Origin: Flavobacterium sp. 9
Lineage (GTDB): Bacteria; Bacteroidota; Bacteroidia; Flavobacteriales; Flavobacteriaceae
Length of the DNA stretch: 64,000 nucleotides
Direction of reading: 5' to 3'
NCBI RefSeq assembly: GCF_002754195.1
Contig: NZ_PEEU01000001.1
Coordinates: forward strand, 5,084,001-5,148,000
Shown: positions 1-64,000 of the stretch, in pieces
How the letters are laid out: each line of letters starts with the position of its first letter
Position numbering within the stretch: position 1 is the stretch's first letter
The notes under the pieces: generated by a model
Told to the model about the DNA's origin: nothing
Seen by the model: the letters and a program-made list of their open reading frames with translations, nothing else
The model's database searches: none
Position numbers and translations under genes: made by a program

Positions 1-174
1 GAGGAATCATTGATTAATTTTAACCGACAAGTATTTGATGAAGACAAAGCAGTTTGTCAGTTGGTTCAGCAAGGTGTAAGACATACTAATTTGTCCGGGA
101 AACTTTCTGACGAAGAAGAGCGTGTACATCATTTTCAAAAAACGTATTTAAAATTTTTACAGCATGAAAGCTAA
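1..174 (+). CDS. C-terminal end of a probable Rieske-type ring-hydroxylating oxygenase (5' end outside window)
   Basis: An open frame enters from the left edge and stops at TAA 172-174, giving 57 residues. The segment with EDKAVCQLVQQGV, then LSDEEERVHHFQ, resembles the last helix of the catalytic (SRPBCC) domain in Rieske non-heme iron oxygenase alpha subunits, where an ED..iCe.vQ.g and an E..v.hF motif end the protein. No iron or Rieske ligands fall inside the window, so the family call is tentative. It overlaps the start of the next gene by 11 bases, which suggests one operon and translational coupling with the KAS III-like gene. Confidence 0.45.
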   Translation, partial: EESLINFNRQVFDEDKAVCQLVQQGVRHTNLSGKLSDEEERVHHFQKTYLKFLQHES

Positions 175-1174
175 TATTAAAGCTATTTCGTATTATTTGC
201 CTGAAGAAATTTTATCTAATGATTTGATAAATCAGGAATTTCCAGAATGGGACATTGAAAAAATTAGTTCTAAAACGGGAATTAATTCAAGACATATAAG
301 TGCCAAAGATGAGTTTTCATCTGATATGGCGGTAAAAGCAGCCGAAAAATTATTCAAGGAACATAATATTGACAGATCAGAAATTGATTTTCTATTGTTT
401 TGTACCCAAAGTCCCGATTATTTTTTGCCAACAACGGCTTGTATTATTCAGGAAAAATTGGGTTTAAATACAACAATTGGAGCTTTAGATTATAATTTAG
501 GATGTTCTGGTTTTGTTTACGGATTAAGCTTGGCAAAAGGTTTAATTGCTGGTGAAATGGCGAAAAACATTTTACTGATTACATCTGAAACGTATTCAAA
601 ATTTATACATCCAAAAGATAAAAGTAATAAAACCATTTTTGGAGATGCAGCCGCTGCAACTTTAATATCCAGCGAGAAAGGTTTTTGTTCTATTGGTAAT
701 TTTGTTTTTGGAACGGATGGAAAAGGTGCCGAAAACTTAATCGTAAAACAAGGCGGAATGCGTTTTCCGGTTTTAAACGATAATGAAGATATAAGTGATG
801 AGTTTGGAAATGTTCGAAACGATAAAAATTTGTTTATGAACGGAACTGAAATTTTTAATTTTACAGGAGAATTTGTTCCAAAACTTGTTCAGGGAATGTT
901 AGAAAAGGCAAATCTGAGCCAGGATAATATCGATTTATTTGTTTTTCATCAAGCCAATAAATACATGCTGAATCATCTTAGAAAAAAAATAAAAATCCCG
1001 GAAGATAAGTTTTATATCAGTATGGCTCACTGTGGGAATACTGTTTCGTCTACAATACCAATTGCTTTGTATGATGCTTTGAAAGAAGGAAAATTAGAAA
1101 ATTGCAAAAATATAATATTGGCTGGATTTGGAGTTGGATATTCATGGGGAGCTTGTAATTTAAATATCGACTAA
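164..1174 (+). CDS. 3-oxoacyl-ACP synthase III (FabH-like) family protein
   Basis: This is a thiolase-fold condensing enzyme of 336 residues, the usual FabH length. The full catalytic triad is visible: Cys114 in LGCSGF, His262 in FHQAN and Asn292 in HCGNT. FabH itself condenses an acyl-CoA with malonyl-ACP to start fatty acid synthesis. This copy lies between a Rieske-type oxygenase and a sugar/acyl acyltransferase in a surface-polysaccharide region, so a specialised role (an unusual acyl chain or acyl decoration) is as likely as primary fatty acid initiation. It overlaps the gene before it by 11 bases, and its TAA shares one base with the ATG of the gene after it, so the three are probably cotranscribed. 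Confidence 0.88.
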   Translation: MKANIKAISYYLPEEILSNDLINQEFPEWDIEKISSKTGINSRHISAKDEFSSDMAVKAAEKLFKEHNIDRSEIDFLLFCTQSPDYFLPTTACIIQEKLGLNTTIGALDYNLGCSGFVYGLSLAKGLIAGEMAKNILLITSETYSKFIHPKDKSNKTIFGDAAAATLISSEKGFCSIGNFVFGTDGKGAENLIVKQGGMRFPVLNDNEDISDEFGNVRNDKNLFMNGTEIFNFTGEFVPKLVQGMLEKANLSQDNIDLFVFHQANKYMLNHLRKKIKIPEDKFYISMAHCGNTVSSTIPIALYDALKEGKLENCKNIILAGFGVGYSWGACNLNID

Positions 1175-1809
1175 TGAAAAACTTAATAATAATAGGAGCA
1201 AGAGGTTATGGACGTGAGGTTTATAATTTAGCGTTGCAGTGTGAAGGTTATCAAAAAGACTATATTGTAAAAGGTTTTTTAGATGACAAAAAAGATGCGT
1301 TAGAGGGTTTTGAGAATTATCCGGAAATTATTGGTAACGTTGAAGACTATGAAATTCAGGAAAATGATATCTTTTGTTGCGCACTTGGAAGTGTAAAATG
1401 GAAAAAACATTACGTTGAATTAATTGAGAGCAAAGAAGGGAAGTTTATTAATTTAGTACATCCAACCGTAATTATTCATTCAAATGTAAAATTAGGTATT
1501 GGTCTAATTGCTTTTATGTATTCTAATATTAGTAATGATTGTACGTTAGGTGATTTTGTAACCATTCAGGGGTTTGTAGCTATTGGACACGACTCTAAAA
1601 TAGGCAAGTGGTGTCATATAAATGCATATAGTTTTACGGGCGGATATGCAATATTAGAGGATGAAGTGTGCCTTAATACCAGATCAACCGTTTTGCCTAA
1701 TATAATTGTTAGAAAAGGGGCGACTGTTGGAGCTGCAAGTTTAGTAATAAAAAATGTAAAAGAAAATACTACTGTTTTTGGAGTTCCTGCTAAAGTATTA
1801 AATTTCTAA
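1174..1809 (+). CDS. NeuD/PglD-type acyltransferase with left-handed beta-helix
   Basis: The 211-residue protein has an N-terminal Rossmann-like PglD domain (LIIIGARGYGREV near residue 4) followed from about residue 95 by hexapeptide repeats ([IV]G..[IVL]...) forming a left-handed beta-helix, and ends with the VFGVPAK motif usual for these enzymes. NeuD and PglD transfer an acetyl group from acetyl-CoA to a sugar or nucleotide sugar. A catalytic-type histidine sits in GFVAIGHDSKIG. Its start overlaps the stop of the KAS III-like gene, so it may use an acyl group made by that enzyme; this is inference. A strong terminator follows directly. Confidence 0.82.
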   Translation: MKNLIIIGARGYGREVYNLALQCEGYQKDYIVKGFLDDKKDALEGFENYPEIIGNVEDYEIQENDIFCCALGSVKWKKHYVELIESKEGKFINLVHPTVIIHSNVKLGIGLIAFMYSNISNDCTLGDFVTIQGFVAIGHDSKIGKWCHINAYSFTGGYAILEDEVCLNTRSTVLPNIIVRKGATVGAASLVIKNVKENTTVFGVPAKVLNF

Positions 1810-1830
1810 AACTTAGATATAATAAAAAAA

Positions 1831-1870
1831 AGAAGCCTATTATCATTAAAATAATAGGCTTCTTTTTTTG
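1831..1870. terminator. Bidirectional intrinsic terminator between convergent genes
   Basis: A perfect 13-bp inverted repeat (1831-1843 and 1851-1863) encloses a 7-base loop, with an A-run before it and a T-run after it. It can end transcription of the acyltransferase operon and of the minus-strand genes arriving from the other side. Confidence 0.9.
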
Positions 1871-1880
1871 TGGAATAATT

Positions 1881-2699
1881 TTATCGGTAAAAGAAACTTT
1901 TTAGCTTGAATAGTTTTTTCTCGAAAAAGGACATGTCTTTTGATTGAATCTTTTGGATCTGACGATTAATTATTTTTTGAATATCATCATCAAAAAAAGT
2001 TTTTAAAGTATTTAGAAAATTAATGATAATAGCTCGTTGTTCTTTATCTTTTTTCGAAGACCAATACGAAGCATCATGTATTCTATAAACTGCCAATACC
2101 TTGTCGATATATTTAATTTTTCCGTGTTGCGCATTTAACATGTGCAGGAAATAATCTCCAATTGGAGCTTCTGTAAAATATTTTGGAAATTCCTTAATAA
2201 GATGATTTCTATATAAAACGCTCGGCGTGTGTATAAAATTATTTTGGGCAAGTTCTTTAATAGTGGAAACTTCTGGAATCTTCTTTTTTCGATTATCTTC
2301 CTTCATTCCGCTACTTGTCAATAAACCTACATTGCTAAAGCAAATACTAAAATCAGGATTGTTTTCTAAGAAATCAGCCTGAATTTGTAGTTTATTGTCA
2401 TCGCACCAATAATCATCACCTTCGCATAAAGCAATATATTTTCCGGTAGCATTACTAAGTGCAGAAACAAAATTAGGCATCATACCAAGATTAGTTTCAT
2501 GGTTGATATATTTTGCTTTATGTGCATTTGGGTTTTGCGCAAGAGTTTCTCTTATAACCAGATCTGTATCATCTGTAGATTTATCATTTGAAATAATAAG
2601 TTCAAATTCAAAATCAGTAACCTGCGATAAAATGCTCTCAATCGCTTGTTTTATATATAAAGAGTGATTATAAGTAATCATTACAACGCTTACAAACAT
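1881..2699 (-). CDS. Family 2 glycosyltransferase
   Basis: GT-A fold glycosyltransferase of 272 residues. The N-terminus SVVMITYNHSLYIKQAIESI is the GT2 nucleotide-sugar binding start, SNDKSTDDT follows, and the metal/nucleotide binding acidic motif is EGDDYW near residue 93. It probably adds one sugar to a surface polysaccharide or LPS O-chain from the cytoplasmic side; donor and acceptor cannot be read from sequence. It is the last gene of a minus-strand run of three sugar-transfer genes with short spacing (10 bases to the next). Confidence 0.88.
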   Translation of the reverse strand: MFVSVVMITYNHSLYIKQAIESILSQVTDFEFELIISNDKSTDDTDLVIRETLAQNPNAHKAKYINHETNLGMMPNFVSALSNATGKYIALCEGDDYWCDDNKLQIQADFLENNPDFSICFSNVGLLTSSGMKEDNRKKKIPEVSTIKELAQNNFIHTPSVLYRNHLIKEFPKYFTEAPIGDYFLHMLNAQHGKIKYIDKVLAVYRIHDASYWSSKKDKEQRAIIINFLNTLKTFFDDDIQKIINRQIQKIQSKDMSFFEKKLFKLKSFFYR

Positions 2700-2709
2700 A
2701 GTGCTTAAA

Positions 2710-3681
2710 TTAATTTTTATTAAAAAGTTGTTTTACATCTTCAATCATTCTGCTTTTCTCATTCATGACAAATGTTCTGAAAGAGGATAATTCTTCAAAA
2801 ACTTCTTCATAATTATTCATTACATGATTAATAAGCTCAGTTACTTTTTCGGTTTGTATCTCATCAGCATGTAATTTATATCTTTCAGGGATTCCCAGAT
2901 CTTCTTTAAATGCAGATGTTCCGTCACGACCGGTTAATAAGCAAACACCTGAGATTAATGCTTCTCTCGGGATTTTATCTCTCCCTGGGAAGTAACCAAA
3001 ATCTAAATGCAATTTAGTTTTTCGTAAAGTATCTCTCATTTCTTCTCTTGTCATTCCGCTTAACGGTATCCAATTGTATTGAGGAAGAAGATCCATGTAT
3101 TTTTCTATCTTATCCAATCCTTTTTTAGGATTATAAGTGATAATATTTTCTTTTGGGAAATTGTTTTGTTCCGGTAAATTTTCAAAGAAAAGTTCCGTTA
3201 CATAATCACACAAATAAGCAATATCATTGTCTAGTTTTTTGGTCTGTAAAAACTCTTTTGTTCTTTGAGATTGATACCAATGTGTAACAGTTTTGTTGGG
3301 TTCAAATCGATATTCTGTATGTTTATAAGGGACAAATATTTGTCGAATCCAATTTTTTTTCTTTTCACGGCTGTTCATTAAAACCTCGTAAAAATCAAGA
3401 CTTAACCACCAAACTTTTTTCTGTGCCAAAGGATATTTAGCAATAAGGTTTGTCATTGATTCAGGTATAATTATTATATCTTCGGCACTATCCTTTATTT
3501 TCATAACGTAAGGAACATTATAATTTTTGTAAAAAGGATGTACAGGATCTTTTTTATACTTAGAATATAGCATTTTAGCATTATATCCAAGTGAATTTAA
3601 GATGTAACCTAGTTGATGTAGTGCTTCCGGACCTCCAGTCGCTTTCTTAGGTGGACAAACGATGTATATATTTTGAGCCAT
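2710..3681 (-). CDS. Probable GT-B type glycosyltransferase
   Basis: The start is set at the ATG at 3681 (MAQNIYIVCPP), because a longer reading to 3726 would overlap the upstream gene and add an unrelated hydrophobic stretch. The 323 residues begin with a GT-B-like strand and a KATGGPEALHQLG loop, and a C-terminal half with LHLDFGYFPGRDKIPREA, matching donor-binding regions of polysaccharide glycosyltransferases that lack the classic E(x)7E. Position between two other glycosyltransferase genes supports a role in surface polysaccharide assembly. No exact family could be assigned. Confidence 0.68.
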   Translation of the reverse strand: MAQNIYIVCPPKKATGGPEALHQLGYILNSLGYNAKMLYSKYKKDPVHPFYKNYNVPYVMKIKDSAEDIIIIPESMTNLIAKYPLAQKKVWWLSLDFYEVLMNSREKKKNWIRQIFVPYKHTEYRFEPNKTVTHWYQSQRTKEFLQTKKLDNDIAYLCDYVTELFFENLPEQNNFPKENIITYNPKKGLDKIEKYMDLLPQYNWIPLSGMTREEMRDTLRKTKLHLDFGYFPGRDKIPREALISGVCLLTGRDGTSAFKEDLGIPERYKLHADEIQTEKVTELINHVMNNYEEVFEELSSFRTFVMNEKSRMIEDVKQLFNKN

Positions 3682-3691
3682 TATTTTTTTA

Positions 3692-4654
3692 TTAAATTGT
3701 AGGAGTATTATAAACAACATTATCAATCCAGCCTTCTAATGTATATTTATAAAAAATATTATCAGGTAATTTTTCATATTCTGATTCAAAAAATGATAAT
3801 GGAATATCAGGATTTTCCTCATCGATTACCAAAATATTCTTAGGATTGTAAAAATCATAATTTACAATATCCGGATTTGTGGTAATCAGTTTTTTCTGCA
3901 ATCCTATGCTTTCAAAGACCCTGAATGTTAGTCCAATTTGACCTTTTCGATTTACATCAAGTAAAACCTGAGAACGATTTATATATTCATTTATTTCCGA
4001 TAACGGAATATGGTTTGTTATAAATTCAATTGTCGAAGTTTTTTGTCTGTATTTTTTATCAAATACAAAAAACTTATGACTGATGTTTTTTGATTTCAAA
4101 TCACTTGCAATTCTGGAAAGAATTGGCAACCTTCTGTCTTTTGATATAATATTAAAAACTTTATATTCAAATGGTTTTTGAGGTACGTTGCAGCCAGAAT
4201 TATAGATCCAATTTGTGGCAGATTTTAAGTTGTATTTTTTGCAGTCTTCTTTTTCAAATGAAAAAACTTCATCAAAATGAGGAATAACTCTAATTATTTT
4301 TGGACAACGAGAGGTATTATCATTAAAATATGCGATTGTTTTTTTTCCATATTTCTTTAATTCTAACACACTTTTTGGATCAATAAAGTCGCCTTTGATG
4401 ACTAATATTATATCTTGTGTCTCATTAATTTCTTTTAGGTTTTCAAGTATTTTTTTTCCAAAATATACCGTTTTTAAGTTTTTCTTAAAAAATGTTTTTA
4501 GAATAAAATTATGTATTCGGCAAAGAAAATTAGGATACTTATACTCATATTTATTAAAATTAATATGATGCACATTATGCCCCTTATGTCTTAAAGAGAT
4601 CGCAATGTGATTGTTAAATCCCCAATTATCGTAGCTTACTAAGGTGATTCGCAT
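3692..4654 (-). CDS. CgeB-like / group 1 glycosyltransferase-like protein
   Basis: The 320-residue protein starts MRITLVSYDNWGFNNHIA, a Rossmann-type N-terminus of GT-B enzymes, and has a C-terminal part (LLDVNRKGQIGLTFRVFESIGLQKKLITTN) typical of CgeB-like glycosyltransferases, in which the FE..g...k.i.T segment binds the nucleotide sugar. It is the first gene of the minus-strand run 1881-4654 and has a 430-base AT-rich leader in front. The substrate is unknown. The ending overlaps only the unlikely longer form of the next gene. Confidence 0.68.
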   Translation of the reverse strand: MRITLVSYDNWGFNNHIAISLRHKGHNVHHINFNKYEYKYPNFLCRIHNFILKTFFKKNLKTVYFGKKILENLKEINETQDIILVIKGDFIDPKSVLELKKYGKKTIAYFNDNTSRCPKIIRVIPHFDEVFSFEKEDCKKYNLKSATNWIYNSGCNVPQKPFEYKVFNIISKDRRLPILSRIASDLKSKNISHKFFVFDKKYRQKTSTIEFITNHIPLSEINEYINRSQVLLDVNRKGQIGLTFRVFESIGLQKKLITTNPDIVNYDFYNPKNILVIDEENPDIPLSFFESEYEKLPDNIFYKYTLEGWIDNVVYNTPTI

Positions 4655-5084
4655 AAATTGTTTTGTTGTTGAAATGTAATATTTAATATTAAAATTAAGA
4701 TTGTCTATTAGGTTGGTTATGAATGTTATTTATAATATAAGGTGTTTCTTAAGTTGGCGAAGATATTAAAAAGAATTTATTGTGCTTTTTTTTCAAAAAA
4801 ATCTTTAAAAAATTAAAGAAAAATGTGTTCCATTTTTTATATGCACAAGTTTTTTATTAAGATGGCAAAAACGGTTAAAGGTTGCGTGATTTTTTTAAGT
4901 TTTTTTTCATGTCTTTTTAAATTTTAATACACAGAATGTGTTTTTTATTACAATCAGGTTAAAATTAGCTTTAGCCTTATTAAAAAAAATATTTACTTTT
5001 ATTATTTAATAACCCTGGTAATTGTTTATTAGTATTAAAATATTTCTTTTTTTAGAAAAATATAAACATTTTGCAGGATTAATA
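4655..5084. other. AT-rich intergenic region without a recognisable gene
   Basis: This 430-base space separates two minus-strand glycosyltransferase genes. It is dominated by T and A runs and has stop codons in all frames. No clear -7 box, inverted repeat, tRNA or small reading frame was seen. It presumably holds the promoter of the gene starting at 4654 and perhaps a long leader, as is common ahead of polysaccharide operons. Confidence 0.5.
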
Positions 5085-6161
5085 TTATGATAAAATACCT
5101 TTATAAATTTTTAAATAGTCAGCAGCAGCACTTTTCCAATCAAAAGATGCCGCTCTCTTTTTGAGAAGCATTTCGTTCTTGAGTTTATTTTTTTCATGAT
5201 GATCCAATCCCTCAAAAAGTATAGTCTTCATATATTCAGGATCAAAATTAGTCCAATAGTTTGCTTCGTCTCCACCAATTTCTGGTAACGAAGTTTTATC
5301 AGATAAAAATACAGGTCTGCCAAAACTCATTGCTTCAATTGGAGGTAATCCAAAACCTTCTCTTATCGAAGGGAACAGGAAAGCAGAACAATTTTTCATG
5401 TAAAATTGTTTGCCTTCATCGCTAATTCTACCCGTTAAAAAAACTTGATTGGTTAATTTATTTTTCTCAATTAATTTTTTTATTACACCACCATATTCTT
5501 TGGTGTCATTTCCGGAAATTATTAAATTATAATCTTTTATTAACTTCATCATATTAATGATTGAAGTATAATTTTTTCTTTCAATAAAATCTCCAATTGT
5601 ATAAAAAAATGGTTTATCTAAAGGTACATTACCAATAAAGTTTGACGTGTCTAACAAAGTAGATATCGGGTTTCCATTGTAAATTATATGCTCAGGAACA
5701 TTAGGAACTTTAAAGTAGTCATGTGTCTGTTTCTTTGCAAATTCAGAAATATAAGTGATTGCAGTAGCTCTTTCCAGTTTTTCCTTAAATAAGCAATTTC
5801 TTCTGTGATTCATGTCTGAAGATATTTCCTCGACAAAATTTACATCATGAACAGTTAATAAGTACTTTGTGTTTATTCTTGGTTCTAATTTAGAATTTTG
5901 GTTTACAGAATGCCATAAATCAAATTTTTCAAAAGACCTAAAAGCTTTGTATCTGTGAAATGGTCTATATTTATGATATTGAAATTTATTCCCAAATTCA
6001 CTTTTGAGAAATTCAGGCTGCCCGGAATTAAGATGTAATTCTAAATCATCAAAAGAGAGTTGATCTAGTCCTTTAATTAATTCATAATTAAAAGTTCCTA
6101 AACCACTTGCTCTATTATTAATATTATGAGTTTCTAAGAAAACTCTCTTTTGATGCGACAT
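5085..6161 (-). CDS. Family 4 (group 1) glycosyltransferase
   Basis: The GT-B enzyme has 358 residues. The C-terminal half carries the GT4 signature: IGDFIERKNY (start of the donor domain), ISGNDTKEYGG, then FPSIREGFGLPPIEAMSFGRPV, where the two glutamates of the E(x)7E motif contact the nucleotide sugar, and SLPEIGGDEANY. It should transfer a sugar with retention of configuration to a polysaccharide or LPS acceptor. It is transcribed away from the kinase-like gene that starts at 6244. Confidence 0.9.
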   Translation of the reverse strand: MSHQKRVFLETHNINNRASGLGTFNYELIKGLDQLSFDDLELHLNSGQPEFLKSEFGNKFQYHKYRPFHRYKAFRSFEKFDLWHSVNQNSKLEPRINTKYLLTVHDVNFVEEISSDMNHRRNCLFKEKLERATAITYISEFAKKQTHDYFKVPNVPEHIIYNGNPISTLLDTSNFIGNVPLDKPFFYTIGDFIERKNYTSIINMMKLIKDYNLIISGNDTKEYGGVIKKLIEKNKLTNQVFLTGRISDEGKQFYMKNCSAFLFPSIREGFGLPPIEAMSFGRPVFLSDKTSLPEIGGDEANYWTNFDPEYMKTILFEGLDHHEKNKLKNEMLLKKRAASFDWKSAAADYLKIYKGILS

Positions 6162-6192
6162 TTTTTAATTTTTGACGAAAATACAATATTAA

Positions 6193-6223
6193 TTTGAAGT
6201 CTTAAATTGTATATGTATTTTTG
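6193..6223 (+). promoter_or_regulatory. Promoter of the WaaP/Kdo-kinase-like gene
   Basis: A TTTG at 6193-6196 and a TATTTTTG at 6216-6223 are separated by 19 bases, matching the flavobacterial -33/-7 pattern (TTG, 17-23 bases, TAnnTTTG). The predicted transcript starts near 6230, about 14 bases before the ATG at 6244. Confidence 0.7.
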
Positions 6224-6243
6224 TTGATTATAAAAATAAACTG

Positions 6244-7014
6244 ATGAATTTTAAGGTAAATCCAATTTTTGAAAATAGCACTGTATCAATACTTGATAGT
6301 ATTAAAACGTTTAATAATTCAGGAACTCTTTTTGGAAATGGTGATCGAAATAAAATTAAATTGTTTGAATTCGGCGGAAAAACAATGAATATTAAGTCGT
6401 TTAAAATTCCGAACGTCATTAACAAAATAGCTTACAAATATTTTAGAAAATCAAAAGCCAGACGATCGTTTGAATACGCTACAATTTTATTGGAAAAAGG
6501 AATTGGAACTCCACAACCGATCGCATTTCTCGAAAATTTTAATACTCTTGGTTTAAAAGATAGTTATTATGCCAGCGAGCATTTGATAACTGATTTAACA
6601 TATAGAGAATTGGTTGAAATTCCCGATTATCCGGATCATGACAATATTTTAAGACAGTTTACGAAGTTTACTTTTGATTTGCATGAAAAAGGAGTGGAGT
6701 TTCTGGATCACTCTCCAGGAAATACGTTAATCAAAAAAGTAGCTGAAAATCAATATGAATTTTTCTTAGTTGATTTAAACCGAATGAATTTTCACGATTT
6801 AATGAGTTTCGAGCAACGTATGAATAACTTCAGTCGTTTAACGCCTCAAAAAGGTATGATTGCAATAATGAGCAACGAATATTCGAAGTTTTATACAGCC
6901 AAAACCGAAGCTGAAATTTTTGAAAAAATGTGGCAGGCAACCGCTGATTTCCAAGAAGGATTTGCAAAAAAGAAAAGGCTTAAAAAGAAACTGAAATTCT
7001 GGAAAAAATCTTAG
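6244..7014 (+). CDS. LPS kinase family protein (Kdo/WaaP/InaA-like)
   Basis: The 256-residue protein has a eukaryotic-like kinase fold as in Kdo kinase and WaaP. The catalytic loop is EFLDHSPGNTL (Asp155, Asn160) and the metal-binding aspartate is Asp177 in LVDLNRM. Such enzymes phosphorylate Kdo or heptose in the LPS inner core at the cytoplasmic membrane. The gene is flanked by a GT9 heptosyltransferase-like gene and a WaaE-like GT2, which fits core assembly. Its end overlaps the convergent GT2 gene by 4 bases. The C-terminus is lysine-rich. Confidence 0.78.
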   Translation: MNFKVNPIFENSTVSILDSIKTFNNSGTLFGNGDRNKIKLFEFGGKTMNIKSFKIPNVINKIAYKYFRKSKARRSFEYATILLEKGIGTPQPIAFLENFNTLGLKDSYYASEHLITDLTYRELVEIPDYPDHDNILRQFTKFTFDLHEKGVEFLDHSPGNTLIKKVAENQYEFFLVDLNRMNFHDLMSFEQRMNNFSRLTPQKGMIAIMSNEYSKFYTAKTEAEIFEKMWQATADFQEGFAKKKRLKKKLKFWKKS

Positions 7015-7781
7015 TTTTTGGTCTTAATTTTTTTAAGTTCCTGAAAACGTACAGCAACACTCAATGCATTTAAATAGCAAATTATAACTCCTTTTTTACC
7101 ATCCAGAAAACCAAAGCGAACCAAATATTGATTTAGAAATTGATATATGGGACGAATATAAAAATGGAAAAAATTAGGAGATGTTTTTTTTAAGACCTCT
7201 TCCTGAGCTTTTAATTGTCCGTAGAAAACCATTTTTTGTTTGTAATCATCATAATTCGAATAGGAATGATGGATAAGCCTATTTTTTAGTTTACCGATTC
7301 TTCCGTTTACGATTAATTTTTCGTGAACGATTTTTTTGATGTTATAACTGGCATCTTCTCGTTTAAAAAGACGAATTATTTTATCTGTTTGCCATCCGCT
7401 AAAGCGTAATTTTTTGTTTTCAAACATAAAATTTCTACGCATGAAATAAGCAGAATCACTATTTTTTTTATTGATTACAATAGTAATTTCCTGCTGAAGC
7501 TCAGGTGTAAGTCTTTCATCTGCATCCATAAAAAGAATCCATGAATTTGAGGCCAGACTTAGGGCATAATTGCGTTGGGAAGCAAAATTATCAAAAGAAC
7601 GCTGTACGGTTTTTACGTTCTTGAAGGAAGTTGCTATTTCAAAAGTTTTATCTGTGCTGAAAGAATCTACAACAATAATTTCATCGGCGAAAGCCAAATG
7701 ATCCAGAACGGTTTTTATATTTTGTTCTTCATTATAGGTAATTACCAATGCCGTTAAAAGTTGTTTTTCCTGTAAAATCAT
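7011..7781 (-). CDS. WaaE/KdtX-like family 2 glycosyltransferase
   Basis: GT2 enzyme of 256 residues with ALVITYNEEQNI at the N-terminus, VVDSFSTDKT, SQRNYAL and the metal-binding FMDADERLT motif; this order is characteristic of the WaaE/KdtX group (LPS core beta-1,4-glucosyltransferases). It overlaps the upstream GT9 gene by 4 bases and so is probably translated from the same message. It likely adds a hexose to the LPS core at the inner membrane. The exact sugar is not determinable here. Confidence 0.85.
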   Translation of the reverse strand: MILQEKQLLTALVITYNEEQNIKTVLDHLAFADEIIVVDSFSTDKTFEIATSFKNVKTVQRSFDNFASQRNYALSLASNSWILFMDADERLTPELQQEITIVINKKNSDSAYFMRRNFMFENKKLRFSGWQTDKIIRLFKREDASYNIKKIVHEKLIVNGRIGKLKNRLIHHSYSNYDDYKQKMVFYGQLKAQEEVLKKTSPNFFHFYIRPIYQFLNQYLVRFGFLDGKKGVIICYLNALSVAVRFQELKKIKTKN

Positions 7782-8854
7782 TCTGCAGAAGAGCTAAGAT
7801 TTTGTTTCAAAAACAATTCGATTTTATCCTTAAAAAAATCAGGTTTAAATTCCTCGTACAAAGACAACGATTCTTTCTTGAGGATCTTTTCTGTTTTTTG
7901 TTCGAATAAATCCGGACGATAATCTTTTAAATGTACCGAAAGATGATGAATTCCATCCTCAAAAGTAGCCCAGATTTTCTTTTCGATCCAAGGCGAAAAA
8001 ATAATAAAAGATGGTTTCTCAAGCGCTTTTGCCATATTTATTGCACCGCCATCATTACCAATAATAATATCACATTGATTTACCAAACCAATAAACGAAC
8101 GCAAATCTCCTCCTAATAAATCAAAATAGATTTTTTCCTGAGTCGAAGGTTTACATGCATCAAATACAGCTTTTGCTTCTTGGATTTGTTTTGGAAAATA
8201 ATTGAAAAGAATATTTACATTAGCATTGTCAGCAACATAATCAACTACTTTAGCCATGAATTCTAACGGATATGTTTTTAGCTTTTCACTTCCTAAAAGA
8301 CTAATCATAACCGTTTTTCGGTCTTTTCGAACATTGTGTTTTTCAAAAAGTGCAATAGCTTCCTGATTTTCTTTCTCAGAAACAAATAATTTAGGAATTG
8401 GATCTGTTTTTATCTTTAAATCTAAAGGCTCTAATAATGAAAGACGTCTTTCGATCGCCAAACCTAAATTAGTTTTAGGGAAAGGTTCAAACGGAACATT
8501 ATCTGTATATAAAAAGCTTCTTCCTGGTTTTTTATACGAGATTTTTTGTTTAGCATTACTTAATAAAACCAGAATCCAGCTTTCGAGTTTAGAATAGGCA
8601 TCAATTAATAAATCGTACTTTTCTTTTCGAATCTGTAATCCAAGATTTAATAGTTCCTTTTTGCTTTTTCTATGTTTTTCTTCAAATAATATAATATTGT
8701 CGATACTCGTATTGCCTTCCAAAACTGGAGTTGTCGAGGCATACACCAAATAATCTATTTGAGCATCAGGATAAGCAGTGCGCAAATTGTTACAAATTAT
8801 GCTGCTGATCAAAACGTCGCCAATCATTTTTTGCTGAATTACAAGTATCTTCAT
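7778..8854 (-). CDS. Family 9 glycosyltransferase (heptosyltransferase-like)
   Basis: The 358-residue protein has the GT9 layout: MKILVIQQKMIGDVLISSII at the N-terminus (the GD.l.. loop), a middle segment with MISLLGSEKLKTYP, and the donor-binding region CDIIIGNDGGAINMAKALEKPSFIIF, where the GNDGG..H/N..aal.kP pattern is diagnostic. Family members (WaaF, WaaC) transfer heptose from ADP-heptose to the LPS inner core. It lies just upstream of the WaaE-like gene and overlaps it by 4 bases, so the two form a core-biosynthesis operon. Confidence 0.86.
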   Translation of the reverse strand: MKILVIQQKMIGDVLISSIICNNLRTAYPDAQIDYLVYASTTPVLEGNTSIDNIILFEEKHRKSKKELLNLGLQIRKEKYDLLIDAYSKLESWILVLLSNAKQKISYKKPGRSFLYTDNVPFEPFPKTNLGLAIERRLSLLEPLDLKIKTDPIPKLFVSEKENQEAIALFEKHNVRKDRKTVMISLLGSEKLKTYPLEFMAKVVDYVADNANVNILFNYFPKQIQEAKAVFDACKPSTQEKIYFDLLGGDLRSFIGLVNQCDIIIGNDGGAINMAKALEKPSFIIFSPWIEKKIWATFEDGIHHLSVHLKDYRPDLFEQKTEKILKKESLSLYEEFKPDFFKDKIELFLKQNLSSSAE

Positions 8855-8894
8855 ATAGAAAATTAAAGGATATTAAGAGTGTACAAATTGAAGC

Positions 8895-8934
8895 AAAAAA
8901 AAACCAAATTCCAATTGATAAGATTGGAATTTGG
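8895..8934 (-). terminator. Intrinsic terminator downstream of dapD
   Basis: A perfect 12-bp inverted repeat (8904-8915 with 8923-8934, 7-base loop) is flanked on its left by nine A residues, which read as a U-run on minus-strand RNA. It follows the dapD stop codon. Confidence 0.82.
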
Positions 8935-8959
8935 AATTTAAAATATTGGAATTTAAAAT

Positions 8960-9775
8960 TTAAACCGCAACGTCATATTCACGAAGCGCATTATTTAATG
9001 ATGTTTTTAAATCTGTAGATGGTTTACGTGTACCAATAATTAAAGCACATGGAACCTGAAATTCACCAGCAGCGAATTTTTTAGTATAACTTCCAGGAAT
9101 TACAACTGAACGAGCAGGAACAAAACCTTTCATTTCAACAGGCTCATCACCAGTTACATCGATGATTTTTGTTGAAGCAGTCAAACAAACGTTAGCACCA
9201 AGAACAGCTTCTTTACCAACATGAACTCCTTCGACAACAATACAACGAGAACCAATAAAAGCACCGTCTTCAATAATTACCGGAGCAGCTTGCAATGGTT
9301 CTAAAACTCCACCAATACCAACACCACCGCTTAAGTGAACATTTTTACCAATTTGAGCACAACTACCAACAGTAGCCCAAGTATCAACCATTGTTCCTTC
9401 GTCTACATAAGCACCAATATTTACATAACTTGGCATCAAAATAACACCACTTGAAATATAAGCTCCGTAACGTGCAACAGCATTTGGTACTACACGAATT
9501 CCTTTTTCAGCATAACCTCTTTTTAGCAACATTTTGTCGTGATATTCGAAAATACCAGATTCCCATGTTTCCATTTTTTGAATTGGGAAATACATTACAA
9601 CTGCTTTCTTAACCCATTCGTTTACTTGCCATTTGTCTCCAACTGGTTCAGCACAACGTAATTTTCCAGCATCAACCAATTCGATAACTTCTCTAATAGC
9701 ATCAGTTGTAGTAGTTTCTTGTAATAAAGCTCTGTTTTCCCAAGCTTGTTCAATTATAGTTTGTAAAGAATTCAT
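8960..9775 (-). CDS. dapD: 2,3,4,5-tetrahydropyridine-2,6-dicarboxylate N-succinyltransferase
   Basis: The enzyme makes N-succinyl-2-amino-6-ketopimelate in the diaminopimelate/lysine pathway. The start is the ATG at 9775 (MNSLQTIIEQAWENR), which gives 271 residues, the normal DapD length; the frame stays open to 10009, but that extension would lie across the promoter and is not DapD-like. Seen in the protein: VRVVPNAVARYGAYI, then left-handed beta-helix hexapeptide repeats (about 130-230) and the C-terminal PCALIIGTRKPSTDLKTSLN. It is a monocistronic gene with its own promoter and terminator. Confidence 0.97.
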   Translation of the reverse strand: MNSLQTIIEQAWENRALLQETTTTDAIREVIELVDAGKLRCAEPVGDKWQVNEWVKKAVVMYFPIQKMETWESGIFEYHDKMLLKRGYAEKGIRVVPNAVARYGAYISSGVILMPSYVNIGAYVDEGTMVDTWATVGSCAQIGKNVHLSGGVGIGGVLEPLQAAPVIIEDGAFIGSRCIVVEGVHVGKEAVLGANVCLTASTKIIDVTGDEPVEMKGFVPARSVVIPGSYTKKFAAGEFQVPCALIIGTRKPSTDLKTSLNNALREYDVAV

Positions 9776-9793
9776 AAGTTTTAATTTTTGGCA

Positions 9794-9822
9794 AAGATAA
9801 CGTATTTGAGCAAAAGCAAAAA
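9794..9822 (-). promoter_or_regulatory. dapD promoter
   Basis: On the minus strand TTTG (9819-9822) and TATCTTTG (9794-9801) are 17 bases apart, a full -33/-7 match. The inferred transcript starts near 9787, about 12 bases before the ATG at 9775, which supports that start over the longer open frame. Confidence 0.75.
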
Positions 9823-10065
9823 AGTAAAACCTTTGTAAAATGTTACAGATATAACTTTTTGTTTTTAATTTGATAAATAAAAATCGTTGCGCATAATCAT
9901 AAAGTGCTGAAAAAAGTTCCCCAAAAAGTTTTTTTAATATCAAAATATGACAAAAATCAGATTTTGAATTTTTTCTTCTCTTTAATTTCGCGGCATAATT
10001 CCGGAACAACTTAAAACTGGAATTTCAAAATACCATTCCAAAACAAATCACTTAATCAGTATAAA

Positions 10066-10695
10066 ATGAATCAAGAAAATCAGTTGCGAAACCAAGTTAC
10101 AGTTATCGATAAAGAAGTCTCGTGGGACAAAACTCAGGTAATTATGAGTAAAACAAATGCTTTTGGCATAATTGAATATGCAAATGAGACATTTGTTGAT
10201 GTTTCGGGTTATGAAGATTACGAATTGATGGGACAGCCGCACAATATTATTCGCCATCCTGATATGCCAAAAGTTATTTTTAAAGTGCTTTGGGAGAATC
10301 TTAAAGCGGGAAAAAATTTCCATGCAATTGTAAAAAATCTGGCTAAATCAGGCCGGTATTATTGGGTTATCACTGATTTTGAAATCGCCCAAGATGAAAA
10401 CGGTGTGATTGTCAATTATTTTGGACGAAGACAATCAGTTCCGCAAGAAGTAATCACGCAACATATTATTCCTTTATATAAGAAACTTTTGCAAATTGAA
10501 GCTGCAAGCGGAGTTGAGTTTAGCGAAAAATATTTGATTGGCTTTCTGGAAGAAAAAAAGAGAAGTTATGTCGAATATATTAAGGAGTTGATTTATGAAC
10601 ACGAAAAAGGTCAGGCAAAATTTTCTCAATATGTAGCAGAAGAAGAGGAGGAAGAAGAGGAAAGAGGTTTTTTCAGAAGGTTATTCAATAGGTAA
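10066..10695 (+). CDS. PAS domain protein (Aer-like sensory module)
   Basis: The 209-residue soluble protein has an N-terminal PAS fold (about 25-130) with the Aer-type sequence FGIIEYANETFVDVSGY, LMGQPHNIIRHPDMP and ITDFEIAQDENG. Aer PAS domains bind FAD or heme and sense redox state or oxygen. After the PAS there is a helical segment and a highly acidic stretch of eight glutamates before the basic end RGFFRRLFNR. No transmembrane segment, HAMP, methyl-accepting or kinase domain is present, so the output partner is unknown. A terminator follows the gene. Confidence 0.82.
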   Translation: MNQENQLRNQVTVIDKEVSWDKTQVIMSKTNAFGIIEYANETFVDVSGYEDYELMGQPHNIIRHPDMPKVIFKVLWENLKAGKNFHAIVKNLAKSGRYYWVITDFEIAQDENGVIVNYFGRRQSVPQEVITQHIIPLYKKLLQIEAASGVEFSEKYLIGFLEEKKRSYVEYIKELIYEHEKGQAKFSQYVAEEEEEEEERGFFRRLFNR

Positions 10696-10738
10696 TTTTT
10701 AATTGTATTTTTTTTTAGTTTCAGATATTTGGGTGAAG

Positions 10739-10769
10739 TCCGTTTTGAGTTTTCAAAACGGATTTTTTT
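10739..10769 (+). terminator. Intrinsic terminator after the PAS gene
   Basis: A 10-bp perfect stem (10739-10748 with 10753-10762) with a 4-base loop is followed by seven T residues. Confidence 0.88.
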
Positions 10770-10807
10770 ATTCGAAAGTTAAATCTAAAAACAACAACTA
10801 TAAAGTC

Positions 10808-10815
10808 TATATTTG
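10808..10815 (+). promoter_or_regulatory. -7 box before the small two-gene unit
   Basis: TATATTTG matches TAnnTTTG exactly, though no TTG lies 17-23 bases upstream. Transcription would begin near 10822, so the TTG codon at 10813, which also opens the frame, cannot be the start; the ATG at 10834 fits. Confidence 0.5.
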
Positions 10816-10833
10816 TATGTTAAATGTTGTATT

Positions 10834-11010
10834 ATGGAAGTGATGAGATTGGAATTTGTTCCTGAGATTAAAGAAGAATTATTAAAAATTTTAGGTTCTT
10901 TTTCTCCTGATGAATTGAAAATAACTTTTGAAGATTCTCTTTTTGAAAAAGACAAAAAAAGACTTCAGGCTTCTGATGATAAAATTTTAGATCAAGAATT
11001 TCCTTTGTAA
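10834..11010 (+). CDS. Small hypothetical protein, first gene of a two-gene unit
   Basis: A 58-residue acidic protein (MEVMRLEFVPEIKEELL at the start) with a predicted helical body and a charged FEKDKKRLQ segment. It has no signal peptide or membrane segment. An alternative start is the ATG at 10843. Its TAA shares one base with the ATG of the following membrane protein gene, so the two are translationally coupled. Size and composition recall Bacteroidota antitoxin-like small proteins, but no motif proves this and the partner is not a known toxin. Function unknown. Confidence 0.6.
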   Translation: MEVMRLEFVPEIKEELLKILGSFSPDELKITFEDSLFEKDKKRLQASDDKILDQEFPL

Positions 11011-11450
11011 TGAGTTTAGGCGAGATTTATTTTTACGTTTTAACAGGCTTAATATGCTTTTTTAGCTTTTTTATTGGTATGTCTGTTGAAGATATAAAGT
11101 TGGTGTCATTTTTTAAAAAAGCATTAATTGTTTGTTTTTTGATATTAATTTTGGGATTGCTATTTATTACATTCAATTTAAGTTATTTGTCCGTTAATAA
11201 GACTATATATCTTTATTCTCTTCCAATACTTTTTTTATTAATAAACCGGATTCTATTTTGGATAAATAATAGATTTTTTGGCGAACCTTTCATTTATGCT
11301 AAAGGAAGAGGATTCTTAGAAGGATTTTGGTATGATAAAGTAGTAGATGAAAAAAATGTAACTTTGATTAATAAAATTTATTATTTTTTTTATTCAGCTT
11401 TGCATATGTTTAAATTATGTTTGACTATTATTATATTTAAAGAACTATAA
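11010..11450 (+). CDS. Hypothetical membrane protein, second gene of the unit
   Basis: The 146-residue protein has three clear hydrophobic segments in its first half (about 8-25, 37-57 and 65-84), a soluble loop with a basic-aromatic patch (FFGEPFIYAKGRGFLEGFWYDK) and a fourth hydrophobic stretch near the C-terminus. No recognised domain. It starts within the stop codon of the small acidic protein and ends one base before ruvX, so it may be cotranscribed with ruvX. Function unknown; a membrane partner for the 58-residue protein is a reasonable guess. Confidence 0.62.
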   Translation: MSLGEIYFYVLTGLICFFSFFIGMSVEDIKLVSFFKKALIVCFLILILGLLFITFNLSYLSVNKTIYLYSLPILFLLINRILFWINNRFFGEPFIYAKGRGFLEGFWYDKVVDEKNVTLINKIYYFFYSALHMFKLCLTIIIFKEL

Positions 11451-11451
11451 A

Positions 11452-11868
11452 ATGCCAAGAATTCTCTCTATAGACTACGGACAAAAACGTACCGGAATTG
11501 CCGTTACAGATGAAATGCAAATTATAGCTTCGGGTTTGACAACGATTCCTACAGCAACTGTAATCGATTTTCTGAAAGATTATTTTGCTAAAGAAAAAGT
11601 CGAGACAGTTTTAATTGGTGAACCTAAACAAATGAATGGCGAACCTTCACAAAGTGCTTCAATCATTAAAGGCTTTGTGACTCATTTTTCTAATATTTTT
11701 CCAGATATGAAAGTTGTTCGTGTAGATGAACGCTTTACTTCAAAGATGGCTTTTCAGACTATGATCGATAGCGGACTGAGTAAAAAGCAACGTCAAAATA
11801 AAGGATTAATTGACGAAATTTCGGCTACAATAATGCTTCAGGATTATCTTTCTTCCAAGCGTTTTTAA
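11452..11868 (+). CDS. ruvX: Putative Holliday junction resolvase / pre-16S rRNA nuclease (RuvX/YqgF)
   Basis: The 138-residue RNase H-like protein has the YqgF signature: SIDYGQKRTGIAVTD with the metal aspartate Asp8, IGEPKQMNG with Glu57, and VDERFTS with Asp92. Known family members mature the 5' end of 16S rRNA; Holliday junction cleavage is an older annotation. Length and motif order are typical and complete. It lies one base after the membrane protein gene and upstream of mqo, and in relatives it neighbours def. Confidence 0.93.
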   Translation: MPRILSIDYGQKRTGIAVTDEMQIIASGLTTIPTATVIDFLKDYFAKEKVETVLIGEPKQMNGEPSQSASIIKGFVTHFSNIFPDMKVVRVDERFTSKMAFQTMIDSGLSKKQRQNKGLIDEISATIMLQDYLSSKRF

Positions 11869-11960
11869 TTTTTTTAACTTTCAAAATAGTAGTCTTTTAA
11901 TTTTTAGAAAAACATAACTTTTATCATGTAATTTTAGTTTTTTTTTGCAATTATAAAAAG

Positions 11961-11968
11961 TACCTTTG
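11961..11968 (+). promoter_or_regulatory. mqo -7 box
   Basis: TACCTTTG is an exact TAnnTTTG match. A TTTG at 11944-11947 lies upstream but with only 13 bases spacing, so the -33 element is uncertain. Predicted leader to the ATG at 11992 is about 17 bases. Confidence 0.55.
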
Positions 11969-11991
11969 CACTTTAAAAACAAATTACTGTT

Positions 11992-13491
11992 ATGCCTGAC
12001 AATACAATACGTTCCAATAGTGAAGTAGTGCTTATTGGAGCTGGAATTATGAGCGCAACCCTTGGATTAATTTTGAAAGAGTTGCAACCGGATATTAAAA
12101 TTGAAATTTATGAACGTTTAGATGTCGCTGCCGCAGAAAGTTCTGATGCTTGGAATAATGCAGGAACAGGACATTCAGCTTTTTGTGAATTAAATTACAC
12201 CCCAGAGAAGGCTGATGGAAGTATTGATCCAAAAAAAGCAATAAGTATAGCAGAATCTTTTGAGATTTCTCGTCAATTCTGGTCTTATCTAGTTCAGGAA
12301 AATAAAGTACCATCTCCAGATAATTTTATTAAAAGTGTTCCTCATATGAGTTTCGTTTGGGGAGAAAAAAATGTTGAGTATCTTAAAAAGAGATTCGAAG
12401 CGTTGCAAAGCAATCCTATTTTTTCTCAAATGGAATTTAGTTCTGATTTCGAAAAACTGAAAGAGTGGATGCCGCTTGTAATGGAAGGTAGAGAAACTAC
12501 TGAAAAACTTGCAGCGACACACATGGAAATTGGTACCGATGTTAATTTTGGAGCCTTGACCAGAAGCATGTTTGGTTATTTAGAAAAACTAGATGGTGTT
12601 TCTATATATTACAATCATGAAGTTGAAAAGTTAAAACAACGCGAGGATAAAAGGTGGAGAATTAAAATAGTAGATCTTTCTACAGGCGAAAAAAGAAAAG
12701 CTTACACTAAATTTGTTTTCATTGGTGCTGGTGGAGGTTCATTGCCTTTATTAGAAAAAGCTAACGTTCCAGAAGGAAATGGTTACGGAGGTTTCCCAGT
12801 AAGCGGACAATGGTTGAAATGCACAAATCCGGAAGTTATTGCTAAACATCAGGCAAAAGTTTACGGAAAAGCAAGTGTTGGAGCTCCTCCAATGTCTGTT
12901 CCTCATATTGATACTCGTGTAATTGATGGAGAAAAAGCGTTGCTTTTTGGACCTTTTGCAGGATTTTCGACTCGTTTCTTAAAAAATGGTTCTTATTTAG
13001 ATTTACCATTATCTATAAAAGCAAACAATTTAATTCCGATGTTATCAGCGGGATTCCATAATATTCCATTGACTAAATATTTAATTGAGCAAGTACGTCA
13101 ATCTCCAAAAGACAGAATGAAAGCTTTACGCGAATATTTACCATCGGCACGTTCTAAAGACTGGAAATTAGAAAAAGCAGGACAACGTGTTCAGGTAATC
13201 AAGAAAGATGAAAAAGAAGGTGGAGTTTTAGAATTTGGTACAGAAGTTATCAATACGCATGATGGAACTTTGGCAGTATTATTAGGAGCTTCTCCTGGAG
13301 CATCAACTGCAGTTGCAATTATGATTGATTTGGTAAGCAGATGTTTTACAGACCAAATTAAAACACCGGAATGGGAAGCAAAAATGAAAAATATGATTCC
13401 TTCTTACGGACAAACTTTAAATGATAAACCAGAGCTCTTAGCAGAACTTAGAAAACATACTTCTGAAGTTTTGAAATTAAGAAATTACTAA
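11992..13491 (+). CDS. mqo: Malate:quinone oxidoreductase
   Basis: This FAD-dependent peripheral membrane enzyme oxidises malate to oxaloacetate and passes electrons to menaquinone, standing in for or complementing NAD-dependent malate dehydrogenase. The 499-residue protein has the N-terminal dinucleotide fold VVLIGAGIMSATLG (about 12-25), then the Mqo hallmark SDAWNNAGTGHSAFCELNYTP, PVSGQWL in the middle, and the LGASPGASTAV segment near the C-terminus. Length is that of the family. It is transcribed alone between its own promoter and a shared terminator hairpin, and feeds the same quinone pool that supplies the respiratory chain. Confidence 0.97.
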   Translation: MPDNTIRSNSEVVLIGAGIMSATLGLILKELQPDIKIEIYERLDVAAAESSDAWNNAGTGHSAFCELNYTPEKADGSIDPKKAISIAESFEISRQFWSYLVQENKVPSPDNFIKSVPHMSFVWGEKNVEYLKKRFEALQSNPIFSQMEFSSDFEKLKEWMPLVMEGRETTEKLAATHMEIGTDVNFGALTRSMFGYLEKLDGVSIYYNHEVEKLKQREDKRWRIKIVDLSTGEKRKAYTKFVFIGAGGGSLPLLEKANVPEGNGYGGFPVSGQWLKCTNPEVIAKHQAKVYGKASVGAPPMSVPHIDTRVIDGEKALLFGPFAGFSTRFLKNGSYLDLPLSIKANNLIPMLSAGFHNIPLTKYLIEQVRQSPKDRMKALREYLPSARSKDWKLEKAGQRVQVIKKDEKEGGVLEFGTEVINTHDGTLAVLLGASPGASTAVAIMIDLVSRCFTDQIKTPEWEAKMKNMIPSYGQTLNDKPELLAELRKHTSEVLKLRNY

Positions 13492-13511
13492 ACTCAGGTT
13501 CTATAATAAAT

Positions 13512-13543
13512 AACAAATCCAGATGAATTAATCTGGATTTGTT
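13512..13543. terminator. Hairpin terminator shared by mqo and the FUSC gene
   Basis: Perfect 13-bp inverted repeat (13512-13524 and 13531-13543) with loop GAATTA. The FUSC stop codon (TTA 13528-13530 on the plus strand) sits in the loop and its last codons form one arm. The T-run after the stem is short, so its strength is uncertain. Confidence 0.7.
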
Positions 13544-15750
13544 GCTTTTATCTCTTTTGTAATTTTCAGAATTTTTTCGGCAAGATTACTCATCCAAATC
13601 AATTGCTCAATAACCATTTGAGCTTCCTGCATTTTAGCCTGACGTGTTTCTTTGTCGAGTTCGTCATCTGCAGCCAAACGTTTAAAATTAACACGTTTTA
13701 GTTCTTCAAATTGTAGCGTGACATCTTCCTTGTCAAAAAAAGTATCTGTTATAACTGCTTCATTTCTTAGAATAGAAATAGAATGATCTAAATTAGATAA
13801 TATTGTTTTTATAATATAATTAAATGATTCTGAGGCTGATGTTGTTTGGTGTGACTGAATGTAAGTCGATAATGAAGCCAAAGCTGATAATATCGAATGA
13901 TTTAAAACAACCAATTTATTAACCAGAGGCAAAGTTTTTTGCTTAGATTTTGGTTCCTGCATCATTCGTTGAAAAGAAGTCATTAAATTACCAATTTCAA
14001 CAAAAGCATTTTTTCGGGCCAATCGGTAAGAGGTTGGGATTTCTCCTTTTTTATTATAGAAATCAGCAATTTCTTTGAGATAATTTCTATTTGCACGAAT
14101 CGTATTTTCGATATGAATAGGAGTATTTATAAATTCCCAGGCTGGCCATAAAAACTGATTTGCGATAAAGGCTAAAACTGCTCCGGCGAGTGTATCTAAA
14201 ACTCTAAACTGAATAACTTCAACGACATTAGGTGTTAGGATTCCGTATATAAAAACAACGTACATCGTTACAAAAGTGGCACTTATTTTATAGTTGATTT
14301 GTGTAAACGAAATTCCCAGAAGCATACAAATAATAGATAATATACTTAGTGCAACGTGGTTTTGAATAAAAGAAACGATTCCAAAAGCCAATAATCCTCC
14401 CAGAATAGTTCCAAAAATTCTATTGTAAGAACGCTCTTTGGTTAATCCATAACCAGGTCGCATAATTACGACGATCGTCAATAAAATCCAATATACGTTT
14501 TGAAAGGGTAAAAGCTGTCCAATGAGAAAACCAATCAATATAGTAATCGTAAGACGTAAAGAATGTCTGAAAATAGAAGAGGAAAGACTTAGATTTTCAG
14601 TTAATGTACGTAATGGGTAATATTGTGGCGTTAGGAATTTTTCAAGTTCTTTGTCTTTGTCTTTGAGTTTGAAAGATTGCATTGCAAGTGAAAAAGCGCG
14701 CTGAATAATTTTGATTTTTCCAACTTGGTTTTTAGCATATTTCAGCATATTGGTTAACATCAAAACACCTTCGGCAGCTTCTTCTTTACCTAATGTTTTT
14801 TCGTAATCGAAAATGGCAAATTCAAGAGCATCTAGTTCATTTTTTAAATCATTTTTGTCAACATAAACGGCAATATGATGTACGTTTTTAGATAACTTCT
14901 TTAAAGTTGAAGCCAGTTTGTAAGCGACATTTTGATACGTTCTTAAAACGTCAGGATGTTTGGCAAATTTTTCGTGAAGCTTGCTGTGATCAAATGAAGT
15001 ATAAAGTGCCAGTTCCTGAATTTCGACTAACGTAATAAAAACAAGAAGCATTTTACGATTTTGACTTGTAGTTCCTGATGCATTTTGATTACCAATAAGC
15101 ATTTTTCTTAAATCTTCATGAATCAGATTCAAATCGACCTGAACAGCCAATTGTTTTTCGATTATAGCTTGTCTGTTAGCTTCAGGACTCCATAAATCAC
15201 CTCTTAATTTTAAATATTTTGCAGTTAGTTTTATTCCTTCGGCAATTTGTAATTCGACATATTTATAAGGTTGCACAAAATGAAAAATAAGAGATACAAC
15301 TAAATATAAAATACCACCAATAAATATAAAACCGGAATATTCAAAAGCTTCCCATCCTTCATGTAAATGCCCAAATGATAGAGAAATAGACAATAAAGCC
15401 GAAAACGAAACTAATGTTGCACGCTGCCCATAAACTGAAATCATGGAACATAAAAAAAGTAGAAATCCCAGAAACGGATAAAATAGAAATGGATATGGAT
15501 AAGCAAGATTTACTAACAAATTGACACCAGATACAATAAATGAAGCTACAATAAGCCCTTTGATTTTATGACTTAATGAACTCGGAATATCACTGGGATA
15601 AGTATAAAAAGCACCCAAGGCAATTGTAAAGCCAATTTCAAAATGTCCCAAAAAGTTTAAAATCAAAACAGGAACAACAGAAGCAATAGTTACTTTTGAG
15701 GCATTTAAGAAAGAAGTACTGTTGGTGAATTTCGAGATACGATCAAGCAT
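13528..15750 (-). CDS. FUSC-family integral membrane transporter (YccS/YhfK-like)
   Basis: The start is placed at the ATG at 15750 (MLDRISKFTNS), 17 bases after an exact -7 box; the frame is open to 15831 but that ATG lies upstream of the promoter. The 740-residue protein shows the FUSC plan: about six hydrophobic helices near residues 20-170, a long soluble region of about 200 residues, a second hydrophobic block (about 385-535), then a helical C-terminal domain. The family is linked to efflux of aromatic acids (fusaric acid) and fluoride-like toxicants, but most members are uncharacterised. It is convergent with mqo. Confidence 0.86.
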   Translation of the reverse strand: MLDRISKFTNSTSFLNASKVTIASVVPVLILNFLGHFEIGFTIALGAFYTYPSDIPSSLSHKIKGLIVASFIVSGVNLLVNLAYPYPFLFYPFLGFLLFLCSMISVYGQRATLVSFSALLSISLSFGHLHEGWEAFEYSGFIFIGGILYLVVSLIFHFVQPYKYVELQIAEGIKLTAKYLKLRGDLWSPEANRQAIIEKQLAVQVDLNLIHEDLRKMLIGNQNASGTTSQNRKMLLVFITLVEIQELALYTSFDHSKLHEKFAKHPDVLRTYQNVAYKLASTLKKLSKNVHHIAVYVDKNDLKNELDALEFAIFDYEKTLGKEEAAEGVLMLTNMLKYAKNQVGKIKIIQRAFSLAMQSFKLKDKDKELEKFLTPQYYPLRTLTENLSLSSSIFRHSLRLTITILIGFLIGQLLPFQNVYWILLTIVVIMRPGYGLTKERSYNRIFGTILGGLLAFGIVSFIQNHVALSILSIICMLLGISFTQINYKISATFVTMYVVFIYGILTPNVVEVIQFRVLDTLAGAVLAFIANQFLWPAWEFINTPIHIENTIRANRNYLKEIADFYNKKGEIPTSYRLARKNAFVEIGNLMTSFQRMMQEPKSKQKTLPLVNKLVVLNHSILSALASLSTYIQSHQTTSASESFNYIIKTILSNLDHSISILRNEAVITDTFFDKEDVTLQFEELKRVNFKRLAADDELDKETRQAKMQEAQMVIEQLIWMSNLAEKILKITKEIKATNPD

Positions 15751-15767
15751 ATATTGCGGTTTACTAG

Positions 15768-15775
15768 CAAAGGTA
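15768..15775 (-). promoter_or_regulatory. -7 box of the FUSC gene
   Basis: CAAAGGTA on the plus strand is TACCTTTG on the minus strand, the same octamer as at mqo. It lies inside the longest open frame, which argues for the inner start at 15750. No -33 TTG is found at the expected distance. Confidence 0.55.
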
Positions 15776-15880
15776 AGAATTGTACGAATTATTTTGGCAT
15801 AATATTGGATGAGATTTTGCGTGATAAACAAAAAGAAGAGATATTCTATTGTAGAAAATTATTCATTGACTATTTTTTAC

Positions 15881-15888
15881 TATTTTTG
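15881..15888 (+). promoter_or_regulatory. def -7 box
   Basis: TATTTTTG matches TAnnTTTG; transcription would start near 15895 and give a leader of about 57 bases before the def ATG. The -33 TTG is not at the usual distance. Confidence 0.5.
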
Positions 15889-15951
15889 CCACCTGAATTA
15901 AGGAGGACTAAATTTAGGTTTTTCAGTAGATAATACATTAAAATAATACAA

Positions 15952-16542
15952 ATGATTTTACCAATTGTAGGATATGGTGATCCTGTTTTAAGAAAAGTGG
16001 GTGAGGCGATTACGCCAGATTACCCAAACTTAAAAGAAACGATAGCAAACATGTATGAAACCATGTACAACGCTTATGGTGTTGGACTTGCTGCACCGCA
16101 AGTAGGTATGGCAATTCGTTTGTTTGTGATTGATACGACTCCTTTTAGCGATGATGAAGATTTACCGTCAGAAGAGCAAGAAGATTTAAAAGGCTTTAAG
16201 AAGACTTTTATCAATGCTAAGATAGTTAAAGAAGAAGGTGAGGAGTGGAGTTTTAACGAAGGATGCTTAAGTATTCCGGATGTTCGCGAAGATGTTTATA
16301 GAAAACCAACTGTTACGATCGAATATTGTGAAGAAGATTTCGTAATGAAAACAGAGGTTTTTGATGGTTTAATAGCAAGAGTTATTCAGCACGAATATGA
16401 TCATATCGAAGGCGTTTTATTTACGGATAAAATATCTTCATTGAAAAAACGTTTGATTCAAAAGAAATTGAAAAATATTACTGAAGGTAAGACTTTTCAA
16501 GAGTACAGAATGAAATTTGCTGCTGCTAAAAAAGGAAGATAA
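15952..16542 (+). CDS. def: Peptide deformylase
   Basis: Removes the N-formyl group from nascent proteins. The 196-residue protein has all three family motifs: GVGLAAPQVG (43-52), EGCLSIP (103-109, metal ligand Cys105) and QHEYDHIEG (146-154, HExxH with ligands His147 and His151). A charged insertion (about 65-83, EDLPSEEQEDLKG) is common in Bacteroidota deformylases. It is followed after 69 bases by the DUF5606 gene. Confidence 0.97.
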   Translation: MILPIVGYGDPVLRKVGEAITPDYPNLKETIANMYETMYNAYGVGLAAPQVGMAIRLFVIDTTPFSDDEDLPSEEQEDLKGFKKTFINAKIVKEEGEEWSFNEGCLSIPDVREDVYRKPTVTIEYCEEDFVMKTEVFDGLIARVIQHEYDHIEGVLFTDKISSLKKRLIQKKLKNITEGKTFQEYRMKFAAAKKGR

Positions 16543-16611
16543 GTATTCTAAAGTAAGTTTAGAATCGACAAAATATAATAAATCAAATTCTTAATACTAA
16601 TTTTAATAAAC

Positions 16612-17097
16612 ATGAATTTAGAGAAAATTTTAGCCATTTCTGGGAAACCAGGTTTATATGTATTGAAAGTACAAACTCGTACAGGTTTTGTGGCAGAATC
16701 ATTATTAGATGGAAAAAAAATCACAGTAAACTTAAAAAGTAATGTAAGCTTATTGTCTGAAATTTCAATTTATACACACGATGGCGAGAAACCATTAACT
16801 GAAGTAATGCAACGTATTGCAACTAAAGAAAATAAAGGTCAAGCTATTTCGCACAAAGAAGACAATGCTACATTAGCAGCTTATTTCAAAGAAATTTTAC
16901 CTGATTATGATGAAGAAAGAGTTTATCCTTCTGATATTAAAAAAGTATTAAACTGGTACAATACACTTGAGGCAAAAGGTTTAGTTACTGATGAAGCTCC
17001 AGCTGCTGCTGAAACTACTGAGGAAGCTCCAGTTGTTGAAGAGAAACCAAAAAAAGCTCCAGCTGCTAAAAAAGCAAAAGCTAAAAAAGAAGAATAG
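16612..17097 (+). CDS. DUF5606 domain protein
   Basis: The 161-residue protein begins MNLEKILAISGKPGLYVL, the conserved start of DUF5606, with a compact domain to about residue 125. A low-complexity tail follows, rich in Ala, Pro, Glu and Lys and ending in a lysine-rich, nucleic-acid-binding-like segment. The domain is restricted mainly to Bacteroidota and is generally found beside def and mazG, as here. No function is established. A terminator follows directly. Confidence 0.9.
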   Translation: MNLEKILAISGKPGLYVLKVQTRTGFVAESLLDGKKITVNLKSNVSLLSEISIYTHDGEKPLTEVMQRIATKENKGQAISHKEDNATLAAYFKEILPDYDEERVYPSDIKKVLNWYNTLEAKGLVTDEAPAAAETTEEAPVVEEKPKKAPAAKKAKAKKEE

Positions 17098-17122
17098 TAA
17101 ATTTTTACATTCAAAATATATT

Positions 17123-17159
17123 AATCCTGTTGAGATGTTTTCTTAACAGGATTTTTTTT
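17123..17159 (+). terminator. Intrinsic terminator after DUF5606
   Basis: A 9-bp perfect stem (17123-17131 with 17145-17153), a 13-base loop and eight T residues. Confidence 0.85.
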
Positions 17160-17266
17160 GTAAGTATTATTTGTATTTTATTTATGATTTCTGATAGTGT
17201 GAAACTAAATTTAAAATTTAATTTTGTAAGAAAATATATCTATTAATTATTGATTTAAAGAAAAGG

Positions 17267-17285
17267 ATTATGTCACGTACATAAT
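17267..17285. promoter_or_regulatory. Inverted repeat upstream of the carbonic anhydrase gene
   Basis: ATTATGT and ACATAAT (7-bp perfect arms) flank CACGT, 62 bases before the ATG at 17348. The shape suits a dimeric regulator. It resembles the Fnr-like operators further right only loosely, so the regulator is unknown. Confidence 0.35.
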
Positions 17286-17347
17286 TCTTGATTTTAGGAA
17301 GTAATTGTAAATCGAGATTATTTTAAATTAAATTTTAAATAAAAAAA

Positions 17348-18118
17348 ATGAAAAGAGTTACCGCAAAAATTTTGTTTGCTTCAGTTCTGATGATGTTTAT
17401 TGCATGTACAGATAAAAATAATACAAAAGAAGTAGAAAAAAAACATTGGAATTACGAAGGTGAAACCGGACCGGAACATTGGTCAGAAATTGATCAGAAT
17501 GATTGTGGAGGAAGAGCACAATCGCCGATAGATATAATGGAGACGGAAACTGATAAAACTTTATTGCCAATTGAATTTCATTACAATGAAAAAACAAAAA
17601 TCCATGATATTATAAATAATGGACATTCTATTCAGGTTGATTTTGAGCCGGACGATTATATTATGGTCGATGGTGATAAATATGAGTTAAAACAATTTCA
17701 TTTTCACGAACCTGCAGAACATACCATTCGTGGCGTGAGATATCCATTAGTTATTCATATGGTTCATATGAACAAAGAAGGAAAGTATGTCGTACTTGCA
17801 ATTATGGCTCAGGAAGATAAACAAATCAATGAGGCTTTTGAATTTCTTGATAAATTTTTGCCTCTAAAAGTTAATGAGAGTATAAAAGTAAATGAAGATT
17901 TTAATATAAATAAAGTACTGCCGGAAAATCAAGCATATTACACGTATACAGGCTCGCTTACTACACCACCTTGTACCGAAGGAGTTCAATGGTATATTTT
18001 TAAAAACCCTGTAGGTGTTTCTTTAAAAATAATTGAAGACTTAAGAAAGATAATGCCAGTTAATAATTTTAGGAATGTACAGCCTTTAAATGGGCGAATA
18101 ATTAAGGAATCAATATAA
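17348..18118 (+). CDS. Alpha-class carbonic anhydrase, lipoprotein
   Basis: Interconverts CO2 and bicarbonate. The 256-residue protein starts with a type II signal peptide ending in FIAC (lipid-modified Cys20), so it should be anchored in a membrane facing the periplasm or surface. The alpha-class active site is complete: QSPIDI (about 58-63), zinc ligands His118 and His120 in FHFHEPAEH, His137 in VIHMVHM, Glu124, and SLTTPPCTEGVQW containing the gatekeeper threonine. Alpha-CAs in Gram-negative bacteria are periplasmic, which agrees. It has its own terminator. Confidence 0.95.
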   Translation: MKRVTAKILFASVLMMFIACTDKNNTKEVEKKHWNYEGETGPEHWSEIDQNDCGGRAQSPIDIMETETDKTLLPIEFHYNEKTKIHDIINNGHSIQVDFEPDDYIMVDGDKYELKQFHFHEPAEHTIRGVRYPLVIHMVHMNKEGKYVVLAIMAQEDKQINEAFEFLDKFLPLKVNESIKVNEDFNINKVLPENQAYYTYTGSLTTPPCTEGVQWYIFKNPVGVSLKIIEDLRKIMPVNNFRNVQPLNGRIIKESI

Positions 18119-18132
18119 TATTTTTATTTAAT

Positions 18133-18164
18133 AAAAAAGAAGGTCATAATAGACCTTCTTTTTT
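18133..18164 (+). terminator. Intrinsic terminator after the carbonic anhydrase gene
   Basis: A perfect 13-bp stem including A6/T6 ends (18133-18145 with 18152-18164) and a 6-base loop. Confidence 0.9.
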
Positions 18165-18196
18165 GTTTTTATACATCATTTAATTAATAAAATATT

Positions 18197-18204
18197 TAAT
18201 TTTG
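18197..18204 (+). promoter_or_regulatory. mazG -7 box
   Basis: TAATTTTG lies 17 bases before the ATG at 18222, giving a leader of about 11 bases. No TTG at 17-23 bases upstream. Confidence 0.5.
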
Positions 18205-18221
18205 ATTTAACAATAGAAAAA

Positions 18222-18992
18222 ATGAGCAAAGAACTTCAACTTAAGGCCTTCGAAAGATTATTAATTATAATGGATGAGCTTCGTGAGCAATGTCCTTGGG
18301 ATAAAAAGCAAACTTTGCAGACGCTCAGACATCTTACAATTGAAGAAACTTATGAATTAGGTGATGCCATTTTGGATAATGATCTGAATGAAGTTAAAAA
18401 AGAATTAGGTGATTTATTACTACATATTGTTTTTTATGCTAAAATTGGTTCTGAAACCAATGATTTTGATATTGCAGATGTTTGTAATGAGATTTGTGAT
18501 AAGTTAATCCACCGTCATCCTCATATTTATAGCGATACAGTTGTTAAAGACGAAGAAGAAGTCAAACAAAATTGGGAAAAGTTAAAGCTTAAAGAAGGTA
18601 AAAAATCAGTTTTAGAAGGTGTTCCAAGAAGTTTGCCGGCATTAGTAAAAGCAAGCCGAATTCAGGATAAAGTAAAAGGAGTAGGTTTTGACTGGGAAGA
18701 ACCACATCAGGTTTGGGATAAAGTGCAGGAAGAACTTGAAGAATTACAAGTTGAGGTAGAATCCGGTGATCAGGATAAAATTGAAGCCGAATTTGGAGAT
18801 GTTTTATTCTCGATGATTAATTATGCACGATTTCTAAATGTAAATCCCGAAGATGCTTTAGAGCGTACAAACAAAAAGTTTATAAAGCGTTTTCAATATC
18901 TTGAAAGTAAAGCTGGTGAATTGGGAAAACCTTTGATGGATATGACTTTGGCAGAAATGGACGTGTTTTGGAACGAAGCTAAAAAACTATAA
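18222..18992 (+). CDS. mazG: Nucleoside triphosphate pyrophosphohydrolase
   Basis: MazG hydrolyses NTPs and dNTPs to monophosphates and pyrophosphate and cleans aberrant nucleotides. The 256-residue protein has two all-alpha MazG repeats: the first with CPWDKKQT and EETYELGDAI (about 25-50), the second with EELEELQVEVESGDQDKIEAEFGDVLF (about 170-200), whose EExxE..ExxD metal-binding pattern is intact. Length matches the full two-domain enzyme. It is convergent with the Crp/Fnr gene, the two stop codons being adjacent. Confidence 0.95.
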   Translation: MSKELQLKAFERLLIIMDELREQCPWDKKQTLQTLRHLTIEETYELGDAILDNDLNEVKKELGDLLLHIVFYAKIGSETNDFDIADVCNEICDKLIHRHPHIYSDTVVKDEEEVKQNWEKLKLKEGKKSVLEGVPRSLPALVKASRIQDKVKGVGFDWEEPHQVWDKVQEELEELQVEVESGDQDKIEAEFGDVLFSMINYARFLNVNPEDALERTNKKFIKRFQYLESKAGELGKPLMDMTLAEMDVFWNEAKKL

Positions 18993-19673
18993 CTATTCAG
19001 CTAGTTTTTTTAATGCTTTTATGTTTTTAAGGATTATTTTTTTACCTAGTAATTCAATCAATTCCAGTTTATTAAAGTCAGATAACAATCGAATGCAGCT
19101 TTCTGTTGCGGTTCCAATCATTCCGGCTAATTCTTCTCTGCTAAGTTGTACTTTTAGAGTTTTATCTGTATTTTCTCCAAATGCATCATACAAGTACAGC
19201 AAAGTTTCTGCTAATCGTTGTTTTACGGTTTTTTGAACTAACGCAATTTTTTCGTTTTCAGATTCTTTCAAATCTTCACAGACAGATTGCATCAGGTTCA
19301 TTGAGAATTGATTGTTAGTATTGAAGAAATGTATGATTTCGCTTTTCGGAATAAAGCAAACTTCCATATCAGCAACAGCTTTTGCAGTCAAATTTGCAGG
19401 CTCATTACTAATCATAGAGCGTTGTCCTAAAAGTTCACCTGATTTTACCAGCTTAATAATCTGATCTTTTCCGTTGGCGCTTAATTTAGAAAGTTTTCCA
19501 ACACCATCTTTTATACAAAAAACACCATTTGTTAATTCGCCTTCTTCAAAAATAGCTTCGCCTTTTTTAATGTTGTAAGTAGATTTGCTATTAGCCAACT
19601 TTATAACCTCGTCTTTATTCAGTGCTTTAAGAGAAGATAACTGTCTTACGATACATTGGTCACATTTATTCAT
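18993..19673 (-). CDS. Crp/Fnr-family transcriptional regulator of the cbb3 locus
   Basis: The 226-residue protein has a cyclic-nucleotide-binding-like beta-roll (about 28-125, with KKGEAIFEEGELTNGVFCIKDG), a dimerisation helix and a C-terminal winged helix (VQLSREELAGMIGTATESCIRLLSDF; the recognition helix holds GTATESCIRLL, similar to the E..SR of Fnr/Crp). The N-terminus MNKCDQCIVR contains a CxxC, but not the four-cysteine set of an E. coli-type 4Fe-4S Fnr, so oxygen sensing by a cluster is not proven. It is divergent from ccoI and is the best candidate to bind the three palindromes ahead of ccoI, ccoS and hemN. Confidence 0.88.
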   Translation of the reverse strand: MNKCDQCIVRQLSSLKALNKDEVIKLANSKSTYNIKKGEAIFEEGELTNGVFCIKDGVGKLSKLSANGKDQIIKLVKSGELLGQRSMISNEPANLTAKAVADMEVCFIPKSEIIHFFNTNNQFSMNLMQSVCEDLKESENEKIALVQKTVKQRLAETLLYLYDAFGENTDKTLKVQLSREELAGMIGTATESCIRLLSDFNKLELIELLGKKIILKNIKALKKLAE

Positions 19674-19690
19674 AGCAAAAATATTTAATG

Positions 19691-19698
19691 CAAAATTA
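19691..19698 (-). promoter_or_regulatory. -7 box of the Crp/Fnr gene
   Basis: CAAAATTA on the plus strand reads TAATTTTG on the minus strand and gives a leader of about 10 bases to the ATG at 19673. A second match at 19676-19683 is too close to the start codon to be used. Confidence 0.45.
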
Positions 19699-19805
19699 AC
19701 TATTATTAGCTTTCGAAGGTGTTATTATTACTGAAAAATCATATAAAAAGTCTTATGTTGTTATTTACCAGATTTATTTGGTACATTAGAATTCGATTTA
19801 AATGC

Positions 19806-19853
19806 AATATGATAAATGTCATATTTAAATTCGCTTCTTATTTGGAATATTTG
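19806..19853 (+). promoter_or_regulatory. Fnr-like operator and degenerate -7 box of ccoI
   Basis: AATATGA and TCATATT (19806-19812, 19819-19825) flank TAAATG; the core 14-mer ATGATAAATGTCAT at 19809-19822 differs by one base from the hemN operator. An AATATTTG (19846-19853, one mismatch to TAnnTTTG) lies 37.5 bases from the operator centre, within one base of the spacing at ccoS and hemN. It also lies between the regulator gene and ccoI, so it could serve autoregulation. Confidence 0.65.
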
Positions 19854-19874
19854 TTACACTAAAAAAAACAAATT

Positions 19875-22268
19875 ATGAGTGAGCAGGGTTGCTTTCATTG
19901 TGGACTTACCATTCCTAAAAATGAAGAAATCAATTTTGATGAAAAAAAGTTTTGTTGCAACGGTTGTAAAACAGTTTACGAAATTTTTAGTCTTCATGAT
20001 TTAACCTGTTATTATGATTTTGAAAAATCGCCGGGAGCTACTCCTCAAGATATACAAGGTAAATATGATTTCCTGGATAATGAAGCTATTTTATCAAAAG
20101 TATTAGAATTCCAAGAAGGAAACACCGCAATAGTTTCTTTAAATATTCCTCATATTCATTGTAGTTCTTGTATTTGGATTCTTGAAAATCTAAATCGAAT
20201 TCAATCCGGAATAAGCACTTCTCAGGTTAATTTTCCTGAAAAAAGAGTTCGAATTACTTTCAATTCAGATCTTGTTTCCCTTAAGGATATTGTTAATTTG
20301 CTTAGCTCAATCGGTTATGAACCTTATATAAGTTTAGAAAATTACGAGACAGGAAAAAATAGTGTTGATCGTAGTTTAACCTACAAACTTGGTGTTGCCT
20401 TTTTTTGTTTTGGAAACATTATGTTGCTTTCTTTTCCGGAATACTTTGAAATCAAAGAGTTCTGGCTTGATAATTATAAACCTTTTTTTAGAATTTTAAT
20501 CTTTGTTTTGGCATTGCCAAGCTTTTTATATTCAGCAAGCGGTTATTATGTTTCTGCTTATAAAAGTATAAAATCGAGAATGTTAAACATCGATATTCCA
20601 ATTGCTTTAGGAATTATTGTAATGTTTGTGCGAAGTACGTTTGACATTGTTATGAATTATGGATCCGGTTTTTTTGACAGTTTAACAGGATTGGTATTTT
20701 TCATGTTACTCGGAAAAATGTTTCAAATAAAGACTTATAGTTTTTTAAGTTTCGAAAGAGATTTTAAATCTTATTTTCCAATTGCTGTTACTAGAATTAA
20801 TTCAGATACTTCTGAAGAAAGCGTACCTATTTATGATATTTTAAAAGGTAATCGTCTACTAATAAGAAATCAGGAATTAATTCCAGTTGACGGTATTTTA
20901 ATAAGTGAAAGTACCGAAATTGATTATAGTTTTGTTACAGGTGAAGCGGTTCCGATAACAAAAAAATCTGGAGACAAGGTATTTGCTGGCGGAAAACAAA
21001 TAGGTAAAGTTGTAGAGATGGAAGTTTTACATTCTGTTTCGCAAAGCTATCTGACGCAATTATGGAGCAATGAAATTTTTCAGAAAAAGGTATTTCAAAA
21101 ACACAAAACCATTACAGATGCAATTAGTCGTTATTTCACACCTATATTATTATTAATTGCTTTTGGAGGATTTGGGTATTGGATATTTATTGATGCCAAT
21201 ACCGCTTTCAATGTTTTTACAGCAGTTTTAATTGTAGCTTGTCCTTGTGCATTGGCTCTTACAGCACCGTTTACTTTTGGAAATATTCTTCGAATAATGG
21301 GTAAGCAGAAAATGTACCTTAAAAATGCTTTAGTAATTGAACAATTAGCAAGAGTTGATACGATAGTTTTTGATAAAACCGGAACAATTACAACCAACAA
21401 AAAATCAAATATTCAATATGAAGGTGATAAATTGAGTGAAGAAGATTTTATACTTATTAAAAATGTTCTTCGCGGCTCAAATCATCCTTTAAGCCGAATG
21501 TTATATGATTTTTTACCCGAATCAAAAAGGCTTGCAATAGATGATTTTCAGGAGATAACAGGAAGAGGAATTCAAGCTTTTACAGAAAATAAATTAATTA
21601 AAATTGGTTCTGCAGAGTTTGTAGATAGTCCAGTTTCGGATCTTTCAGAAATTGAAAAAACAGGCCTGCATATTAGGATCAATGATACTTATTATGGGAA
21701 ATTCACATTCCAGAATCAATATCGAGAAGGCTTAGAAAAACTATTTCTCACATTGAGTAAAGACTATCAAATAAAAGTACTTTCGGGAGATAATGATGGA
21801 GAACGTTCTAATTTGGAAGCGATTTTGCCAAAAAATACAGAATTGATTTTTAATCAAAAACCAGAACAGAAACTGGAGTTTATCAAAAAACTACAAGAAA
21901 GTGGTCAAAATGTGATGATGGTTGGAGACGGTTTAAATGATGCCGGAGCATTAGCGCAGAGTAATGTTGGGATCTCTATTTCTGAAAATGTGAATGTGTT
22001 TTCTCCTGCTTGTGATGCGATTTTAGCAGCAAGTGAATTTTCGCGACTGGATTATTTTTTAAGATTATCGCAAAAATCAATTACAATAATAAAGATGAGT
22101 TTTGTCTTATCATTACTTTATAATATTGTAGGACTTTCCTTTGCTATTACTGGCAATCTACTTCCTTTAGTTGCGGCGATTATCATGCCTTTAAGTACTA
22201 TTACGATAGTAAGTTTTGTGACTTTTATGTCTAACTATTTCAGTGCTAGTAATTTAAAACGATTATAA
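19875..22268 (+). CDS. ccoI: Heavy-metal P1B-type ATPase, CcoI/FixI type
   Basis: A copper-transporting P1B ATPase of 797 residues. Order: an N-terminal cysteine-rich metal-binding segment (Cys6, Cys9, Cys27, Cys28, Cys31), a heavy-metal-associated domain with CSSC (96-99), two N-terminal membrane helices and more, the actuator TGEA, the intramembrane CPC motif (456-458), the phosphorylation site DKTGT with Asp500, the SNHPLSR HP motif and GDGLNDAGAL. CcoI-type pumps deliver copper for the CuB site of cbb3 oxidase rather than for resistance, which fits the location upstream of ccoS and ccoN. Confidence 0.93.
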   Translation: MSEQGCFHCGLTIPKNEEINFDEKKFCCNGCKTVYEIFSLHDLTCYYDFEKSPGATPQDIQGKYDFLDNEAILSKVLEFQEGNTAIVSLNIPHIHCSSCIWILENLNRIQSGISTSQVNFPEKRVRITFNSDLVSLKDIVNLLSSIGYEPYISLENYETGKNSVDRSLTYKLGVAFFCFGNIMLLSFPEYFEIKEFWLDNYKPFFRILIFVLALPSFLYSASGYYVSAYKSIKSRMLNIDIPIALGIIVMFVRSTFDIVMNYGSGFFDSLTGLVFFMLLGKMFQIKTYSFLSFERDFKSYFPIAVTRINSDTSEESVPIYDILKGNRLLIRNQELIPVDGILISESTEIDYSFVTGEAVPITKKSGDKVFAGGKQIGKVVEMEVLHSVSQSYLTQLWSNEIFQKKVFQKHKTITDAISRYFTPILLLIAFGGFGYWIFIDANTAFNVFTAVLIVACPCALALTAPFTFGNILRIMGKQKMYLKNALVIEQLARVDTIVFDKTGTITTNKKSNIQYEGDKLSEEDFILIKNVLRGSNHPLSRMLYDFLPESKRLAIDDFQEITGRGIQAFTENKLIKIGSAEFVDSPVSDLSEIEKTGLHIRINDTYYGKFTFQNQYREGLEKLFLTLSKDYQIKVLSGDNDGERSNLEAILPKNTELIFNQKPEQKLEFIKKLQESGQNVMMVGDGLNDAGALAQSNVGISISENVNVFSPACDAILAASEFSRLDYFLRLSQKSITIIKMSFVLSLLYNIVGLSFAITGNLLPLVAAIIMPLSTITIVSFVTFMSNYFSASNLKRL

Positions 22269-22314
22269 ATAATTCAATGTTATTTTTAGTTAAATTTAAC
22301 TTATCTCCTTATAG

Positions 22315-22359
22315 TATGATAATTATCATATTTTACCCGCCTCTAACGTATTAATTTTG
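22315..22359 (+). promoter_or_regulatory. Fnr-like operator and -7 box of ccoS-ccoNOQP
   Basis: A perfect 16-bp palindrome, TATGATAATTATCATA (22315-22330), is followed by an exact TAATTTTG (22352-22359). The operator centre lies 36.5 bases before the last base of the box, so about -43 relative to the predicted start, near a class II activator position. No -33 TTG is present. Confidence 0.75.
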
Positions 22360-22377
22360 TTAACATAAATTTATGGT

Positions 22378-22569
22378 ATGAGTGTTATTTATCTATTAAT
22401 TTCAGTAAGTATTTTCGTCGCAATTGGGTTTTTTATTGCTTTTATTGTGGCTGTTAAATCCGGACAATATGATGACGATTATACTCCTTCAGTCAGAATG
22501 CTTTTTGACGACGAAACCAAAATTACCCCACAAAATAATAATTCACCAACCGAAGAAAAACAAGTATAA
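22378..22569 (+). CDS. ccoS: cbb3 oxidase assembly protein CcoS
   Basis: A 63-residue protein with one N-terminal membrane helix (about 4-27) followed by the CcoS signature SGQYDDDYTPSVRMLFDDE. CcoS is needed to insert heme b and copper into CcoN. It lies 2 bases before ccoNO and directly after the palindromic operator, so it begins the structural-gene transcription unit. Confidence 0.93.
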   Translation: MSVIYLLISVSIFVAIGFFIAFIVAVKSGQYDDDYTPSVRMLFDDETKITPQNNNSPTEEKQV

Positions 22570-22571
22570 TT

Positions 22572-24758
22572 ATGGAAATGGAACAGTTTTACTACGACAA
22601 CAAAATTGTAAAAAAATTCATTTATGCCACTATCCTTTTTGGAGTAGTAGGTATGTTAGTGGGGCTAACCTTAGCGGTTATGTACCTTTTTCCCAACATA
22701 ACAGATGGGATTTCATGGCTTAGTTACGGTCGTTTAAGACCATTACATACCAATGCAGTTATTTTTGCCTTTGTCGGAAATGCGTTTTTTGCCGGTATGT
22801 ATTATTCGCTACAGCGCTTGTTAAAAGCCAGAATGTTCAGTGATTTTTTAAGTAACTTACATTTTTGGGGTTGGCAGCTTATTATTGTAGCGGCAGCTAT
22901 AACATTACCATTAGGTTATACTTCATCAAAAGAATATGCCGAATTAGAATGGCCAATTGATATTGCGATTGCGCTTATTTGGGTTGTAATGGGAATCAAT
23001 ATGATTGGTACGATGTTACGTCGTAGAGAGCGTCATTTATATGTTGCAATCTGGTTCTATCTTGCAACATTTGTAACAGTTGCTGTTTTGCATATTTTCA
23101 ATAATATTGAGCTTCCGGTTTCAGCTTTAAAAAGTTATTCTGTTTATGCGGGAGTTCAGGATGCTTTGGTACAATGGTGGTACGGTCATAATGCGGTTGC
23201 ATTTTTCTTAACGACACCATTTTTAGGATTAATGTATTACTTCATCCCTAAAGTAGCTAATCGTCCTATTTACTCGTATCGTTTATCAATTATTCACTTT
23301 TGGTCTTTGATATTTATTTATATCTGGGCGGGACCACACCATCTATTATACTCAGCTTTACCAAACTGGGCTCAGAATTTAGGAGTTGCATTTTCAGTAA
23401 TGTTAATTGCTCCTTCTTGGGGAGGAATGATCAACGGATTATTGACATTAAGAGGTGCTTGGGACAAGGTTCGTGAAGAACCAGTTTTGAAATTCTTTGT
23501 AGTAGCAATTACAGGTTACGGAATGGCGACTTTTGAAGGTCCTATGCTTTCTTTAAAAAATGTAAATGCGATAGCGCATTACACAGATTGGATTATTGCA
23601 CACGTTCACGTAGGAGCATTAGCATGGAATGGATTTATGTCATTTGGTATCATTTACTGGTTGATTCCCCGAATGACGAAAAGCACATTATTCTCTAAGA
23701 AGTTAGCCAATTTCCATTTCTGGATTGGGACTTTAGGAATTATTTTATACGCTTTACCAATGTATGTAGCTGGTTTTCAACAAGCATCAATGTGGAAACA
23801 ATTTAATCCAGACGGGACATTAACGTATGGTAATTTCCTTGAGACTGTTACAGCTATTATGCCATTATATTGGATGAGAGCAATTGGAGGTAGTTTGTAT
23901 TTAATTGGTATGCTAACGCTGGTTTATAATATAATAATGACCGTTAGAGCTGGTCATACTATCGAAGATGAATTAGCTCAGGCTCCAGCTTTACAAAGAA
24001 TAAGCAGTAATAGATTAAGTGGAGAAAAATTCCATACCTGGTTAGAAAGAAAGCCAATTCAATTAACCATTTTGGCTACAATAGCTATTCTGATTGGTGG
24101 TATTATTCAAATCGTACCAACAATTATGGTTAAATCAAATATACCAACAATTTCTAGTGTTAAACCATATTCACCTTTAGAGCTTGAAGGTCGTGATCTA
24201 TATATCAGAGAAGGTTGTGTAGGTTGTCACTCACAGTCAGTTCGTCCTTTTAGAAGTGAAGTAGAACGTTATGGACCACAATCAAAAGCGGGAGAGTTTG
24301 TATATGATCATCCATTCCTTTGGGGATCAAAACGTACAGGTCCTGATTTGTTAAGAGTAGGAGGCAAGTATAATGATAACTGGCATTTTAATCACTTCTG
24401 GAATCCGCAAAGTATTTCTGCAGGTTCAATTATGCCGGGTTATAAGTGGTTGTTTGATAATGAGCCAATGGATATTTCCCTAACTCAAAAGAAAATGCAA
24501 GCCATGGTTACACTTGGAGTTCCTTATACAGAAGCAGAGGTTGCAAATGCACAAAAAACGTTAAGAACTCAGGCACTTGCAATAGAGAAAAGCTTAGAAA
24601 ACGATCCGGATTATGTAAAAAGTTACGAGGAGAGCAAGAAAAAAGCAGCTGCAAAAGGCGAAAAATTTGTTCCTATGAATGAAAGAGAAATCGTTGCGAT
24701 GATTGCTTATATACAAAGACTTGGAACTGATATAAAAGTAAAAGAGACATCTAAATAA
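22572..24758 (+). CDS. ccoNO: Fused cytochrome cbb3 oxidase subunits I and II (CcoNO)
   Basis: Catalytic oxidase subunit fused to the monoheme c subunit, 728 residues. The CcoN part (about 1-470) has the heme and CuB histidines in LHTNAV, WWYGHNAV, AGPHHLLYS and IAHVHVGALAW. The CcoO part begins with a membrane helix near 495 and holds one c-type heme site, CVGCH (549-553), followed by SVRPF, TGPDLLRVGGKY and GSIMPGYKW. In proteobacteria these are two genes; the fusion is common in Bacteroidota. It reduces oxygen to water with high affinity in the cytoplasmic membrane. Confidence 0.96.
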   Translation: MEMEQFYYDNKIVKKFIYATILFGVVGMLVGLTLAVMYLFPNITDGISWLSYGRLRPLHTNAVIFAFVGNAFFAGMYYSLQRLLKARMFSDFLSNLHFWGWQLIIVAAAITLPLGYTSSKEYAELEWPIDIAIALIWVVMGINMIGTMLRRRERHLYVAIWFYLATFVTVAVLHIFNNIELPVSALKSYSVYAGVQDALVQWWYGHNAVAFFLTTPFLGLMYYFIPKVANRPIYSYRLSIIHFWSLIFIYIWAGPHHLLYSALPNWAQNLGVAFSVMLIAPSWGGMINGLLTLRGAWDKVREEPVLKFFVVAITGYGMATFEGPMLSLKNVNAIAHYTDWIIAHVHVGALAWNGFMSFGIIYWLIPRMTKSTLFSKKLANFHFWIGTLGIILYALPMYVAGFQQASMWKQFNPDGTLTYGNFLETVTAIMPLYWMRAIGGSLYLIGMLTLVYNIIMTVRAGHTIEDELAQAPALQRISSNRLSGEKFHTWLERKPIQLTILATIAILIGGIIQIVPTIMVKSNIPTISSVKPYSPLELEGRDLYIREGCVGCHSQSVRPFRSEVERYGPQSKAGEFVYDHPFLWGSKRTGPDLLRVGGKYNDNWHFNHFWNPQSISAGSIMPGYKWLFDNEPMDISLTQKKMQAMVTLGVPYTEAEVANAQKTLRTQALAIEKSLENDPDYVKSYEESKKKAAAKGEKFVPMNEREIVAMIAYIQRLGTDIKVKETSK

Positions 24759-24765
24759 CAGCATT

Positions 24766-24960
24766 ATGTTTGAACAGATAAAACACAATATGGAGACTAT
24801 TTCGGGTATTGCCATTTACCCGATACTTTCTCTCTTGATATTTTTCTTCTTTTTTGTTGGCTTAGGCTTTTGGGTGTTCTCCTATAAAAAAGAAAAAATC
24901 CAGGAAATGAGTGAAATACCTTTGGATGAAGGATATGGTATAATTTCAAAAGATATTTAA
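24766..24960 (+). CDS. ccoQ: cbb3 oxidase subunit CcoQ
   Basis: A 64-residue protein with one membrane helix (about 17-40, rich in Phe and Leu) and a short charged tail (YKKEKIQEMSEIPLDEG). Size, topology and position between ccoNO (7 bases) and ccoP (1 base) identify it as CcoQ, which stabilises the oxidase complex. Sequence conservation in this subunit is weak, so the call rests mainly on context. Confidence 0.85.
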   Translation: MFEQIKHNMETISGIAIYPILSLLIFFFFFVGLGFWVFSYKKEKIQEMSEIPLDEGYGIISKDI

Positions 24961-24961
24961 T

Positions 24962-25900
24962 ATGAAAAAATTTTTCCCAGTATATGTAAGAGTACCGCTG
25001 ATTTTCTTCATCGTCTTTGGATTGATGGAATATTTTATAGATTCAGGCGATAAACCGGCTTTTATAAAATATCCAATGGTTTCTGTCTTTTTACTTGTCT
25101 TTTTATTTATACTGATAGCAATCGAGATTACATTAAGTGCTGTCAATCGTGTCATGTATCAATTGATGTCACCGGAAGAAAAGGCGAAATTGGAACATGA
25201 AAATAGTTTGAGCTTAACAGAAAGTACTTGGTATAAAGATTTAATGCTTAAGCTTACCCAAACACAGCCTATTGAAAAAGAAGGTGACTTGCTAATGGAT
25301 CATGATTATGATGGAATTAAAGAGTTAGACAATAATTTACCGCCATGGTGGGTATATTTATTTTATATCTGTATTGTTTTTGGAGTAATCTATGTAGCGC
25401 GTTATGAACTTTTTGGAGGAGACGATCAGGAAACAGAACTTAAAAAAGAAATGGCTCAGGCAAAAATAGATGTAGACGAATATCTTAAAACTGCTCCGGA
25501 TTTAATGGATGAAAAAACAGTTGTTTTACTTACCGATCCGGAAAATTTAGCAATTGGAAAAGAAATATTCACAACCAATTGTGCTGCTTGTCACCGTGCT
25601 GATGCTGGTGGGCAAATTGGACCAAACTTAACGGATGATCGTTGGATTCTAGGAGGAGGAATTAAAAATCTTTTTCATACTATAACAAATGGAGGTCGAG
25701 ATGGTAAAGGAATGATTGCCTGGAAAGGAACCTTAAAACCTAAGGAAATTCAAAAAGTAGCAAGTTACATTCTTTCCTTACAAGGAAGTAATCCAAAAGA
25801 CCCAAAAGAAGCAGAAGGAGAAGTTTGGGTAGATGATAGTGCTCCAGCAAAAGATACCACAGCAAGTACAGCAAAAGATAGTACTGAAGTTAAAAAATAA
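24962..25900 (+). CDS. ccoP: cbb3 oxidase subunit III CcoP, with one visible heme c site
   Basis: The membrane-anchored cytochrome c subunit has 312 residues: two N-terminal helices (about 10-27 and 38-60), a third at about 129-147 preceded by the CcoP_N motif DGIKELDNNLPPWW, then a cytochrome c domain with CAACH (207-211), GQIGPNLTDD and the axial methionine in KGMIAWKG. The C-terminal tail is acidic and low complexity. Classical CcoP has two CxxCH sites; only one is present here, so this chain would carry a single heme c. Confidence 0.92.
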   Translation: MKKFFPVYVRVPLIFFIVFGLMEYFIDSGDKPAFIKYPMVSVFLLVFLFILIAIEITLSAVNRVMYQLMSPEEKAKLEHENSLSLTESTWYKDLMLKLTQTQPIEKEGDLLMDHDYDGIKELDNNLPPWWVYLFYICIVFGVIYVARYELFGGDDQETELKKEMAQAKIDVDEYLKTAPDLMDEKTVVLLTDPENLAIGKEIFTTNCAACHRADAGGQIGPNLTDDRWILGGGIKNLFHTITNGGRDGKGMIAWKGTLKPKEIQKVASYILSLQGSNPKDPKEAEGEVWVDDSAPAKDTTASTAKDSTEVKK

Positions 25901-25912
25901 TTATAATAGATC

Positions 25913-27331
25913 ATGTCAAATTTACCAGACGAAGCTTTTAGAGATACCATCGGAACTATTGATGAAGGGGGTAATCGAAAATTTATTTTCCCTAAAAAAC
26001 CGTCTGGTAAATTCTATGAATACAGGAAAATAGTTAGTTATGTTTTGCTGGCTATTTTAGTTGCCAATCCGTTTATAAAAGTAAATGGAAACCAATTTAT
26101 GATGTTCAATGTTATGGAACGTCGATTTAATATTTTTGGATTTCCATTTTGGCCGCAGGATTTTTATCTCTTTGTAATTTCAATGCTTGTTGGAATTGTA
26201 TTTATTATCTTGTTTACAGTTGTATTTGGCAGAATTTTTTGCGGTTGGATTTGTCCACAAACTATTTTTCTTGAAATGGTTTTTCGCCGAATTGAATATT
26301 GGATTGATGGTGATCGCGGTGCTCAATTGCGATTATCAAGACAAGAATGGAACGCAGAAAAAATACGAAAGAGATCGATCAAATGGATCATTTTTTTCTT
26401 GATTTCATTTGGCATCGCCAATGTTTTTCTTGCTTATTTGGTAGGAAGTGATCAACTATTTTTGATGGTTAAGGAAGGACCAATTAAACAAGCAAGTAAT
26501 TTTATTGCCTTATTGATCTTTACCGGAGTTTTCTATTTTGTTTTTGTTTGGTTTCGTGAACAGGTTTGTATTATTGCTTGTCCATACGGAAGATTGCAAG
26601 GTGTACTTTTAGACGATAAATCGATTAATGTAGCCTACGATTTTGTACGAGGTGAAAAAGAAGTTGGGCGCGCAAAATTCAATAAAAAAGAAGATAGGAT
26701 TGCAACCGGAAAAGGTGATTGTATTGATTGTCATCAATGTGTACACGTTTGTCCAATGGGAATCGACATTAGAAACGGAACGCAATTAGAATGTACCAAT
26801 TGTACCGCTTGTATTGACGAATGCGATACAATTATGGAAAGTGTTGGTTTGCCTAAAGGACTTATTAGATATGCATCTGAAGATGAAATTGTAAAAAAAG
26901 CACCTTTCAAGTTTACTGCAAGAATGAAAGGCTACACGGCTGTTTTATTTATTTTGCTAAGTGTTTTTGTTGGAATGCTATTTTTAAGAACAGATGTTCA
27001 GGCGATTGTTTTACGTTTACCAGGGCAGTTATTTCAGCACAAAGGAGATAAAATTAGCAATGTATATACTTATAAGATTGTTAATAAGACAATGAAAGAT
27101 TATCACGACATTCATTTCGAATTAATTGACCAAAAAGGAACTATTAAAAATGTCGGAAATCAACATTTTAAAGTTTTAAAAGAAGGGATTTCGCAAGGAA
27201 CCTTATTTATAGAAATTGATCAGGCTCTTTTGGAAAGTGATAAAACCAAAGTTGAAATTGGAGTTTACAACGGCAAAGAGTTGATTGAAACTACCACAAC
27301 TAATTTTTTAGGACCAAGAAGTTTTAATTAA
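25913..27331 (+). CDS. ccoG: Cytochrome oxidase accessory protein CcoG (FixG/RdxA)
   Basis: An integral membrane iron-sulfur protein of 472 residues, needed for copper supply to cbb3 oxidase (a cupric reductase in characterised members). It has membrane helices near 38-58, 85-107 and 145-200, the CGWICPQT motif, and a ferredoxin-type region with CIDCHQCVHVCP and CTNCTACIDECD (about 267-300), then another helix and a C-terminal Ig-like FixG domain. It starts 12 bases after ccoP and belongs to the same unit. Confidence 0.95.
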   Translation: MSNLPDEAFRDTIGTIDEGGNRKFIFPKKPSGKFYEYRKIVSYVLLAILVANPFIKVNGNQFMMFNVMERRFNIFGFPFWPQDFYLFVISMLVGIVFIILFTVVFGRIFCGWICPQTIFLEMVFRRIEYWIDGDRGAQLRLSRQEWNAEKIRKRSIKWIIFFLISFGIANVFLAYLVGSDQLFLMVKEGPIKQASNFIALLIFTGVFYFVFVWFREQVCIIACPYGRLQGVLLDDKSINVAYDFVRGEKEVGRAKFNKKEDRIATGKGDCIDCHQCVHVCPMGIDIRNGTQLECTNCTACIDECDTIMESVGLPKGLIRYASEDEIVKKAPFKFTARMKGYTAVLFILLSVFVGMLFLRTDVQAIVLRLPGQLFQHKGDKISNVYTYKIVNKTMKDYHDIHFELIDQKGTIKNVGNQHFKVLKEGISQGTLFIEIDQALLESDKTKVEIGVYNGKELIETTTTNFLGPRSFN

Positions 27332-27343
27332 AAACATACTAAG

Positions 27344-27793
27344 ATGAAAATAAATTGGGGAACAGGAATTGTCATTGCATTCGCATTGTTTATGACTTTT
27401 ATTTTATATTTTGTTTTTGAAGTACAATCAAATAATAAATACGACAATGACTTAGTTGTCGAAGAATATTACAAACATGATTCTCATTTTCAGGACGAAA
27501 TGGCTCGAATTCAAAATGCTCATGATTTACAGCAAAAACCTTCGATTACTTATACTGAAAGCGGTGTAAAAATTGCTTTTCCTGCCACTTTTGAAAATGA
27601 TAAAGTAAAAGGAAATGTATTATTGTACAGACCTTCAAACAAGAAATTTGATTTTGATACCCAAATAGCTTTGACCAATTCAGCTTTGCTTATTCCGCAA
27701 AAGAAGTTGATTAAAGGACGTTGGGATGTTAATATGGAATGGGAATATAAAGGAACAAAATACCTTTCGAAAGAAGTGATTTATGTGAATTAA
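27344..27793 (+). CDS. FixH family protein
   Basis: A 149-residue protein with one N-terminal membrane anchor (about 5-26) and an extracytoplasmic domain ending in RWDVNMEWEYKGTKYL, the conserved FixH finish. FixH/CcoH is an assembly or stability partner of cbb3 oxidase. It follows ccoG by 12 bases, matching the fixGHI order. Confidence 0.9.
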   Translation: MKINWGTGIVIAFALFMTFILYFVFEVQSNNKYDNDLVVEEYYKHDSHFQDEMARIQNAHDLQQKPSITYTESGVKIAFPATFENDKVKGNVLLYRPSNKKFDFDTQIALTNSALLIPQKKLIKGRWDVNMEWEYKGTKYLSKEVIYVN

Positions 27794-27860
27794 ATAGATT
27801 CTTTTTAAACAGTTTTTTTAATCTAATTTAATCTGTGGCAAAAAGAAAAATATATAGCAA

Positions 27861-28562
27861 ATGTTGTACTCAACTTTTATATTAGGATTAATTAGTAGTT
27901 TGCACTGCATAGGAATGTGTGGTCCAATTGCTATGATGTTACCGGTAGATAGACAAAATGAAGCTAAGCGAGTAACTCAAATTATAACCTATCATTTAGG
28001 TCGTTTGACAGCTTATGCAACAATAGGTTTGATTTTTGGTTTATTAGGAAGAGGTTTTTTTCTGGCGGGGTTGCAACAAAAAATGTCCATTTTTATTGGT
28101 GTAGCAATGATAATCGTGGTTTTAATTCCGGAGAGAGTTTTTTCTAAGTATAATTTCTCAAAACCTATTTACAAAATCATCTCAAAAATAAAATCAAGCT
28201 TAGGAAATCAATTTAAAAAGAAAACTTATAAATCTCTTTTTACAATTGGATTATTAAATGGCTTTTTGCCTTGCGGAATGGTATATGTAGCTTTGTTTGG
28301 CGCTATTGCCATGCAAAGTGCCAGTTTTGGAGTTTTGTATATGATCTTATTCGGCTTGGGAACAATGCCGCTTATGACAATTGTAGTGTATGTCAATTCG
28401 TTGATAAAACTTCCTTTTAGAAATAAAATTCAAAAAGCAATTCCCTATGTTGCTGTTATTATTGGAGTACTATTCATCCTTAGAGGACTTGGTTTAGGAA
28501 TTCCTTATATTTCTCCATCAAATATGAGTTTGTTTGTACAAGGAACTCCTAATTGTCATTAA
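27861..28562 (+). CDS. SafE/TauE-like integral membrane protein of the cbb3 locus
   Basis: The 233-residue protein has about six membrane helices. It shows two Cys-containing helix motifs, SLHCIGMCGPIAM (residues about 13-25) and NGFLPCGMVYVAL, as in the sulfite exporter TauE/SafE-like proteins that accompany ccoI and fixH in many Bacteroidota and proteobacteria. Those cysteines suggest a metal- or redox-linked role such as copper handling during oxidase assembly. Its last 4 bases overlap the convergent hemN. Confidence 0.85.
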   Translation: MLYSTFILGLISSLHCIGMCGPIAMMLPVDRQNEAKRVTQIITYHLGRLTAYATIGLIFGLLGRGFFLAGLQQKMSIFIGVAMIIVVLIPERVFSKYNFSKPIYKIISKIKSSLGNQFKKKTYKSLFTIGLLNGFLPCGMVYVALFGAIAMQSASFGVLYMILFGLGTMPLMTIVVYVNSLIKLPFRNKIQKAIPYVAVIIGVLFILRGLGLGIPYISPSNMSLFVQGTPNCH

Positions 28563-29923
28563 ACCGTCATTGAAAACAAATTAGTTTCCGGTGATTTTCT
28601 TTTTAGATGCAAATCAAATGCCATACAAATATTTCGAACGAATGGTTTTCCAGCTTCTGTGATTTTAATCTTATTTTCTTCAATTATAATTAATTGATCT
28701 TTTTCTATTTCTTTTAAATCTAATAAAACACTTGGAAGTTCTTGGAAGTATAATGATTCATTAGACCAGGAAGTTTCAAATTCACAAGTTAAGTTCAAAA
28801 TATGTTTTCGAATAATTAAATCTTCATTATCTAAGATATGACCTTTAACAATTGGAAGTTTATCCCATTCTAATAACTGGTAATAATCTTCCAGATTTTT
28901 TGTGTTTTGAGCAAAACTATACCAACTGTCACTAATAGAAGAAACTCCTAAACCAATCATCAATTGAGTTTTTGAAGCACTATATCCCATAAAATTTCGA
29001 TGTAGCTTTTTGTTTTGTGTTGCTTTATGTAAACTATCAGATTCTAAAGCAAAATGGTCCATTCCAATTTCGTCATAGCCATTTTTAGAAAGTAGTTGTT
29101 TTCCAACTTCGTATAATTGTCTTTTTTCGGCATCTTTTGGAAGGTTTTCATCATTGAAACCACGTTGTCCGTTTCCTTTTATCCAAGGCACATGAGCATA
29201 ACTGTAAAATGCCAGACGATCTGGTTTAAGAGAATTTGTTTTTTCGATCGTATCGATAACATCTTCAATAGTTTGAAAAGGTAATCCAAATATAATATCG
29301 TGACCGATAGAAGTATAGCCAATTTCTTTTGCCCAAAAAGTCACTTTGGCAACATTATGAAAAGGTTGGATTCGGTGTATTGCTTTTTGTACTTTTTCGG
29401 AATAATCCTGAACACCAAAACTTACTCGGCGAAAGCCTAAATCGTATAGTTTTTTGAGTTGTTCGTAAGTGGTATTATTAGGATGACCTTCAAAACTGAA
29501 TTCATAGTTTTCGGCCTTATTGGCAAAACTGAAAATGCCATTTATAAGATGTTCTAAATTATTTTTTGAAAAAAAAGTTGGAGTTCCTCCGCCTAAATGT
29601 ATTTCTTTTATAATTGGCTTTTCGGGTAATAATTTACAATATAAGCTCCATTCTTTTAAAAGTGCTTTTATATAGGTTTCTTCTACAGAATGGTTTTTTG
29701 TAATTCGTTTATTGCAACCGCAAAAAGTACACATGCTTTCGCAGAATGGTAAATGAATATATAAACTTATTCCGCTTTGTGAATTGCTTTCTGTGAATGC
29801 TTTTTGAAAAGATTCTATCCATTTTTCTGTTGTAAAACAGGCTTCATTCCAATACGGAACCGTTGGATAACTCGTATATCTAGGACCTGGGACATTGTAT
29901 TTTTGGGTCAGTGAGATTTTCAT
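28559..29923 (-). CDS. hemN: Oxygen-independent coproporphyrinogen III oxidase
   Basis: Radical SAM enzyme that decarboxylates two propionates of coproporphyrinogen III without oxygen, in heme synthesis. The 454-residue protein has the HemN start VPGPRYTSYPTVPYW and the cluster motif CESMCTFCGC (Cys61, Cys65, Cys68), then the SAM-binding GGGTPTF and the HPNNTT segment. The full length marks it as genuine HemN rather than HemW. It has an Fnr-like operator in front, so heme for the oxidase would be made under the same low-oxygen control. Confidence 0.96.
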   Translation of the reverse strand: MKISLTQKYNVPGPRYTSYPTVPYWNEACFTTEKWIESFQKAFTESNSQSGISLYIHLPFCESMCTFCGCNKRITKNHSVEETYIKALLKEWSLYCKLLPEKPIIKEIHLGGGTPTFFSKNNLEHLINGIFSFANKAENYEFSFEGHPNNTTYEQLKKLYDLGFRRVSFGVQDYSEKVQKAIHRIQPFHNVAKVTFWAKEIGYTSIGHDIIFGLPFQTIEDVIDTIEKTNSLKPDRLAFYSYAHVPWIKGNGQRGFNDENLPKDAEKRQLYEVGKQLLSKNGYDEIGMDHFALESDSLHKATQNKKLHRNFMGYSASKTQLMIGLGVSSISDSWYSFAQNTKNLEDYYQLLEWDKLPIVKGHILDNEDLIIRKHILNLTCEFETSWSNESLYFQELPSVLLDLKEIEKDQLIIIEENKIKITEAGKPFVRNICMAFDLHLKRKSPETNLFSMTV

Positions 29924-29945
29924 AAAAGACGGATTTTGTGTCTTT

Positions 29946-29989
29946 CAAAATTAGAGTTTAACTTCAAGGGATAAAATGACAAATGTCAT
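29946..29989 (-). promoter_or_regulatory. Fnr-like operator and -7 box of hemN
   Basis: ATGACAAATGTCAT (29976-29989; arms ATGACA/TGTCAT) precedes TAATTTTG (plus-strand CAAAATTA at 29946-29953). The centre-to-box distance is 36.5 bases, identical to ccoS. No -33 TTG is present. The transcript would begin near 29939, 16 bases before the ATG at 29923. Confidence 0.75.
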
Positions 29990-30002
29990 GTAATTAACAA
30001 AA

Positions 30003-30029
30003 AAAAGAGACTCATAATGAGCCTCTTTT
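30003..30029 (-). terminator. Intrinsic terminator after the 158-residue protein gene
   Basis: AAAAGAGACTCAT and ATGAGCCTCTTTT pair over 13 positions with one mismatch, which becomes a G-U pair in minus-strand RNA; a run of A residues on the left gives the U-tract. Confidence 0.75.
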
Positions 30030-30042
30030 CTGAATTAAATAA

Positions 30043-30519
30043 CTAACGTGAAATAGAATCTTGGATGATTTTAAGCCATTTTTTAGCAAACATATGATCC
30101 TGATAAGCGCTTATTTGTTTGATGCGATCATCGTCAAAATCATAGAATGGAATTGTAATTTTTTTAGAAGTTTCCTTTTCCTGAAATTCAAAATCAATTT
30201 TCAGGATTGTATCTGAATTTCCATCATTGGTTAAAACTATTTTACAAGAAGAAACACTTTTTAAATCTAAATAAGTTGATTCCTGTTGATTTGGATTAAA
30301 GTTCATTAAAATAAAACGTCTGTTCTTTTGATCTATTGTAAGTGTTTTGTTGCTTTGAGATTCTGTTAAATCAAAATCCTCTGGATGAGTTGGGTTGAAC
30401 TTCTTTTTTATGTTTAAAATCTTTGATTTGTTTGCAGCGCTCGATCGAGCAGAAAAATATACAGGTACGGCTACTATGATAGCAATCACGAGACCAATTA
30501 TGGTTACACTTGTTTCCAT
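30043..30519 (-). CDS. Hypothetical membrane-anchored protein
   Basis: A 158-residue protein with one N-terminal membrane helix (about 5-24, IIGLVIAIIVAVPVYF) and a soluble remainder with alternating strands and helices (ILKIDFEFQEKE, then a C-terminal MFAKKWLKIIQDSI helix). No known domain recognised. It lies between hemN and a small lipoprotein gene, all on the minus strand, with its own terminator. Function unknown. Confidence 0.7.
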   Translation of the reverse strand: METSVTIIGLVIAIIVAVPVYFSARSSAANKSKILNIKKKFNPTHPEDFDLTESQSNKTLTIDQKNRRFILMNFNPNQQESTYLDLKSVSSCKIVLTNDGNSDTILKIDFEFQEKETSKKITIPFYDFDDDRIKQISAYQDHMFAKKWLKIIQDSISR

Positions 30520-30633
30520 TTTTGTTTTTAAAATTTGATAAATAATATGAAATGATAAATTGTTTTCAGAAAGAAAATAATCTACTTAGTTTAGAAGAAA
30601 TAGTTTCTTCTGATTAGAATTTCATGTATTTGT

Positions 30634-30996
30634 CTACCAAAAAAAATGGAAAGGATAGAGCATAAGTAAGACCTTTTTGCTCTGAGTCAGAAATTGATTT
30701 GCAAAGTTTGATGTTGATTTTACTGCTTTGTGCTGCGGAATCACCATCAATACAGTATCAAACCATTTATTTAGAATAGATGGATTTGTTTTTAAATTTG
30801 CTGCAAATTGATAACTGGTTTGTGGCTGAATAAAAGCCAAAGAATCTGAAGAATCAATAGAGAAATTGGAATCCGTTTTTTGATTTTCGGTTTCTTGATA
30901 GTCACTTTTTTGCACAGCCAATTCGTTTGCTTGACAAGCAAAGAAGGCAATGATCACAAGTGATACAAAAATAACGCTTTTACGAATCCAATTCAT
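30634..30996 (-). CDS. Hypothetical small lipoprotein
   Basis: A 120-residue protein with a hydrophobic signal ending in IIAFFAC (Cys21), so probably lipid-modified. The rest is polar and Ser/Asp/Gln-rich up to about residue 70 and ends in the hydrophobic LMLYPFHFFW, which is unusual for a soluble periplasmic protein. No homologous domain recognised and no clear operon partner. Function unknown; coding status is likely but not certain. Confidence 0.5.
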   Translation of the reverse strand: MNWIRKSVIFVSLVIIAFFACQANELAVQKSDYQETENQKTDSNFSIDSSDSLAFIQPQTSYQFAANLKTNPSILNKWFDTVLMVIPQHKAVKSTSNFANQFLTQSKKVLLMLYPFHFFW

Positions 30997-31068
30997 GGTG
31001 GCGAATTTAACTCATAAATGACAATTAAAGAAATTTTAAAGAATTAATTAACTTTAAAAGTAAGGTTA

Positions 31069-31114
31069 TTATTTTATCCTCAAGATTTTACTAGTACCAT
31101 TGAGGATAAAATAA
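31069..31114 (-). terminator. Long hairpin after the DoxX gene
   Basis: A perfect 15-bp inverted repeat (31069-31083 with 31100-31114) encloses 16 bases. AAGGTTATT occurs on both outer sides (31062-31070 and 31113-31121), the right copy overlapping the DoxX stop. There is no clean U-tract, so it may be a repeat as well as a terminator. Confidence 0.6.
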
Positions 31115-31116
31115 GG

Positions 31117-31539
31117 TTATTGTTGCATTTTGAAATAATAATCAGCTGAACGTTTTCCACTTCCATAGAACAAGAAAAATACGCAAATTAATAAAACTAC
31201 AATTGCCAGAATTAAGTTTTCTGAGTGCATATGTCCCATGAAATTTATTAGAATTGCTCCAAAAAGTATTGGAAGCTGAGCTGCAATTGCCCATCTGGTG
31301 AGTAAACCCAAAACAATCATAATACCTCCAATCATGTGAGCCGGCGCGATATAATGTAGTAAAAACATTCCGCCTCCGAATCTATCAATTGGAGAAATTA
31401 AATCATGCAGATATTGAACGTTTGTTACAAATGAAACTCCTTTCATAAATAAAAAAACACCCAATACAATACGTACTAAATCTACAGGTAAATAAGTGTG
31501 CGCATTTGCCCATTTATTCAAACTTTTTACATTTTCCAT
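31117..31539 (-). CDS. DoxX family membrane protein
   Basis: The 140-residue protein has four membrane helices and the DoxX layout: LPVDLVRIVLGVFLFMKGVSF first helix, a middle AHMIGGIMIVLGLLTRWA helix (the G-G..L..G..tR motif) and two more. DoxX-type proteins are quinone-related or sulfite/thiosulfate-related membrane components, but most are uncharacterised. A monocistronic gene on the minus strand. Confidence 0.85.
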   Translation of the reverse strand: MENVKSLNKWANAHTYLPVDLVRIVLGVFLFMKGVSFVTNVQYLHDLISPIDRFGGGMFLLHYIAPAHMIGGIMIVLGLLTRWAIAAQLPILFGAILINFMGHMHSENLILAIVVLLICVFFLFYGSGKRSADYYFKMQQ

Positions 31540-31660
31540 GATACTACGTGATTAAAAATTATAAATAAAGTTACTAATTTTTAATGATATATTTATTTTT
31601 AAGTACCTGAAAATAAGTTTTTTACTTTTTATTTAACGTATTTTGATATTATCTGAAAAT

Positions 31661-33289
31661 CTAAACTTGTATAACGCCCAAATTAAATGGTTTTTGAATA
31701 GGAGCGTGGTTAGCAGCTTCGATTCCCATAGAAATCCATGTTCTGGTATCTAAAGGATCAATAATAGCATCTGTCCATAATCTTGAAGCTGCATAATAAG
31801 GTGAAGTTTGCTCATCGTAGCGTGCTTTAATTTTATTGAAAAGCTCAGTTTCTTTGGCTTCGTCTACAATTTCTCCTTTTGCTTTAAGCGAAGAAGCCTC
31901 GATTTGTGCCAAAACTTTTGCAGCCTGAGTTCCTCCCATAACGGCAAGTTCTGCACTTGGCCACGCAAAAATTAATCTTGGATCATAAGCTTTACCGCAC
32001 ATTGCATAATTTCCTGCTCCGTATGAATTTCCAACGATTACAGTAAATTTTGGTACAACTGAATTACTTACTGCATTTACCATTTTTGCACCGTCTTTTA
32101 TAATTCCGCCTTGCTCAGATTTCGATCCAACCATGAAACCTGTAACGTCTTGTAGAAATACTAATGGAATTTTCTTTTGGTTACAATTAGCAATAAAACG
32201 AGTTGCTTTATCGGCGCTATCTGAGTAGATCACGCCACCAAATTGCATTTCGCCTTTTTTGGTTTTTACGACTTTTCGTTGATTGGCAACAATTCCAACT
32301 GCCCAACCGTCGATTCTCGCATAACCGGTAATTATAGTTTGACCATAACCATCTTTGTAAGGTTCAAATTCTGAATTATCGACCAAACGATTGATGATTT
32401 CCATCATGTCGTATTGTTCGTTTCTTGCTTTTGGCAAGATTCCATAAATATCTTTAGGCTCAAGCGTTGGTTTTTCTGCTTTTATTCGGCTATAGCCGGC
32501 TTTGTCAAAATCACCAATTTTATCAACTATATTTTTTATTTTATCCAGAGCGTCTTTGTCGTCTTTTGCTTTATAATCTGTCACGCCTGAGATTTCGCAA
32601 TGTGTCGTTGCACCGCCTAAAGTTTCATTGTCGATTGTTTCTCCAATTGCAGCTTTAACCAAATAACTTCCGGCAAGGAAAATACTTCCGGTTTTATCTA
32701 CAATTAGAGCTTCATCGCTCATAATTGGCAAATAGGCACCTCCGGCAACACAACTTCCCATAACGGCCGCAATTTGGGTAATTCCCATGCTGCTCATTTG
32801 GGCATTATTTCTAAAAATACGTCCAAAGTGTTCTTTATCCGGAAAAATTTCATCCTGAAGCGGTAAATAAACGCCTGCGCTATCAACTAAATAAATAATT
32901 GGTAATCTATTTTCCATTGCAATTTCTTGTGCACGCAGATTTTTCTTTCCTGTGATCGGAAACCACGCTCCGGCTTTAACAGTTGCATCATTAGCAACAA
33001 CAATGCATTGTTTACCTTTTATGTATCCTATTTTTATAACAACACCACCAGATGGACATCCGCCGTGTTCTGCGTACATTCCTTCGCCAACGAAACCTCC
33101 AATTTCTATACTTTTAGAATTTTCATCTAATAAATACTCTATACGTTCGCGAGCAGTCATTTTACCTTCGGCATGTAGCTTTTCAATGCGTTTTTCACCT
33201 CCGCCTAATTTTACTTTGGCAAATTTTTGTTTTAGTTCAGAAAGTAATAGTTTATTGTGATCTTCGTTTTTATTGAAGTTTAAATCCAT
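31661..33289 (-). CDS. Acyl-CoA carboxylase carboxyltransferase (beta) subunit, methylcrotonyl-CoA type
   Basis: The biotin-dependent carboxyltransferase subunit has 542 residues, with two crotonase-like halves. The stretch PLQDEIFPDKEHFGRIF and SCVAGGAYLP near the first oxyanion hole, and NSYGAGNYAMCG in the second half, closely resemble the beta subunit of 3-methylcrotonyl-CoA carboxylase (leucine degradation); propionyl- or geranyl-CoA carboxylase beta is the alternative. No biotin carboxylase/carrier subunit lies next to it, so its partner is elsewhere. The gene is transcribed alone, divergent from the TetR gene. Confidence 0.88.
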   Translation of the reverse strand: MDLNFNKNEDHNKLLLSELKQKFAKVKLGGGEKRIEKLHAEGKMTARERIEYLLDENSKSIEIGGFVGEGMYAEHGGCPSGGVVIKIGYIKGKQCIVVANDATVKAGAWFPITGKKNLRAQEIAMENRLPIIYLVDSAGVYLPLQDEIFPDKEHFGRIFRNNAQMSSMGITQIAAVMGSCVAGGAYLPIMSDEALIVDKTGSIFLAGSYLVKAAIGETIDNETLGGATTHCEISGVTDYKAKDDKDALDKIKNIVDKIGDFDKAGYSRIKAEKPTLEPKDIYGILPKARNEQYDMMEIINRLVDNSEFEPYKDGYGQTIITGYARIDGWAVGIVANQRKVVKTKKGEMQFGGVIYSDSADKATRFIANCNQKKIPLVFLQDVTGFMVGSKSEQGGIIKDGAKMVNAVSNSVVPKFTVIVGNSYGAGNYAMCGKAYDPRLIFAWPSAELAVMGGTQAAKVLAQIEASSLKAKGEIVDEAKETELFNKIKARYDEQTSPYYAASRLWTDAIIDPLDTRTWISMGIEAANHAPIQKPFNLGVIQV

Positions 33290-33470
33290 AATATATTGAT
33301 GTTTTTACAAAATAGTGTTGGCTAATTTACAAAATCAATTGAAACTGACATCATAAAATATATTCTTCGGATGAAATAAAACTGAGTTTCTGATATTAAA
33401 AAAACGAATAATTTATGCGGGAAAGCCAAATAGAGAATAAGTCGTTTTTTTTATCTTAATTTGTTGTTTC

Positions 33471-33484
33471 ATACTAATTAGTAT
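33471..33484 (+). promoter_or_regulatory. TetR operator, autoregulatory copy
   Basis: ATACTAATTAGTAT is a perfect 14-bp palindrome 5 bases before the TetR ATG. It differs by one base from the palindrome at 34097-34110. Confidence 0.7.
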
Positions 33485-33489
33485 CTTTT

Positions 33490-34080
33490 ATGTCAAAAGC
33501 AGCAAATACAAGACTTACAATTCTCCAGAAAGCATTTGAATTGATTTATTCGAAAGGATATCAAACCACGAGCATTGATGAAATTATTGCGACAACTCAA
33601 GTAACAAAAGGTGCTTTTTATTACCATTTTAAAACAAAAGATGAAATGGGAGTTGCTATTATTGAAGAGATTTTGAAACCTACAATGCTGGGAAGCTTTA
33701 TAAAACCAATAGAAAATTCAGAAAACCCAATTGAGGATTTTTATAATATGATTTATTATTTGTTGCTTGAAGATCCTTTATTGGAAGTAAAATATGGTTG
33801 CCCAGTTGGAAATCTGACTCAGGAAATGACGCCTTGGAACAATCAATTTAGTCTGGCTTTGTCAGAATTGGTAAATCAATGGATGATGACAATAGAAAAA
33901 GCAATTGTAAGAGCACAAACTTTAGGATTAGTCAGAAAAGAAGTAAATGGTGAACAAGTAGCTTTTTTTGTCATGTCCGGCTATTGGGGAATACGTAATT
34001 TTGGAAAACTACAGGATAGTAATTTATGTTATATTGTTTATTTAAAGGAGTTTAGGAATTATCTAAATAGCTTAAAATAA
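33490..34080 (+). CDS. TetR/AcrR-family transcriptional regulator
   Basis: The 196-residue protein has an N-terminal TetR helix-turn-helix (about 8-54: LTILQKAFELIYSKGYQTTSIDEI, then ATTQVTKGAFYYHFKTKDEM) and a helical ligand-binding domain with a CPVGNLTQEM segment, as in TetR_C groups near AcuR/QacR-like regulators. Palindromes of the same sequence sit right before its own gene and before the small membrane-protein operon that follows, so it most likely represses itself and that operon until an unknown ligand binds. Confidence 0.9.
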   Translation: MSKAANTRLTILQKAFELIYSKGYQTTSIDEIIATTQVTKGAFYYHFKTKDEMGVAIIEEILKPTMLGSFIKPIENSENPIEDFYNMIYYLLLEDPLLEVKYGCPVGNLTQEMTPWNNQFSLALSELVNQWMMTIEKAIVRAQTLGLVRKEVNGEQVAFFVMSGYWGIRNFGKLQDSNLCYIVYLKEFRNYLNSLK

Positions 34081-34089
34081 ATTCACATT

Positions 34090-34127
34090 CAAAAACATAC
34101 TAGTTAGTATGTTTTTGAATATATTTG
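34090..34127 (+). promoter_or_regulatory. TetR operator and -7 box of the 34149-35164 operon
   Basis: Arms CAAAAACATACTA and TAGTATGTTTTTG (34090-34102, 34105-34117) are perfect over 13 bp with a 2-base centre; the core ATACTAGTTAGTAT matches the autoregulatory site. A TATATTTG -7 box follows at 34120-34127, so a bound repressor would cover the -33 region. The A5/T5 ends mean it could also end TetR transcription. Confidence 0.75.
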
Positions 34128-34148
34128 CATTGTCTTAATCAAAAAACA

Positions 34149-34607
34149 ATGTATCAATCACTTTTATTTTGCCATTCTGCTTTGCGATGGTTTGTGTTAA
34201 TAAGCTTAATATACTCCATTTTTCGAGCTTATAAAGGTTATAACTTAAAACAACCTTTTACTAAAACTGATAATTCGGTCCGACATTGGACTGCTACAAT
34301 CGCACATATTCAGCTTACTTTCGGAATTCTTATTTATGTACAAAGTCCGATAGTGAAATACTTTTGGAAAAACTTTAGAGAAGGAATAAAAAATACTGAT
34401 GCCGCTTTTTTTGGAATTCTCCATATTCTCTTAATGCTGTCCGCAATTGTTTTGATCACGATTGGTTCGGCTTTAGCCAAAAGAAAACAAAATGACAGTG
34501 ATAAGTTTAGAACCATGTTAATTTGGTTTTCTATCGCTTTACTGATCATTTTTATTGCAATTCCATGGCCATTTTCTCCTTTAGCAAACAGACCTTATTT
34601 TAGATAA
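34149..34607 (+). CDS. Four-helix membrane protein, cytochrome b-like
   Basis: The start is the ATG at 34149 (MYQSLLFCHSALRW); the upstream TTG at 34125 lies in the -7 box and cannot be used. The 152-residue protein has four membrane helices with histidines in helix 1 (CHSALRW), helix 2 (RHWTATIAHIQLTFG) and helix 3 (GILHILL). Paired His in helices resemble heme b coordination in cytochrome b561/ferric-reductase-like proteins. Heme binding is a guess. First gene of the TetR-controlled set. Confidence 0.72.
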   Translation: MYQSLLFCHSALRWFVLISLIYSIFRAYKGYNLKQPFTKTDNSVRHWTATIAHIQLTFGILIYVQSPIVKYFWKNFREGIKNTDAAFFGILHILLMLSAIVLITIGSALAKRKQNDSDKFRTMLIWFSIALLIIFIAIPWPFSPLANRPYFR

Positions 34608-34613
34608 CATTTT

Positions 34614-34934
34614 ATGAAAAATTTACTGCAAACAAATACCGGAAGATTACGAATTATTGGATTTCTGGAAGGAACATCTTTATTGATATTATTATTTATA
34701 GCTGTTCCGCTGAAATATATTTTTGGAATGCCGTTTTTAACAAGACCCGTTGGTACAGTTCATGGCGCTTTATTTTTACTCTTTGTTTTTAATACTTTAA
34801 GCGTAGGAGTAGAACAAAATTGGAGATTTGCAACGACGACCTGGAAAGTGCTTTTGGCTTGTATTATTCCGTTTGGAACCTTTTATATTGATCATAAAAT
34901 TTTAAGTAAAATAAAGATAAAATCTGAAAATTAA
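34614..34934 (+). CDS. DUF3817 membrane protein
   Basis: A 106-residue protein with three membrane helices; TGRLRIIGFLEGTSLLIL, PVGTVHGALFLLFVF and CIIPFGTFYIDHKIL are the conserved DUF3817 blocks. The family is small, widespread and of unknown function. It begins 7 bases after the four-helix protein gene and so belongs to the TetR-controlled operon. Confidence 0.85.
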   Translation: MKNLLQTNTGRLRIIGFLEGTSLLILLFIAVPLKYIFGMPFLTRPVGTVHGALFLLFVFNTLSVGVEQNWRFATTTWKVLLACIIPFGTFYIDHKILSKIKIKSEN

Positions 34935-34957
34935 ATCAACTCAAAAGAATTCAAAAG

Positions 34958-35164
34958 ATGGTTTTAGTATTTAAAACAAATGTAGATTCTGTTTCGAAAG
35001 TGAAAAGAATTGCTCCAAAACTAAATAAGTTATTTCCAAAAACAAAGTGGAATTTTGATCTTGAAGATTGTGATCGTATTTTACGACTTGAATCGGATAA
35101 TGATATTATAAAAGAGATTATTGTTCTAATGAAAGTACTAGGTTTTAACTGTGAAGCTTTGTAA
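34958..35164 (+). CDS. Small soluble protein with HMA-like (ferredoxin-like) fold
   Basis: A 68-residue protein with beta-alpha-beta-beta-alpha-beta periodicity (VLVFKTNVDS, VKRIAPKLNKLF, KWNFDLEDCDRILRLES, DIIKEIIVLMKVLGFNCEAL), like heavy-metal-associated domains but without their CxxC. It follows DUF3817 by 23 bases. A HMA-like fold lacking metal cysteines is an inference from the pattern only; function unknown. Confidence 0.7.
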   Translation: MVLVFKTNVDSVSKVKRIAPKLNKLFPKTKWNFDLEDCDRILRLESDNDIIKEIIVLMKVLGFNCEAL

Positions 35165-35444
35165 ATAGTCTTTTTTAGAATCAATACAAAAACTTGTAGA
35201 GCTATAAAAATTAAGGACGAATTTAACCGCAAAGCGCGCAAAGGTTTTTATCCCATAAATATACATAGTAAAGTAAAGTTCGCAAAGCTTTGTGTTGATA
35301 AAGCTTTGCGAACTTTGTGTTTGTATAAAACCACGTAATAAAAAAAACTTTGCGCGCTTTGCGGTTAAAATAATTAGTCAATACAAAATGTTTTATGTTT
35401 CTGCACAGGTTGATCCCTTTTTATAATTGTGAAATAAGCATAAA
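35165..35444. repeat. Repeat-bearing intergenic region, copy R1a of a nested palindromic repeat
   Basis: The element at 35222-35369 has perfect 22-bp ends, starting TTTAACCGCAAAGCGCGC (35222-35243) and its reverse complement (35348-35369), and an inner perfect 17-bp inverted repeat (35275-35291 with 35300-35316, AAAGTTCGCAAAGCTTT). No reading frame is present. Related copies lie at 50631-50786, 55615-55737 and, as one end, 55868-55889. The remaining bases show nothing else recognisable. Confidence 0.85.
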
Positions 35445-35470
35445 AAAACCAGAAGATAGCTTCTGGTTTT
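35445..35470 (-). terminator. Intrinsic terminator after lpxD
   Basis: An 11-bp perfect stem (35445-35455 with 35460-35470), a 4-base loop, and an A-run on the left that reads as U-tract on the minus strand. Confidence 0.85.
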
Positions 35471-35490
35471 ATATATAAATATTATTTAGA

Positions 35491-36489
35491 TTATTTTTTA
35501 GAATCGCAAACCATTCGTTTTAAAATCGCCCATTGTTTTAGAGCATCACGAGCTTCAACAGCTGGATAACCCAACATGGTTTTTCCTGCAGGAACATCAC
35601 CAACAACACCTGAACCAGCTCCAACAATTGCTCCATCACCAATAGTTGTATGATCTTTTATAGAAGCGCTTCCGCCAATAATAACACCATTTCCTAAAGT
35701 TACAGAACCTGCTAAACCACTATTTCCGGCCATAATACAAAATTTACCTAATTTACTATTATGTCCAATTTGTACTAAATTGTCGATTTTGCAACCGTCA
35801 CCAAGAACGGTAGAACTAAATTTACCACGGTCAACACAAGTGTTAGCGCCAATTTCAACTCCGTTTCCGATAATTACATTTCCGATTTGTGGAATTTTCA
35901 CCAAACCTTTTTCGCTACAAGGACGGAATCCAAAACCATCTGCTCCAATTGTTGCATTTGGATGAATAATACAATCGGTACCAATATGACAACGTTCACG
36001 AACTACTGTTCCTGACCAAATGATTGTGTTTTTACCAATAGTACATTCGTCCAGAATAGTTACGTTTGGATAAATAGTAGCAAAAGCACCAATTTCAACT
36101 TTTGGACCAATATAACAACCGGCACCAATTCTTGCACCTTCGCCAATAATTGCAGTTTCGTCTACAACTGCTGTTCTGTGAATGTCATTGTGGAATAAAG
36201 GAGTAGGAGGGGCAAAAAGGGCCAAAATTTGAGACATTGCTAAATCGGCATTTTTTACTTTTATAAAAGCGCGATTTTCTCCCGGTTCTATCGAAATATC
36301 TTCGTTAACTACAGCAATAGATGCATTTGAAGCAGACCAAAATTTTTCGTATTTTTTGTTTCCTATAAATGAAATTTCTGAAGTTGTAGCTTTTTCTAAT
36401 TGCTCTGTTGCAGTAATGCTTTGTGAAGTATTGCCGTAAATTACGCCATTTATAACTTCATTGATTTCTTGAATTGAATAGGATTTCAT
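35491..36489 (-). CDS. lpxD: UDP-3-O-(3-hydroxyacyl)glucosamine N-acyltransferase
   Basis: The third lipid A enzyme adds a 3-hydroxyacyl chain from ACP to the 2-amino group of UDP-3-O-acylglucosamine. The 332-residue protein has an N-terminal uridine-binding domain (about 1-100), then a left-handed beta-helix with hexapeptide repeats, and the catalytic histidine in NLVQIGHNSKLG. It ends in a short helical segment (EARDALKQWAILKRM). It stands alone on the minus strand, away from other lpx genes. Confidence 0.94.
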   Translation of the reverse strand: MKSYSIQEINEVINGVIYGNTSQSITATEQLEKATTSEISFIGNKKYEKFWSASNASIAVVNEDISIEPGENRAFIKVKNADLAMSQILALFAPPTPLFHNDIHRTAVVDETAIIGEGARIGAGCYIGPKVEIGAFATIYPNVTILDECTIGKNTIIWSGTVVRERCHIGTDCIIHPNATIGADGFGFRPCSEKGLVKIPQIGNVIIGNGVEIGANTCVDRGKFSSTVLGDGCKIDNLVQIGHNSKLGKFCIMAGNSGLAGSVTLGNGVIIGGSASIKDHTTIGDGAIVGAGSGVVGDVPAGKTMLGYPAVEARDALKQWAILKRMVCDSKK

Positions 36490-36604
36490 TGAGTGAATTT
36501 AATTGACTTAGGGTTAATTTTTGCCAAATAAAATCAATTAGATTCTAATTACCTAATATTTTTTTTGTGTTTGTTAAAAAGTGTTTAAAATAATGCTCCA
36601 AATA

Positions 36605-37150
36605 TTACAAATTTAACATTAAATCTATCAATTTATTAATTGTTTTCCAGTTTCTGGTGGTTGCTTTTACTTTCAGTTTACTCTCGATTATGCTATTTGT
36701 AAGTTTTGAATTTCCTGTTGGATTAGGGTAAAAAATATACATTACTTTGTTGATTGTTATGTGTTTATCTTCTTTGAAATCGATTGATTTAAAAAGGTCA
36801 AGATCTGTAATTGCTGGTTCTTTTGATAAAAAAGTAACATATGGCTGCGTCGGATCATTTATTTTATCATCAGAATATGGATTTTGTTGTGCACATTTTT
36901 GTAATTCCTCCAGAGTCAAAATTAACACAGGAACCTGATAGCCAAAATGTTTTTCGATACTATTTGCGATCTGATTTTCTAAATCGGAAATATTAGTAAG
37001 ATTACTAGTAAAAATAATATTTCCGCTCTGAATATAAGTGCTGATGTTTTCAATGGGAAGCTCTGTTAATATGGATCTTAAAGTTTCCATTTTAATAAGT
37101 TTTTGTCCACTGACATTAATACCACGCAAAAAAGCAATATAGGTTTGCAT
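36605..37150 (-). CDS. DUF1697 family protein
   Basis: A 181-residue soluble protein with the DUF1697 hallmarks: TYIAFLRGINVSGQKLIKM at the start, then TYIQSGNIIFTS, and C-terminal TTRNWKTINKL. The family is common and uncharacterised. It is the sole gene between two terminators on the minus strand. Confidence 0.92.
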   Translation of the reverse strand: MQTYIAFLRGINVSGQKLIKMETLRSILTELPIENISTYIQSGNIIFTSNLTNISDLENQIANSIEKHFGYQVPVLILTLEELQKCAQQNPYSDDKINDPTQPYVTFLSKEPAITDLDLFKSIDFKEDKHITINKVMYIFYPNPTGNSKLTNSIIESKLKVKATTRNWKTINKLIDLMLNL

Positions 37151-37174
37151 TGTTTTTGAAACTTAGATTAAAAT

Positions 37175-37215
37175 AAAAAAAGCGATTCACTTTTGATAAA
37201 AGGAATCGCTTTTTT
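37175..37215 (-). terminator. Intrinsic terminator after msrB
   Basis: A 13-bp perfect outer stem (37175-37187 with 37203-37215) and an inner 5-bp stem, with A/T runs on both sides. Confidence 0.88.
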
Positions 37216-37223
37216 TTAAATAT

Positions 37224-37670
37224 TTATTCTGTTATTTTGGATAACGAAATAGCATTAATGCAATATCGCAAACCGCTTGGCTCTGGTCCATCAGGAAAAA
37301 CATGTCCCAGATGTGCGTCACAAGTATTACAAACTACTTCAACGCGAATCATTCCGTATGATTTATCGGCATGATAAGCGATTGCATTTTCTTTTAAAGG
37401 TTGTGTAAAAGAAGGCCAGCCTGTTCCTGATTCAAACTTTTCTGAAGCATCAAAAAGCAAAGTTCCACAACATTTACACTCGTAGATTCCGGGATCAAAC
37501 AAACTGCAAAGCTCAGAACTAAAAGACCTTTCGGTACCTTTTAAGCGTGTTACCTGAAATTCTTCGGGTGTTAAGATCTGTTTCCATTCTTCAGGTGTTT
37601 TTTCAACTCTTTTCTCCGGAACCGGATTTCCTTTATTTGTATAACGAATTATGTCTGCCCATTTTATCAT
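37224..37670 (-). CDS. msrB: Peptide-methionine (R)-S-oxide reductase
   Basis: Reduces methionine-R-sulfoxide in proteins. The 148-residue protein has the four zinc cysteines (Cys65 and Cys68 in CKCC, Cys114 and Cys117 in CNTC), GTGWPSF at 82-88, HLGHVFPDGP and the catalytic Cys137 in LRYCIN. It has no signal peptide, so it acts in the cytoplasm. Directly upstream of the coding start lies a short repeat containing the GTTTCAGGTTT motif. Confidence 0.96.
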   Translation of the reverse strand: MIKWADIIRYTNKGNPVPEKRVEKTPEEWKQILTPEEFQVTRLKGTERSFSSELCSLFDPGIYECKCCGTLLFDASEKFESGTGWPSFTQPLKENAIAYHADKSYGMIRVEVVCNTCDAHLGHVFPDGPEPSGLRYCINAISLSKITE

Positions 37671-37749
37671 AACTTTTTCTTTTAGTTTGAGGTTTCACGT
37701 TTCAGGTTTACTTTGACTGAACACTAAAAACTGAATACTGACATTTTAT

Positions 37750-38848
37750 CTATTCTTCTTCTTTTTGCCCCATCATCATCAGGAATGCTTTCAGGAATGG
37801 GTCAATATTTCCGTTCATAACGCCATCAACATCGCTGGTTTCGTAACCGGTGCGAACGTCTTTTACTAATTTATAAGGCTGCATTACATAATTACGTATT
37901 TGCGAACCCCATTCGATTTTCATTTTTCCGGCTTCAATATCGGCACGTTGTGCTTGTTGTTTTTTCAATTCGATTTCATACAATTGAGAACGTAGCATTT
38001 GCATGGCACGCTGTCTGTTGTCTTGCTGTGATCTGGTTTCAGAACACTGAATCTGAATTCCGGTAGGTTTGTGTACTAATTGTACTTTGGTCTCTACCTT
38101 ATTTACGTTTTGTCCTCCGGCTCCACTAGAGCGAGAAGTTGTAATTTCGATATCGGCAGGATTAATGTCAATTTCGATACTATCATCAACAAGCGGATAA
38201 ACATAAACTGAAGCAAATGAAGTGTGACGTTTCGCATTACTATCAAAAGGTGAGATTCTGACTAAACGGTGTACACCATTTTCTCCTTTTAAATATCCAA
38301 AAGAATAATCTCCTTCAAACTCGAGCGTTACGGTTTTGATACCGGCAACCTCACCAGCCTGAAAGTTCAGTTCTTTTATTTTGTAGCCGTAACTTTCTCC
38401 CCACATCATATACATACGCATCAGCATTCCGGCCCAATCACAACTTTCAGTTCCTCCGGCGCCGGCAGTAATTTGAACTACGGCACTTAAACTGTCACCT
38501 TCGTCAGAAAGCATGTTTTTGAACTCAATGTTTTCGATATGAGTTTGTGTAATCTTGTAATGTTCGTCTAATTCTTCTGCAGAAAGTTCTCCTTCTTTAT
38601 AAAAATCATGCGCCAGTTGCAATTCGTCTGTAAGTTCAATGGCTTTGTTGTAATCTTCGATCCATTTTTTCTTGTTTCGAAGGTTTTTTACAATGACTTC
38701 AGCTTCTTTTGCATTGTTCCAAAAGTCGGGTGCGAACGTTTTTTCTTCTTCGTTGGCAATTTCGATTAGCTTGGCATCAACGTCAAAGATACCTCCTCAA
38801 CGCACCAAGGCGCTCCACAATACCTTTTATTTGTTCGGTAGTTGTCAT
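37750..38848 (-). CDS. prfB: Peptide chain release factor 2, with programmed +1 frameshift
   Basis: The gene starts at ATG 38848 (MTTTEQIKG...) and reads 21 codons to an in-frame UGA at 38785-38783. The sequence before it, AGGAGG (38797-38792), then TAT CTT TGA C, is the classic prfB frameshift site: the ribosome slips on CUU and continues in +1 with GAC (38784). The product is 21 + 344 = 365 residues, exactly RF2 length. Downstream are SPFDSN and the GGQ motif in [16 protein letters not shown]2 recognises UGA, so low RF2 raises frameshifting (autogenous control). Confidence 0.96.
38792..38797 (-). promoter_or_regulatory. Shine-Dalgarno-like frameshift stimulator in prfB
   Basis: AGGAGG on the minus strand lies 3 bases upstream of the CUU UGA C slippery site. 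In E. coli such a hexamer at this distance drives the shift by pairing with 16S rRNA. Confidence 0.85.
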
Positions 38849-39367
38849 AAATTAATAGTAGTTTTTTAGGTTTTTTATAAATATTACGTAATTATTTAAA
38901 AGCTGAATTTTGATCAAATTGAACGATTTGTAAATACGTAATTTTGTTGTACAAAAATAAGATATAGTTTTCAGAATATTGAAAATATTTTAACATAAGA
39001 AGAAAGTATATTCAAAAGTATTAAGTGATGAATAATATTGTTGCTTTCATAAGCAAATTCAACTTATGTAGAGATGATTTGGTTTAAGAATATGAGAAGA
39101 TACCATGTTACTTATAAAAATATCCAGGTCAATGAGACTATATAGTATTGTGTATGTGTGAAGTAGATTTATTATTTTGGTAAACAAAATAGTTTCTAAA
39201 ATTATAAGTTAGATTTAGAATATTATATTAGTTTTATATGTTTTTTGCAAATATTACGTTAATTTGGTTTTATAGTATGTCACAAGTTAAATTTTAGTAA
39301 AACTTGCCAAGAATAACTATTAGTAATACGTAATTTTGCTGCACAAAAAAGATACACTTTTTAGAAT
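38849..39367. other. Intergenic region with a duplicated promoter segment
   Basis: The 519-base space has two related segments: 38868-38990 and 39238-39383. Both carry ATATTACGT, then ATACGTAATTTTG with a -7 box (38939-38946 and 39331-39338), then ACAAAAA, GATA and AGAATAT(T/G)GAAA. The right copy ends in the threonine aldolase ATG (39368); the left copy has ATT there. Between them (39000-39237) no reading frame or structure is visible. Confidence 0.65.
39304..39338 (+). promoter_or_regulatory. Promoter of the threonine aldolase gene
   Basis: TTG at 39304-39306 and TAATTTTG at 39331-39338 are 24 bases apart; the predicted leader is about 23 bases before the ATG at 39368. The left copy of this segment has TTG (38919-38921) 17 bases before its box. 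Confidence 0.55.
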
Positions 39368-40387
39368 ATGGAAATAAATTTAATTAGCGATACCATTACC
39401 AAACCAACATACGAAATGTTGCAGTATATGTTTAACGCTCATGTTGGCGATGACGTATACAGGCAAGATCCTACAGTTATTGAGTTGGAGACTAAAGTTG
39501 CTGAATTTTTTGGAATGGAGGCCGGACTTTTTTTTCCGTCAGGAACTATGGCAAACCAAACCGCTATTAAATTACACACACAACCAGGAGAGCAATTAAT
39601 TGCCGATAAATATGCACACGTTTATCATTATGAAGGAGGAGGAGTTTCTTTTAACAGTGGCGTTTCATGCTGCTTGTTAGACGGACATCGCGGAATGATA
39701 AATGCAGCTCAGGTTGCAGCAGCGATTAATGATCCTGAGTTTTACCACAGTCCGTTGACGAGTTTAGTTTGTGTAGAAAACACGACAAATAAAGGCGGTG
39801 GAGCTTGTTATGAATTAGAAGATTTAAAAGAGATAAAAAAGGTTTGTGATGCCAATAATCTGAAGTTTCATTTAGATGGAGCCAGAATTTGGAATGCATT
39901 GGTTGCGAAGAGACAAAACCCGAAAGAATTTGGAGCAATTTTCGATACCATTTCGGTTTGTTTGTCAAAAGGATTAGGTGCGCCAATTGGTTCTATTTTG
40001 CTTGGGACTAAAGATGATATTCGCAGGGCGTTGAGAATCAGGAAGATATTAGGCGGAGGAATGCGTCAAGTTGGATATTTGGCTGCAGCTGGATTGTTTG
40101 CTTTGGCTAATAATATCGAAAGACTTGCAGAAGATCATAGAAGAGCCAAAGAAATTGCAGCAATTTTAAGCACAAAACCGTGGGTATCTCATATTGAGCC
40201 AGTTGAAACCAATATTTTGATTTTCTCATTGGCCGAAGGTTATAGCGATCAGCTTTTGATTGAAAAATTAAAACTCAAGAACATTTTAATAAGTTCAATG
40301 GGACACAATAAACTAAGAATTGTGACGCATTTAGATTATAAAGAAGTAATGCATACGTATGTAATTGAAACGCTTCAGAAGTTTTAA
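39368..40387 (+). CDS. Threonine aldolase family protein
   Basis: A PLP enzyme (fold type I) cleaving L-threonine or allo-threonine to glycine and acetaldehyde. The 339-residue protein has the substrate-binding DDVYRQDPTV near residue 28, GTMANQ (59-64), Asp170 in HLDGARIWNA stacking with PLP nitrogen, and the PLP lysine Lys201 in SVCLSKGLGAPIG. These are the conserved blocks of low-specificity L-threonine aldolases (LtaE). Product glycine would feed the glycine cleavage system, whose gcvT is also in this window. Confidence 0.92.
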   Translation: MEINLISDTITKPTYEMLQYMFNAHVGDDVYRQDPTVIELETKVAEFFGMEAGLFFPSGTMANQTAIKLHTQPGEQLIADKYAHVYHYEGGGVSFNSGVSCCLLDGHRGMINAAQVAAAINDPEFYHSPLTSLVCVENTTNKGGGACYELEDLKEIKKVCDANNLKFHLDGARIWNALVAKRQNPKEFGAIFDTISVCLSKGLGAPIGSILLGTKDDIRRALRIRKILGGGMRQVGYLAAAGLFALANNIERLAEDHRRAKEIAAILSTKPWVSHIEPVETNILIFSLAEGYSDQLLIEKLKLKNILISSMGHNKLRIVTHLDYKEVMHTYVIETLQKF

Positions 40388-40392
40388 AAAAA

Positions 40393-40475
40393 GGTTCTGA
40401 GGTACTAAGATTCTAAGGTTCTGAGTTTTTTCCAATTGGAGACTTAGCGCCTTAGAATCTTAGTTTCTTAGGATC
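40393..40475. repeat. Dispersed repeat R3 with a terminator-like hairpin
   Basis: A perfect 15-bp inverted repeat, ACTAAGATTCTAAGG at 40404-40418 and its complement at 40450-40464, lies within a GGTTCTGAGG..CTAAGATTCTAAGGTTCTGAG sequence of the same family as 57074-57134 and 59277-59343. It separates two convergent genes and may end both transcripts. Confidence 0.7.
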
Positions 40476-40796
40476 TTATTTAAACAAATTATCCATCCCT
40501 GGAATCATTGGCATATCCATTTTTGCAACAGCGTCAAGTTCTTGCTCGTTAACGCTTGTAGCTCTTTCTATTGCTTTATTTAGCGTTACTACAAGGTAAT
40601 CTTCCAATTGTTCTTTGTCTTCAAGTAAAGAGTCGTCGATAGAGATTGTTTTTACTTTTCTATTTGCAGTAAGCGTTACTTTTAATAATCCATCAGCGCT
40701 TTGTTCGTCAATTAAAACTGTATCTAAACGCTTTTTTGTATCTTCAATTTTTTGTTGGGTTTCTTTAAGTTTACCCATCATTCCCATTAAATCCAT
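40476..40796 (-). CDS. YbaB/EbfC family nucleoid-associated protein
   Basis: A 106-residue DNA-binding protein. [25 protein letters not shown] at the N-terminus forms the first long helix and [22 protein letters not shown] the beta sheet; the C-terminus holds a second helix. Size and pattern match YbaB, which binds DNA non-specifically as a dimer. It is divergent from the peptidase gene. Confidence 0.9.
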
Positions 40797-40824
40797 TTTT
40801 TGTTGATTTTTAAATTATTTCATA

Positions 40825-40854
40825 CAAAATTAGTATATTGCTGTATTATATCAA
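40825..40854 (-). promoter_or_regulatory. Promoter of the YbaB gene
   Basis: Plus-strand CAAAATTA (40825-40832) reads TAATTTTG on the minus strand, and TTG (40852-40854) lies 19 bases upstream of it. Leader about 22 bases to the ATG at 40796. Confidence 0.68.
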
Positions 40855-40900
40855 TAGAATATTTTATGAAAAAATTAATTCTGTTCTATTGTGATTGTAG

Positions 40901-40908
40901 TATTTTTG
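40901..40908 (+). promoter_or_regulatory. -7 box of the prolyl oligopeptidase gene
   Basis: TATTTTTG matches the -7 consensus; the predicted leader to the ATG at 40941 is about 26 bases. No well-spaced -33 TTG. Confidence 0.5.
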
Positions 40909-40940
40909 CAACTCCGAATTTACAAACCAATGCTTAATCA

Positions 40941-43001
40941 ATGCAAAACGATATAATGGCTCCAAAGGCCAAAGAAATTCCTAAAACACTAAAAAAACAT
41001 AAAGAAGCCCGAATAGATAATTATTTTTGGCTTAACGATCGCGAAAATCCTGAGGTTATCGATTATTTAAATCAGGAAAATGCGTACTACCAAAGCATGA
41101 CAACGCATACAAAAAATCTTCAGGGAGATTTGTATGAAGAAATGAAAGGCAGAATCAAAGAAGACGATTCGTCTGTTCCTTATTTTTATAATGGATATTT
41201 CTATATCACCCGTTTCGAAACAGGAAAAGATTATCCAATTTTCGCCAGAAAAAAAGGAAGCCTTTCGGCAGAAGAAGAAATTATGTTCAACTGTAATGAA
41301 TTGTCAGTGGGACACGCTTATTTTAAATTAGGCGGTTTGAGTATAAGTCCAGATAACAAATTTGCCAGTTTTGGTGTTGATATTGTTGGAAGAAGAATTT
41401 ATACCATTCAGTTTAAAAACTTAGAAACAGGAGAAATTCTGTCAGATAAAATCGAAAATGCTACAGGCGCATCTGTTTGGGCAAACGATAATAAAACGGT
41501 TTTTTATACCAAACAAGACGAAGTTACTTTAAGAGCTGATAAAATTTTCAAGCATAAATTAAACACAGATTCAGTAAATGATGTTTTGGTTTTTGATGAA
41601 ACCGATGATACTTTTAATGTTTCTGTAGGGAAAGAAAAATCCAGAAAATATATTGTTATTAGTTCAGGAAGTACTTTGACGACTGAATATAGAATTTTGA
41701 ACTCAGATAATCCTGATGGAGAATTCGAAGTGTTTCAGAAACGTGTTCGTGGTTTAGAATATAGTATTTCGCATTTTGAAGATTCGTTTTATGTCTTGAC
41801 TAATAAAGATAAGGCGACTAACTTTAAGTTGATGAAAACGCCTGAGAATAAAACAGGAAAGAAAAATTGGGTAGATCTTATTCCGCATCGTGAAGATGTT
41901 TTGTTAGAAGATATCGAAATCTTTAAAAACTATTTAGTTGTTGAAGAACGCTCAAACGGATTAAATCATATTCGTATAATGCCGTGGAATGGTGAACCTG
42001 ACTATTATCTTCCGTTTGGCAGCGAAACTTACAATGCTTTTACGACTTCGAATATTGATTTTGATACAGATGTTTTACGTTATAGTTATCAATCTCTTGC
42101 AACGCCATCGTCTGTAATTGATTTTAATATGAAAACTAAAACCAAAGAAATCTTAAAGGAACAACAGGTTTTAGGTGGTAAATTTGATAAAGAAAATTAC
42201 GTCGAAGAACGCGTTTGGGCAACAGCGAGAGATGGAGTAAAAGTGCCGATTTCGATGATTTATCGCAAAGGATTGAATAAAGATGGTAAAAATCCGTTAT
42301 TGCTTTACGCATATGGTTCATACGGAATCACAATGGATACTTATTTTTCATCAACAAGACTTTCATTGTTAGACCGCGGATTTGTTTATGCAATTGCCCA
42401 TATTCGAGGAGGAGAAGATTTAGGAAGACAATGGTATGAAGACGGAAAACTGTTAAAAAAGAAAAATACCTTTACAGATTTCATCGATTGCTCTAAATTT
42501 GTAATTAACGAAAAATATACTTCTTCGAAACATTTGTATGCAGAAGGAGGATCAGCAGGAGGACTTTTAATGGGAGTTATCATAAATGAAGCTCCTGAAT
42601 TATACAACGGAGTTATCGCTCAGGTGCCTTTTGTTGATGTTATTACAACAATGTTAGACGATAGCATTCCGTTGACAACTGGAGAATACGACGAATGGGG
42701 AAACCCAAACAAGAAAGAATATTATGATTATATGTTATCGTATTCACCTTACGATAACGTAAAAGCGCAAAATTATCCAAATATGTATGTATCAACCGGA
42801 TTGCACGATTCGCAGGTACAATATTGGGAGCCAGCCAAATGGGTAGCCAAATTGAGAAATGTAAAAACAAATAATAATCTTTTGTTTTTAGATACCAATA
42901 TGGATGCTGGACATGGTGGAGCTTCAGGACGTTTTGAGGCTTTAAAAGACTTAGCAAAAGAATTTAGTTTTTTATTAGATTTAGAAAAAATTAAAAGCTA
43001 A
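40941..43001 (+). CDS. S9A prolyl oligopeptidase family peptidase (oligopeptidase B type)
   Basis: A 686-residue cytosolic serine peptidase. It has an N-terminal DNYFWLNDRENPEVIDYLNQEN segment, a seven-bladed propeller (about 75-400), then an alpha/beta hydrolase domain with LLLYAYGSYG, AIAHIRGGEDLGRQWYEDGK, the nucleophile serine in GGSAGGLLMG, and the charge-relay aspartate and histidine toward the C-terminus (HDSQVQYWEP, DAGHGGASGR). These are the S9A oligopeptidase B signatures, with no signal peptide. It degrades short peptides after basic residues in known members. Confidence 0.94.
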   Translation: MQNDIMAPKAKEIPKTLKKHKEARIDNYFWLNDRENPEVIDYLNQENAYYQSMTTHTKNLQGDLYEEMKGRIKEDDSSVPYFYNGYFYITRFETGKDYPIFARKKGSLSAEEEIMFNCNELSVGHAYFKLGGLSISPDNKFASFGVDIVGRRIYTIQFKNLETGEILSDKIENATGASVWANDNKTVFYTKQDEVTLRADKIFKHKLNTDSVNDVLVFDETDDTFNVSVGKEKSRKYIVISSGSTLTTEYRILNSDNPDGEFEVFQKRVRGLEYSISHFEDSFYVLTNKDKATNFKLMKTPENKTGKKNWVDLIPHREDVLLEDIEIFKNYLVVEERSNGLNHIRIMPWNGEPDYYLPFGSETYNAFTTSNIDFDTDVLRYSYQSLATPSSVIDFNMKTKTKEILKEQQVLGGKFDKENYVEERVWATARDGVKVPISMIYRKGLNKDGKNPLLLYAYGSYGITMDTYFSSTRLSLLDRGFVYAIAHIRGGEDLGRQWYEDGKLLKKKNTFTDFIDCSKFVINEKYTSSKHLYAEGGSAGGLLMGVIINEAPELYNGVIAQVPFVDVITTMLDDSIPLTTGEYDEWGNPNKKEYYDYMLSYSPYDNVKAQNYPNMYVSTGLHDSQVQYWEPAKWVAKLRNVKTNNNLLFLDTNMDAGHGGASGRFEALKDLAKEFSFLLDLEKIKS

Positions 43002-43016
43002 TTAGAAATTTTTTGT

Positions 43017-43024
43017 TAAATTTG
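43017..43024 (+). promoter_or_regulatory. -7 box of the cysteine-synthase-like gene
   Basis: TAAATTTG, exact match; transcription would begin near 43031. Leader to ATG 43072 is about 41 bases, or about 17 to the alternative ATG at 43048. Confidence 0.5.
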
Positions 43025-43071
43025 CAACCTATCAAGGTTATTTTAAAATGCCTTTGATTAACTATTTTTTT

Positions 43072-44112
43072 ATGAAAGAAGAAATAAACGCTTATAATAA
43101 TGTTTTAGAATTAATAGGTAACACCCCACTTATTAAACTAAATAAAATTACCGACGACTTAGAAGGAAATTTCTACGCAAAGGTGGAAGCTTTTAATCCA
43201 GGACATTCCTCAAAAGATAGAATAGCGTTATATATTATTGAAGAAGCCGAGAAAAAGGGAATTCTGTCACCGGGAGACACCATTATAGAAACAACATCTG
43301 GTAATACAGGTTTTAGTCTGGCAATGGTAAGCATTATTAAAGGTTACAATTGTATTTTGGCAGTAAGTTCAAAATCATCGAAAGACAAGATTGACATGTT
43401 GAGAAGTTTGGGAGCAAAGGTATATGTTTGTCCGGCGCACGTTTCTGCAGATGATGAAAGATCATACTATAACGTAGCCAAACGTTTACACGAAGAAACA
43501 AAAGGCTCAGTTTATATTAATCAATATTTTAACCAATTAAATATTGATGCACATTATAACACTACCGGTCCTGAAATTTGGGAACAGACAAAAGGACAAA
43601 TTACACACCTTGTTGCTTGTAGCGGAACAGGAGGAACTATCTCAGGAACTGCGAAATTCTTAAAAGAGCAAAATCCAAATATTAGAATTTTAGGAGTAGA
43701 TGCTTTTGGATCAGTATTGAAGAAATACCACGAAACAAAAGAATTCGATAACAAAGAAATTTATCCTTATCGTATAGAAGGTTTGGGTAAAAACCTGATA
43801 CCATCGGCTACGGATTTTGATATTATAGATAAATTCATGAAAGTAACCGATGAAGAAAGTGCTCACTCAGCAAGAGAGATCACCAGAAAAGAAGGTTTAT
43901 TTGTTGGATATACTTCTGGAGCTGTAATGCAAGCGATCAGACAATATGCAGAAGAAGGAGAGTTTACAAAAGATAGTAATATTATTGCAATCTTCCCTGA
44001 TCACGGATCACGCTATATGAGTAAAGTATTTAGCGATGATTGGATGAATGAACAAGGATTCTTTGATAGTATCAATGAAGAAGAAGTTCAAAAAATTGAA
44101 TTCGTAAAGTAG
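43072..44112 (+). CDS. PLP-dependent cysteine synthase / cystathionine beta-synthase family protein
   Basis: A fold type II PLP enzyme of 346 residues, starting at [10 protein letters not shown] (an in-frame ATG at 43048 would add eight hydrophobic residues). The PLP lysine is Lys48 in HSSKDR, the phosphate loop TSGNTGFS follows, and [11 protein letters not shown] is the second glycine loop. This arrangement suits O-acetylserine sulfhydrylase or a cystathionine beta-synthase without a regulatory CBS domain; the substrate cannot be settled. A terminator follows. Confidence 0.9.
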
Positions 44113-44137
44113 TAAATAAATTACTTTAAAAATATAG

Positions 44138-44171
44138 AACTCCATTTGTTTCGGCAAATGGAGTTTTTTTT
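44138..44171 (+). terminator. Intrinsic terminator after the cysteine-synthase-like gene
   Basis: An 11-bp perfect stem (44138-44148 with 44155-44165), loop TTTCGG, and T8. A near-identical hairpin (stem CTCCATTCG/CGAATGGAG) recurs at 45370-45393 after the next gene. Confidence 0.9.
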
Positions 44172-44449
44172 GTAAAAATGTTTTTACAAAAAAGAGGTCT
44201 AAATTGTGTTTTATTGCTACAAAATTTTATTTTTATGAGAATACTGTATTTAAATTTAAATAACGTTTGTTAAGTTGAATAAAATTTATAGTTTTAACAA
44301 ATTTTACAATTGTATAAGTAAATTTAATCGAAAATTTTAAAGCATCAATTTTGATTATTTGAGTTCGTTGCTGAATAAATCTCGACTAGATATATTATAA
44401 TAGTATTATTAAATAAACGCCGTTTTAAATGCCTCTAAAATCTGTCAAT
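44172..44449. other. AT-rich leader of the first LamG gene
   Basis: A region without reading frames. CATCAATTTTGATTATTTGAG at about 44342 recurs as CATCAATTTTGGTTATTTAA at about 45598 before the second LamG gene. No exact TAnnTTTG box was found, so the promoter is not assigned. Confidence 0.5.
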
Positions 44450-45316
44450 ATGAATAAATTATTACTGACATTAATGTTTGTAAGTTTCTTTAATGTGAAT
44501 GCTCAAAATCCCGTTCAGCAATTTGATTTCGACGGAAACACAAGTAATAGCGATAAAACAATTTCTTTTTTAGGATCTTCGACTTTTGCTAATGACAGAA
44601 ATGGAGTTGCTAACGGCGCCATCCGACTTACAAATAAGTTTTTGCAGACGGTTGTTGGCGACCTTCCACAGGATAATAAACCAAGATCAATTTCAGTTTG
44701 GGTAAAATTTAATGCAATTGCTACAGTAAATTATATTTTTGGTTATGGAAGTCCGGTAAATGGACAATATTTTGGTTTGGTACAACAAGCTACAACTGGA
44801 TCAACATCTGATTTAAGTTTAGCAGGTTGGGGAACCACTAATAATGTAATAGTTGCAACGCCACTTGCAAAAGGTGTTTGGTATCAATATAGTGTTACTT
44901 ATGACGGAACCACATCTAAAATATATCGTAATGGTGAATTATTAAAATCATCAGATGCAATTGCACGCTCAACAAAAGGATATATTCTTAAGTTAGGACA
45001 AATGAATACTGCACTTGGTATTAATGCTGATATAGACGATCTTAAAATTTATAATGTTGCAATGACAGACGAGCAGGTTATGGAATCTTATACCAGTTCG
45101 AAGCCATCAGAGGTTGCGGCTGAAAAGGTTGCAACAGTAAAAAAAGGAAATGTAGATACAAAAACAGACCTTAAAAATGCACCTGAAGGTAATGTTGTTG
45201 CAAAAAAGGTTGAGGTTTTCTCACAAGGAAAGAAAATAATCAGAAACAATACTACTAATATTAGTGACTTACCGGAAGGCACTTATTTGTTGAAAATAAC
45301 AAATGGGCAAAACTAA
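44450..45316 (+). CDS. Secreted LamG-like protein, tandem copy 1
   Basis: The start is set at MNKLLLTLMF (44450); an upstream in-frame ATG at 44429 would place seven residues before the signal peptide. A signal peptide ends at NVNAQ (about residue 19). A concanavalin-A/LamG-like domain follows (about 25-215) with RSISVWVKF, YSVTYDGTTSKIYRNGELL and the calcium-style INADIDDLKIYNVAMTDEQV. The C-terminal VEVFSQGKKII..NISDLPEGTYLLKITN resembles a type IX secretion sorting tail but stops at TNGQN, shorter than the second copy. Probably extracellular binding to sugars or proteins. Confidence 0.85.
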   Translation: MNKLLLTLMFVSFFNVNAQNPVQQFDFDGNTSNSDKTISFLGSSTFANDRNGVANGAIRLTNKFLQTVVGDLPQDNKPRSISVWVKFNAIATVNYIFGYGSPVNGQYFGLVQQATTGSTSDLSLAGWGTTNNVIVATPLAKGVWYQYSVTYDGTTSKIYRNGELLKSSDAIARSTKGYILKLGQMNTALGINADIDDLKIYNVAMTDEQVMESYTSSKPSEVAAEKVATVKKGNVDTKTDLKNAPEGNVVAKKVEVFSQGKKIIRNNTTNISDLPEGTYLLKITNGQN

Positions 45317-45369
45317 GAATTGCCATTTATAAGAAACTAATAATAAATATTGCTTTCTAAAATATATAG

Positions 45370-45401
45370 CTCCATTCGTTTCTGCGAATGGAGTTTTTTT
45401 T
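45370..45401 (+). terminator. Intrinsic terminator after LamG copy 1
   Basis: A 9-bp perfect stem (45370-45378 with 45385-45393), loop TTTCTG, followed by T8. It is a close copy of the terminator at 44138, so it seems to have been duplicated along with the gene. Confidence 0.9.
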
Positions 45402-45726
45402 GAAGTATTACTGAACTTCCACAGAATTGGTATGTATTTAATATTCAGATATTTTTGATTTTAAGCGAATGTTAAATTTTCTGATTTAATTGTAAATAAC
45501 GTATTTATACGTAAGATTATTTGGTTTTGATTGAAGTAATATTATTATTTTAATATTATTAGTGAAAGTATAAATAAATGCAATTAAGCGTTTAAAATCA
45601 TCAATTTTGGTTATTTAAACGATTATTTAGGTTAGTTATCGAAAAAATTTTCGCTCAAATGCATAATAATATAGTTTAGCAGTGTTAAAATGACACAGAG
45701 TTTTTTAATACCCTAAATCTACTATT
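45402..45726. other. AT-rich leader of the second LamG gene
   Basis: No reading frame. It shares short blocks with the leader of copy 1 (for example CATCAATTTTGG near 45598) and is otherwise AT-rich. No exact -7 box was assigned. Confidence 0.5.
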
Positions 45727-46641
45727 ATGAAAAAATTACTACTCACATTAATGTTTGTAAGTTATTTGAATGTTAATGCACAAAATCCAATTCAGGAGTT
45801 TAATTTCAATGGTACTTTAAATAATACCAATAATACAACTTCATTCATGGGAACGAATAATTTCGTGAACGATAGAGCAGGAGTTGTAAAAGGAGCACAA
45901 CGACTAAGCAATAAAGCGCTTGAAGCTGTAATTGATAATCTTCCTCAGGAAAATAGTGCAAGAACTGTAAGTATCTGGGTTAAGCTAAATGATATTTCGT
46001 CAGCGAACTATATTTGGGGATACGGAACGGCTTATAGTGCTCAATATTGCGGTTTATTGCAGCAAGGAACAGCTTCATCAAACTCAGACTTAAGTTTGGC
46101 TGGTTGGGGAGCTACAAATGACGTTATTGTTTCGACGCCGCTTGTAAAAGATACTTGGTACAACTATACAATAGCTTACGATGGTAAAGTTTCGAAGATT
46201 TATAGAAATGGACAATTGCTTAAATCTGTTAATGGAATCAGTCGTTCTACTAAAGGAAACATCTTTAGATTAGGCGAAATAAATACAACTGTTGGAATTA
46301 ATGCTGACATAGACGATTTAAAAATATATGATGTTGCGCTTACAGATAGTCAGGTTGCAGAACTTTATGATAGTTCTAAACCTATAGTAAATATTGTAGA
46401 GCCAGTGGTTGCTGCAAAAGCTACTACAGTCGGAAAAGGAAAAACGAGCGCAAAGCCTGTGACATCAAATAGCACTATTATTGCTTCGAGTGATGTAAAC
46501 GCAGTTGCAAAAAATGTTGAGGTTTTCTCACAAGGACAAAAAATAATAGGTAATAATTCGATGAACATAAGTGATTTACCGGAAGGAACTTATTTGCTAA
46601 AAATAACAAATGCTCCATCTAAAAAAATCACTTCAAAATAA
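45727..46641 (+). CDS. Secreted LamG-like protein, tandem copy 2
   Basis: A 304-residue paralogue of the preceding gene. MKKLLLTLMFVSYLNVNAQ is the signal peptide, followed by the same LamG-like domain (ARTVSIWVKL, YTIAYDGKVSKIYRNGQLL, INADIDDLKIYDVALTDSQV) and a Ser/Thr/Ala-rich linker. The tail NISDLPEGTYLLKITNAPSKKITSK has the Gly-Thr-Tyr and final basic residues expected of a short T9SS sorting signal, complete here unlike in copy 1. Both genes share about the same sequence in the signal and LamG regions, which marks a tandem duplication. Confidence 0.87.
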   Translation: MKKLLLTLMFVSYLNVNAQNPIQEFNFNGTLNNTNNTTSFMGTNNFVNDRAGVVKGAQRLSNKALEAVIDNLPQENSARTVSIWVKLNDISSANYIWGYGTAYSAQYCGLLQQGTASSNSDLSLAGWGATNDVIVSTPLVKDTWYNYTIAYDGKVSKIYRNGQLLKSVNGISRSTKGNIFRLGEINTTVGINADIDDLKIYDVALTDSQVAELYDSSKPIVNIVEPVVAAKATTVGKGKTSAKPVTSNSTIIASSDVNAVAKNVEVFSQGQKIIGNNSMNISDLPEGTYLLKITNAPSKKITSK

Positions 46642-46720
46642 GGTTAAGGATAATTTTTAAATAGTTAGTTAGTTTTTTATGTTGTTTAGTAGAGTTAAAT
46701 TTTTTGGAATAGTGAAAAAG

Positions 46721-46755
46721 ACCTTCTAAAGATCCTCCTTTCAGAAGGTTTTTTT
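46721..46755 (+). terminator. Intrinsic terminator after LamG copy 2
   Basis: ACCTTCT (46721-46727) pairs with AGAAGGT (46743-46749), a 15-base loop between, and a T-run follows. Confidence 0.75.
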
Positions 46756-46775
46756 GTACTTACTGCTTTTTTTTA

Positions 46776-46800
46776 ATAAAATACAAAACCTGTATTTTAT
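46776..46800. repeat. Inverted repeat upstream of the 75-residue protein gene
   Basis: ATAAAATACA (46776-46785) and TGTATTTTAT (46791-46800) are a perfect 10-bp pair around AAACC. It could be an operator or a second hairpin of the terminator just before it. Confidence 0.45.
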
Positions 46801-46850
46801 GCACCTTCATTTCTATGATTACTAATGTAGAATTCAAAATAGTAGTTAAG

Positions 46851-47078
46851 ATGAAAATAAATATAGCTACTTGGGATGATCCTGAAGATTTGCAAAATCT
46901 GATAGATTCATACAATAAAAGCAATAACCTTGATATTAAGATTGTAGCTTTTGAGAATAAGGATGGTAGTTTTTTCGCAACTATAGAATCTGATAAATTA
47001 AGTAAAGAAGACGCCTTTTACCTCGGGAAAACTTATGGAATTATGATAGAAGATTTCAAACCAAAAGGTATTCTTTAA
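46851..47078 (+). CDS. Small hypothetical protein, related to the one at 47905-48159
   Basis: A 75-residue soluble protein (start MKINIATWDDPEDLQ; an ATG at 46815 would add 12 residues). Its order of blocks, LIDSYNKSNNLDIKIVAFE, FFATIE and AFYLGKTYGIMIE, matches the 84-residue protein downstream (IKWYNATYNTDFVFVEY, FAIVEF, VFDLGRIHGGSVE), so they are distant paralogues. Its last 4 bases overlap the convergent 255-residue gene. Function unknown. Confidence 0.65.
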   Translation: MKINIATWDDPEDLQNLIDSYNKSNNLDIKIVAFENKDGSFFATIESDKLSKEDAFYLGKTYGIMIEDFKPKGIL

Positions 47079-47842
47079 TTTTTATAGACTCCGTAAATAA
47101 AAACACCTTCCGGGCCATATGATCCGGTAAGACAATAGATAACAGTTAATTTGTCATTTTGAGAAATTTCCAATCTTCTTGAAATATGATTCTCGGCGTA
47201 AGCATATAAACAATCGGCCCAGTCTTTTATTTTTAGTTTGTATTTTTCGGTTATTAATTCGAGTTCTAGCTTATTAAACTCGTTATAAGTAGATAATGTT
47301 TTTACGTTTTCTTTAAAGATATAGATTTTTTCATTCTGTACTTCTACGTATGAATTGCTATAAACAGAATAATCGTCGGAACTTAGCCAATTATCATAGG
47401 AGTCGGTTGCTTCAAACAAATTTAATCCGTCAAAAAAGTCATAAGTAAACTGAATGTCTAAATCATTAACAGCTTTATTATTTTCGATTTTAGAATTAGC
47501 AATTAAATAGTTTTTCCAGTCTTTCATTAACTCATATATTTCCTGAGTAGGAATTTCGGCAATACATTTCCAGTAATTATAAGTATCAATGACTTGAGAT
47601 ATTTCTTTTTTACATTCAATAGAATAGACTTCATACCCAAAATCATAATACAGTAATTCTCCAGATAAAACTTTTTCTAATGATTTGACAATTTCTTCTA
47701 AATAATCTAATTTTAAATTTAATATTTCAGTAGAAAAATGTTCCCCATAATTCTCTTGATCTTCAATTATTAATAGTGATGTTGACTTATTAAGATTGTC
47801 ATTTTTATCAAAATAATTATGCTGTTCAAATTTGTATTTCAT
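47075..47842 (-). CDS. Hypothetical protein of unknown function
   Basis: A 255-residue soluble protein with no signal peptide. It contains YDFGYEVYSIECKKE and STYNEFNKLELELITEKYKLKIKDW segments and ends SGYGPEGV-like (GSYGPEGVFIYGVYKN). It is flanked by two small paralogous proteins, one on each strand. Small acidic proteins clustered like this are often immunity proteins of toxin systems, but no toxin is seen nearby and no known immunity domain was recognised. Confidence 0.65.
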   Translation of the reverse strand: MKYKFEQHNYFDKNDNLNKSTSLLIIEDQENYGEHFSTEILNLKLDYLEEIVKSLEKVLSGELLYYDFGYEVYSIECKKEISQVIDTYNYWKCIAEIPTQEIYELMKDWKNYLIANSKIENNKAVNDLDIQFTYDFFDGLNLFEATDSYDNWLSSDDYSVYSNSYVEVQNEKIYIFKENVKTLSTYNEFNKLELELITEKYKLKIKDWADCLYAYAENHISRRLEISQNDKLTVIYCLTGSYGPEGVFIYGVYKN

Positions 47843-47904
47843 CTTTTTGTAAATTAAGAAACAAGTAAAGTCCGCGCAAGATTTAACTGTTATAGAAAAA
47901 AACG

Positions 47905-48159
47905 TTACATAAAACTAGATCTGGGATTTGATATATTCTTGTCAACTGCTTCTACTGAACCACCGTGTATTCTCCCTAAATCAAAAACCTGGTTGAAATT
48001 GGCATTAGTAAATTCTACAATCGCAAAGTTGACCTCATCACGTATGTATTCTACAAAAACAAAGTCTGTATTATAAGTTGCATTATACCACTTAATAGAA
48101 TCTCGTAATATTGTTTCGTGGTTTGTGAATATTCTGAGGCGATTTTTTTCTTGTTCCAT
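47905..48159 (-). CDS. Small hypothetical protein, paralogue of 46851-47078
   Basis: An 84-residue soluble protein with the same block order as the gene at 46851 (see there), probably an alpha/beta mini-domain. It is separated from the 255-residue gene by 62 bases on the same strand and may be in an operon with it. Function unknown. Confidence 0.65.
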   Translation of the reverse strand: MEQEKNRLRIFTNHETILRDSIKWYNATYNTDFVFVEYIRDEVNFAIVEFTNANFNQVFDLGRIHGGSVEAVDKNISNPRSSFM

Positions 48160-48254
48160 TTATTTTGTAAAAAAAATATTAGAGAAAGATATTTAAATTA
48201 AAGATAAAATTTCAGCTAATGTGCGAAATAGTTTGATTTATATTTAAAATAATA

Positions 48255-48290
48255 AAAAAGTCTTCTAAAGATTATTCAGAAGACTTTTTT
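48255..48290 (-). terminator. Intrinsic terminator after the 66-residue lipoprotein gene
   Basis: A 12-bp perfect stem (48255-48266 with 48278-48289) around an 11-base loop, A-run on the left and T-run on the right. Confidence 0.85.
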
Positions 48291-48297
48291 GTGTCTA

Positions 48298-48498
48298 TTA
48301 CCTTTTCTTTTGTTGTCCCGGAGCATAAGCTTTTGCGCTTTTACTTCCGGACATTTTTTTTGCTTGTCCAGGCGGAATTTTACCAGAATTTCCAGCCGTA
48401 TGTGTGTGGGTATGTGTACTACAGCCAATTGTGCTAATAGTCACAAACAAAATTGCCATAATAGCAACGGTAAATTTGGTGTACTTAGATGTTTTCAT
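48298..48498 (-). CDS. Small His-rich lipoprotein, of the type annotated quinol oxidase subunit 4
   Basis: A 66-residue protein with a signal peptide ending in ISTIGC (Cys26, lipobox-like), then an alternating HTHTHTHTAG stretch able to bind metal and a conserved PPGQAKKMSG..KAYAPGQQKKR end. This tail is typical of small Bacteroidota lipoproteins annotated as quinol oxidase subunit 4; the function behind that name is not proven. It has a -7 box at 48531-48538 and its own terminator. A 25-residue paralogue of its signal-peptide part lies just upstream. Confidence 0.75.
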   Translation of the reverse strand: MKTSKYTKFTVAIMAILFVTISTIGCSTHTHTHTAGNSGKIPPGQAKKMSGSKSAKAYAPGQQKKR

Positions 48499-48530
48499 AA
48501 AATTGTTTTTTTATAATTTGGAGTACCTCA

Positions 48531-48538
48531 AATATACT
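48531..48538 (-). promoter_or_regulatory. -7 box of the 66-residue lipoprotein gene
   Basis: Plus-strand CAAATATA reads TATATTTG on the minus strand, 32 bases from the ATG at 48498. The same octamer precedes the paralogue at 48760. Confidence 0.55.
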
Positions 48539-48586
48539 AGTTTATATGATTTTTTGTAATTTTTGCATTTAGTTTAAAACCGTTAC

Positions 48587-48628
48587 AAACAACAAAAGCT
48601 CTGAAAATTTCCAGAGCTTTTGTTGTTT
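48587..48628 (-). terminator. Hairpin after the 25-residue protein gene
   Basis: A perfect 17-bp inverted repeat (48587-48603 with 48612-48628) with an 8-base loop, 16 bases past the stop codon of the small gene. The stem contains A4 and T4 runs, but no long U-tract. Confidence 0.75.
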
Positions 48629-48643
48629 GCTTTTAAAGTGTTT

Positions 48644-48721
48644 CTAGCTAATAACGCTAATCACTATAAATAGAATAACCAGAGCGATTACAGCAAATTT
48701 GGTGTATTTAGATGTTTGCAT
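48644..48721 (-). CDS. 25-residue membrane peptide, paralogue of the lipoprotein signal peptide
   Basis: A short frame from ATG 48721 to TAG 48644-48646 encodes MQTSKYTKFAVIALVILFIV.. (25 residues), which is mostly one membrane helix. It matches the first 25 residues of the 66-residue lipoprotein (MKTSKYTKFTVAIMAILFV..) but stops exactly where the lipobox cysteine would be. It has its own -7 box (48760-48767) and a perfect 17-bp terminator-type hairpin, so expression is plausible. It may be a degenerated copy or a functional small membrane protein. Confidence 0.6.
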   Translation of the reverse strand: MQTSKYTKFAVIALVILFIVISVIS

Positions 48722-48759
48722 AAGTGTTTTGTTTAAAATTAATTTAGATTTGAGATCGG

Positions 48760-48767
48760 CAAATATA
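48760..48767 (-). promoter_or_regulatory. -7 box of the 25-residue peptide gene
   Basis: Plus-strand CAAATATA (TATATTTG on the minus strand), 38 bases from the ATG at 48721. Identical to the box of the lipoprotein gene. Confidence 0.5.
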
Positions 48768-48923
48768 ATAGTTAATTTGATTTATAGCTCTTAAGAAGGT
48801 ATTAAAATAAGAATAATCGTAAAGAAAATAATAATTTTATTTTCTTCCCAACCTTTTTGATTAAAAAGTACTCTATATAAATAGTAATCATTTCAAAATG
48901 ATTTTAATGTAAAAAAACAAAGT

Positions 48924-49673
48924 ATGAAAAAGAAATTCACCTTAGAAATAGCAAGTCCTTGTTCTGAAAACTTTGATAAAATGATTCCAAATTCAAAAGG
49001 TTCATTTTGTGATTCATGTGCCAAAAATGTGATTGATTTAAGCAGAAAAACAAATTCAGAAATCGCCAAATTTATCGTGGAAAATAAAGATAAAAACATT
49101 TGCGCAAGAGTTAAAACAACGCAATTGGAAAACGAATTTGTATACAATGAAACATCTAAATTGAACAATCTTAAATATGCTGCAATCGCTGCTTCGGTTT
49201 TACTAACATCAAATGTTGTTGCACAAGAAAAAGAGCCGGTTGCAACCGAGATAAGCGCAGAACCAAGTCATCATCTCGTTGGTAAAATTGCCGTTAACCA
49301 ATCTGTAAAAAAGGAAATTTCGATAATAGTTAAAGGAAAATTATTAGATTCCAAAACTCATAGACCTTTGGACGAAGTAAGATATCCTGACTTAACGCTT
49401 AATATTAATAATGAACCAAATCCCGTTAAAGTAAATCCAAGAACAGGCGAATTTTCTATTCCGGTTATACTTTCAAAAGATGATAAAGTATTGATGATTA
49501 CTATTACCAGCAATGATTCTCATTTGTCTAAAGTTATATCTTTTGATGCGAAGTCATTAAAAAGAAATGTTTTTCAACAAGATATAATTATCGAAAGTGA
49601 AAACATGACTGTAACTAAAGTATATCGATTAGGAGGTATACGTGCCAACTTTGTCGACGAAAAAAAGGAATAA
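48924..49673 (+). CDS. Membrane protein with N-terminal cysteine domain and carboxypeptidase-regulatory-like C-terminus
   Basis: A 249-residue protein of a Bacteroidota-type architecture. The N-terminus (about 1-75) has Cys13, Cys29, Cys32 and Cys60 in SPC, GSFCDSCAKNVIDLS and NICARVKTTQL, a candidate zinc finger that would sit in the cytoplasm. One membrane helix follows (about 82-100, LKYAAIAASVLLTSNVVA), then a domain of about 150 residues with VKGKLLDSKTHRPLDEVRYPDL, as in peptidase-associated regulatory-like (CarboxypepD_reg) modules. Function is unknown; a sensor or envelope stress role is possible. Confidence 0.7.
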   Translation: MKKKFTLEIASPCSENFDKMIPNSKGSFCDSCAKNVIDLSRKTNSEIAKFIVENKDKNICARVKTTQLENEFVYNETSKLNNLKYAAIAASVLLTSNVVAQEKEPVATEISAEPSHHLVGKIAVNQSVKKEISIIVKGKLLDSKTHRPLDEVRYPDLTLNINNEPNPVKVNPRTGEFSIPVILSKDDKVLMITITSNDSHLSKVISFDAKSLKRNVFQQDIIIESENMTVTKVYRLGGIRANFVDEKKE

Positions 49674-49710
49674 CAAAATCCAATTAAACGCAATCAAAAA
49701 CTCAATCAAA

Positions 49711-49747
49711 ATCAAAAAGCCCTGAAAATTTTTCAGGGCTTTTTGAT
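49711..49747. terminator. Bidirectional intrinsic terminator
   Basis: A perfect 17-bp inverted repeat (49711-49727 with 49731-49747), 3-base loop, containing A5 and T5 runs, between convergent genes. Confidence 0.92.
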
Positions 49748-49765
49748 ATTTATAAAAAGAGAATA

Positions 49766-50479
49766 TTATTCTTCTTTCATAGTGTGATAAACGTTCATAA
49801 CGTCATCATCTTCTTCAATTTTTTCGATTAGTTTTTCAACGTCAGCGATTTGAGCTTCAGTAAGTTCTTTTGTGATTTGAGGAATACGCTCAAAACCAGA
49901 AGATAAAATTTCAAGACCTCTGTTTTCTAGTTCTTTTTGCAAAGCACCAAAGCTTCCAAAAGGAGCGTAGATTAAGATTCCGTCTTCGTCTTCGAAAACT
50001 TCTTCAGCACCAAAATCAATTAGTTCAAGTTCTAATTCTTCAGGATCAAGATTCCCTTTTGCAATTCTAAAATTACAAGTATGATCAAACATAAACTCAA
50101 CAGAACCTTGCGTTCCCATTGTTCCGTTACATTTATTAAAGTAGCTGCGAATGTTTGCTACAGTTCTATTATTGTTGTCAGATGCAGTTTCAATTAAAAT
50201 CGCAATTCCGTGAGGCGCATATCCTTCAAACAAAATTTCTTTATAATTGGCAGTATCTTTATTACTTGCATTTTTTATCGCACGCTCCACATTGTCCTTA
50301 GGCATGTTAGCGGCTTTTGCATTTTGTATTACAGCTCTTAATCTAGAATTGGCATCTGGGTTAGGACCACCTTCTTTAACGGCCATAACGATATCTTTAC
50401 CAATTCGGGTAAATGTTTTAGCCATTGCTGACCAACGTTTCATTTTTCTTCCTTTTCTAAATTCGAACGCTCTTCCCAT
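49766..50479 (-). CDS. yebC: YebC/PmpR family regulator
   Basis: A 237-residue protein with three alpha/beta domains and the family motifs MGRAFEFRKGRKMKRW, FTRIGKDIVMAVKEGGPNPDANSRLR and NMPKDNVERAIKNAS near the N-terminus, then YAPHGIAILIE. YebC proteins regulate genes and act at the ribosome on stalled stretches. The gene is transcribed from its own promoter and is followed by a terminator. Confidence 0.95.
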   Translation of the reverse strand: MGRAFEFRKGRKMKRWSAMAKTFTRIGKDIVMAVKEGGPNPDANSRLRAVIQNAKAANMPKDNVERAIKNASNKDTANYKEILFEGYAPHGIAILIETASDNNNRTVANIRSYFNKCNGTMGTQGSVEFMFDHTCNFRIAKGNLDPEELELELIDFGAEEVFEDEDGILIYAPFGSFGALQKELENRGLEILSSGFERIPQITKELTEAQIADVEKLIEKIEEDDDVMNVYHTMKEE

Positions 50480-50502
50480 TACTAATTTTTTATTTTGTGA
50501 TG

Positions 50503-50533
50503 CAAAAATACGGTTATTCCTTATTTTTCCAAA
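50503..50533 (-). promoter_or_regulatory. yebC promoter
   Basis: Minus-strand TATTTTTG (plus 50503-50510) has TTTG (plus 50530-50533) 19 bases upstream of it. The leader is about 17 bases before the ATG at 50479. Confidence 0.72.
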
Positions 50534-50593
50534 ATCAATTCTATTCTTTTTTTATTTGTTTTAAGTTTCAGGTTTTCTCTGTTTCAGGTTTCA

Positions 50594-50816
50594 GGTTTCA
50601 AGTTTTGAAATAAGGTGCGTTTGTGTAAATTTAACCGCAAAGCACGCAATGTTTTTTATTTATAATGTGTATAAATGTGCATACAAACGCCAAAGTTCGC
50701 AAAGCTATGTCTAAATAAAGCTTTGCGAACTTTGCGTTTACTAACCACAATCCAAAACAAAAATACTTTGCGCGCTTTGCGGTTAATTTTTTATTCTCAT
50801 TTCAAAACCTGAAACC
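50594..50816. repeat. Nested palindromic repeat R1b
   Basis: An outer inverted repeat (50594-50614 with 50796-50816, 19 of 21 positions match, GGTTTCARGTTTTGAAATRAG) encloses a second one (TTAACCGCAAAG.. at 50631 with ..TTTGCGGTTAA to 50786) and an inner one with AAAGTTCGC/GCGAACTTT. No reading frame. Its right end meets the stop codon of the ctp gene (50817-50819) with no spacer. It covers most of the 337-base yebC-ctp spacer. Confidence 0.85.
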
Positions 50817-52847
50817 TTATTTCGAAGCATTAAACTCATTAATAACATTTACAGCTTCATTCAGATATGGATTGGTTTTCAGATTATCGATTTGATATTG
50901 ATTTATTGTTTTTTCGGTAGGATAAGCGCCTAATAGAAATTGATTTACGGTAGAATTGTAAACATCCAACGGATTATTTTCGTCATTAAAAGTATTGATT
51001 TCAGTCCAAAGAGAATTTACGCTTTTCTTTTGTTGAAAAACCGCATCTAATGTCATCGGAATCTCCGCTTTAGGAGTATTTACCAGTTGATCAATTTTCA
51101 GATTGATTTTTTTGATGTTATTAAAAAAGTAATTATCTGCCAATCTTGCTGTACTATTTTTAGCCAGTTTATCGATAAGACTTCTCTTTACGTAAGGTCT
51201 GTATTTTAAAAATGGCTGAATACTGTCATTTTTAATTGCAGTCGGAAAATCACTTTCTTTTTGATAAACACCTTCGTAGAATTCCGGAAGAATTACATCT
51301 GGTTTAACCCCAATATATTGATGGCTTTTGCCTGTAACTCTATAGAATTTGTTGATTGTAATTTTTAAAAAGTCAGTATTTTTACTTTCGTCAAGCGAAA
51401 GAATAGTCTGCATTGTAGCTTTTCCAAGAGTATTGCTTCCTAATAATAATGCGCGATTATAATCTTGCAATATCGACGAGAAAAATTCACTTGCCGAGGC
51501 AGTATTGCTATTCACCAAAACCACAATTGGACCTTTATAAATCAATCCTTTATACGGATCATTAATCACAGATTTTCCGTCCTTATTATCTATCACAATC
51601 GACAGCGGACCATAATCTATAAACATTCCTGCCATTTTTATGGCTTCTTCCATAGATCCGCCACCATTATCGATCAAATCAATTACAAGACCTTTTATGT
51701 TATCTCTTTCAAGTTTTATCACTTCACGCGCAACATCATCGGCACAACCTTTCCGACTTGTTCCGTCTAAATCTGCATAAAAACTCGGAATCTTGATATA
51801 TCCAATTTTACTTTCTTTTCCAACAATAAAACTAAAAACCGAATTTTCTTCGTCTTTCATCACTTGCTTTTCGATATAAACATCAAAGCTTTTACCAGCA
51901 TTTCGCTTTAGCGTAAGCGTAATACTTTTATTCGATTCAGATAAAATCATCGTCGAAATAGATTCTAATGAAGCACAGGAAACCTGCAAAGTATCTTTTT
52001 GATTCGAAATCGAAACGATCTGATCGCCTTTCTTTATTTGTCCCGTTTTGTAAGCAGGACCATTTGGATCAATTTCTTCAACAATAATTTCATTTTTCTC
52101 GTTTAGATTTACCGTCATTCCCAGCGACAAATGCTCTTTGGACAATGAAGCGACAAAACTCGTTTTAGAATCATCACTAAAATAAGCCGTATGCGGATCA
52201 AAATAAGTACAGAAAAAATTGTAGAAATTCTCTTCTTGTTTCAGTTTAGTTTCCAGAAGCGTATTAATTCTGCAGATTTCATTCGTCAGAATCATTTTTC
52301 TCGCAGTAAGTTCAATTGATTTAAAATTGGCTTTAATCGAATCCAGATTCTCACTCGTTTCAGAGATTTCATCCAGAATTTGATAGCGAAGTTTTTTAAG
52401 CCAAACCTTCTCTAAATCTTCTTTTTTGAGATAAAACGGAAATGACTTTTTATAAAATCTAATCGTATCTTTCTTAGAATAATCAATTGGTCCCGCCTGA
52501 ATTTTTTCTAAAACAGCTTTAGTTCTCAGAAGACCATTTTTGTATTTAGCCGTAATATCAGCCAGAAAACTACAATCGTCGCTTAAGATCAAATCGTCTA
52601 AATTCAGTCGGTATTTATCCGCCATTTCGTCGTATTCACTCTTGTAGAAAATGTTTCGTGAAGGATCCAGACCATTGATAAGATTATCAAAAACATAAAT
52701 AGATAAACTATCGTCAACAGGTTTCGGTCTGATATGTTCTGCCTGAATAAGAGCGTTTATTTTGTTTACTAGTTCGCACGTTTCAGCGCTATTTTGACTA
52801 AATAGAACAGTAGTAGTCAACAAAAATACCAGCCAAATTTTTTTCAT
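50817..52847 (-). CDS. S41 C-terminal processing peptidase (Tsp/CtpA-like)
   Basis: A periplasmic serine protease with 676 residues. It has a signal peptide (MKKIWLVFLLTTTVLFSQ), an N-terminal helical domain, a PDZ domain (about 240-320, with LGMTVNLNEKNEIIVEEIDPNGPA), then the S41 catalytic core with GLVIDLIDNGGGSMEEA, the nucleophile region VVLVNSNTASASEFF and the general-base lysine in GKATMQ. These enzymes trim C-termini of envelope proteins and substrates of cell-wall enzymes. The length is that of the Tsp/Prc type rather than the shorter CtpA type. Confidence 0.95.
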   Translation of the reverse strand: MKKIWLVFLLTTTVLFSQNSAETCELVNKINALIQAEHIRPKPVDDSLSIYVFDNLINGLDPSRNIFYKSEYDEMADKYRLNLDDLILSDDCSFLADITAKYKNGLLRTKAVLEKIQAGPIDYSKKDTIRFYKKSFPFYLKKEDLEKVWLKKLRYQILDEISETSENLDSIKANFKSIELTARKMILTNEICRINTLLETKLKQEENFYNFFCTYFDPHTAYFSDDSKTSFVASLSKEHLSLGMTVNLNEKNEIIVEEIDPNGPAYKTGQIKKGDQIVSISNQKDTLQVSCASLESISTMILSESNKSITLTLKRNAGKSFDVYIEKQVMKDEENSVFSFIVGKESKIGYIKIPSFYADLDGTSRKGCADDVAREVIKLERDNIKGLVIDLIDNGGGSMEEAIKMAGMFIDYGPLSIVIDNKDGKSVINDPYKGLIYKGPIVVLVNSNTASASEFFSSILQDYNRALLLGSNTLGKATMQTILSLDESKNTDFLKITINKFYRVTGKSHQYIGVKPDVILPEFYEGVYQKESDFPTAIKNDSIQPFLKYRPYVKRSLIDKLAKNSTARLADNYFFNNIKKINLKIDQLVNTPKAEIPMTLDAVFQQKKSVNSLWTEINTFNDENNPLDVYNSTVNQFLLGAYPTEKTINQYQIDNLKTNPYLNEAVNVINEFNASK

Positions 52848-52987
52848 AAATAGAACATCTATCGTTTAGACTAAAGTTACACTTAATTTTTCAGAAAAGG
52901 TTACATATTTTCTAAAATTTCTTACAGCAAAGCAATTTATTTTAACATATTCAAATTAAGTTTTTAAAATATAAAGCCAGATAAAAA

Positions 52988-53046
52988 GCCACGAATTCAC
53001 GAATTATTGCTTATCATACATTTACAATAATTCGTGAATTCATGGC
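52988..53046. repeat. Dispersed inverted repeat R5
   Basis: GCCACGAATTCACGAATTAT.. (52988-53009) and its complement (53025-53046) match at 21 of 22 positions with a 15-base loop. It lies between the ctp start and the gcvT terminator and holds no reading frame. Confidence 0.75.
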
Positions 53047-53079
53047 AAAAAAAATGCGTTACTTTTTGAGTAACGCATT
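53047..53079 (-). terminator. gcvT terminator
   Basis: A 10-bp perfect stem (53053-53062 with 53070-53079), a 7-base loop, and seven or more A residues on the left that read as U on the minus strand. Confidence 0.88.
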
Positions 53080-53103
53080 CTTAAAATTATATAGAGTTAA
53101 AAA

Positions 53104-54186
53104 CTATTTCTTGTAAAAAGGTAATTTAACCACTTTTGCAGCAACATCATTTTTTCTAATTCTGATAAAGATATCACTGTCAACAGCACTATTATTTACC
53201 GTAACATATCCCAAACCAATACCTTTATTCATAGAAGGCGACATAGTTCCAGAAGTTACAACGCCAATTACTTCGCCAGAAGCATCAACAATTTCATAAT
53301 CGTGTCTTGGCACCGCACGCTCTTGCATTTCAAAAGCAACTAATTTTTTAGTCACACCAACTTCTTTTTGTTTCTTCAAACTCTCAGAATTGGTAAAATC
53401 TTTAGTAAACTTAGTAATCCATCCCAATCCGGCTTCAAGCGGAGAAGTAGTATCATTAATATCATTTCCGTACAAACAGAAACCCATTTCTAAACGTAAA
53501 GTATCACGCGCAGCCAAACCAATAGGTTTAATTCCGAAAGCAGCACCAGCTTCAAAAACCTTGTTCCAAACTTGTTCAGCCTCGCTGTTTTTGCAATAAA
53601 TCTCAAAACCTCCAGAACCAGTATATCCTGTAGCCGAGATAATTACATTTTCGATTCCTGCAAAATCACCAACTTCAAAATGATAATAAGGTATTGCAGC
53701 CAAATCGATAGACGATAAAGCTTGCATTGCTTCAACAGCTTTTGGTCCTTGAATTGCCAATAACGAATAATCATCCGAAAGGTTTTTCATATCAACACCC
53801 AAATCATTGTGCGAAGAAATCCAGTTCCAGTCTTTATCAATATTCGAAGCATTTACAACCAGTAAATACTCCTCATCTTTCATTTTATAAACAATCAAAT
53901 CATCCACGATTCCGCCTTCATTGTTAGGCAAGCAAGAATATTGCGCTCTTCCAATAGTTAAAGTCGATGCATCATTTGAAGTCACCTTCTGAATCAAAGC
54001 CAAAGCATTTGGTCCAGTCAACAAAAATTCTCCCATATGCGAAACGTCAAAGACCCCCACACTGTTTCGAACCGTCTCATGTTCAGCATTTACCCCCTCG
54101 TATGTAATAGGCATATTGTAACCGGCAAAAGGTAGCATTTTCGCTCCCAAACCCTCGTGTATGTGCGTAAGCGCAGTATTTTTCAT
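53104..54186 (-). CDS. gcvT: Aminomethyltransferase, glycine cleavage T protein
   Basis: T protein takes the aminomethyl group from the lipoyl H protein and makes 5,10-methylene-tetrahydrofolate and ammonia. The 360-residue protein starts with [24 protein letters not shown], has [34 protein letters not shown], the [16 protein letters not shown] helix region (with the conserved Asp-x-x-Arg) and the C-terminal [12 protein letters not shown]. It is single, away from gcvH and gcvP, and complete. Confidence 0.97.
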
Positions 54187-54500
54187 TGTGTTGTTTTAAA
54201 AAATTGTGTCGCAAATTTATTCAAAAAATATCAAAATGAAGCACACTAAATTATAAATTTCGTAAAGATTAGGAGCTATTTCCTGCTTTCCGTTACAAGT
54301 CCTCATAAAAAAAGCAAAGTTTCTAAAGTTCCAAAAAGAGCTTCCGTTGGTCGCTTTTTTAGAACAAGAAACTTTTGCTTTTTTTACTCCGGGCTTTTCA
54401 ATTCAATCAGGACTAGGACATTCAGGCAATAAGAAACACTCTCTTCATCAATTTTTTATGTAACTTTAATAATCCAAATTTTTATCATTAAAATAAATCC
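54187..54500. other. gcvT promoter and long imperfect hairpin
   Basis: TAAATTTG on the minus strand (plus-strand 54212-54219) serves gcvT. At 54307-54324 and 54367-54385 A7GCAAAGTTTCT and its complement (one base bulge) form a long hairpin around an about 42-base loop. It is in a divergent spacer, so a role as a normal terminator is not expected. No frame seen. Confidence 0.6.
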
Positions 54501-54681
54501 AAAACATAGAAGATTCCATTAATTAAAAATCAGTTTTTATCCACGTCTTTGCGAAGTAAATCTGTTTCATCAGCGTCATATAATCACCTCAATCTAAACA
54601 CAAAACATAAAAGAATCCATTAATTAAAAATCAGTTTTTATCCGCGCCTTTACGAAGTAAATCCGTTTCATCCGCGTCATA
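54501..54681. repeat. Direct tandem repeat R4, two 80-bp units
   Basis: Units at 54501-54580 and 54602-54681 (101-base period) share AAAACATA, CATTAATTAAAAATCAG, TTTTTATCC, CG, TTTACGAAGTAAATC and GTTTCATC.GCGTCAT. A third, partial match is at 55763-55804 (AATCCG.., GTTTCATCCGCGT). Non-coding. Confidence 0.8.
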
Positions 54682-54729
54682 AACAACACCAATACAAAAA
54701 ATCATCAATACAATAGATAAAAAAGCCCA

Positions 54730-55584
54730 ATGAAAGATCCATTTCTAATCACAAAAGAAGACATTCTAAAATTCTACAAGCCCGTAAATCCTCACACACA
54801 TAAAGGACTTCAAGGGCACGCAGTGATTATTGCCGGAAGTTACGGCAAAATTGGAGCAGCAGTTTTAGCCTCAAAATCTTGCTTAAAATCAGGCTGCGGA
54901 CTCGTAACAACTTTTACACCAAAATGCGGTTATCAAATCCTTCAAATCTCAATTCCCGAAGTCATGGTTGTAACCGATGAAAACGCCAATTTTATCACCA
55001 ATATTCACTTTCCCATACAACCACAAGCAATCGGAATCGGTCCCGGAATAGGGCAGGAGCTAGGAACACAAAAAGCATTATTCGAATTTTTAAGAATCAA
55101 CAACACACCATTAGTTCTCGATGCCGATGCCTTGAATATCTTAGGCCAAAACCAATCTTGGCTAGAATTAGTTCCCGAAAACACAATCTTAACACCACAT
55201 CCAAAAGAACTGGAACGTCTAATAGGAAAGTGGAATTCAGAATCAGAAAAGTTCCAAAAAACAATCGCCTTTTCAGAAAAATACAAAGTCATTATCGTCA
55301 TGAAAGGCGCGCCAACCTACATCATCAATAAAGCCGAAATCTACGAAAACACCACCGGAAATGCTGGATTAGCAACAGCAGGAAGCGGCGACACCCTAAC
55401 CGGAATCATCACAAGTTTACTTGCCCAAGGTTACGAATCCAAATATGCTGCAAAATTAGGCGTCTTCCTCCACGGATCAACCGCCGATATCGCTTTGGCA
55501 AAAACAGGATATCAATCGTTTATAGCCTCAGATATTATTGAGAATCTCGGGAAAGCTTTTATGGAGATCGAGAAAGTTTCTTGA
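54730..55584 (+). CDS. nnrD: ADP-dependent (S)-NAD(P)H-hydrate dehydratase
   Basis: Repairs damaged NAD(P)HX. The 284-residue protein carries the YjeF C-terminal ribokinase-like fold: [19 protein letters not shown] (about 30-48), [29 protein letters not shown] and the [11 protein letters not shown] motif. The N-terminal epimerase (NnrE) half, which is usually fused, is absent. The codon choice is visibly richer in C and G than in the neighbouring genes. Confidence 0.92.
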
Positions 55585-55914
55585 GTTTTATGTTTCAAGT
55601 TTATTGGAATGTAATTTAACCGCAAAGTTCGCAAAGGGATACGCAAAGGTTCGCAAAGTTTTTACACAAAGCTTTGCGAACTTTGTGTTTTTGTAAAATT
55701 CTCAATAAATAAAATCTTTGCGAACTTTGCGGTTAAAGAAAAAATCTAAAATCAAAACCCGCATTAATCCGTGTCTTCGCTTTAGCGAATCCGTTTCATC
55801 CGCGTACTTATTACACGCCAAAAAAGCTTAAGAAATATATATTATTCTTCGCGCTCTTTGCGTAAAACTTTGCGAACTTTGCGGTTAAATAAACAAAATC
55901 GTAAGTTTGTATAT
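55585..55914. repeat. Repeat-rich spacer with R1c, R4 fragment and solo R1 end
   Basis: R1c spans 55615-55737 with perfect 22-bp ends (55615-55636 and 55716-55737, TTTAACCGCAAAGTTCGC..). An R4 fragment lies at 55763-55804. The right R1 end alone recurs at 55868-55889, just before a -7 box (55902-55909). No gene present. Confidence 0.8.
55902..55909 (+). promoter_or_regulatory. Candidate -7 box of the HipA-like gene
   Basis: TAAGTTTG lies 5 bases before the ATG at 55915. If used, transcription starts at or next to the A of ATG, giving a leaderless message. No -33 TTG at 17-23 bases. Confidence 0.35.
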
Positions 55915-56697
55915 ATGAAAAACAATTTCGATCTAAGAACCGTAAATGTCACCCGTTACATCACACCTTTGCGTGAAGGCGGTTCCTTACCCGCTTTGGC
56001 AGAAGCCGATGACGATTTTAAATACGTCCTGAAATTCAAAGGAGCCGGTCATGGCGTAAAAGCCCTAATCGCCGAATTAGTTGGCGGACGAATTGCCAAA
56101 GCTTTAAAATTACAACTACCGGAATTGGTATTCGCCAATCTCGACGAAGCCTTCGGAAGAAGCGAAGGAGACGAAGAAATTCAGGATTTACTGCAAGGAA
56201 GTCAGGGATTAAATCTGGCACTTCATTTTTTGTCCGGCGCAATAACATTCGATCCGGTTGTAACAACAGTTGACGCCAAATTAGCATCGCAAATTGTTTG
56301 GCTTGACGCTTATATTACCAATGTAGATCGTACGTTTAGAAACACCAATATGTTGATTTGGCACAAAGAATTATGGCTGATTGATCATGGCGCATGTTTG
56401 TATTTTCATCATTCCTGGAACAATTGGGAACAACATGCCAAAAGTCCGTTTGCATTGATAAAAGACCACGTTTTATTGCCACAAGCCACACTTTTGAAAG
56501 AAGTTGATGCCGAATATAAAGCGCTTTTAACACCGGAAATTCTGGTAGATATTGTAAATACAATTCCGGAAGAATGGCTGCAATGGGAAGACACTGATGA
56601 CACACCCGAAGCTTTGAGAAACGTATACTTACAGTTTCTACAAACGAGATTAAACAATTCAGAAATCTTTGTAAATCAAGCCCAAAATGCAAGATAG
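55915..56697 (+). CDS. HipA-like kinase domain protein
   Basis: A 260-residue protein (MKNNFDLRTV..; the frame is open further upstream into a repeat, so the inner ATG is chosen). It resembles the HipA-like kinase family (HipA_2): YVLKFKG near 37-43 (ATP lysine), AELVGGRIA helix, the catalytic loop DAYITNVDRTFRNTN (Asp138, Asn143) and the DFG-like LIDHG (Asp157). True HipA has 440 residues and phosphorylates GltX; this one lacks the N-terminal subdomain, has no HipB gene next to it, and overlaps a DUF3037 gene by 11 bases, so its role is likely different. Confidence 0.82.
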   Translation: MKNNFDLRTVNVTRYITPLREGGSLPALAEADDDFKYVLKFKGAGHGVKALIAELVGGRIAKALKLQLPELVFANLDEAFGRSEGDEEIQDLLQGSQGLNLALHFLSGAITFDPVVTTVDAKLASQIVWLDAYITNVDRTFRNTNMLIWHKELWLIDHGACLYFHHSWNNWEQHAKSPFALIKDHVLLPQATLLKEVDAEYKALLTPEILVDIVNTIPEEWLQWEDTDDTPEALRNVYLQFLQTRLNNSEIFVNQAQNAR

Positions 56698-57070
56698 TCA
56701 CTTATATGAGTATGCCGTAATTCGCGTAGTACCCAGAGTGGAGCGCGAAGAATTCCTAAATATCGGAATCATTTTGTTTTGCAAAAAAGCCAAATTTATA
56801 AAAGTATTACACCACATAAACGATGCAAAAATCGAAGCTTTATCAAATGATTTTGATATCGAACAATTGCATTGTAATATAACCGCATTAGAAAAAATCG
56901 CAAACGGAGCCAAAGATGGCGGTCCAATTGGCGAAATGGAGATTCCCGAACGTTTCCGTTGGTTAACAGCCATTAGAAGCTCAGCAATTCAGACTTCAAG
57001 ACCACATTCAGGATTATCTCAGGATTTAGAAAAAACGATTCAACGTTTATTCGAAGAATTAGTGCTTTAG
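56687..57070 (+). CDS. DUF3037 family protein
   Basis: A 127-residue soluble protein with the DUF3037 pattern: SHLYEYAVIRVVPRVEREEFLNIGIILFCKK at the N-terminus (YAvvRyvPr.eRgEf.NvGvil) and GPIGEMEIPERFRWLTA then SGLSQDLEKTIQRLFEELV. Known members are uncharacterised. Its ATG lies inside the end of the HipA-like gene (11-base overlap), so the two are coupled and the products likely work together. Confidence 0.88.
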   Translation: MQDSHLYEYAVIRVVPRVEREEFLNIGIILFCKKAKFIKVLHHINDAKIEALSNDFDIEQLHCNITALEKIANGAKDGGPIGEMEIPERFRWLTAIRSSAIQTSRPHSGLSQDLEKTIQRLFEELVL

Positions 57071-57374
57071 AGGAAGGTTCTGAGGTTCTAAGTTACAAAG
57101 GTTCTAAGGTTTTTTTGTAGAGGCGCACAGCTTTAAGGGAGGTGCAAAGGCACAAAGGTTTTGCGTAGAGGCGCACAGCAGTGCGTCTCACCTAATAATT
57201 TAAAAATCTCGCAAAGTCGCCAAGTCGCAAAGTTTTATTTTTCTTGGCGACTCCGCGACTTTGCGAGATTAAAAAAGACCATATAAGTAATTCAAGAAAT
57301 CATAAGCCACCAGACTTAAATTAACTTAAATAACTTATATGGTTTAAATAAAAAAAAAACTAACTCAATTTTTA
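57071..57374. repeat. Repeat-rich spacer: R3, two R2 copies and a large hairpin
   Basis: R3-type GGTTCTGAGGTTCTAAG with GGTTCTAAGGTTTT lies at 57074-57114, followed by GTAGAGGCGCACAG (57117-57130) and a full R2 palindrome GAGGCGCACAGCAGTGCGTCTC (57168-57189). A perfect 16-bp inverted repeat (57205-57220 with 57255-57270, AATCTCGCAAAGTCGC) contains a smaller stem. It lies between convergent genes and may act as a terminator. No gene seen. Confidence 0.75.
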
Positions 57375-58487
57375 TTAAAACGATCCACAGGTATTTCCTG
57401 TAAATGTTGCACCGGCACCTCCGGTAACATCAGCTTTAACAGCCGATGCAGCAAGAGTTATAATAGAATAGGGCGGAGTAAAAGCAGTATTGCTTCCTGC
57501 AGTATTTCCGGTAGTATTTGTAAATACGTTTCCAACTGCTGTAACGGCAGTATAACCAGTCATTAAATCTATTGGGGTTTTAACACCTTCAAATACGTTG
57601 TTTTCTACGCGAAGACTAGCTTCAAAACCTGCCGCAATACATTTGTTACTCACAGTACTATTAAAGTAATTGTTGATCAAATGTACTTTTCCAAAACGAA
57701 CTGTAGGCATTCTTTCTTTACAACCTTGCGCCCACCAACAACGAGCAAAAGTAATTCTCAATTTTCCACGATCGGCAGTTGCACCATCGCTTGAACCAAT
57801 TAAATTTGAATATCTGTGATCGTCAGAACCTCCTGGACCTCCAGCTTTAGGCGCTTTCAAATAACCAAATTTGCAATAAGAAACCGTTACATAATCTGAT
57901 TTGTTTTTGATGTCAAAGTTTCCGTCAACACCATCTCTAAATTCGCAGTGATCAACCCAAACGTTTTGGCAATCGTCCAGAATTGCATTGTCCCAACCAT
58001 CAGTATCGTACGCGCCGGGACCTTCGAAAATTAAATTTCTGATGATTAAATTCGTACATCTTTTGATGTTGATAATACCCGAACCATCTTTAGTTTGGTT
58101 CGTAGAAACTAATTTTGCTCCGCTTGCGCCATAAATGGTTTTCCCACTTTGGTCTTGCAATGATAATCTTGTTGTAACGGTAATTGTACCGGTTACTTTA
58201 ATCACTTTTACCGCACTGTTTTCAATAGCCGATTTAAGTAGTGCGTAAGTGTTTACAACAGTTTCTGCCGAAGTTCCACCGCCGGTTGTACTTCCATTTT
58301 GAGAAGCCCAACCCGGAACCTGAGCACAGTTTCCAACTTTTGCAGCTAAATCAGTTTGAGGAGTTACAGGAGTTTCGATAATTGCAGTTTTACTATTTTC
58401 AATAGTTGCAGTTTCGTCGGTATTACAAGCTGTAAAACCGAAAATTAGTGTTAGTAAAAACACTGAAATTGTAGATTTGGATTTCAT
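57375..58487 (-). CDS. Polysaccharide lyase family 1 (pectate lyase), lipoprotein
   Basis: Cleaves polygalacturonate by beta-elimination. The 370-residue protein has a type II signal ending in GFTAC (Cys21), so it is probably surface- or periplasm-anchored, then a right-handed beta-helix with LIIRNLIFEGP, the family VWVDHCEF (vWiDH) motif, and GCKERMPTVRFGKVHLINNYF, which holds the catalytic-type arginines, ending in a typical NNVFEG stack. Neighbours do not include a SusC/D pair, so this is not a full pectin locus. Confidence 0.92.
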   Translation of the reverse strand: MKSKSTISVFLLTLIFGFTACNTDETATIENSKTAIIETPVTPQTDLAAKVGNCAQVPGWASQNGSTTGGGTSAETVVNTYALLKSAIENSAVKVIKVTGTITVTTRLSLQDQSGKTIYGASGAKLVSTNQTKDGSGIINIKRCTNLIIRNLIFEGPGAYDTDGWDNAILDDCQNVWVDHCEFRDGVDGNFDIKNKSDYVTVSYCKFGYLKAPKAGGPGGSDDHRYSNLIGSSDGATADRGKLRITFARCWWAQGCKERMPTVRFGKVHLINNYFNSTVSNKCIAAGFEASLRVENNVFEGVKTPIDLMTGYTAVTAVGNVFTNTTGNTAGSNTAFTPPYSIITLAASAVKADVTGGAGATFTGNTCGSF

Positions 58488-58624
58488 AATATTAAGTTTG
58501 GTTACATAAAGTTAAGAGTGCAAATCTGCTTATAATTAGAATGAAAAAAGTTGAACAAGTTCAATGTTTTGAAAATATTTTACTATTAATTGTGTTTTTA
58601 ACACCAATTAATTTACAAAAACTA

Positions 58625-58655
58625 TATTTTTGCGCAATCGATTACATTATTTTTG
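58625..58655 (+). promoter_or_regulatory. Two candidate -7 boxes of the second Crp-family gene
   Basis: TATTTTTG occurs twice (58625-58632 and 58648-58655), with leaders to the ATG at 58702 of about 62 and 39 bases. Neither has a -33 TTG at the usual spacing. Confidence 0.45.
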
Positions 58656-58701
58656 ATTCATTCACCTACTTACGCCCCTGAGTAAGAATAAAATAAAAAA
58701 C

Positions 58702-59271
58702 ATGTACAAAGCCCTAAGATTAAATATTGAACGTAAAATACCACTAACAGACGAAGAATGGAAACTAGTTGTTGAGAAAACGGAGTTTATAAAACTCAAA
58801 AAGAACGAGTTTCTTCAGATTCAGAATTCTAATAGTTCCTATGAAGGATTTATTCTGAAAGGAGCTTTTAAAACCTACATTTTGAATGATAATGGTAACG
58901 AAAGTGTTATTTTTTTCTCCTTCGAAAATGAATGGATGTGCGATCTCGAAAGTTTCTATCATCAAAAGCCAACAACCTACAATATCAAGGCAATTGAAGA
59001 CAGCGAAATTTTAGTGATTAGGAAAGCCAATAAAGCGCTCTTGTTTGAGCAAGTACCAAAACTGATTCAGTTTCACATTCTTATGGTCGAAAAAGCCAAT
59101 ATTGCGATTCAGCAAAGACTTTTAGATGTGTTAAACAAAACTTCGAAGCAAAGATATCTGGAGTTCATGGAGAGATATTCGCAAAAAGCAGATAAAATCA
59201 ACAACAGAAATTTATCGTCTTACCTTGGAGTTTCACACGAGTTTTTGTCAAAGATTAAGAGGAGGTGCTGA
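58702..59271 (+). CDS. Crp/Fnr-family cyclic-nucleotide-binding-domain regulator
   Basis: A 189-residue protein with a cNMP-binding-like beta-roll (about 15-115, FLQIQNSNSSYEGFILKGAFKTYI) and a shortened C-terminal helix-turn-helix (YLEFMERYSQK, NLSSYLGVSHEFLSKIKRR). It is of the flavobacterial type with a glutamate/aspartate replaced ligand pocket, so it may not bind cAMP. It is unrelated in sequence to the cbb3-locus regulator. The C-terminus ends three bases before an R3/R2 repeat. Confidence 0.85.
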   Translation: MYKALRLNIERKIPLTDEEWKLVVEKTEFIKLKKNEFLQIQNSNSSYEGFILKGAFKTYILNDNGNESVIFFSFENEWMCDLESFYHQKPTTYNIKAIEDSEILVIRKANKALLFEQVPKLIQFHILMVEKANIAIQQRLLDVLNKTSKQRYLEFMERYSQKADKINNRNLSSYLGVSHEFLSKIKRRC

Positions 59272-59276
59272 GTGGA

Positions 59277-59343
59277 AAAGATGCTGAGGATCTGAGTTGC
59301 TAAGGTTCTAAGGTTTTTCGTAGAGGCGCACAGCAGTGCGTCT
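59277..59343. repeat. Composite repeat R3 plus R2
   Basis: GATCTGAGTTGCTAAGGTTCTAAGG then TTTTTCGTAGAGGCGCACAGCAGTGCGTCT (palindrome at 59323-59343); same order as at 57098-57189. It separates two convergent genes. Confidence 0.75.
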
Positions 59344-59401
59344 TGGCTATGATTAAAAAAACTTTTTATCTTTTTGCTTTCGTGGCAAAATGTTAATTCG
59401 A

Positions 59402-60100
59402 TTAACGAGTGTATCTTTTTAAAATATGATCTTCTTCAGAATCCGTTTTTATAACTATTTCTTTTTGTGTTACAGTATCAATTTTCACACAATTTCGTAA
59501 ACCTCCATCATTCGTGCATGACAAATTATTAAAATCTGTAATAAGTTTTTCAGTCTTGTTTTTTAGATCTAATAATCTAAGTTCTTGATTAGCCTCATGA
59601 AGGTTTTCAATATAGAGCAGCACTTTTTGGTCTTCTTTTAAGTCAACTATAACTCCTTCTTTTAGCGATATGCCATTTACCTTTTTTATTAATTGCATTT
59701 CATCAGGATTTCCAGAACCATACGATTGTACAAAAAGAAAGGAATCTCCAAAATCAGCCCCAATATATCCAAGGTTTTTATGAAGCATTGGATAGCTGCT
59801 TTCACTAAGTGTTTTTATGTCACGATTTCCTTTGACCAAAGTTAAACTTTGCAAAGAATCACCTTCAACACTGTCTTTATAAACACGATAAGATAAATGA
59901 TAACCATTTTTTAAAATTGTATCAAAATCATAAGGTTCTATTTCTGATTTAACCAGTTTCGAAATATTTTCAGGTTCAGTAGTTTTTTTGTTTTCAGATT
60001 CAGTCACTTTAATTGGCGTGACATTTTTAATTTCTTTCTTGTGATTGGTACAGGAAAAAAGAATAAATAGTACAAAACCTAAAATTGTATTTCTTTTCAT
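59402..60100 (-). CDS. Hypothetical lipoprotein
   Basis: A 232-residue protein with a signal peptide ending in FILFSC (Cys17). The mature part is Lys/Glu-rich at first, then strand-rich with GNRDIKTLSE and GYIGADFGDSFLFVQSYGSG. No known domain recognised. It lies 36 bases from the HutD gene on the same strand and may share its transcript. Function unknown. Confidence 0.7.
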   Translation of the reverse strand: MKRNTILGFVLFILFSCTNHKKEIKNVTPIKVTESENKKTTEPENISKLVKSEIEPYDFDTILKNGYHLSYRVYKDSVEGDSLQSLTLVKGNRDIKTLSESSYPMLHKNLGYIGADFGDSFLFVQSYGSGNPDEMQLIKKVNGISLKEGVIVDLKEDQKVLLYIENLHEANQELRLLDLKNKTEKLITDFNNLSCTNDGGLRNCVKIDTVTQKEIVIKTDSEEDHILKRYTR

Positions 60101-60136
60101 TTACTTAATATTTTAGTAAGCCCGTATTTAATTTGA

Positions 60137-60685
60137 TTAAAAATCCAATATTCCAATGAGACATTCATTAGAAAAGTGAAGGATTATATTTTCCTTTTCT
60201 GGATTTTCAATGACTAATAAATCATAAGGTTCCAGATCGTACGGTTGCTCATTAATTTTAATAACGGTTGTATCCAAAGAAAATAGAATTATTATTTCAG
60301 CATTAAAATCCTGATTACTATTTGTTAATATCAGTTTGTGATGGCGTATTTTTTCAGAAACCATCCAATTGAAATCATTACCTTTTGTATAAGAAGTCAC
60401 TTCATCATCCGAATTAAATTCCATGATTTCATATTTCTCATACATCTTTTCTTCATTGTTTATCTTAACATGTAAGCTATTATCAAGCATAACCAAGTAT
60501 CGATAATAACCTTTGAATTTGGTAAACTTAGAAGGCACTTCCTCTATTGTAGCACTGCTTATTCTGAATTCAAAATCTCTATCGGCATAGTTTGCTGTTT
60601 CGGGATATATCATATATTCATATGTCAATCCGCCACTCCAAATTGAAGCTTTATAATCTTTTTTAGGAAAAAGGCTTATGTTCAT
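60137..60685 (-). CDS. HutD/Ves family protein
   Basis: A 182-residue cupin-fold protein. WSGGLTYEYMIYP (about 17-29), FEFRISSATIEEVPSKFTKFKGYYRYLVML and the C-terminal half match the HutD/Ves pattern (W.GG.T.E.a.yP; F.wRiS.A.v). In some bacteria HutD sits with histidine-utilisation genes and Ves is a cold- or stress-linked protein; no hut gene is nearby. Function not settled. Confidence 0.85.
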   Translation of the reverse strand: MNISLFPKKDYKASIWSGGLTYEYMIYPETANYADRDFEFRISSATIEEVPSKFTKFKGYYRYLVMLDNSLHVKINNEEKMYEKYEIMEFNSDDEVTSYTKGNDFNWMVSEKIRHHKLILTNSNQDFNAEIIILFSLDTTVIKINEQPYDLEPYDLLVIENPEKENIILHFSNECLIGILDF

Positions 60686-60737
60686 TTTTTTATTTTTAAT
60701 AAGAAATCAAAAGTAAAATGGATTATTTTCTAAACGC

Positions 60738-61244
60738 TTAAATTTTCTTCTCAAAATAAATAAACTCCAAAGGTTTTTCAGAAATCGTAACGTGAATCTC
60801 ACTTTCAGGAAAAGCTTCTCTTTTGCCTGTATCAACATAACCGTGACGTTTGTACCAAGCAATAAGTTCCTCACGAACCGAAATTACCGTCATAATAATA
60901 CTAGACAATCCTATAGATTTAGCATGATTTTCGGCTTCAGCCAACATCTTTTTACCAATTCCGCTATTTTGTAATTCAGGAGAAACGGTTAACATTCCTA
61001 AATATAATTGATGTTCTTTCTCGACCAATAAAACCGATCCAATAATCTGATTATCTTCAGTATATTTTAGAATAGTATTTTTAGGATCAAGAATCGTTTC
61101 TGTCAATTCTTCTTCGTTTGTTCTTTTTCCTTCTAATAAATTGGCTTCGGTCGTCCAGCCTTTTTTAGAAGTTTCACCTCTGTAAGCTGAATTAATCAAT
61201 ATGTTTAATGCGGGAATGTCTTGTAGTGTTGCTTTTGTAATCAT
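60738..61244 (-). CDS. GNAT-family N-acetyltransferase
   Basis: A 168-residue acetyltransferase. MITKATLQDIPALNILINSAYRG at the start and the acetyl-CoA-binding LGMLTVSPELQNSGIGKKMLAEAENHA segment (motif A, Q..G.G..ml) mark the fold; GLSSIIMTVISVREELIAWYKRHGYVDTGKRE is motif B. The acceptor is unknown. Monocistronic with a terminator upstream belonging to the neighbouring gene. Confidence 0.9.
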   Translation of the reverse strand: MITKATLQDIPALNILINSAYRGETSKKGWTTEANLLEGKRTNEEELTETILDPKNTILKYTEDNQIIGSVLLVEKEHQLYLGMLTVSPELQNSGIGKKMLAEAENHAKSIGLSSIIMTVISVREELIAWYKRHGYVDTGKREAFPESEIHVTISEKPLEFIYFEKKI

Positions 61245-61282
61245 GGGTAATATATTCTTGAGAGTGATTTTTCAAAGATAAA

Positions 61283-61312
61283 AAAAGCTACAAAATTATA
61301 GTTGTAGCTTTT
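61283..61312 (-). terminator. Intrinsic terminator after the beta-propeller gene
   Basis: An 11-bp stem AAAAGCTACAA (61283-61293) with TTGTAGCTTTT (61302-61312), an 8-base loop, and A-run on the left giving a minus-strand U-tract. Confidence 0.85.
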
Positions 61313-61375
61313 GGTTTATAATAAGTGGTTTCTAAAATAGATAATTAAAAGGAAAGGTAAACTTTTATAAATGTT

Positions 61376-62203
61376 TTATCTAAGTGAATATGCTGTTATG
61401 GTTTTTTTGAAAAGAGAAGGGACATATACTATTTTTTTCTCATTGTCAAGTCCTATATCCGCTGAGTAATATTCCTCTTTTCTGGTATCCGAAAGAATTT
61501 CTTTTGAGCCATCTTTATTTACATGATAAACAACTCCAGTCCAGCAACTCACAATAAACTCATTGTCTGCTATCTGCTCAATTCCATCTGTATTTTCCTC
61601 CATGCCTTCTGCCAAAAGTTGTTTATTCTTTTTATCATCCATTTTGTATAATGACCCATTGTCTAAAAAATACAAATTATTATCGATAAATTTTAGACCA
61701 TTAGGCTTGTTTAGGTTTTCTAAATAAACAGTTGCAATATTATTTTCTAATTTGAAAATTTTACCAACTTTTGGATCAGATACATAAACAACTCCTTTTT
61801 TATCAATAGTTACATCGTTTAATATTTTGGAATCATCAATGATTATCTTTTTTAGTATTTTTTGTTGTTTGATATCTATAATTACAATTTCCGTAAGGTC
61901 GGCTACAAATAATTTATTCTTGAATTTCGCCATTCCTTTTGGGGCATTTAAACCTGTTATCCAATTTAAATTAATGATTTTTCCATCAGTAGATAATTTT
62001 CCTATGCTTCCTTTTCCGTCACGTTCAGCCGGAGAACCATCCATTAAAGAAGTGTATAAAATCTGATCTGTTTTATCATATAGTACTGATTCAGGAACTG
62101 GCAGAATAGTATCTGTTACCCAAATTCTAGTTAGAGAATGTTGAGCAATACCTGAAAAACTTAAAATAAAAAGTAATAAAAAATAAATAATATTTTTCTT
62201 CAT
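61376..62203 (-). CDS. Exported beta-propeller protein (SMP-30/gluconolactonase-like)
   Basis: A 275-residue protein with a signal peptide (MKKNIIYFLLLFILSFSGIAQ). The body has repeated four-stranded blades, as in SMP-30 and YncE-like propellers: GLNAPKGMAKFKNKLFVADL, DVTIDKKGVVYVSDPKVGKIFKL and LNKPNGLKFIDNNLYFLDNGSLY. It may bind or hydrolyse a small lactone or act as a scaffold; metal ligands were not confirmed. It lies on the minus strand after a small membrane protein gene. Confidence 0.8.
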   Translation of the reverse strand: MKKNIIYFLLLFILSFSGIAQHSLTRIWVTDTILPVPESVLYDKTDQILYTSLMDGSPAERDGKGSIGKLSTDGKIINLNWITGLNAPKGMAKFKNKLFVADLTEIVIIDIKQQKILKKIIIDDSKILNDVTIDKKGVVYVSDPKVGKIFKLENNIATVYLENLNKPNGLKFIDNNLYFLDNGSLYKMDDKKNKQLLAEGMEENTDGIEQIADNEFIVSCWTGVVYHVNKDGSKEILSDTRKEEYYSADIGLDNEKKIVYVPSLFKKTITAYSLR

Positions 62204-62266
62204 TAGGATTAGTTTTGAGGTTGTTTTTTCTATATTTAGAGAATGGCTTTAGCCAAAATCGTTTAA

Positions 62267-62554
62267 TTATTTTCTTGCTTTTCGATTTAGTAAATAAGAA
62301 TAAGTAAAATGAGTTAACAAAACTAGTGCTATTCCAATATTCCAATAAATTTTAAAGTAAGCAAATGCATTATAAAAGCAATATAAAGAATCTTTAGGTT
62401 CATCATCAACTTGAAAATAAATAGGAAAGACAATTAAAAAAAGTGATAGAAATATTGATAGAATTATGAGACGACCATATTTGATTTTAAAATGATCAAC
62501 CAAGCCATAACATAACATTTGAATGATTAATATTACCAGAAAAAACTTCTCCAT
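62267..62554 (-). CDS. Small hypothetical membrane protein
   Basis: A 95-residue protein with three membrane helices (about 2-22, 28-48 and 68-88) and a KARK end. Its start lies 15 bases past the FAD-linked oxidase stop codon on the same strand, so they are likely in one operon. No family recognised. Confidence 0.65.
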   Translation of the reverse strand: MEKFFLVILIIQMLCYGLVDHFKIKYGRLIILSIFLSLFLIVFPIYFQVDDEPKDSLYCFYNAFAYFKIYWNIGIALVLLTHFTYSYLLNRKARK

Positions 62555-62568
62555 AGTTTTAAATCATT

Positions 62569-64000
62569 TTAATAATCATAAACGTGTTCGATCGTAACTC
62601 TTTCGTTTCTTGCTTTCTTAATAAAAGGCAATAATTTATTGACAGGCAAAAAGTAAACATTTCTTTTTAATTTATCATTAGTAACAATTTTTGATTGATA
62701 TAATAATTTTGTGTCTGCCAGATTTATATCTTTCGAATTGTCCATTATTGTAGAAACTGCAATTTCGTCATTCCCGGAAATTTCATAAATTTTTACATCC
62801 TGATTCGAAAGTTTAATCATTTCAGTTGTAAAAGTTCCCCATCGCGTCACGGCAATAATCATTTTGTCGTCTCCTTTTTTAATGATTTTCAAGTCTTTAC
62901 TTTCTTTAATAGTTTCAGTATTAGAAACTATTAAATAAATAACATTTGAAGGAGTTTCGTATGTCGATTGCGCTGCCCATTGAATAAGTTGCGAATAAAA
63001 AGCTTTAAACGAAAATTCAAAAGTAAATAATACTGTTCTTTCCCATTTTCTTAAAGTACTGCAATTCGAATTATCAGAGACAGTCCACACTTTTTTAATC
63101 CAATCTAAAAAATTAAATTCATACCACGCAGTTTGGTATATAAAATCGCTGTAAGCGCTTTGAGCTTCGATTATTGTTTCTTCTTGTTTTGATATTTGTT
63201 CTTCGGTAAATAACGAAAAGAAACGTCCAATCGTGTTTTCATAAATGATTTTTGCTCCGTATTCCATTGTCATACTTGCGCCAATGACTTGCAGCATTGT
63301 TTTATATTCACTGTTTTCGGGATAAGCTTCTGAAGTTAATTTCAGCGAACGATCATAAAGTTTCCAATATTCATCAATTGATTTATAGAATGGAAAATCA
63401 GATGGGTTTTTACCGCTTTTTAGATAATCAGCATATTCCTTCGGGTTATAAACTAAATACCATTCCGGAACCGTGAGAATTGTTTGTTCTTCGGCTCTGA
63501 AATATTCTTTTATCTTCTTTTTTTCACGCGTCAAATTATTTTGCGCATAAGGATTATACTTGTCCAGTAACTTGTTTGTAAAGCGCTGATCAGGATCGAG
63601 TTTGTTTTTTATTTCGAAATATTTAGCACTATTTGGATATCCTTTTTGAAACTGTTCAATAGTTGCATGAGGCTGATAGGGAAGATACCACGTTCCGTTT
63701 TCGCTCAAAATAGCGTCAGTCATTTCAAGAGTCCATTTCTTGACATCGTCTTTTGCTTCCTGATTTGTTCCTTGTTTGTAATAAATCACAAAAGCAAAAA
63801 CCTCTTTGTTTGCCCACGAAAGATAACTTTCATGATCCGGCAAAGCATGTCTTAGTGAAACATTGATGACATTTACTTTGTTATTTTGAAAAATAGCACT
63901 CATTTTCGGGATAAATGACTTTATATTTTCAACCGGAATAAAGTATTCTTGCAAGACATAAGTTTCTTTTTCGCGAGAAGCAGGTTCTAATTCCTTAACA
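62569..64000 (-). CDS. FAD-linked oxidase, C-terminal part (5' end outside window)
   Basis: The frame stays open on the minus strand to the right edge (VKELEPASREKETYVLQEYF..), so the true start is outside; 477 residues are visible. QEYFIPVENIKSFIP, RHALPDHESYLSWA, AFVIYYKQG and the WYLPYQPHATIEQFQKGYP block with LDPDQRFTNKLL match the substrate cap and C-terminal domain of D-arabinono-1,4-lactone oxidase/glycolate-oxidase-like flavoenzymes. The FAD-binding PP domain would be in the missing part. An unusual extra C-terminal section of about 300 residues (from about residue 170 onward) has no recognised domain. Confidence 0.72.
   Translation of the reverse strand, partial: VKELEPASREKETYVLQEYFIPVENIKSFIPKMSAIFQNNKVNVINVSLRHALPDHESYLSWANKEVFAFVIYYKQGTNQEAKDDVKKWTLEMTDAILSENGTWYLPYQPHATIEQFQKGYPNSAKYFEIKNKLDPDQRFTNKLLDKYNPYAQNNLTREKKKIKEYFRAEEQTILTVPEWYLVYNPKEYADYLKSGKNPSDFPFYKSIDEYWKLYDRSLKLTSEAYPENSEYKTMLQVIGASMTMEYGAKIIYENTIGRFFSLFTEEQISKQEETIIEAQSAYSDFIYQTAWYEFNFLDWIKKVWTVSDNSNCSTLRKWERTVLFTFEFSFKAFYSQLIQWAAQSTYETPSNVIYLIVSNTETIKESKDLKIIKKGDDKMIIAVTRWGTFTTEMIKLSNQDVKIYEISGNDEIAVSTIMDNSKDINLADTKLLYQSKIVTNDKLKRNVYFLPVNKLLPFIKKARNERVTIEHVYDY

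Follow-up and report, generated by a model that had tools for sequence, protein, structure and literature searches.

Fnr-like operators at a fixed distance from the promoter box in the cbb3 oxidase/hemN locus of Flavobacterium and their probable low-oxygen regulators

Introduction

How Bacteroidota sense oxygen and activate transcription has been charted only poorly, and their promoters are unlike those of E. coli. The locus for the cbb3-type oxidase of Flavobacterium sp. 9, in which similar palindromes precede ccoI, ccoS and hemN, raises the question of which protein acts on these sites and how it would switch on the genes behind them. The window analysed here is a stretch of 64,000 nucleotides (contig NZ_PEEU01000001.1, positions 5,084,001 to 5,148,000). 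The reading that we favour, with a probability of about 0.83, is that the three sites are operators of a low-oxygen activator of the FNR/FixK type, most likely the product of the adjacent fnr-like gene (Fnr1), which would drive the cbb3 and hemN genes by class II activation. A network of this kind, in which an Fnr-like protein switches genes on at low oxygen, is probably common to many Flavobacterium relatives. Searches of the open-licence literature, outside which most subscription journals lie, listed no report of a Fnr operator in Flavobacteria or of a receiver-Crp protein controlling cbb3 genes.

The operators of the cbb3/hemN locus

The fnr-like gene (18993..19673, minus strand) encodes a protein of 226 aminoacids with cNMP_binding and HTH_Crp_2 domains. 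On the plus strand lie ccoI, for a copper-type P-ATPase (19875..22268), ccoS of the FixS family (22378..22569), ccoNO, in which the cbb3 oxidase subunits I and II are fused (22572..24758), a ccoQ-like gene whose FixQ match is below the Pfam cut-off (24766..24960), ccoP, with FixP_N and cytochrome c domains (24962..25900), ccoG (25913..27331), ccoH of the FixH family (27344..27793) and a gene for a DsbD_2-type membrane protein (27861..28562). The minus strand carries hemN, for the oxygen-independent coproporphyrinogen III oxidase (28559..29923).

All three operators were located where a preliminary description of this DNA had placed them: ATGATAAATGTCAT upstream of ccoI (19809..19822), which was found by motif search and is kept in relatives, ATGATAATTATCAT upstream of ccoS (22316..22329), within a 16-bp palindrome (22315-22330), and ATGACAAATGTCAT upstream of hemN (29976..29989). 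When the -7 boxes were located again, the distance from operator centre to last box base was as described, i.e., 36.5 bases for the TAATTTTG boxes of ccoS (22352..22359, plus strand) and hemN (29946..29953, minus strand), and 37.5 for AATATTTG, the weak box of ccoI (19846..19853, plus strand). This weakness is the rule in relatives, where the first T is mostly missing: T occupies box position 1 in only 6 of the 49 ccoI promoters profiled, against 58/63 for ccoS and 20/20 for hemN. As read from the sequence, no TTG lies 17-23 bases ahead of any of the three boxes, as had been claimed, but the -33 region is not blank, since in the promoters of relatives the operators of ccoI and ccoS are followed by a conserved run of T at about -33 to -30; in the window it appears as ATTTT abutting the ccoS operator (22330..22334, plus strand, about -34 to -30), with the T-run kept in relatives.

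The exact 14-mer consensus of the three sites has four matches, at three places, in the window, compared with a mean of 0.04 in shuffled sequence (none of 100 shuffles reaches four); when up to two mismatches are allowed there are 28 matches against a shuffle mean of 14.9, and one shuffle in 100 reaches 28. The earlier suggestion that random occurrence of the 14-mer should be assessed over the whole genome gave a divided answer. The 6.33 Mb contain six matches at five places (two for the reversed pattern), and the window shuffle rate scaled to this length predicts, as a rough figure, about four; three of the five places, however, fall in this single 10-kb locus, upstream of cco and hemN genes. 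The abundance of the 14-mer was therefore rejected as proof of function, and the signal is carried by position and spacing instead: operator core and box at the exact spacing occur twice in the window, with a shuffle mean of 0.00 and no occurrence in 100 shuffles. An origin of the sites by chance, as palindromes of AT-rich sequence, as the near-random genome-wide count and the 32% GC of the window might suggest, has a negligible probability, being contradicted by the spacing histograms given below, in which one spacing dominates, the same genes recur and controls are near zero.

A spacing rule in the genome and in the family

Across 60 genomes of Flavobacteriaceae there are 475 instances of the operator core with a TAnnTTTG box at the exact spacing, against 8 occurrences of the reversed pattern (totals from the genome tables, the matches themselves being listed in part); these sites lie ahead of genes such as cco, hemN and those for cytochrome c, Usp and Pta. 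With a variable gap, a gap of 43 accounts for 88 of the 150 matches listed, out of 343 in the genome table, and for 8 of 36 in the Flavobacterium sp. 9 genome. The search upstream of orthologues that had been proposed recovers the operator in 63 of 77 ccoS, 49 of 61 ccoI and 20 of 31 hemN regions, counting upstream regions of at least 100 bases and, for hemN, ccoI and fnr, matches of at least 40% identity. In the promoter profiles box choice favours exact boxes and then the spacing closest to 36.5; the evidence for a fixed spacing is therefore taken from the gap histograms and the exact-spacing counts per genome. Fixed operator-box spacing is thus a conserved rule, and the proposed class II geometry is borne out insofar as the same spacing recurs throughout the genome and the family; with the box at -12 to -5, as derived from start sites of another species, F. 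psychrophilum, the operator centre would lie at -41.5, where class II operators classically sit.

The targets are genes of low-oxygen respiration and fermentation, nirK among them; two others, which we take to be haemoglobin-like (L171) and YceI-like (L195), have no Pfam match at E 1e-5. In F. psychrophilum, cbb3 and heme-synthesis genes are reported to be up under oxygen limitation (PMC9723704).

On the observed sites, their fixed and conserved spacing, their shared targets and their association with the regulator gene, the following model can be built. A Fnr1 dimer would occupy ATGAYnnnnRTCAT, centred about 41.5 bases upstream of the start, and would recruit RNA polymerase to TAnnTTTG promoters without a -33 TTG; the genes for cbb3 oxidase and for its assembly would be switched on jointly with hemN and other low-oxygen genes, and oxygen would act on an iron-sulfur cluster presumably held by Cys4, Cys7, Cys106 and probably Cys53. 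This offers a testable model for class II activation at TAnnTTTG promoters, and the single spacing rule may make the low-oxygen regulon readable from sequence in many genomes.

The Fnr1 protein and its cysteines

Fnr1 belongs to the Crp/Fnr superfamily (cNMP_binding 66.1 bits, cut-off 27.5; HTH_Crp_2 58.9 bits, cut-off 27), while its best NCBIfam match, the Fnr model PRK11161, remains at 76.6 bits, below the cut-off of 228. A single CxxC had been described; Cys4 and Cys7 are indeed there, but Cys53 and Cys106 are present as well, and all four are invariant in 38/38 aligned Fnr1 orthologues. The cluster of E. coli FNR is held by cysteines 20, 23, 29 and 122. Comparison with the FNR structures 5e44 and 5cvr, which we take to be those of E. 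coli and Aliivibrio fischeri, reveals the same Crp/Fnr fold, with Cys4, Cys7 and Cys106 aligned with ligands 20, 23 and 122; differently from FNR, the Cys29 position is never Cys in the 38 orthologues, so that the E. coli set is incomplete, and an extra invariant Cys53 is found in the beta-roll, where it may replace the fourth ligand. An FNR cluster held in this way would have a ligand set that is new.

A less likely alternative is that Fnr1 binds the operators but holds no iron-sulfur cluster, its four cysteines forming a thiol or metal switch or a nitric oxide sensor. The non-Cys residue at position 29 would agree with it, as would nirK as a target and the further N-terminal Cys that some distant relatives carry in a wider comparison (69 of 70 rows counted, a second match in L383 being left out; some of its 45 sequences may share species with the 38 orthologues). 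Against it, three of the cysteines align with cluster ligands, and Cys53 is missing from 7/7 paralogues that have CxxCx4C, as expected if Cys53 is a substitute ligand. Moreover, in family f2, which keeps the operators, the Fnr has lost all four cysteines jointly in 6/6 sequences, although these represent one lineage and thus one event; operators kept beside a Fnr with none of the four cysteines also count against the favoured model.

As regards DNA recognition, the E. coli FNR operator is TTGATnnnnATCAA, and Ser212 has a role in the recognition helix of that protein. The core TGAY..RTCA and the centre at about -41.5 are shared by the Flavobacterium operators, as are cbb3-type and anaerobic targets; the outer base, however, is A or C and not T in most operators profiled, the recognition helix of Fnr1 (TATESCIR) has Ile in place of Ser, and the promoters addressed are of the TAnnTTTG type. 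FixK and FixK2 of rhizobia are likewise Crp/Fnr activators of cbb3 (fixNOQP) and assembly genes, but Fnr1 has an invariant CxxC and two further cysteines, whereas FixK2 is reported to be without a cluster (PMC12937710, section 10). Bacillus FNR resembles Fnr1, whose cluster is predicted, in being an iron-sulfur Crp/Fnr protein with a ligand arrangement different from that of E. coli; its cluster is reported to be C-terminal (PMC12937710, section 10), while the cysteines of Fnr1 are N-terminal and in the beta-roll.

The identification of the divergent gene as the regulator, already put forward in the preliminary description, is likely. Among the 27 cNMP-domain proteins of this genome an N-terminal CxxC is found only in Fnr1, and in many relatives the gene adjacent to ccoI encodes Fnr1. 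With so many candidates, another Crp/Fnr protein might work the operators, and the signal need not then be oxygen, but this is unlikely. An example is L274, of 198 aminoacids and without cysteine, whose recognition helix ETVIR has the E..IR of Fnr1; an ATGAT-type site, ATGATTTTAGTCAT, stands 37.5 bases from TACCTTTG about 350 bases off its domain, and proteins of its type also occur in genomes lacking Fnr1. Nevertheless, the L274 gene is unlinked to cco, two genomes with many sites (G037 and G050) have no L274-type protein among the matches listed, and it is Fnr1 that is linked to ccoI and whose presence tracks site number.

Exchange of the sensor

Eleven of the 60 genomes lack Fnr1 but keep the operators, and possess a fusion of a receiver with a Crp-type protein, with an adjoining PAS kinase; eleven others, with neither Fnr1 nor receiver-Crp, have almost no sites, which also favours Fnr1 as regulator where it is present. 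Median exact-spacing sites per genome are 16 with both proteins, 6 with Fnr1 only, 9 with receiver-Crp only and 1 with neither, where Fnr1 was scored as present from 200 bits upwards (G018, with 143 bits, and G040, with 141, both shorter matches, count as lacking it) and absence of receiver-Crp is uncertain in many genomes, in which 34 candidates were scored. Several of the genomes with neither protein are small (1.6-1.9 Mb), which may partly explain the missing sites. Against the favoured model stand the sites kept in genomes without Fnr1, and G023, which has Fnr1 but only two core sites and no ATGAY-type site at a gap of 43 among its three matches listed. In Flavobacterium sp. 9 no receiver-Crp match was found at E 1e-60 among 34 of 93 candidates scored, and the 27 cNMP-domain proteins include no member of this type.

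The same operators are thus probably read by the receiver-Crp fusion in other genomes, so that the operator alone does not identify its regulator; the idea of Fnr1 as sole reader everywhere was rejected, since genomes without it keep sites. As in FixL-FixJ, the response regulator follows a PAS kinase, and the one PAS compared, out of 12 such kinases, has FixL as its best match (E 6e-12), with a His aligned with what we take to be the haem His of FixL. The output domain of FixJ is a helix-turn-helix; that of receiver-Crp is instead Crp/Fnr, and FixJ and FixK would here be one protein. One of the 12 kinases, L493, has a LOV-like stretch at its start, as read by eye.

The odds appear about even that these data define a previously undescribed FNR class of Bacteroidota, with a Cys4/Cys7, Cys53 and Cys106 cluster and a rigidly spaced class II regulon, in which the sensor was replaced, among an iron-sulfur Fnr, a FixL-like PAS kinase with receiver-Crp, and a Fnr without the four cysteines, on operators and a geometry that did not change. 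Such genomes would amount to a natural experiment with the sensor changed and the operators retained.

The fnr upstream region

The TAATTTTG box upstream of fnr (19691..19698, minus strand), as read from the sequence, is 124.5 bases from the centre of the ccoI operator, and autoregulation of fnr through this operator was dropped for that reason. Of the 38 fnr upstream regions of relatives, 15, counted by eye, have an operator 22.5-23.5 bases from a TAnnTTTG box, and repression of fnr is therefore plausible there; by the same count the distance is 36.5 in four regions and 47.5 in three.

Operators and promoter spacing

As judged from sequence, the Fnr-like operators before ccoI, ccoS and hemN are probably (about 0.8) the sites of a low-oxygen activator of the FNR/FixK type, most likely Fnr1, the product of the divergent Crp/Fnr gene fnr (18993-19673, minus strand). 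The gene order is fnr (minus strand), ccoI, ccoS, a fused ccoNO, a ccoQ-like gene, ccoP, ccoG, ccoH, a gene for a DsbD_2-type protein and hemN (minus strand); the operators, TAnnTTTG boxes and distances of the preliminary description were all found again in the window sequence. The exact 14-mer ATGAYAAnTRTCAT has four matches at three places in the window, against a shuffle mean of 0.04 and no shuffle of 100 with at least four; the operator core with TAnnTTTG at exactly 36.5 bases (operator centre to end of box) occurs twice, and in 0 of 100 shuffles. The concern that the 14-mer occurs at a random rate was justified for its abundance, with five places in the 6,328,714 bases of the genome (reversed control, two) against about 4 expected from a rough scaling of the window shuffle rate; location and spacing are non-random, and these carry the argument rather than abundance, since the genome-wide count is close to the scaled rate.

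A genome scan for the core TGAYNNNNRTCA upstream of TAnnTTTG, with 43 gaps allowed, gave 36 pairs, eight of them at the single gap of 36.5. By reading, five of these eight belong to ccoS, hemN, a Usp-like gene, a NarK-type transporter (best model TIGR00886, score below cut-off) and a putative YceI-like gene, whose tested example had no Pfam match at E 1e-5; two have the outer pair T..A and lie close to small Crp-like genes, and one falls within a reading frame. Across 60 Flavobacteriaceae genomes from as many genera, ATGAYNNNNRTCAT was matched 343 times when the gap was left variable, versus 78 for the reversed pattern, and among the 150 matches listed 88 were at 36.5, 8 at 37.5 and at most 5 at every other gap; with the spacing fixed at 36.5 and the outer base free, 475 matches stood against 8 reversed, so that the proposed fixed spacing was borne out. 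Some of the matches listed in the latter survey end in TCAC. The 36.5 gap accounted for 31 of 70 matches in 18 more distant genomes, picked for having Fnr1. Mapping in F. psychrophilum places the sigma-A box between -12 and -5 (PMC9723704); if this position applies here, the 36.5 spacing puts the operator centre at -41.5. The TTGACnnnnGTCAA sites at 36.5 near small Crp-like genes (ETLSR helices) are at positions 312219 and 3289488 of the window's genome (L093, L109, L110). The geometry seems general, and regulators are perhaps distinguished by the outer operator base.

Promoters of the orthologous genes

Among 80 named loci fetched with CcoNO, plus the window, the operator core precedes ccoS in 63/77 upstream regions, ccoI in 49/61 and hemN in 20/31. 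Box picking favoured exact boxes and then the spacing closest to 36.5; on this basis, operator-bearing regions had exact boxes at 36.5 in 42 (ccoS), 3 (ccoI) and 20 (hemN) cases, and one-mismatch boxes in 13, 32 and 0. T occupies the first box position in 58/63 ccoS, 20/20 hemN and 6/49 ccoI promoters; because its box is usually without this T, the ccoI promoter looks, by sequence, built to be weak and activator-dependent. Immediately downstream of the operator, around -33 to -30, a T-run reaches 73-87% T per position at ccoI and ccoS and is conserved in part at hemN (30-85%).

Operators 58.5 bases from the box were seen before ccoS in L054, L057, L061 and L069, and in seven gap-44 matches (genomes G076, G185, G328, G347); the four ccoS loci have a second operator at 36.5 before the same box, implying two dimers 22 bp, or two helix turns, apart. 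The fnr box of the window species lies 124.5 bases from the operator shared with ccoI (19691-19815), differently from most relatives, and control of fnr through it may have been lost. The distance is 22.5-23.5 in many Flavobacterium, and in L016, L022, L024 and L026 a single intergenic operator is 36.5 from boxes on both sides. The shared operator may activate in both directions, or activate ccoI and repress fnr.

Predicted regulon

Targets were the first ORFs after the 88 listed 36.5 sites; names come from reading the N-terminal 75 residues, and one member of each family was checked with domain models (cco and hemN in the window). The cco operon follows 15 sites, hemN 11, small cytochromes c 10, Thioredoxin_9-type genes 7, Usp 4 and ccoI 1; phosphate acetyltransferase and small secreted Cys-rich proteins follow 3 each, copper nitrite reductase, the S30AE ribosome-hibernation protein, Pyr_redox and NadA 2 each, and pyruvate formate lyase, a POR-type oxidoreductase and a NarK-type gene 1 each. 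One Cys-rich target was searched against Pfam and had no match. The remaining 23 sites precede other genes or have no ORF, and part of them will be chance. In F. psychrophilum, cbb3 rises strongly when oxygen is limited, and heme-synthesis enzymes rise as well (PMC9723704).

Fnr1 and its cysteines

All 27 cNMP-domain proteins of the genome were read, and an N-terminal CxxC was found only in the one encoded beside ccoI. Another Crp-like protein among them, L274, is an unlikely rival reader of the operators. Cys4 and Cys7, the single CxxC noted initially, are present, but Cys53 and Cys106 are likewise invariant in an alignment of 38 orthologues, as are Glu191, Ile194 and Arg195. Cys4, Cys7 and Cys106 align with three cluster cysteines of FNR structures; the remaining N-terminal one, E. 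coli Cys29, falls on residue 13, a cysteine in 0/38 orthologues, while Cys53 aligns with Ala in the FNR strand LYAIRSG. Of 69 more sequences from the phylum, 45 have all four cysteines (several, e.g. L381, L383, L391 and L399-L402, with an extra N-terminal Cys about 8-10 residues on), 7 have CxxCx4C and Cys106 with Phe or Ile at position 53, and 11 have other arrangements. The CxxCx4C type (L404-L410), with Cys106 and without Cys53, is a second Fnr-like protein in relatives and has a TTEEQ or TTDEQ helix. The other six of the 69, all from family f2 (L385-L390, six genomes), are without the four cysteines, yet they keep the recognition helix TATESAIR, and their genomes retain operators (14/54 matches at 36.5, 15/54 at 37.5). 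A non-cluster switch in Fnr1 itself, which would bind the operators while its four cysteines hold no iron-sulfur cluster, is judged possible but less likely than a ligand role of Cys53; this residue is a likely substitute cluster ligand, because of the structure alignment and the cysteine patterns of the 69 sequences.

Fnr1 has Ile at the position of FNR Ser212, and its operators carry A or C as the outer base; the two may plausibly be linked, and the two T..A sites near ETLSR proteins in this genome fit it (n=2). The operator-regulator set resembles, by sequence, an FNR/FixK class II system; Fnr1 differs from strict FNR at the Cys29 position, in the outer operator base and by the NCBIfam cut-off, and because of these three points we regard it as an FNR-like variant. 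An anammox microbiome study uses four cysteines as the mark of FNR and assigns Flavobacteriales Crp/Fnr homologues, which may not be Fnr1, to carbon sensing (PMC8510549).

A possible exchange of the sensor

Fnr1 (at least 200 bits) is present in 38 of the 60 Flavobacteriaceae genomes and a protein of some 350 aa with receiver, cNMP and HTH_Crp domains (receiver-Crp) in 25; 14 have both and 11 neither. The median number of exact-spacing sites is 16 with both, 6 with Fnr1 only, 9 with receiver-Crp only and 1 with neither (any regulator vs neither, Mann-Whitney 1.4e-7, with neither genome size nor relatedness corrected for); among genomes lacking both regulators, the four larger than 2.1 Mb have 1, 1, 1 and 0. 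Each of six Fnr1-less genomes read has at least one receiver-Crp protein carrying E..IR, and in four (G006, G024, G039, G049) E..IR also occurs in a small Crp-like protein poor in cysteine. Many of the same target genes lie downstream of the sites in Fnr1-less genomes: cco, hemN, Usp and thioredoxin-like genes in G039, cytochrome c in G024 (there with S30AE), G048, G049 and G056, and hemN in G050. In the genome of the window, reading of the 27 cNMP-domain proteins and a search at E 1e-60 that scored 34 of 93 candidates found no receiver-Crp protein.

In the best 12 loci of one search, a PAS-kinase-like ORF precedes the receiver-Crp gene in 12/12 and a Usp gene follows it in 11/12; the one PAS tested matched FixL best. 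In these loci, L485-L496, the PAS kinase, receiver-Crp and Usp genes stand in a row, mostly with operators between the last two, an arrangement reminiscent of a FixL relay whose output domain is FixK-like. The kinase of L493 starts with a LOV-like stretch.
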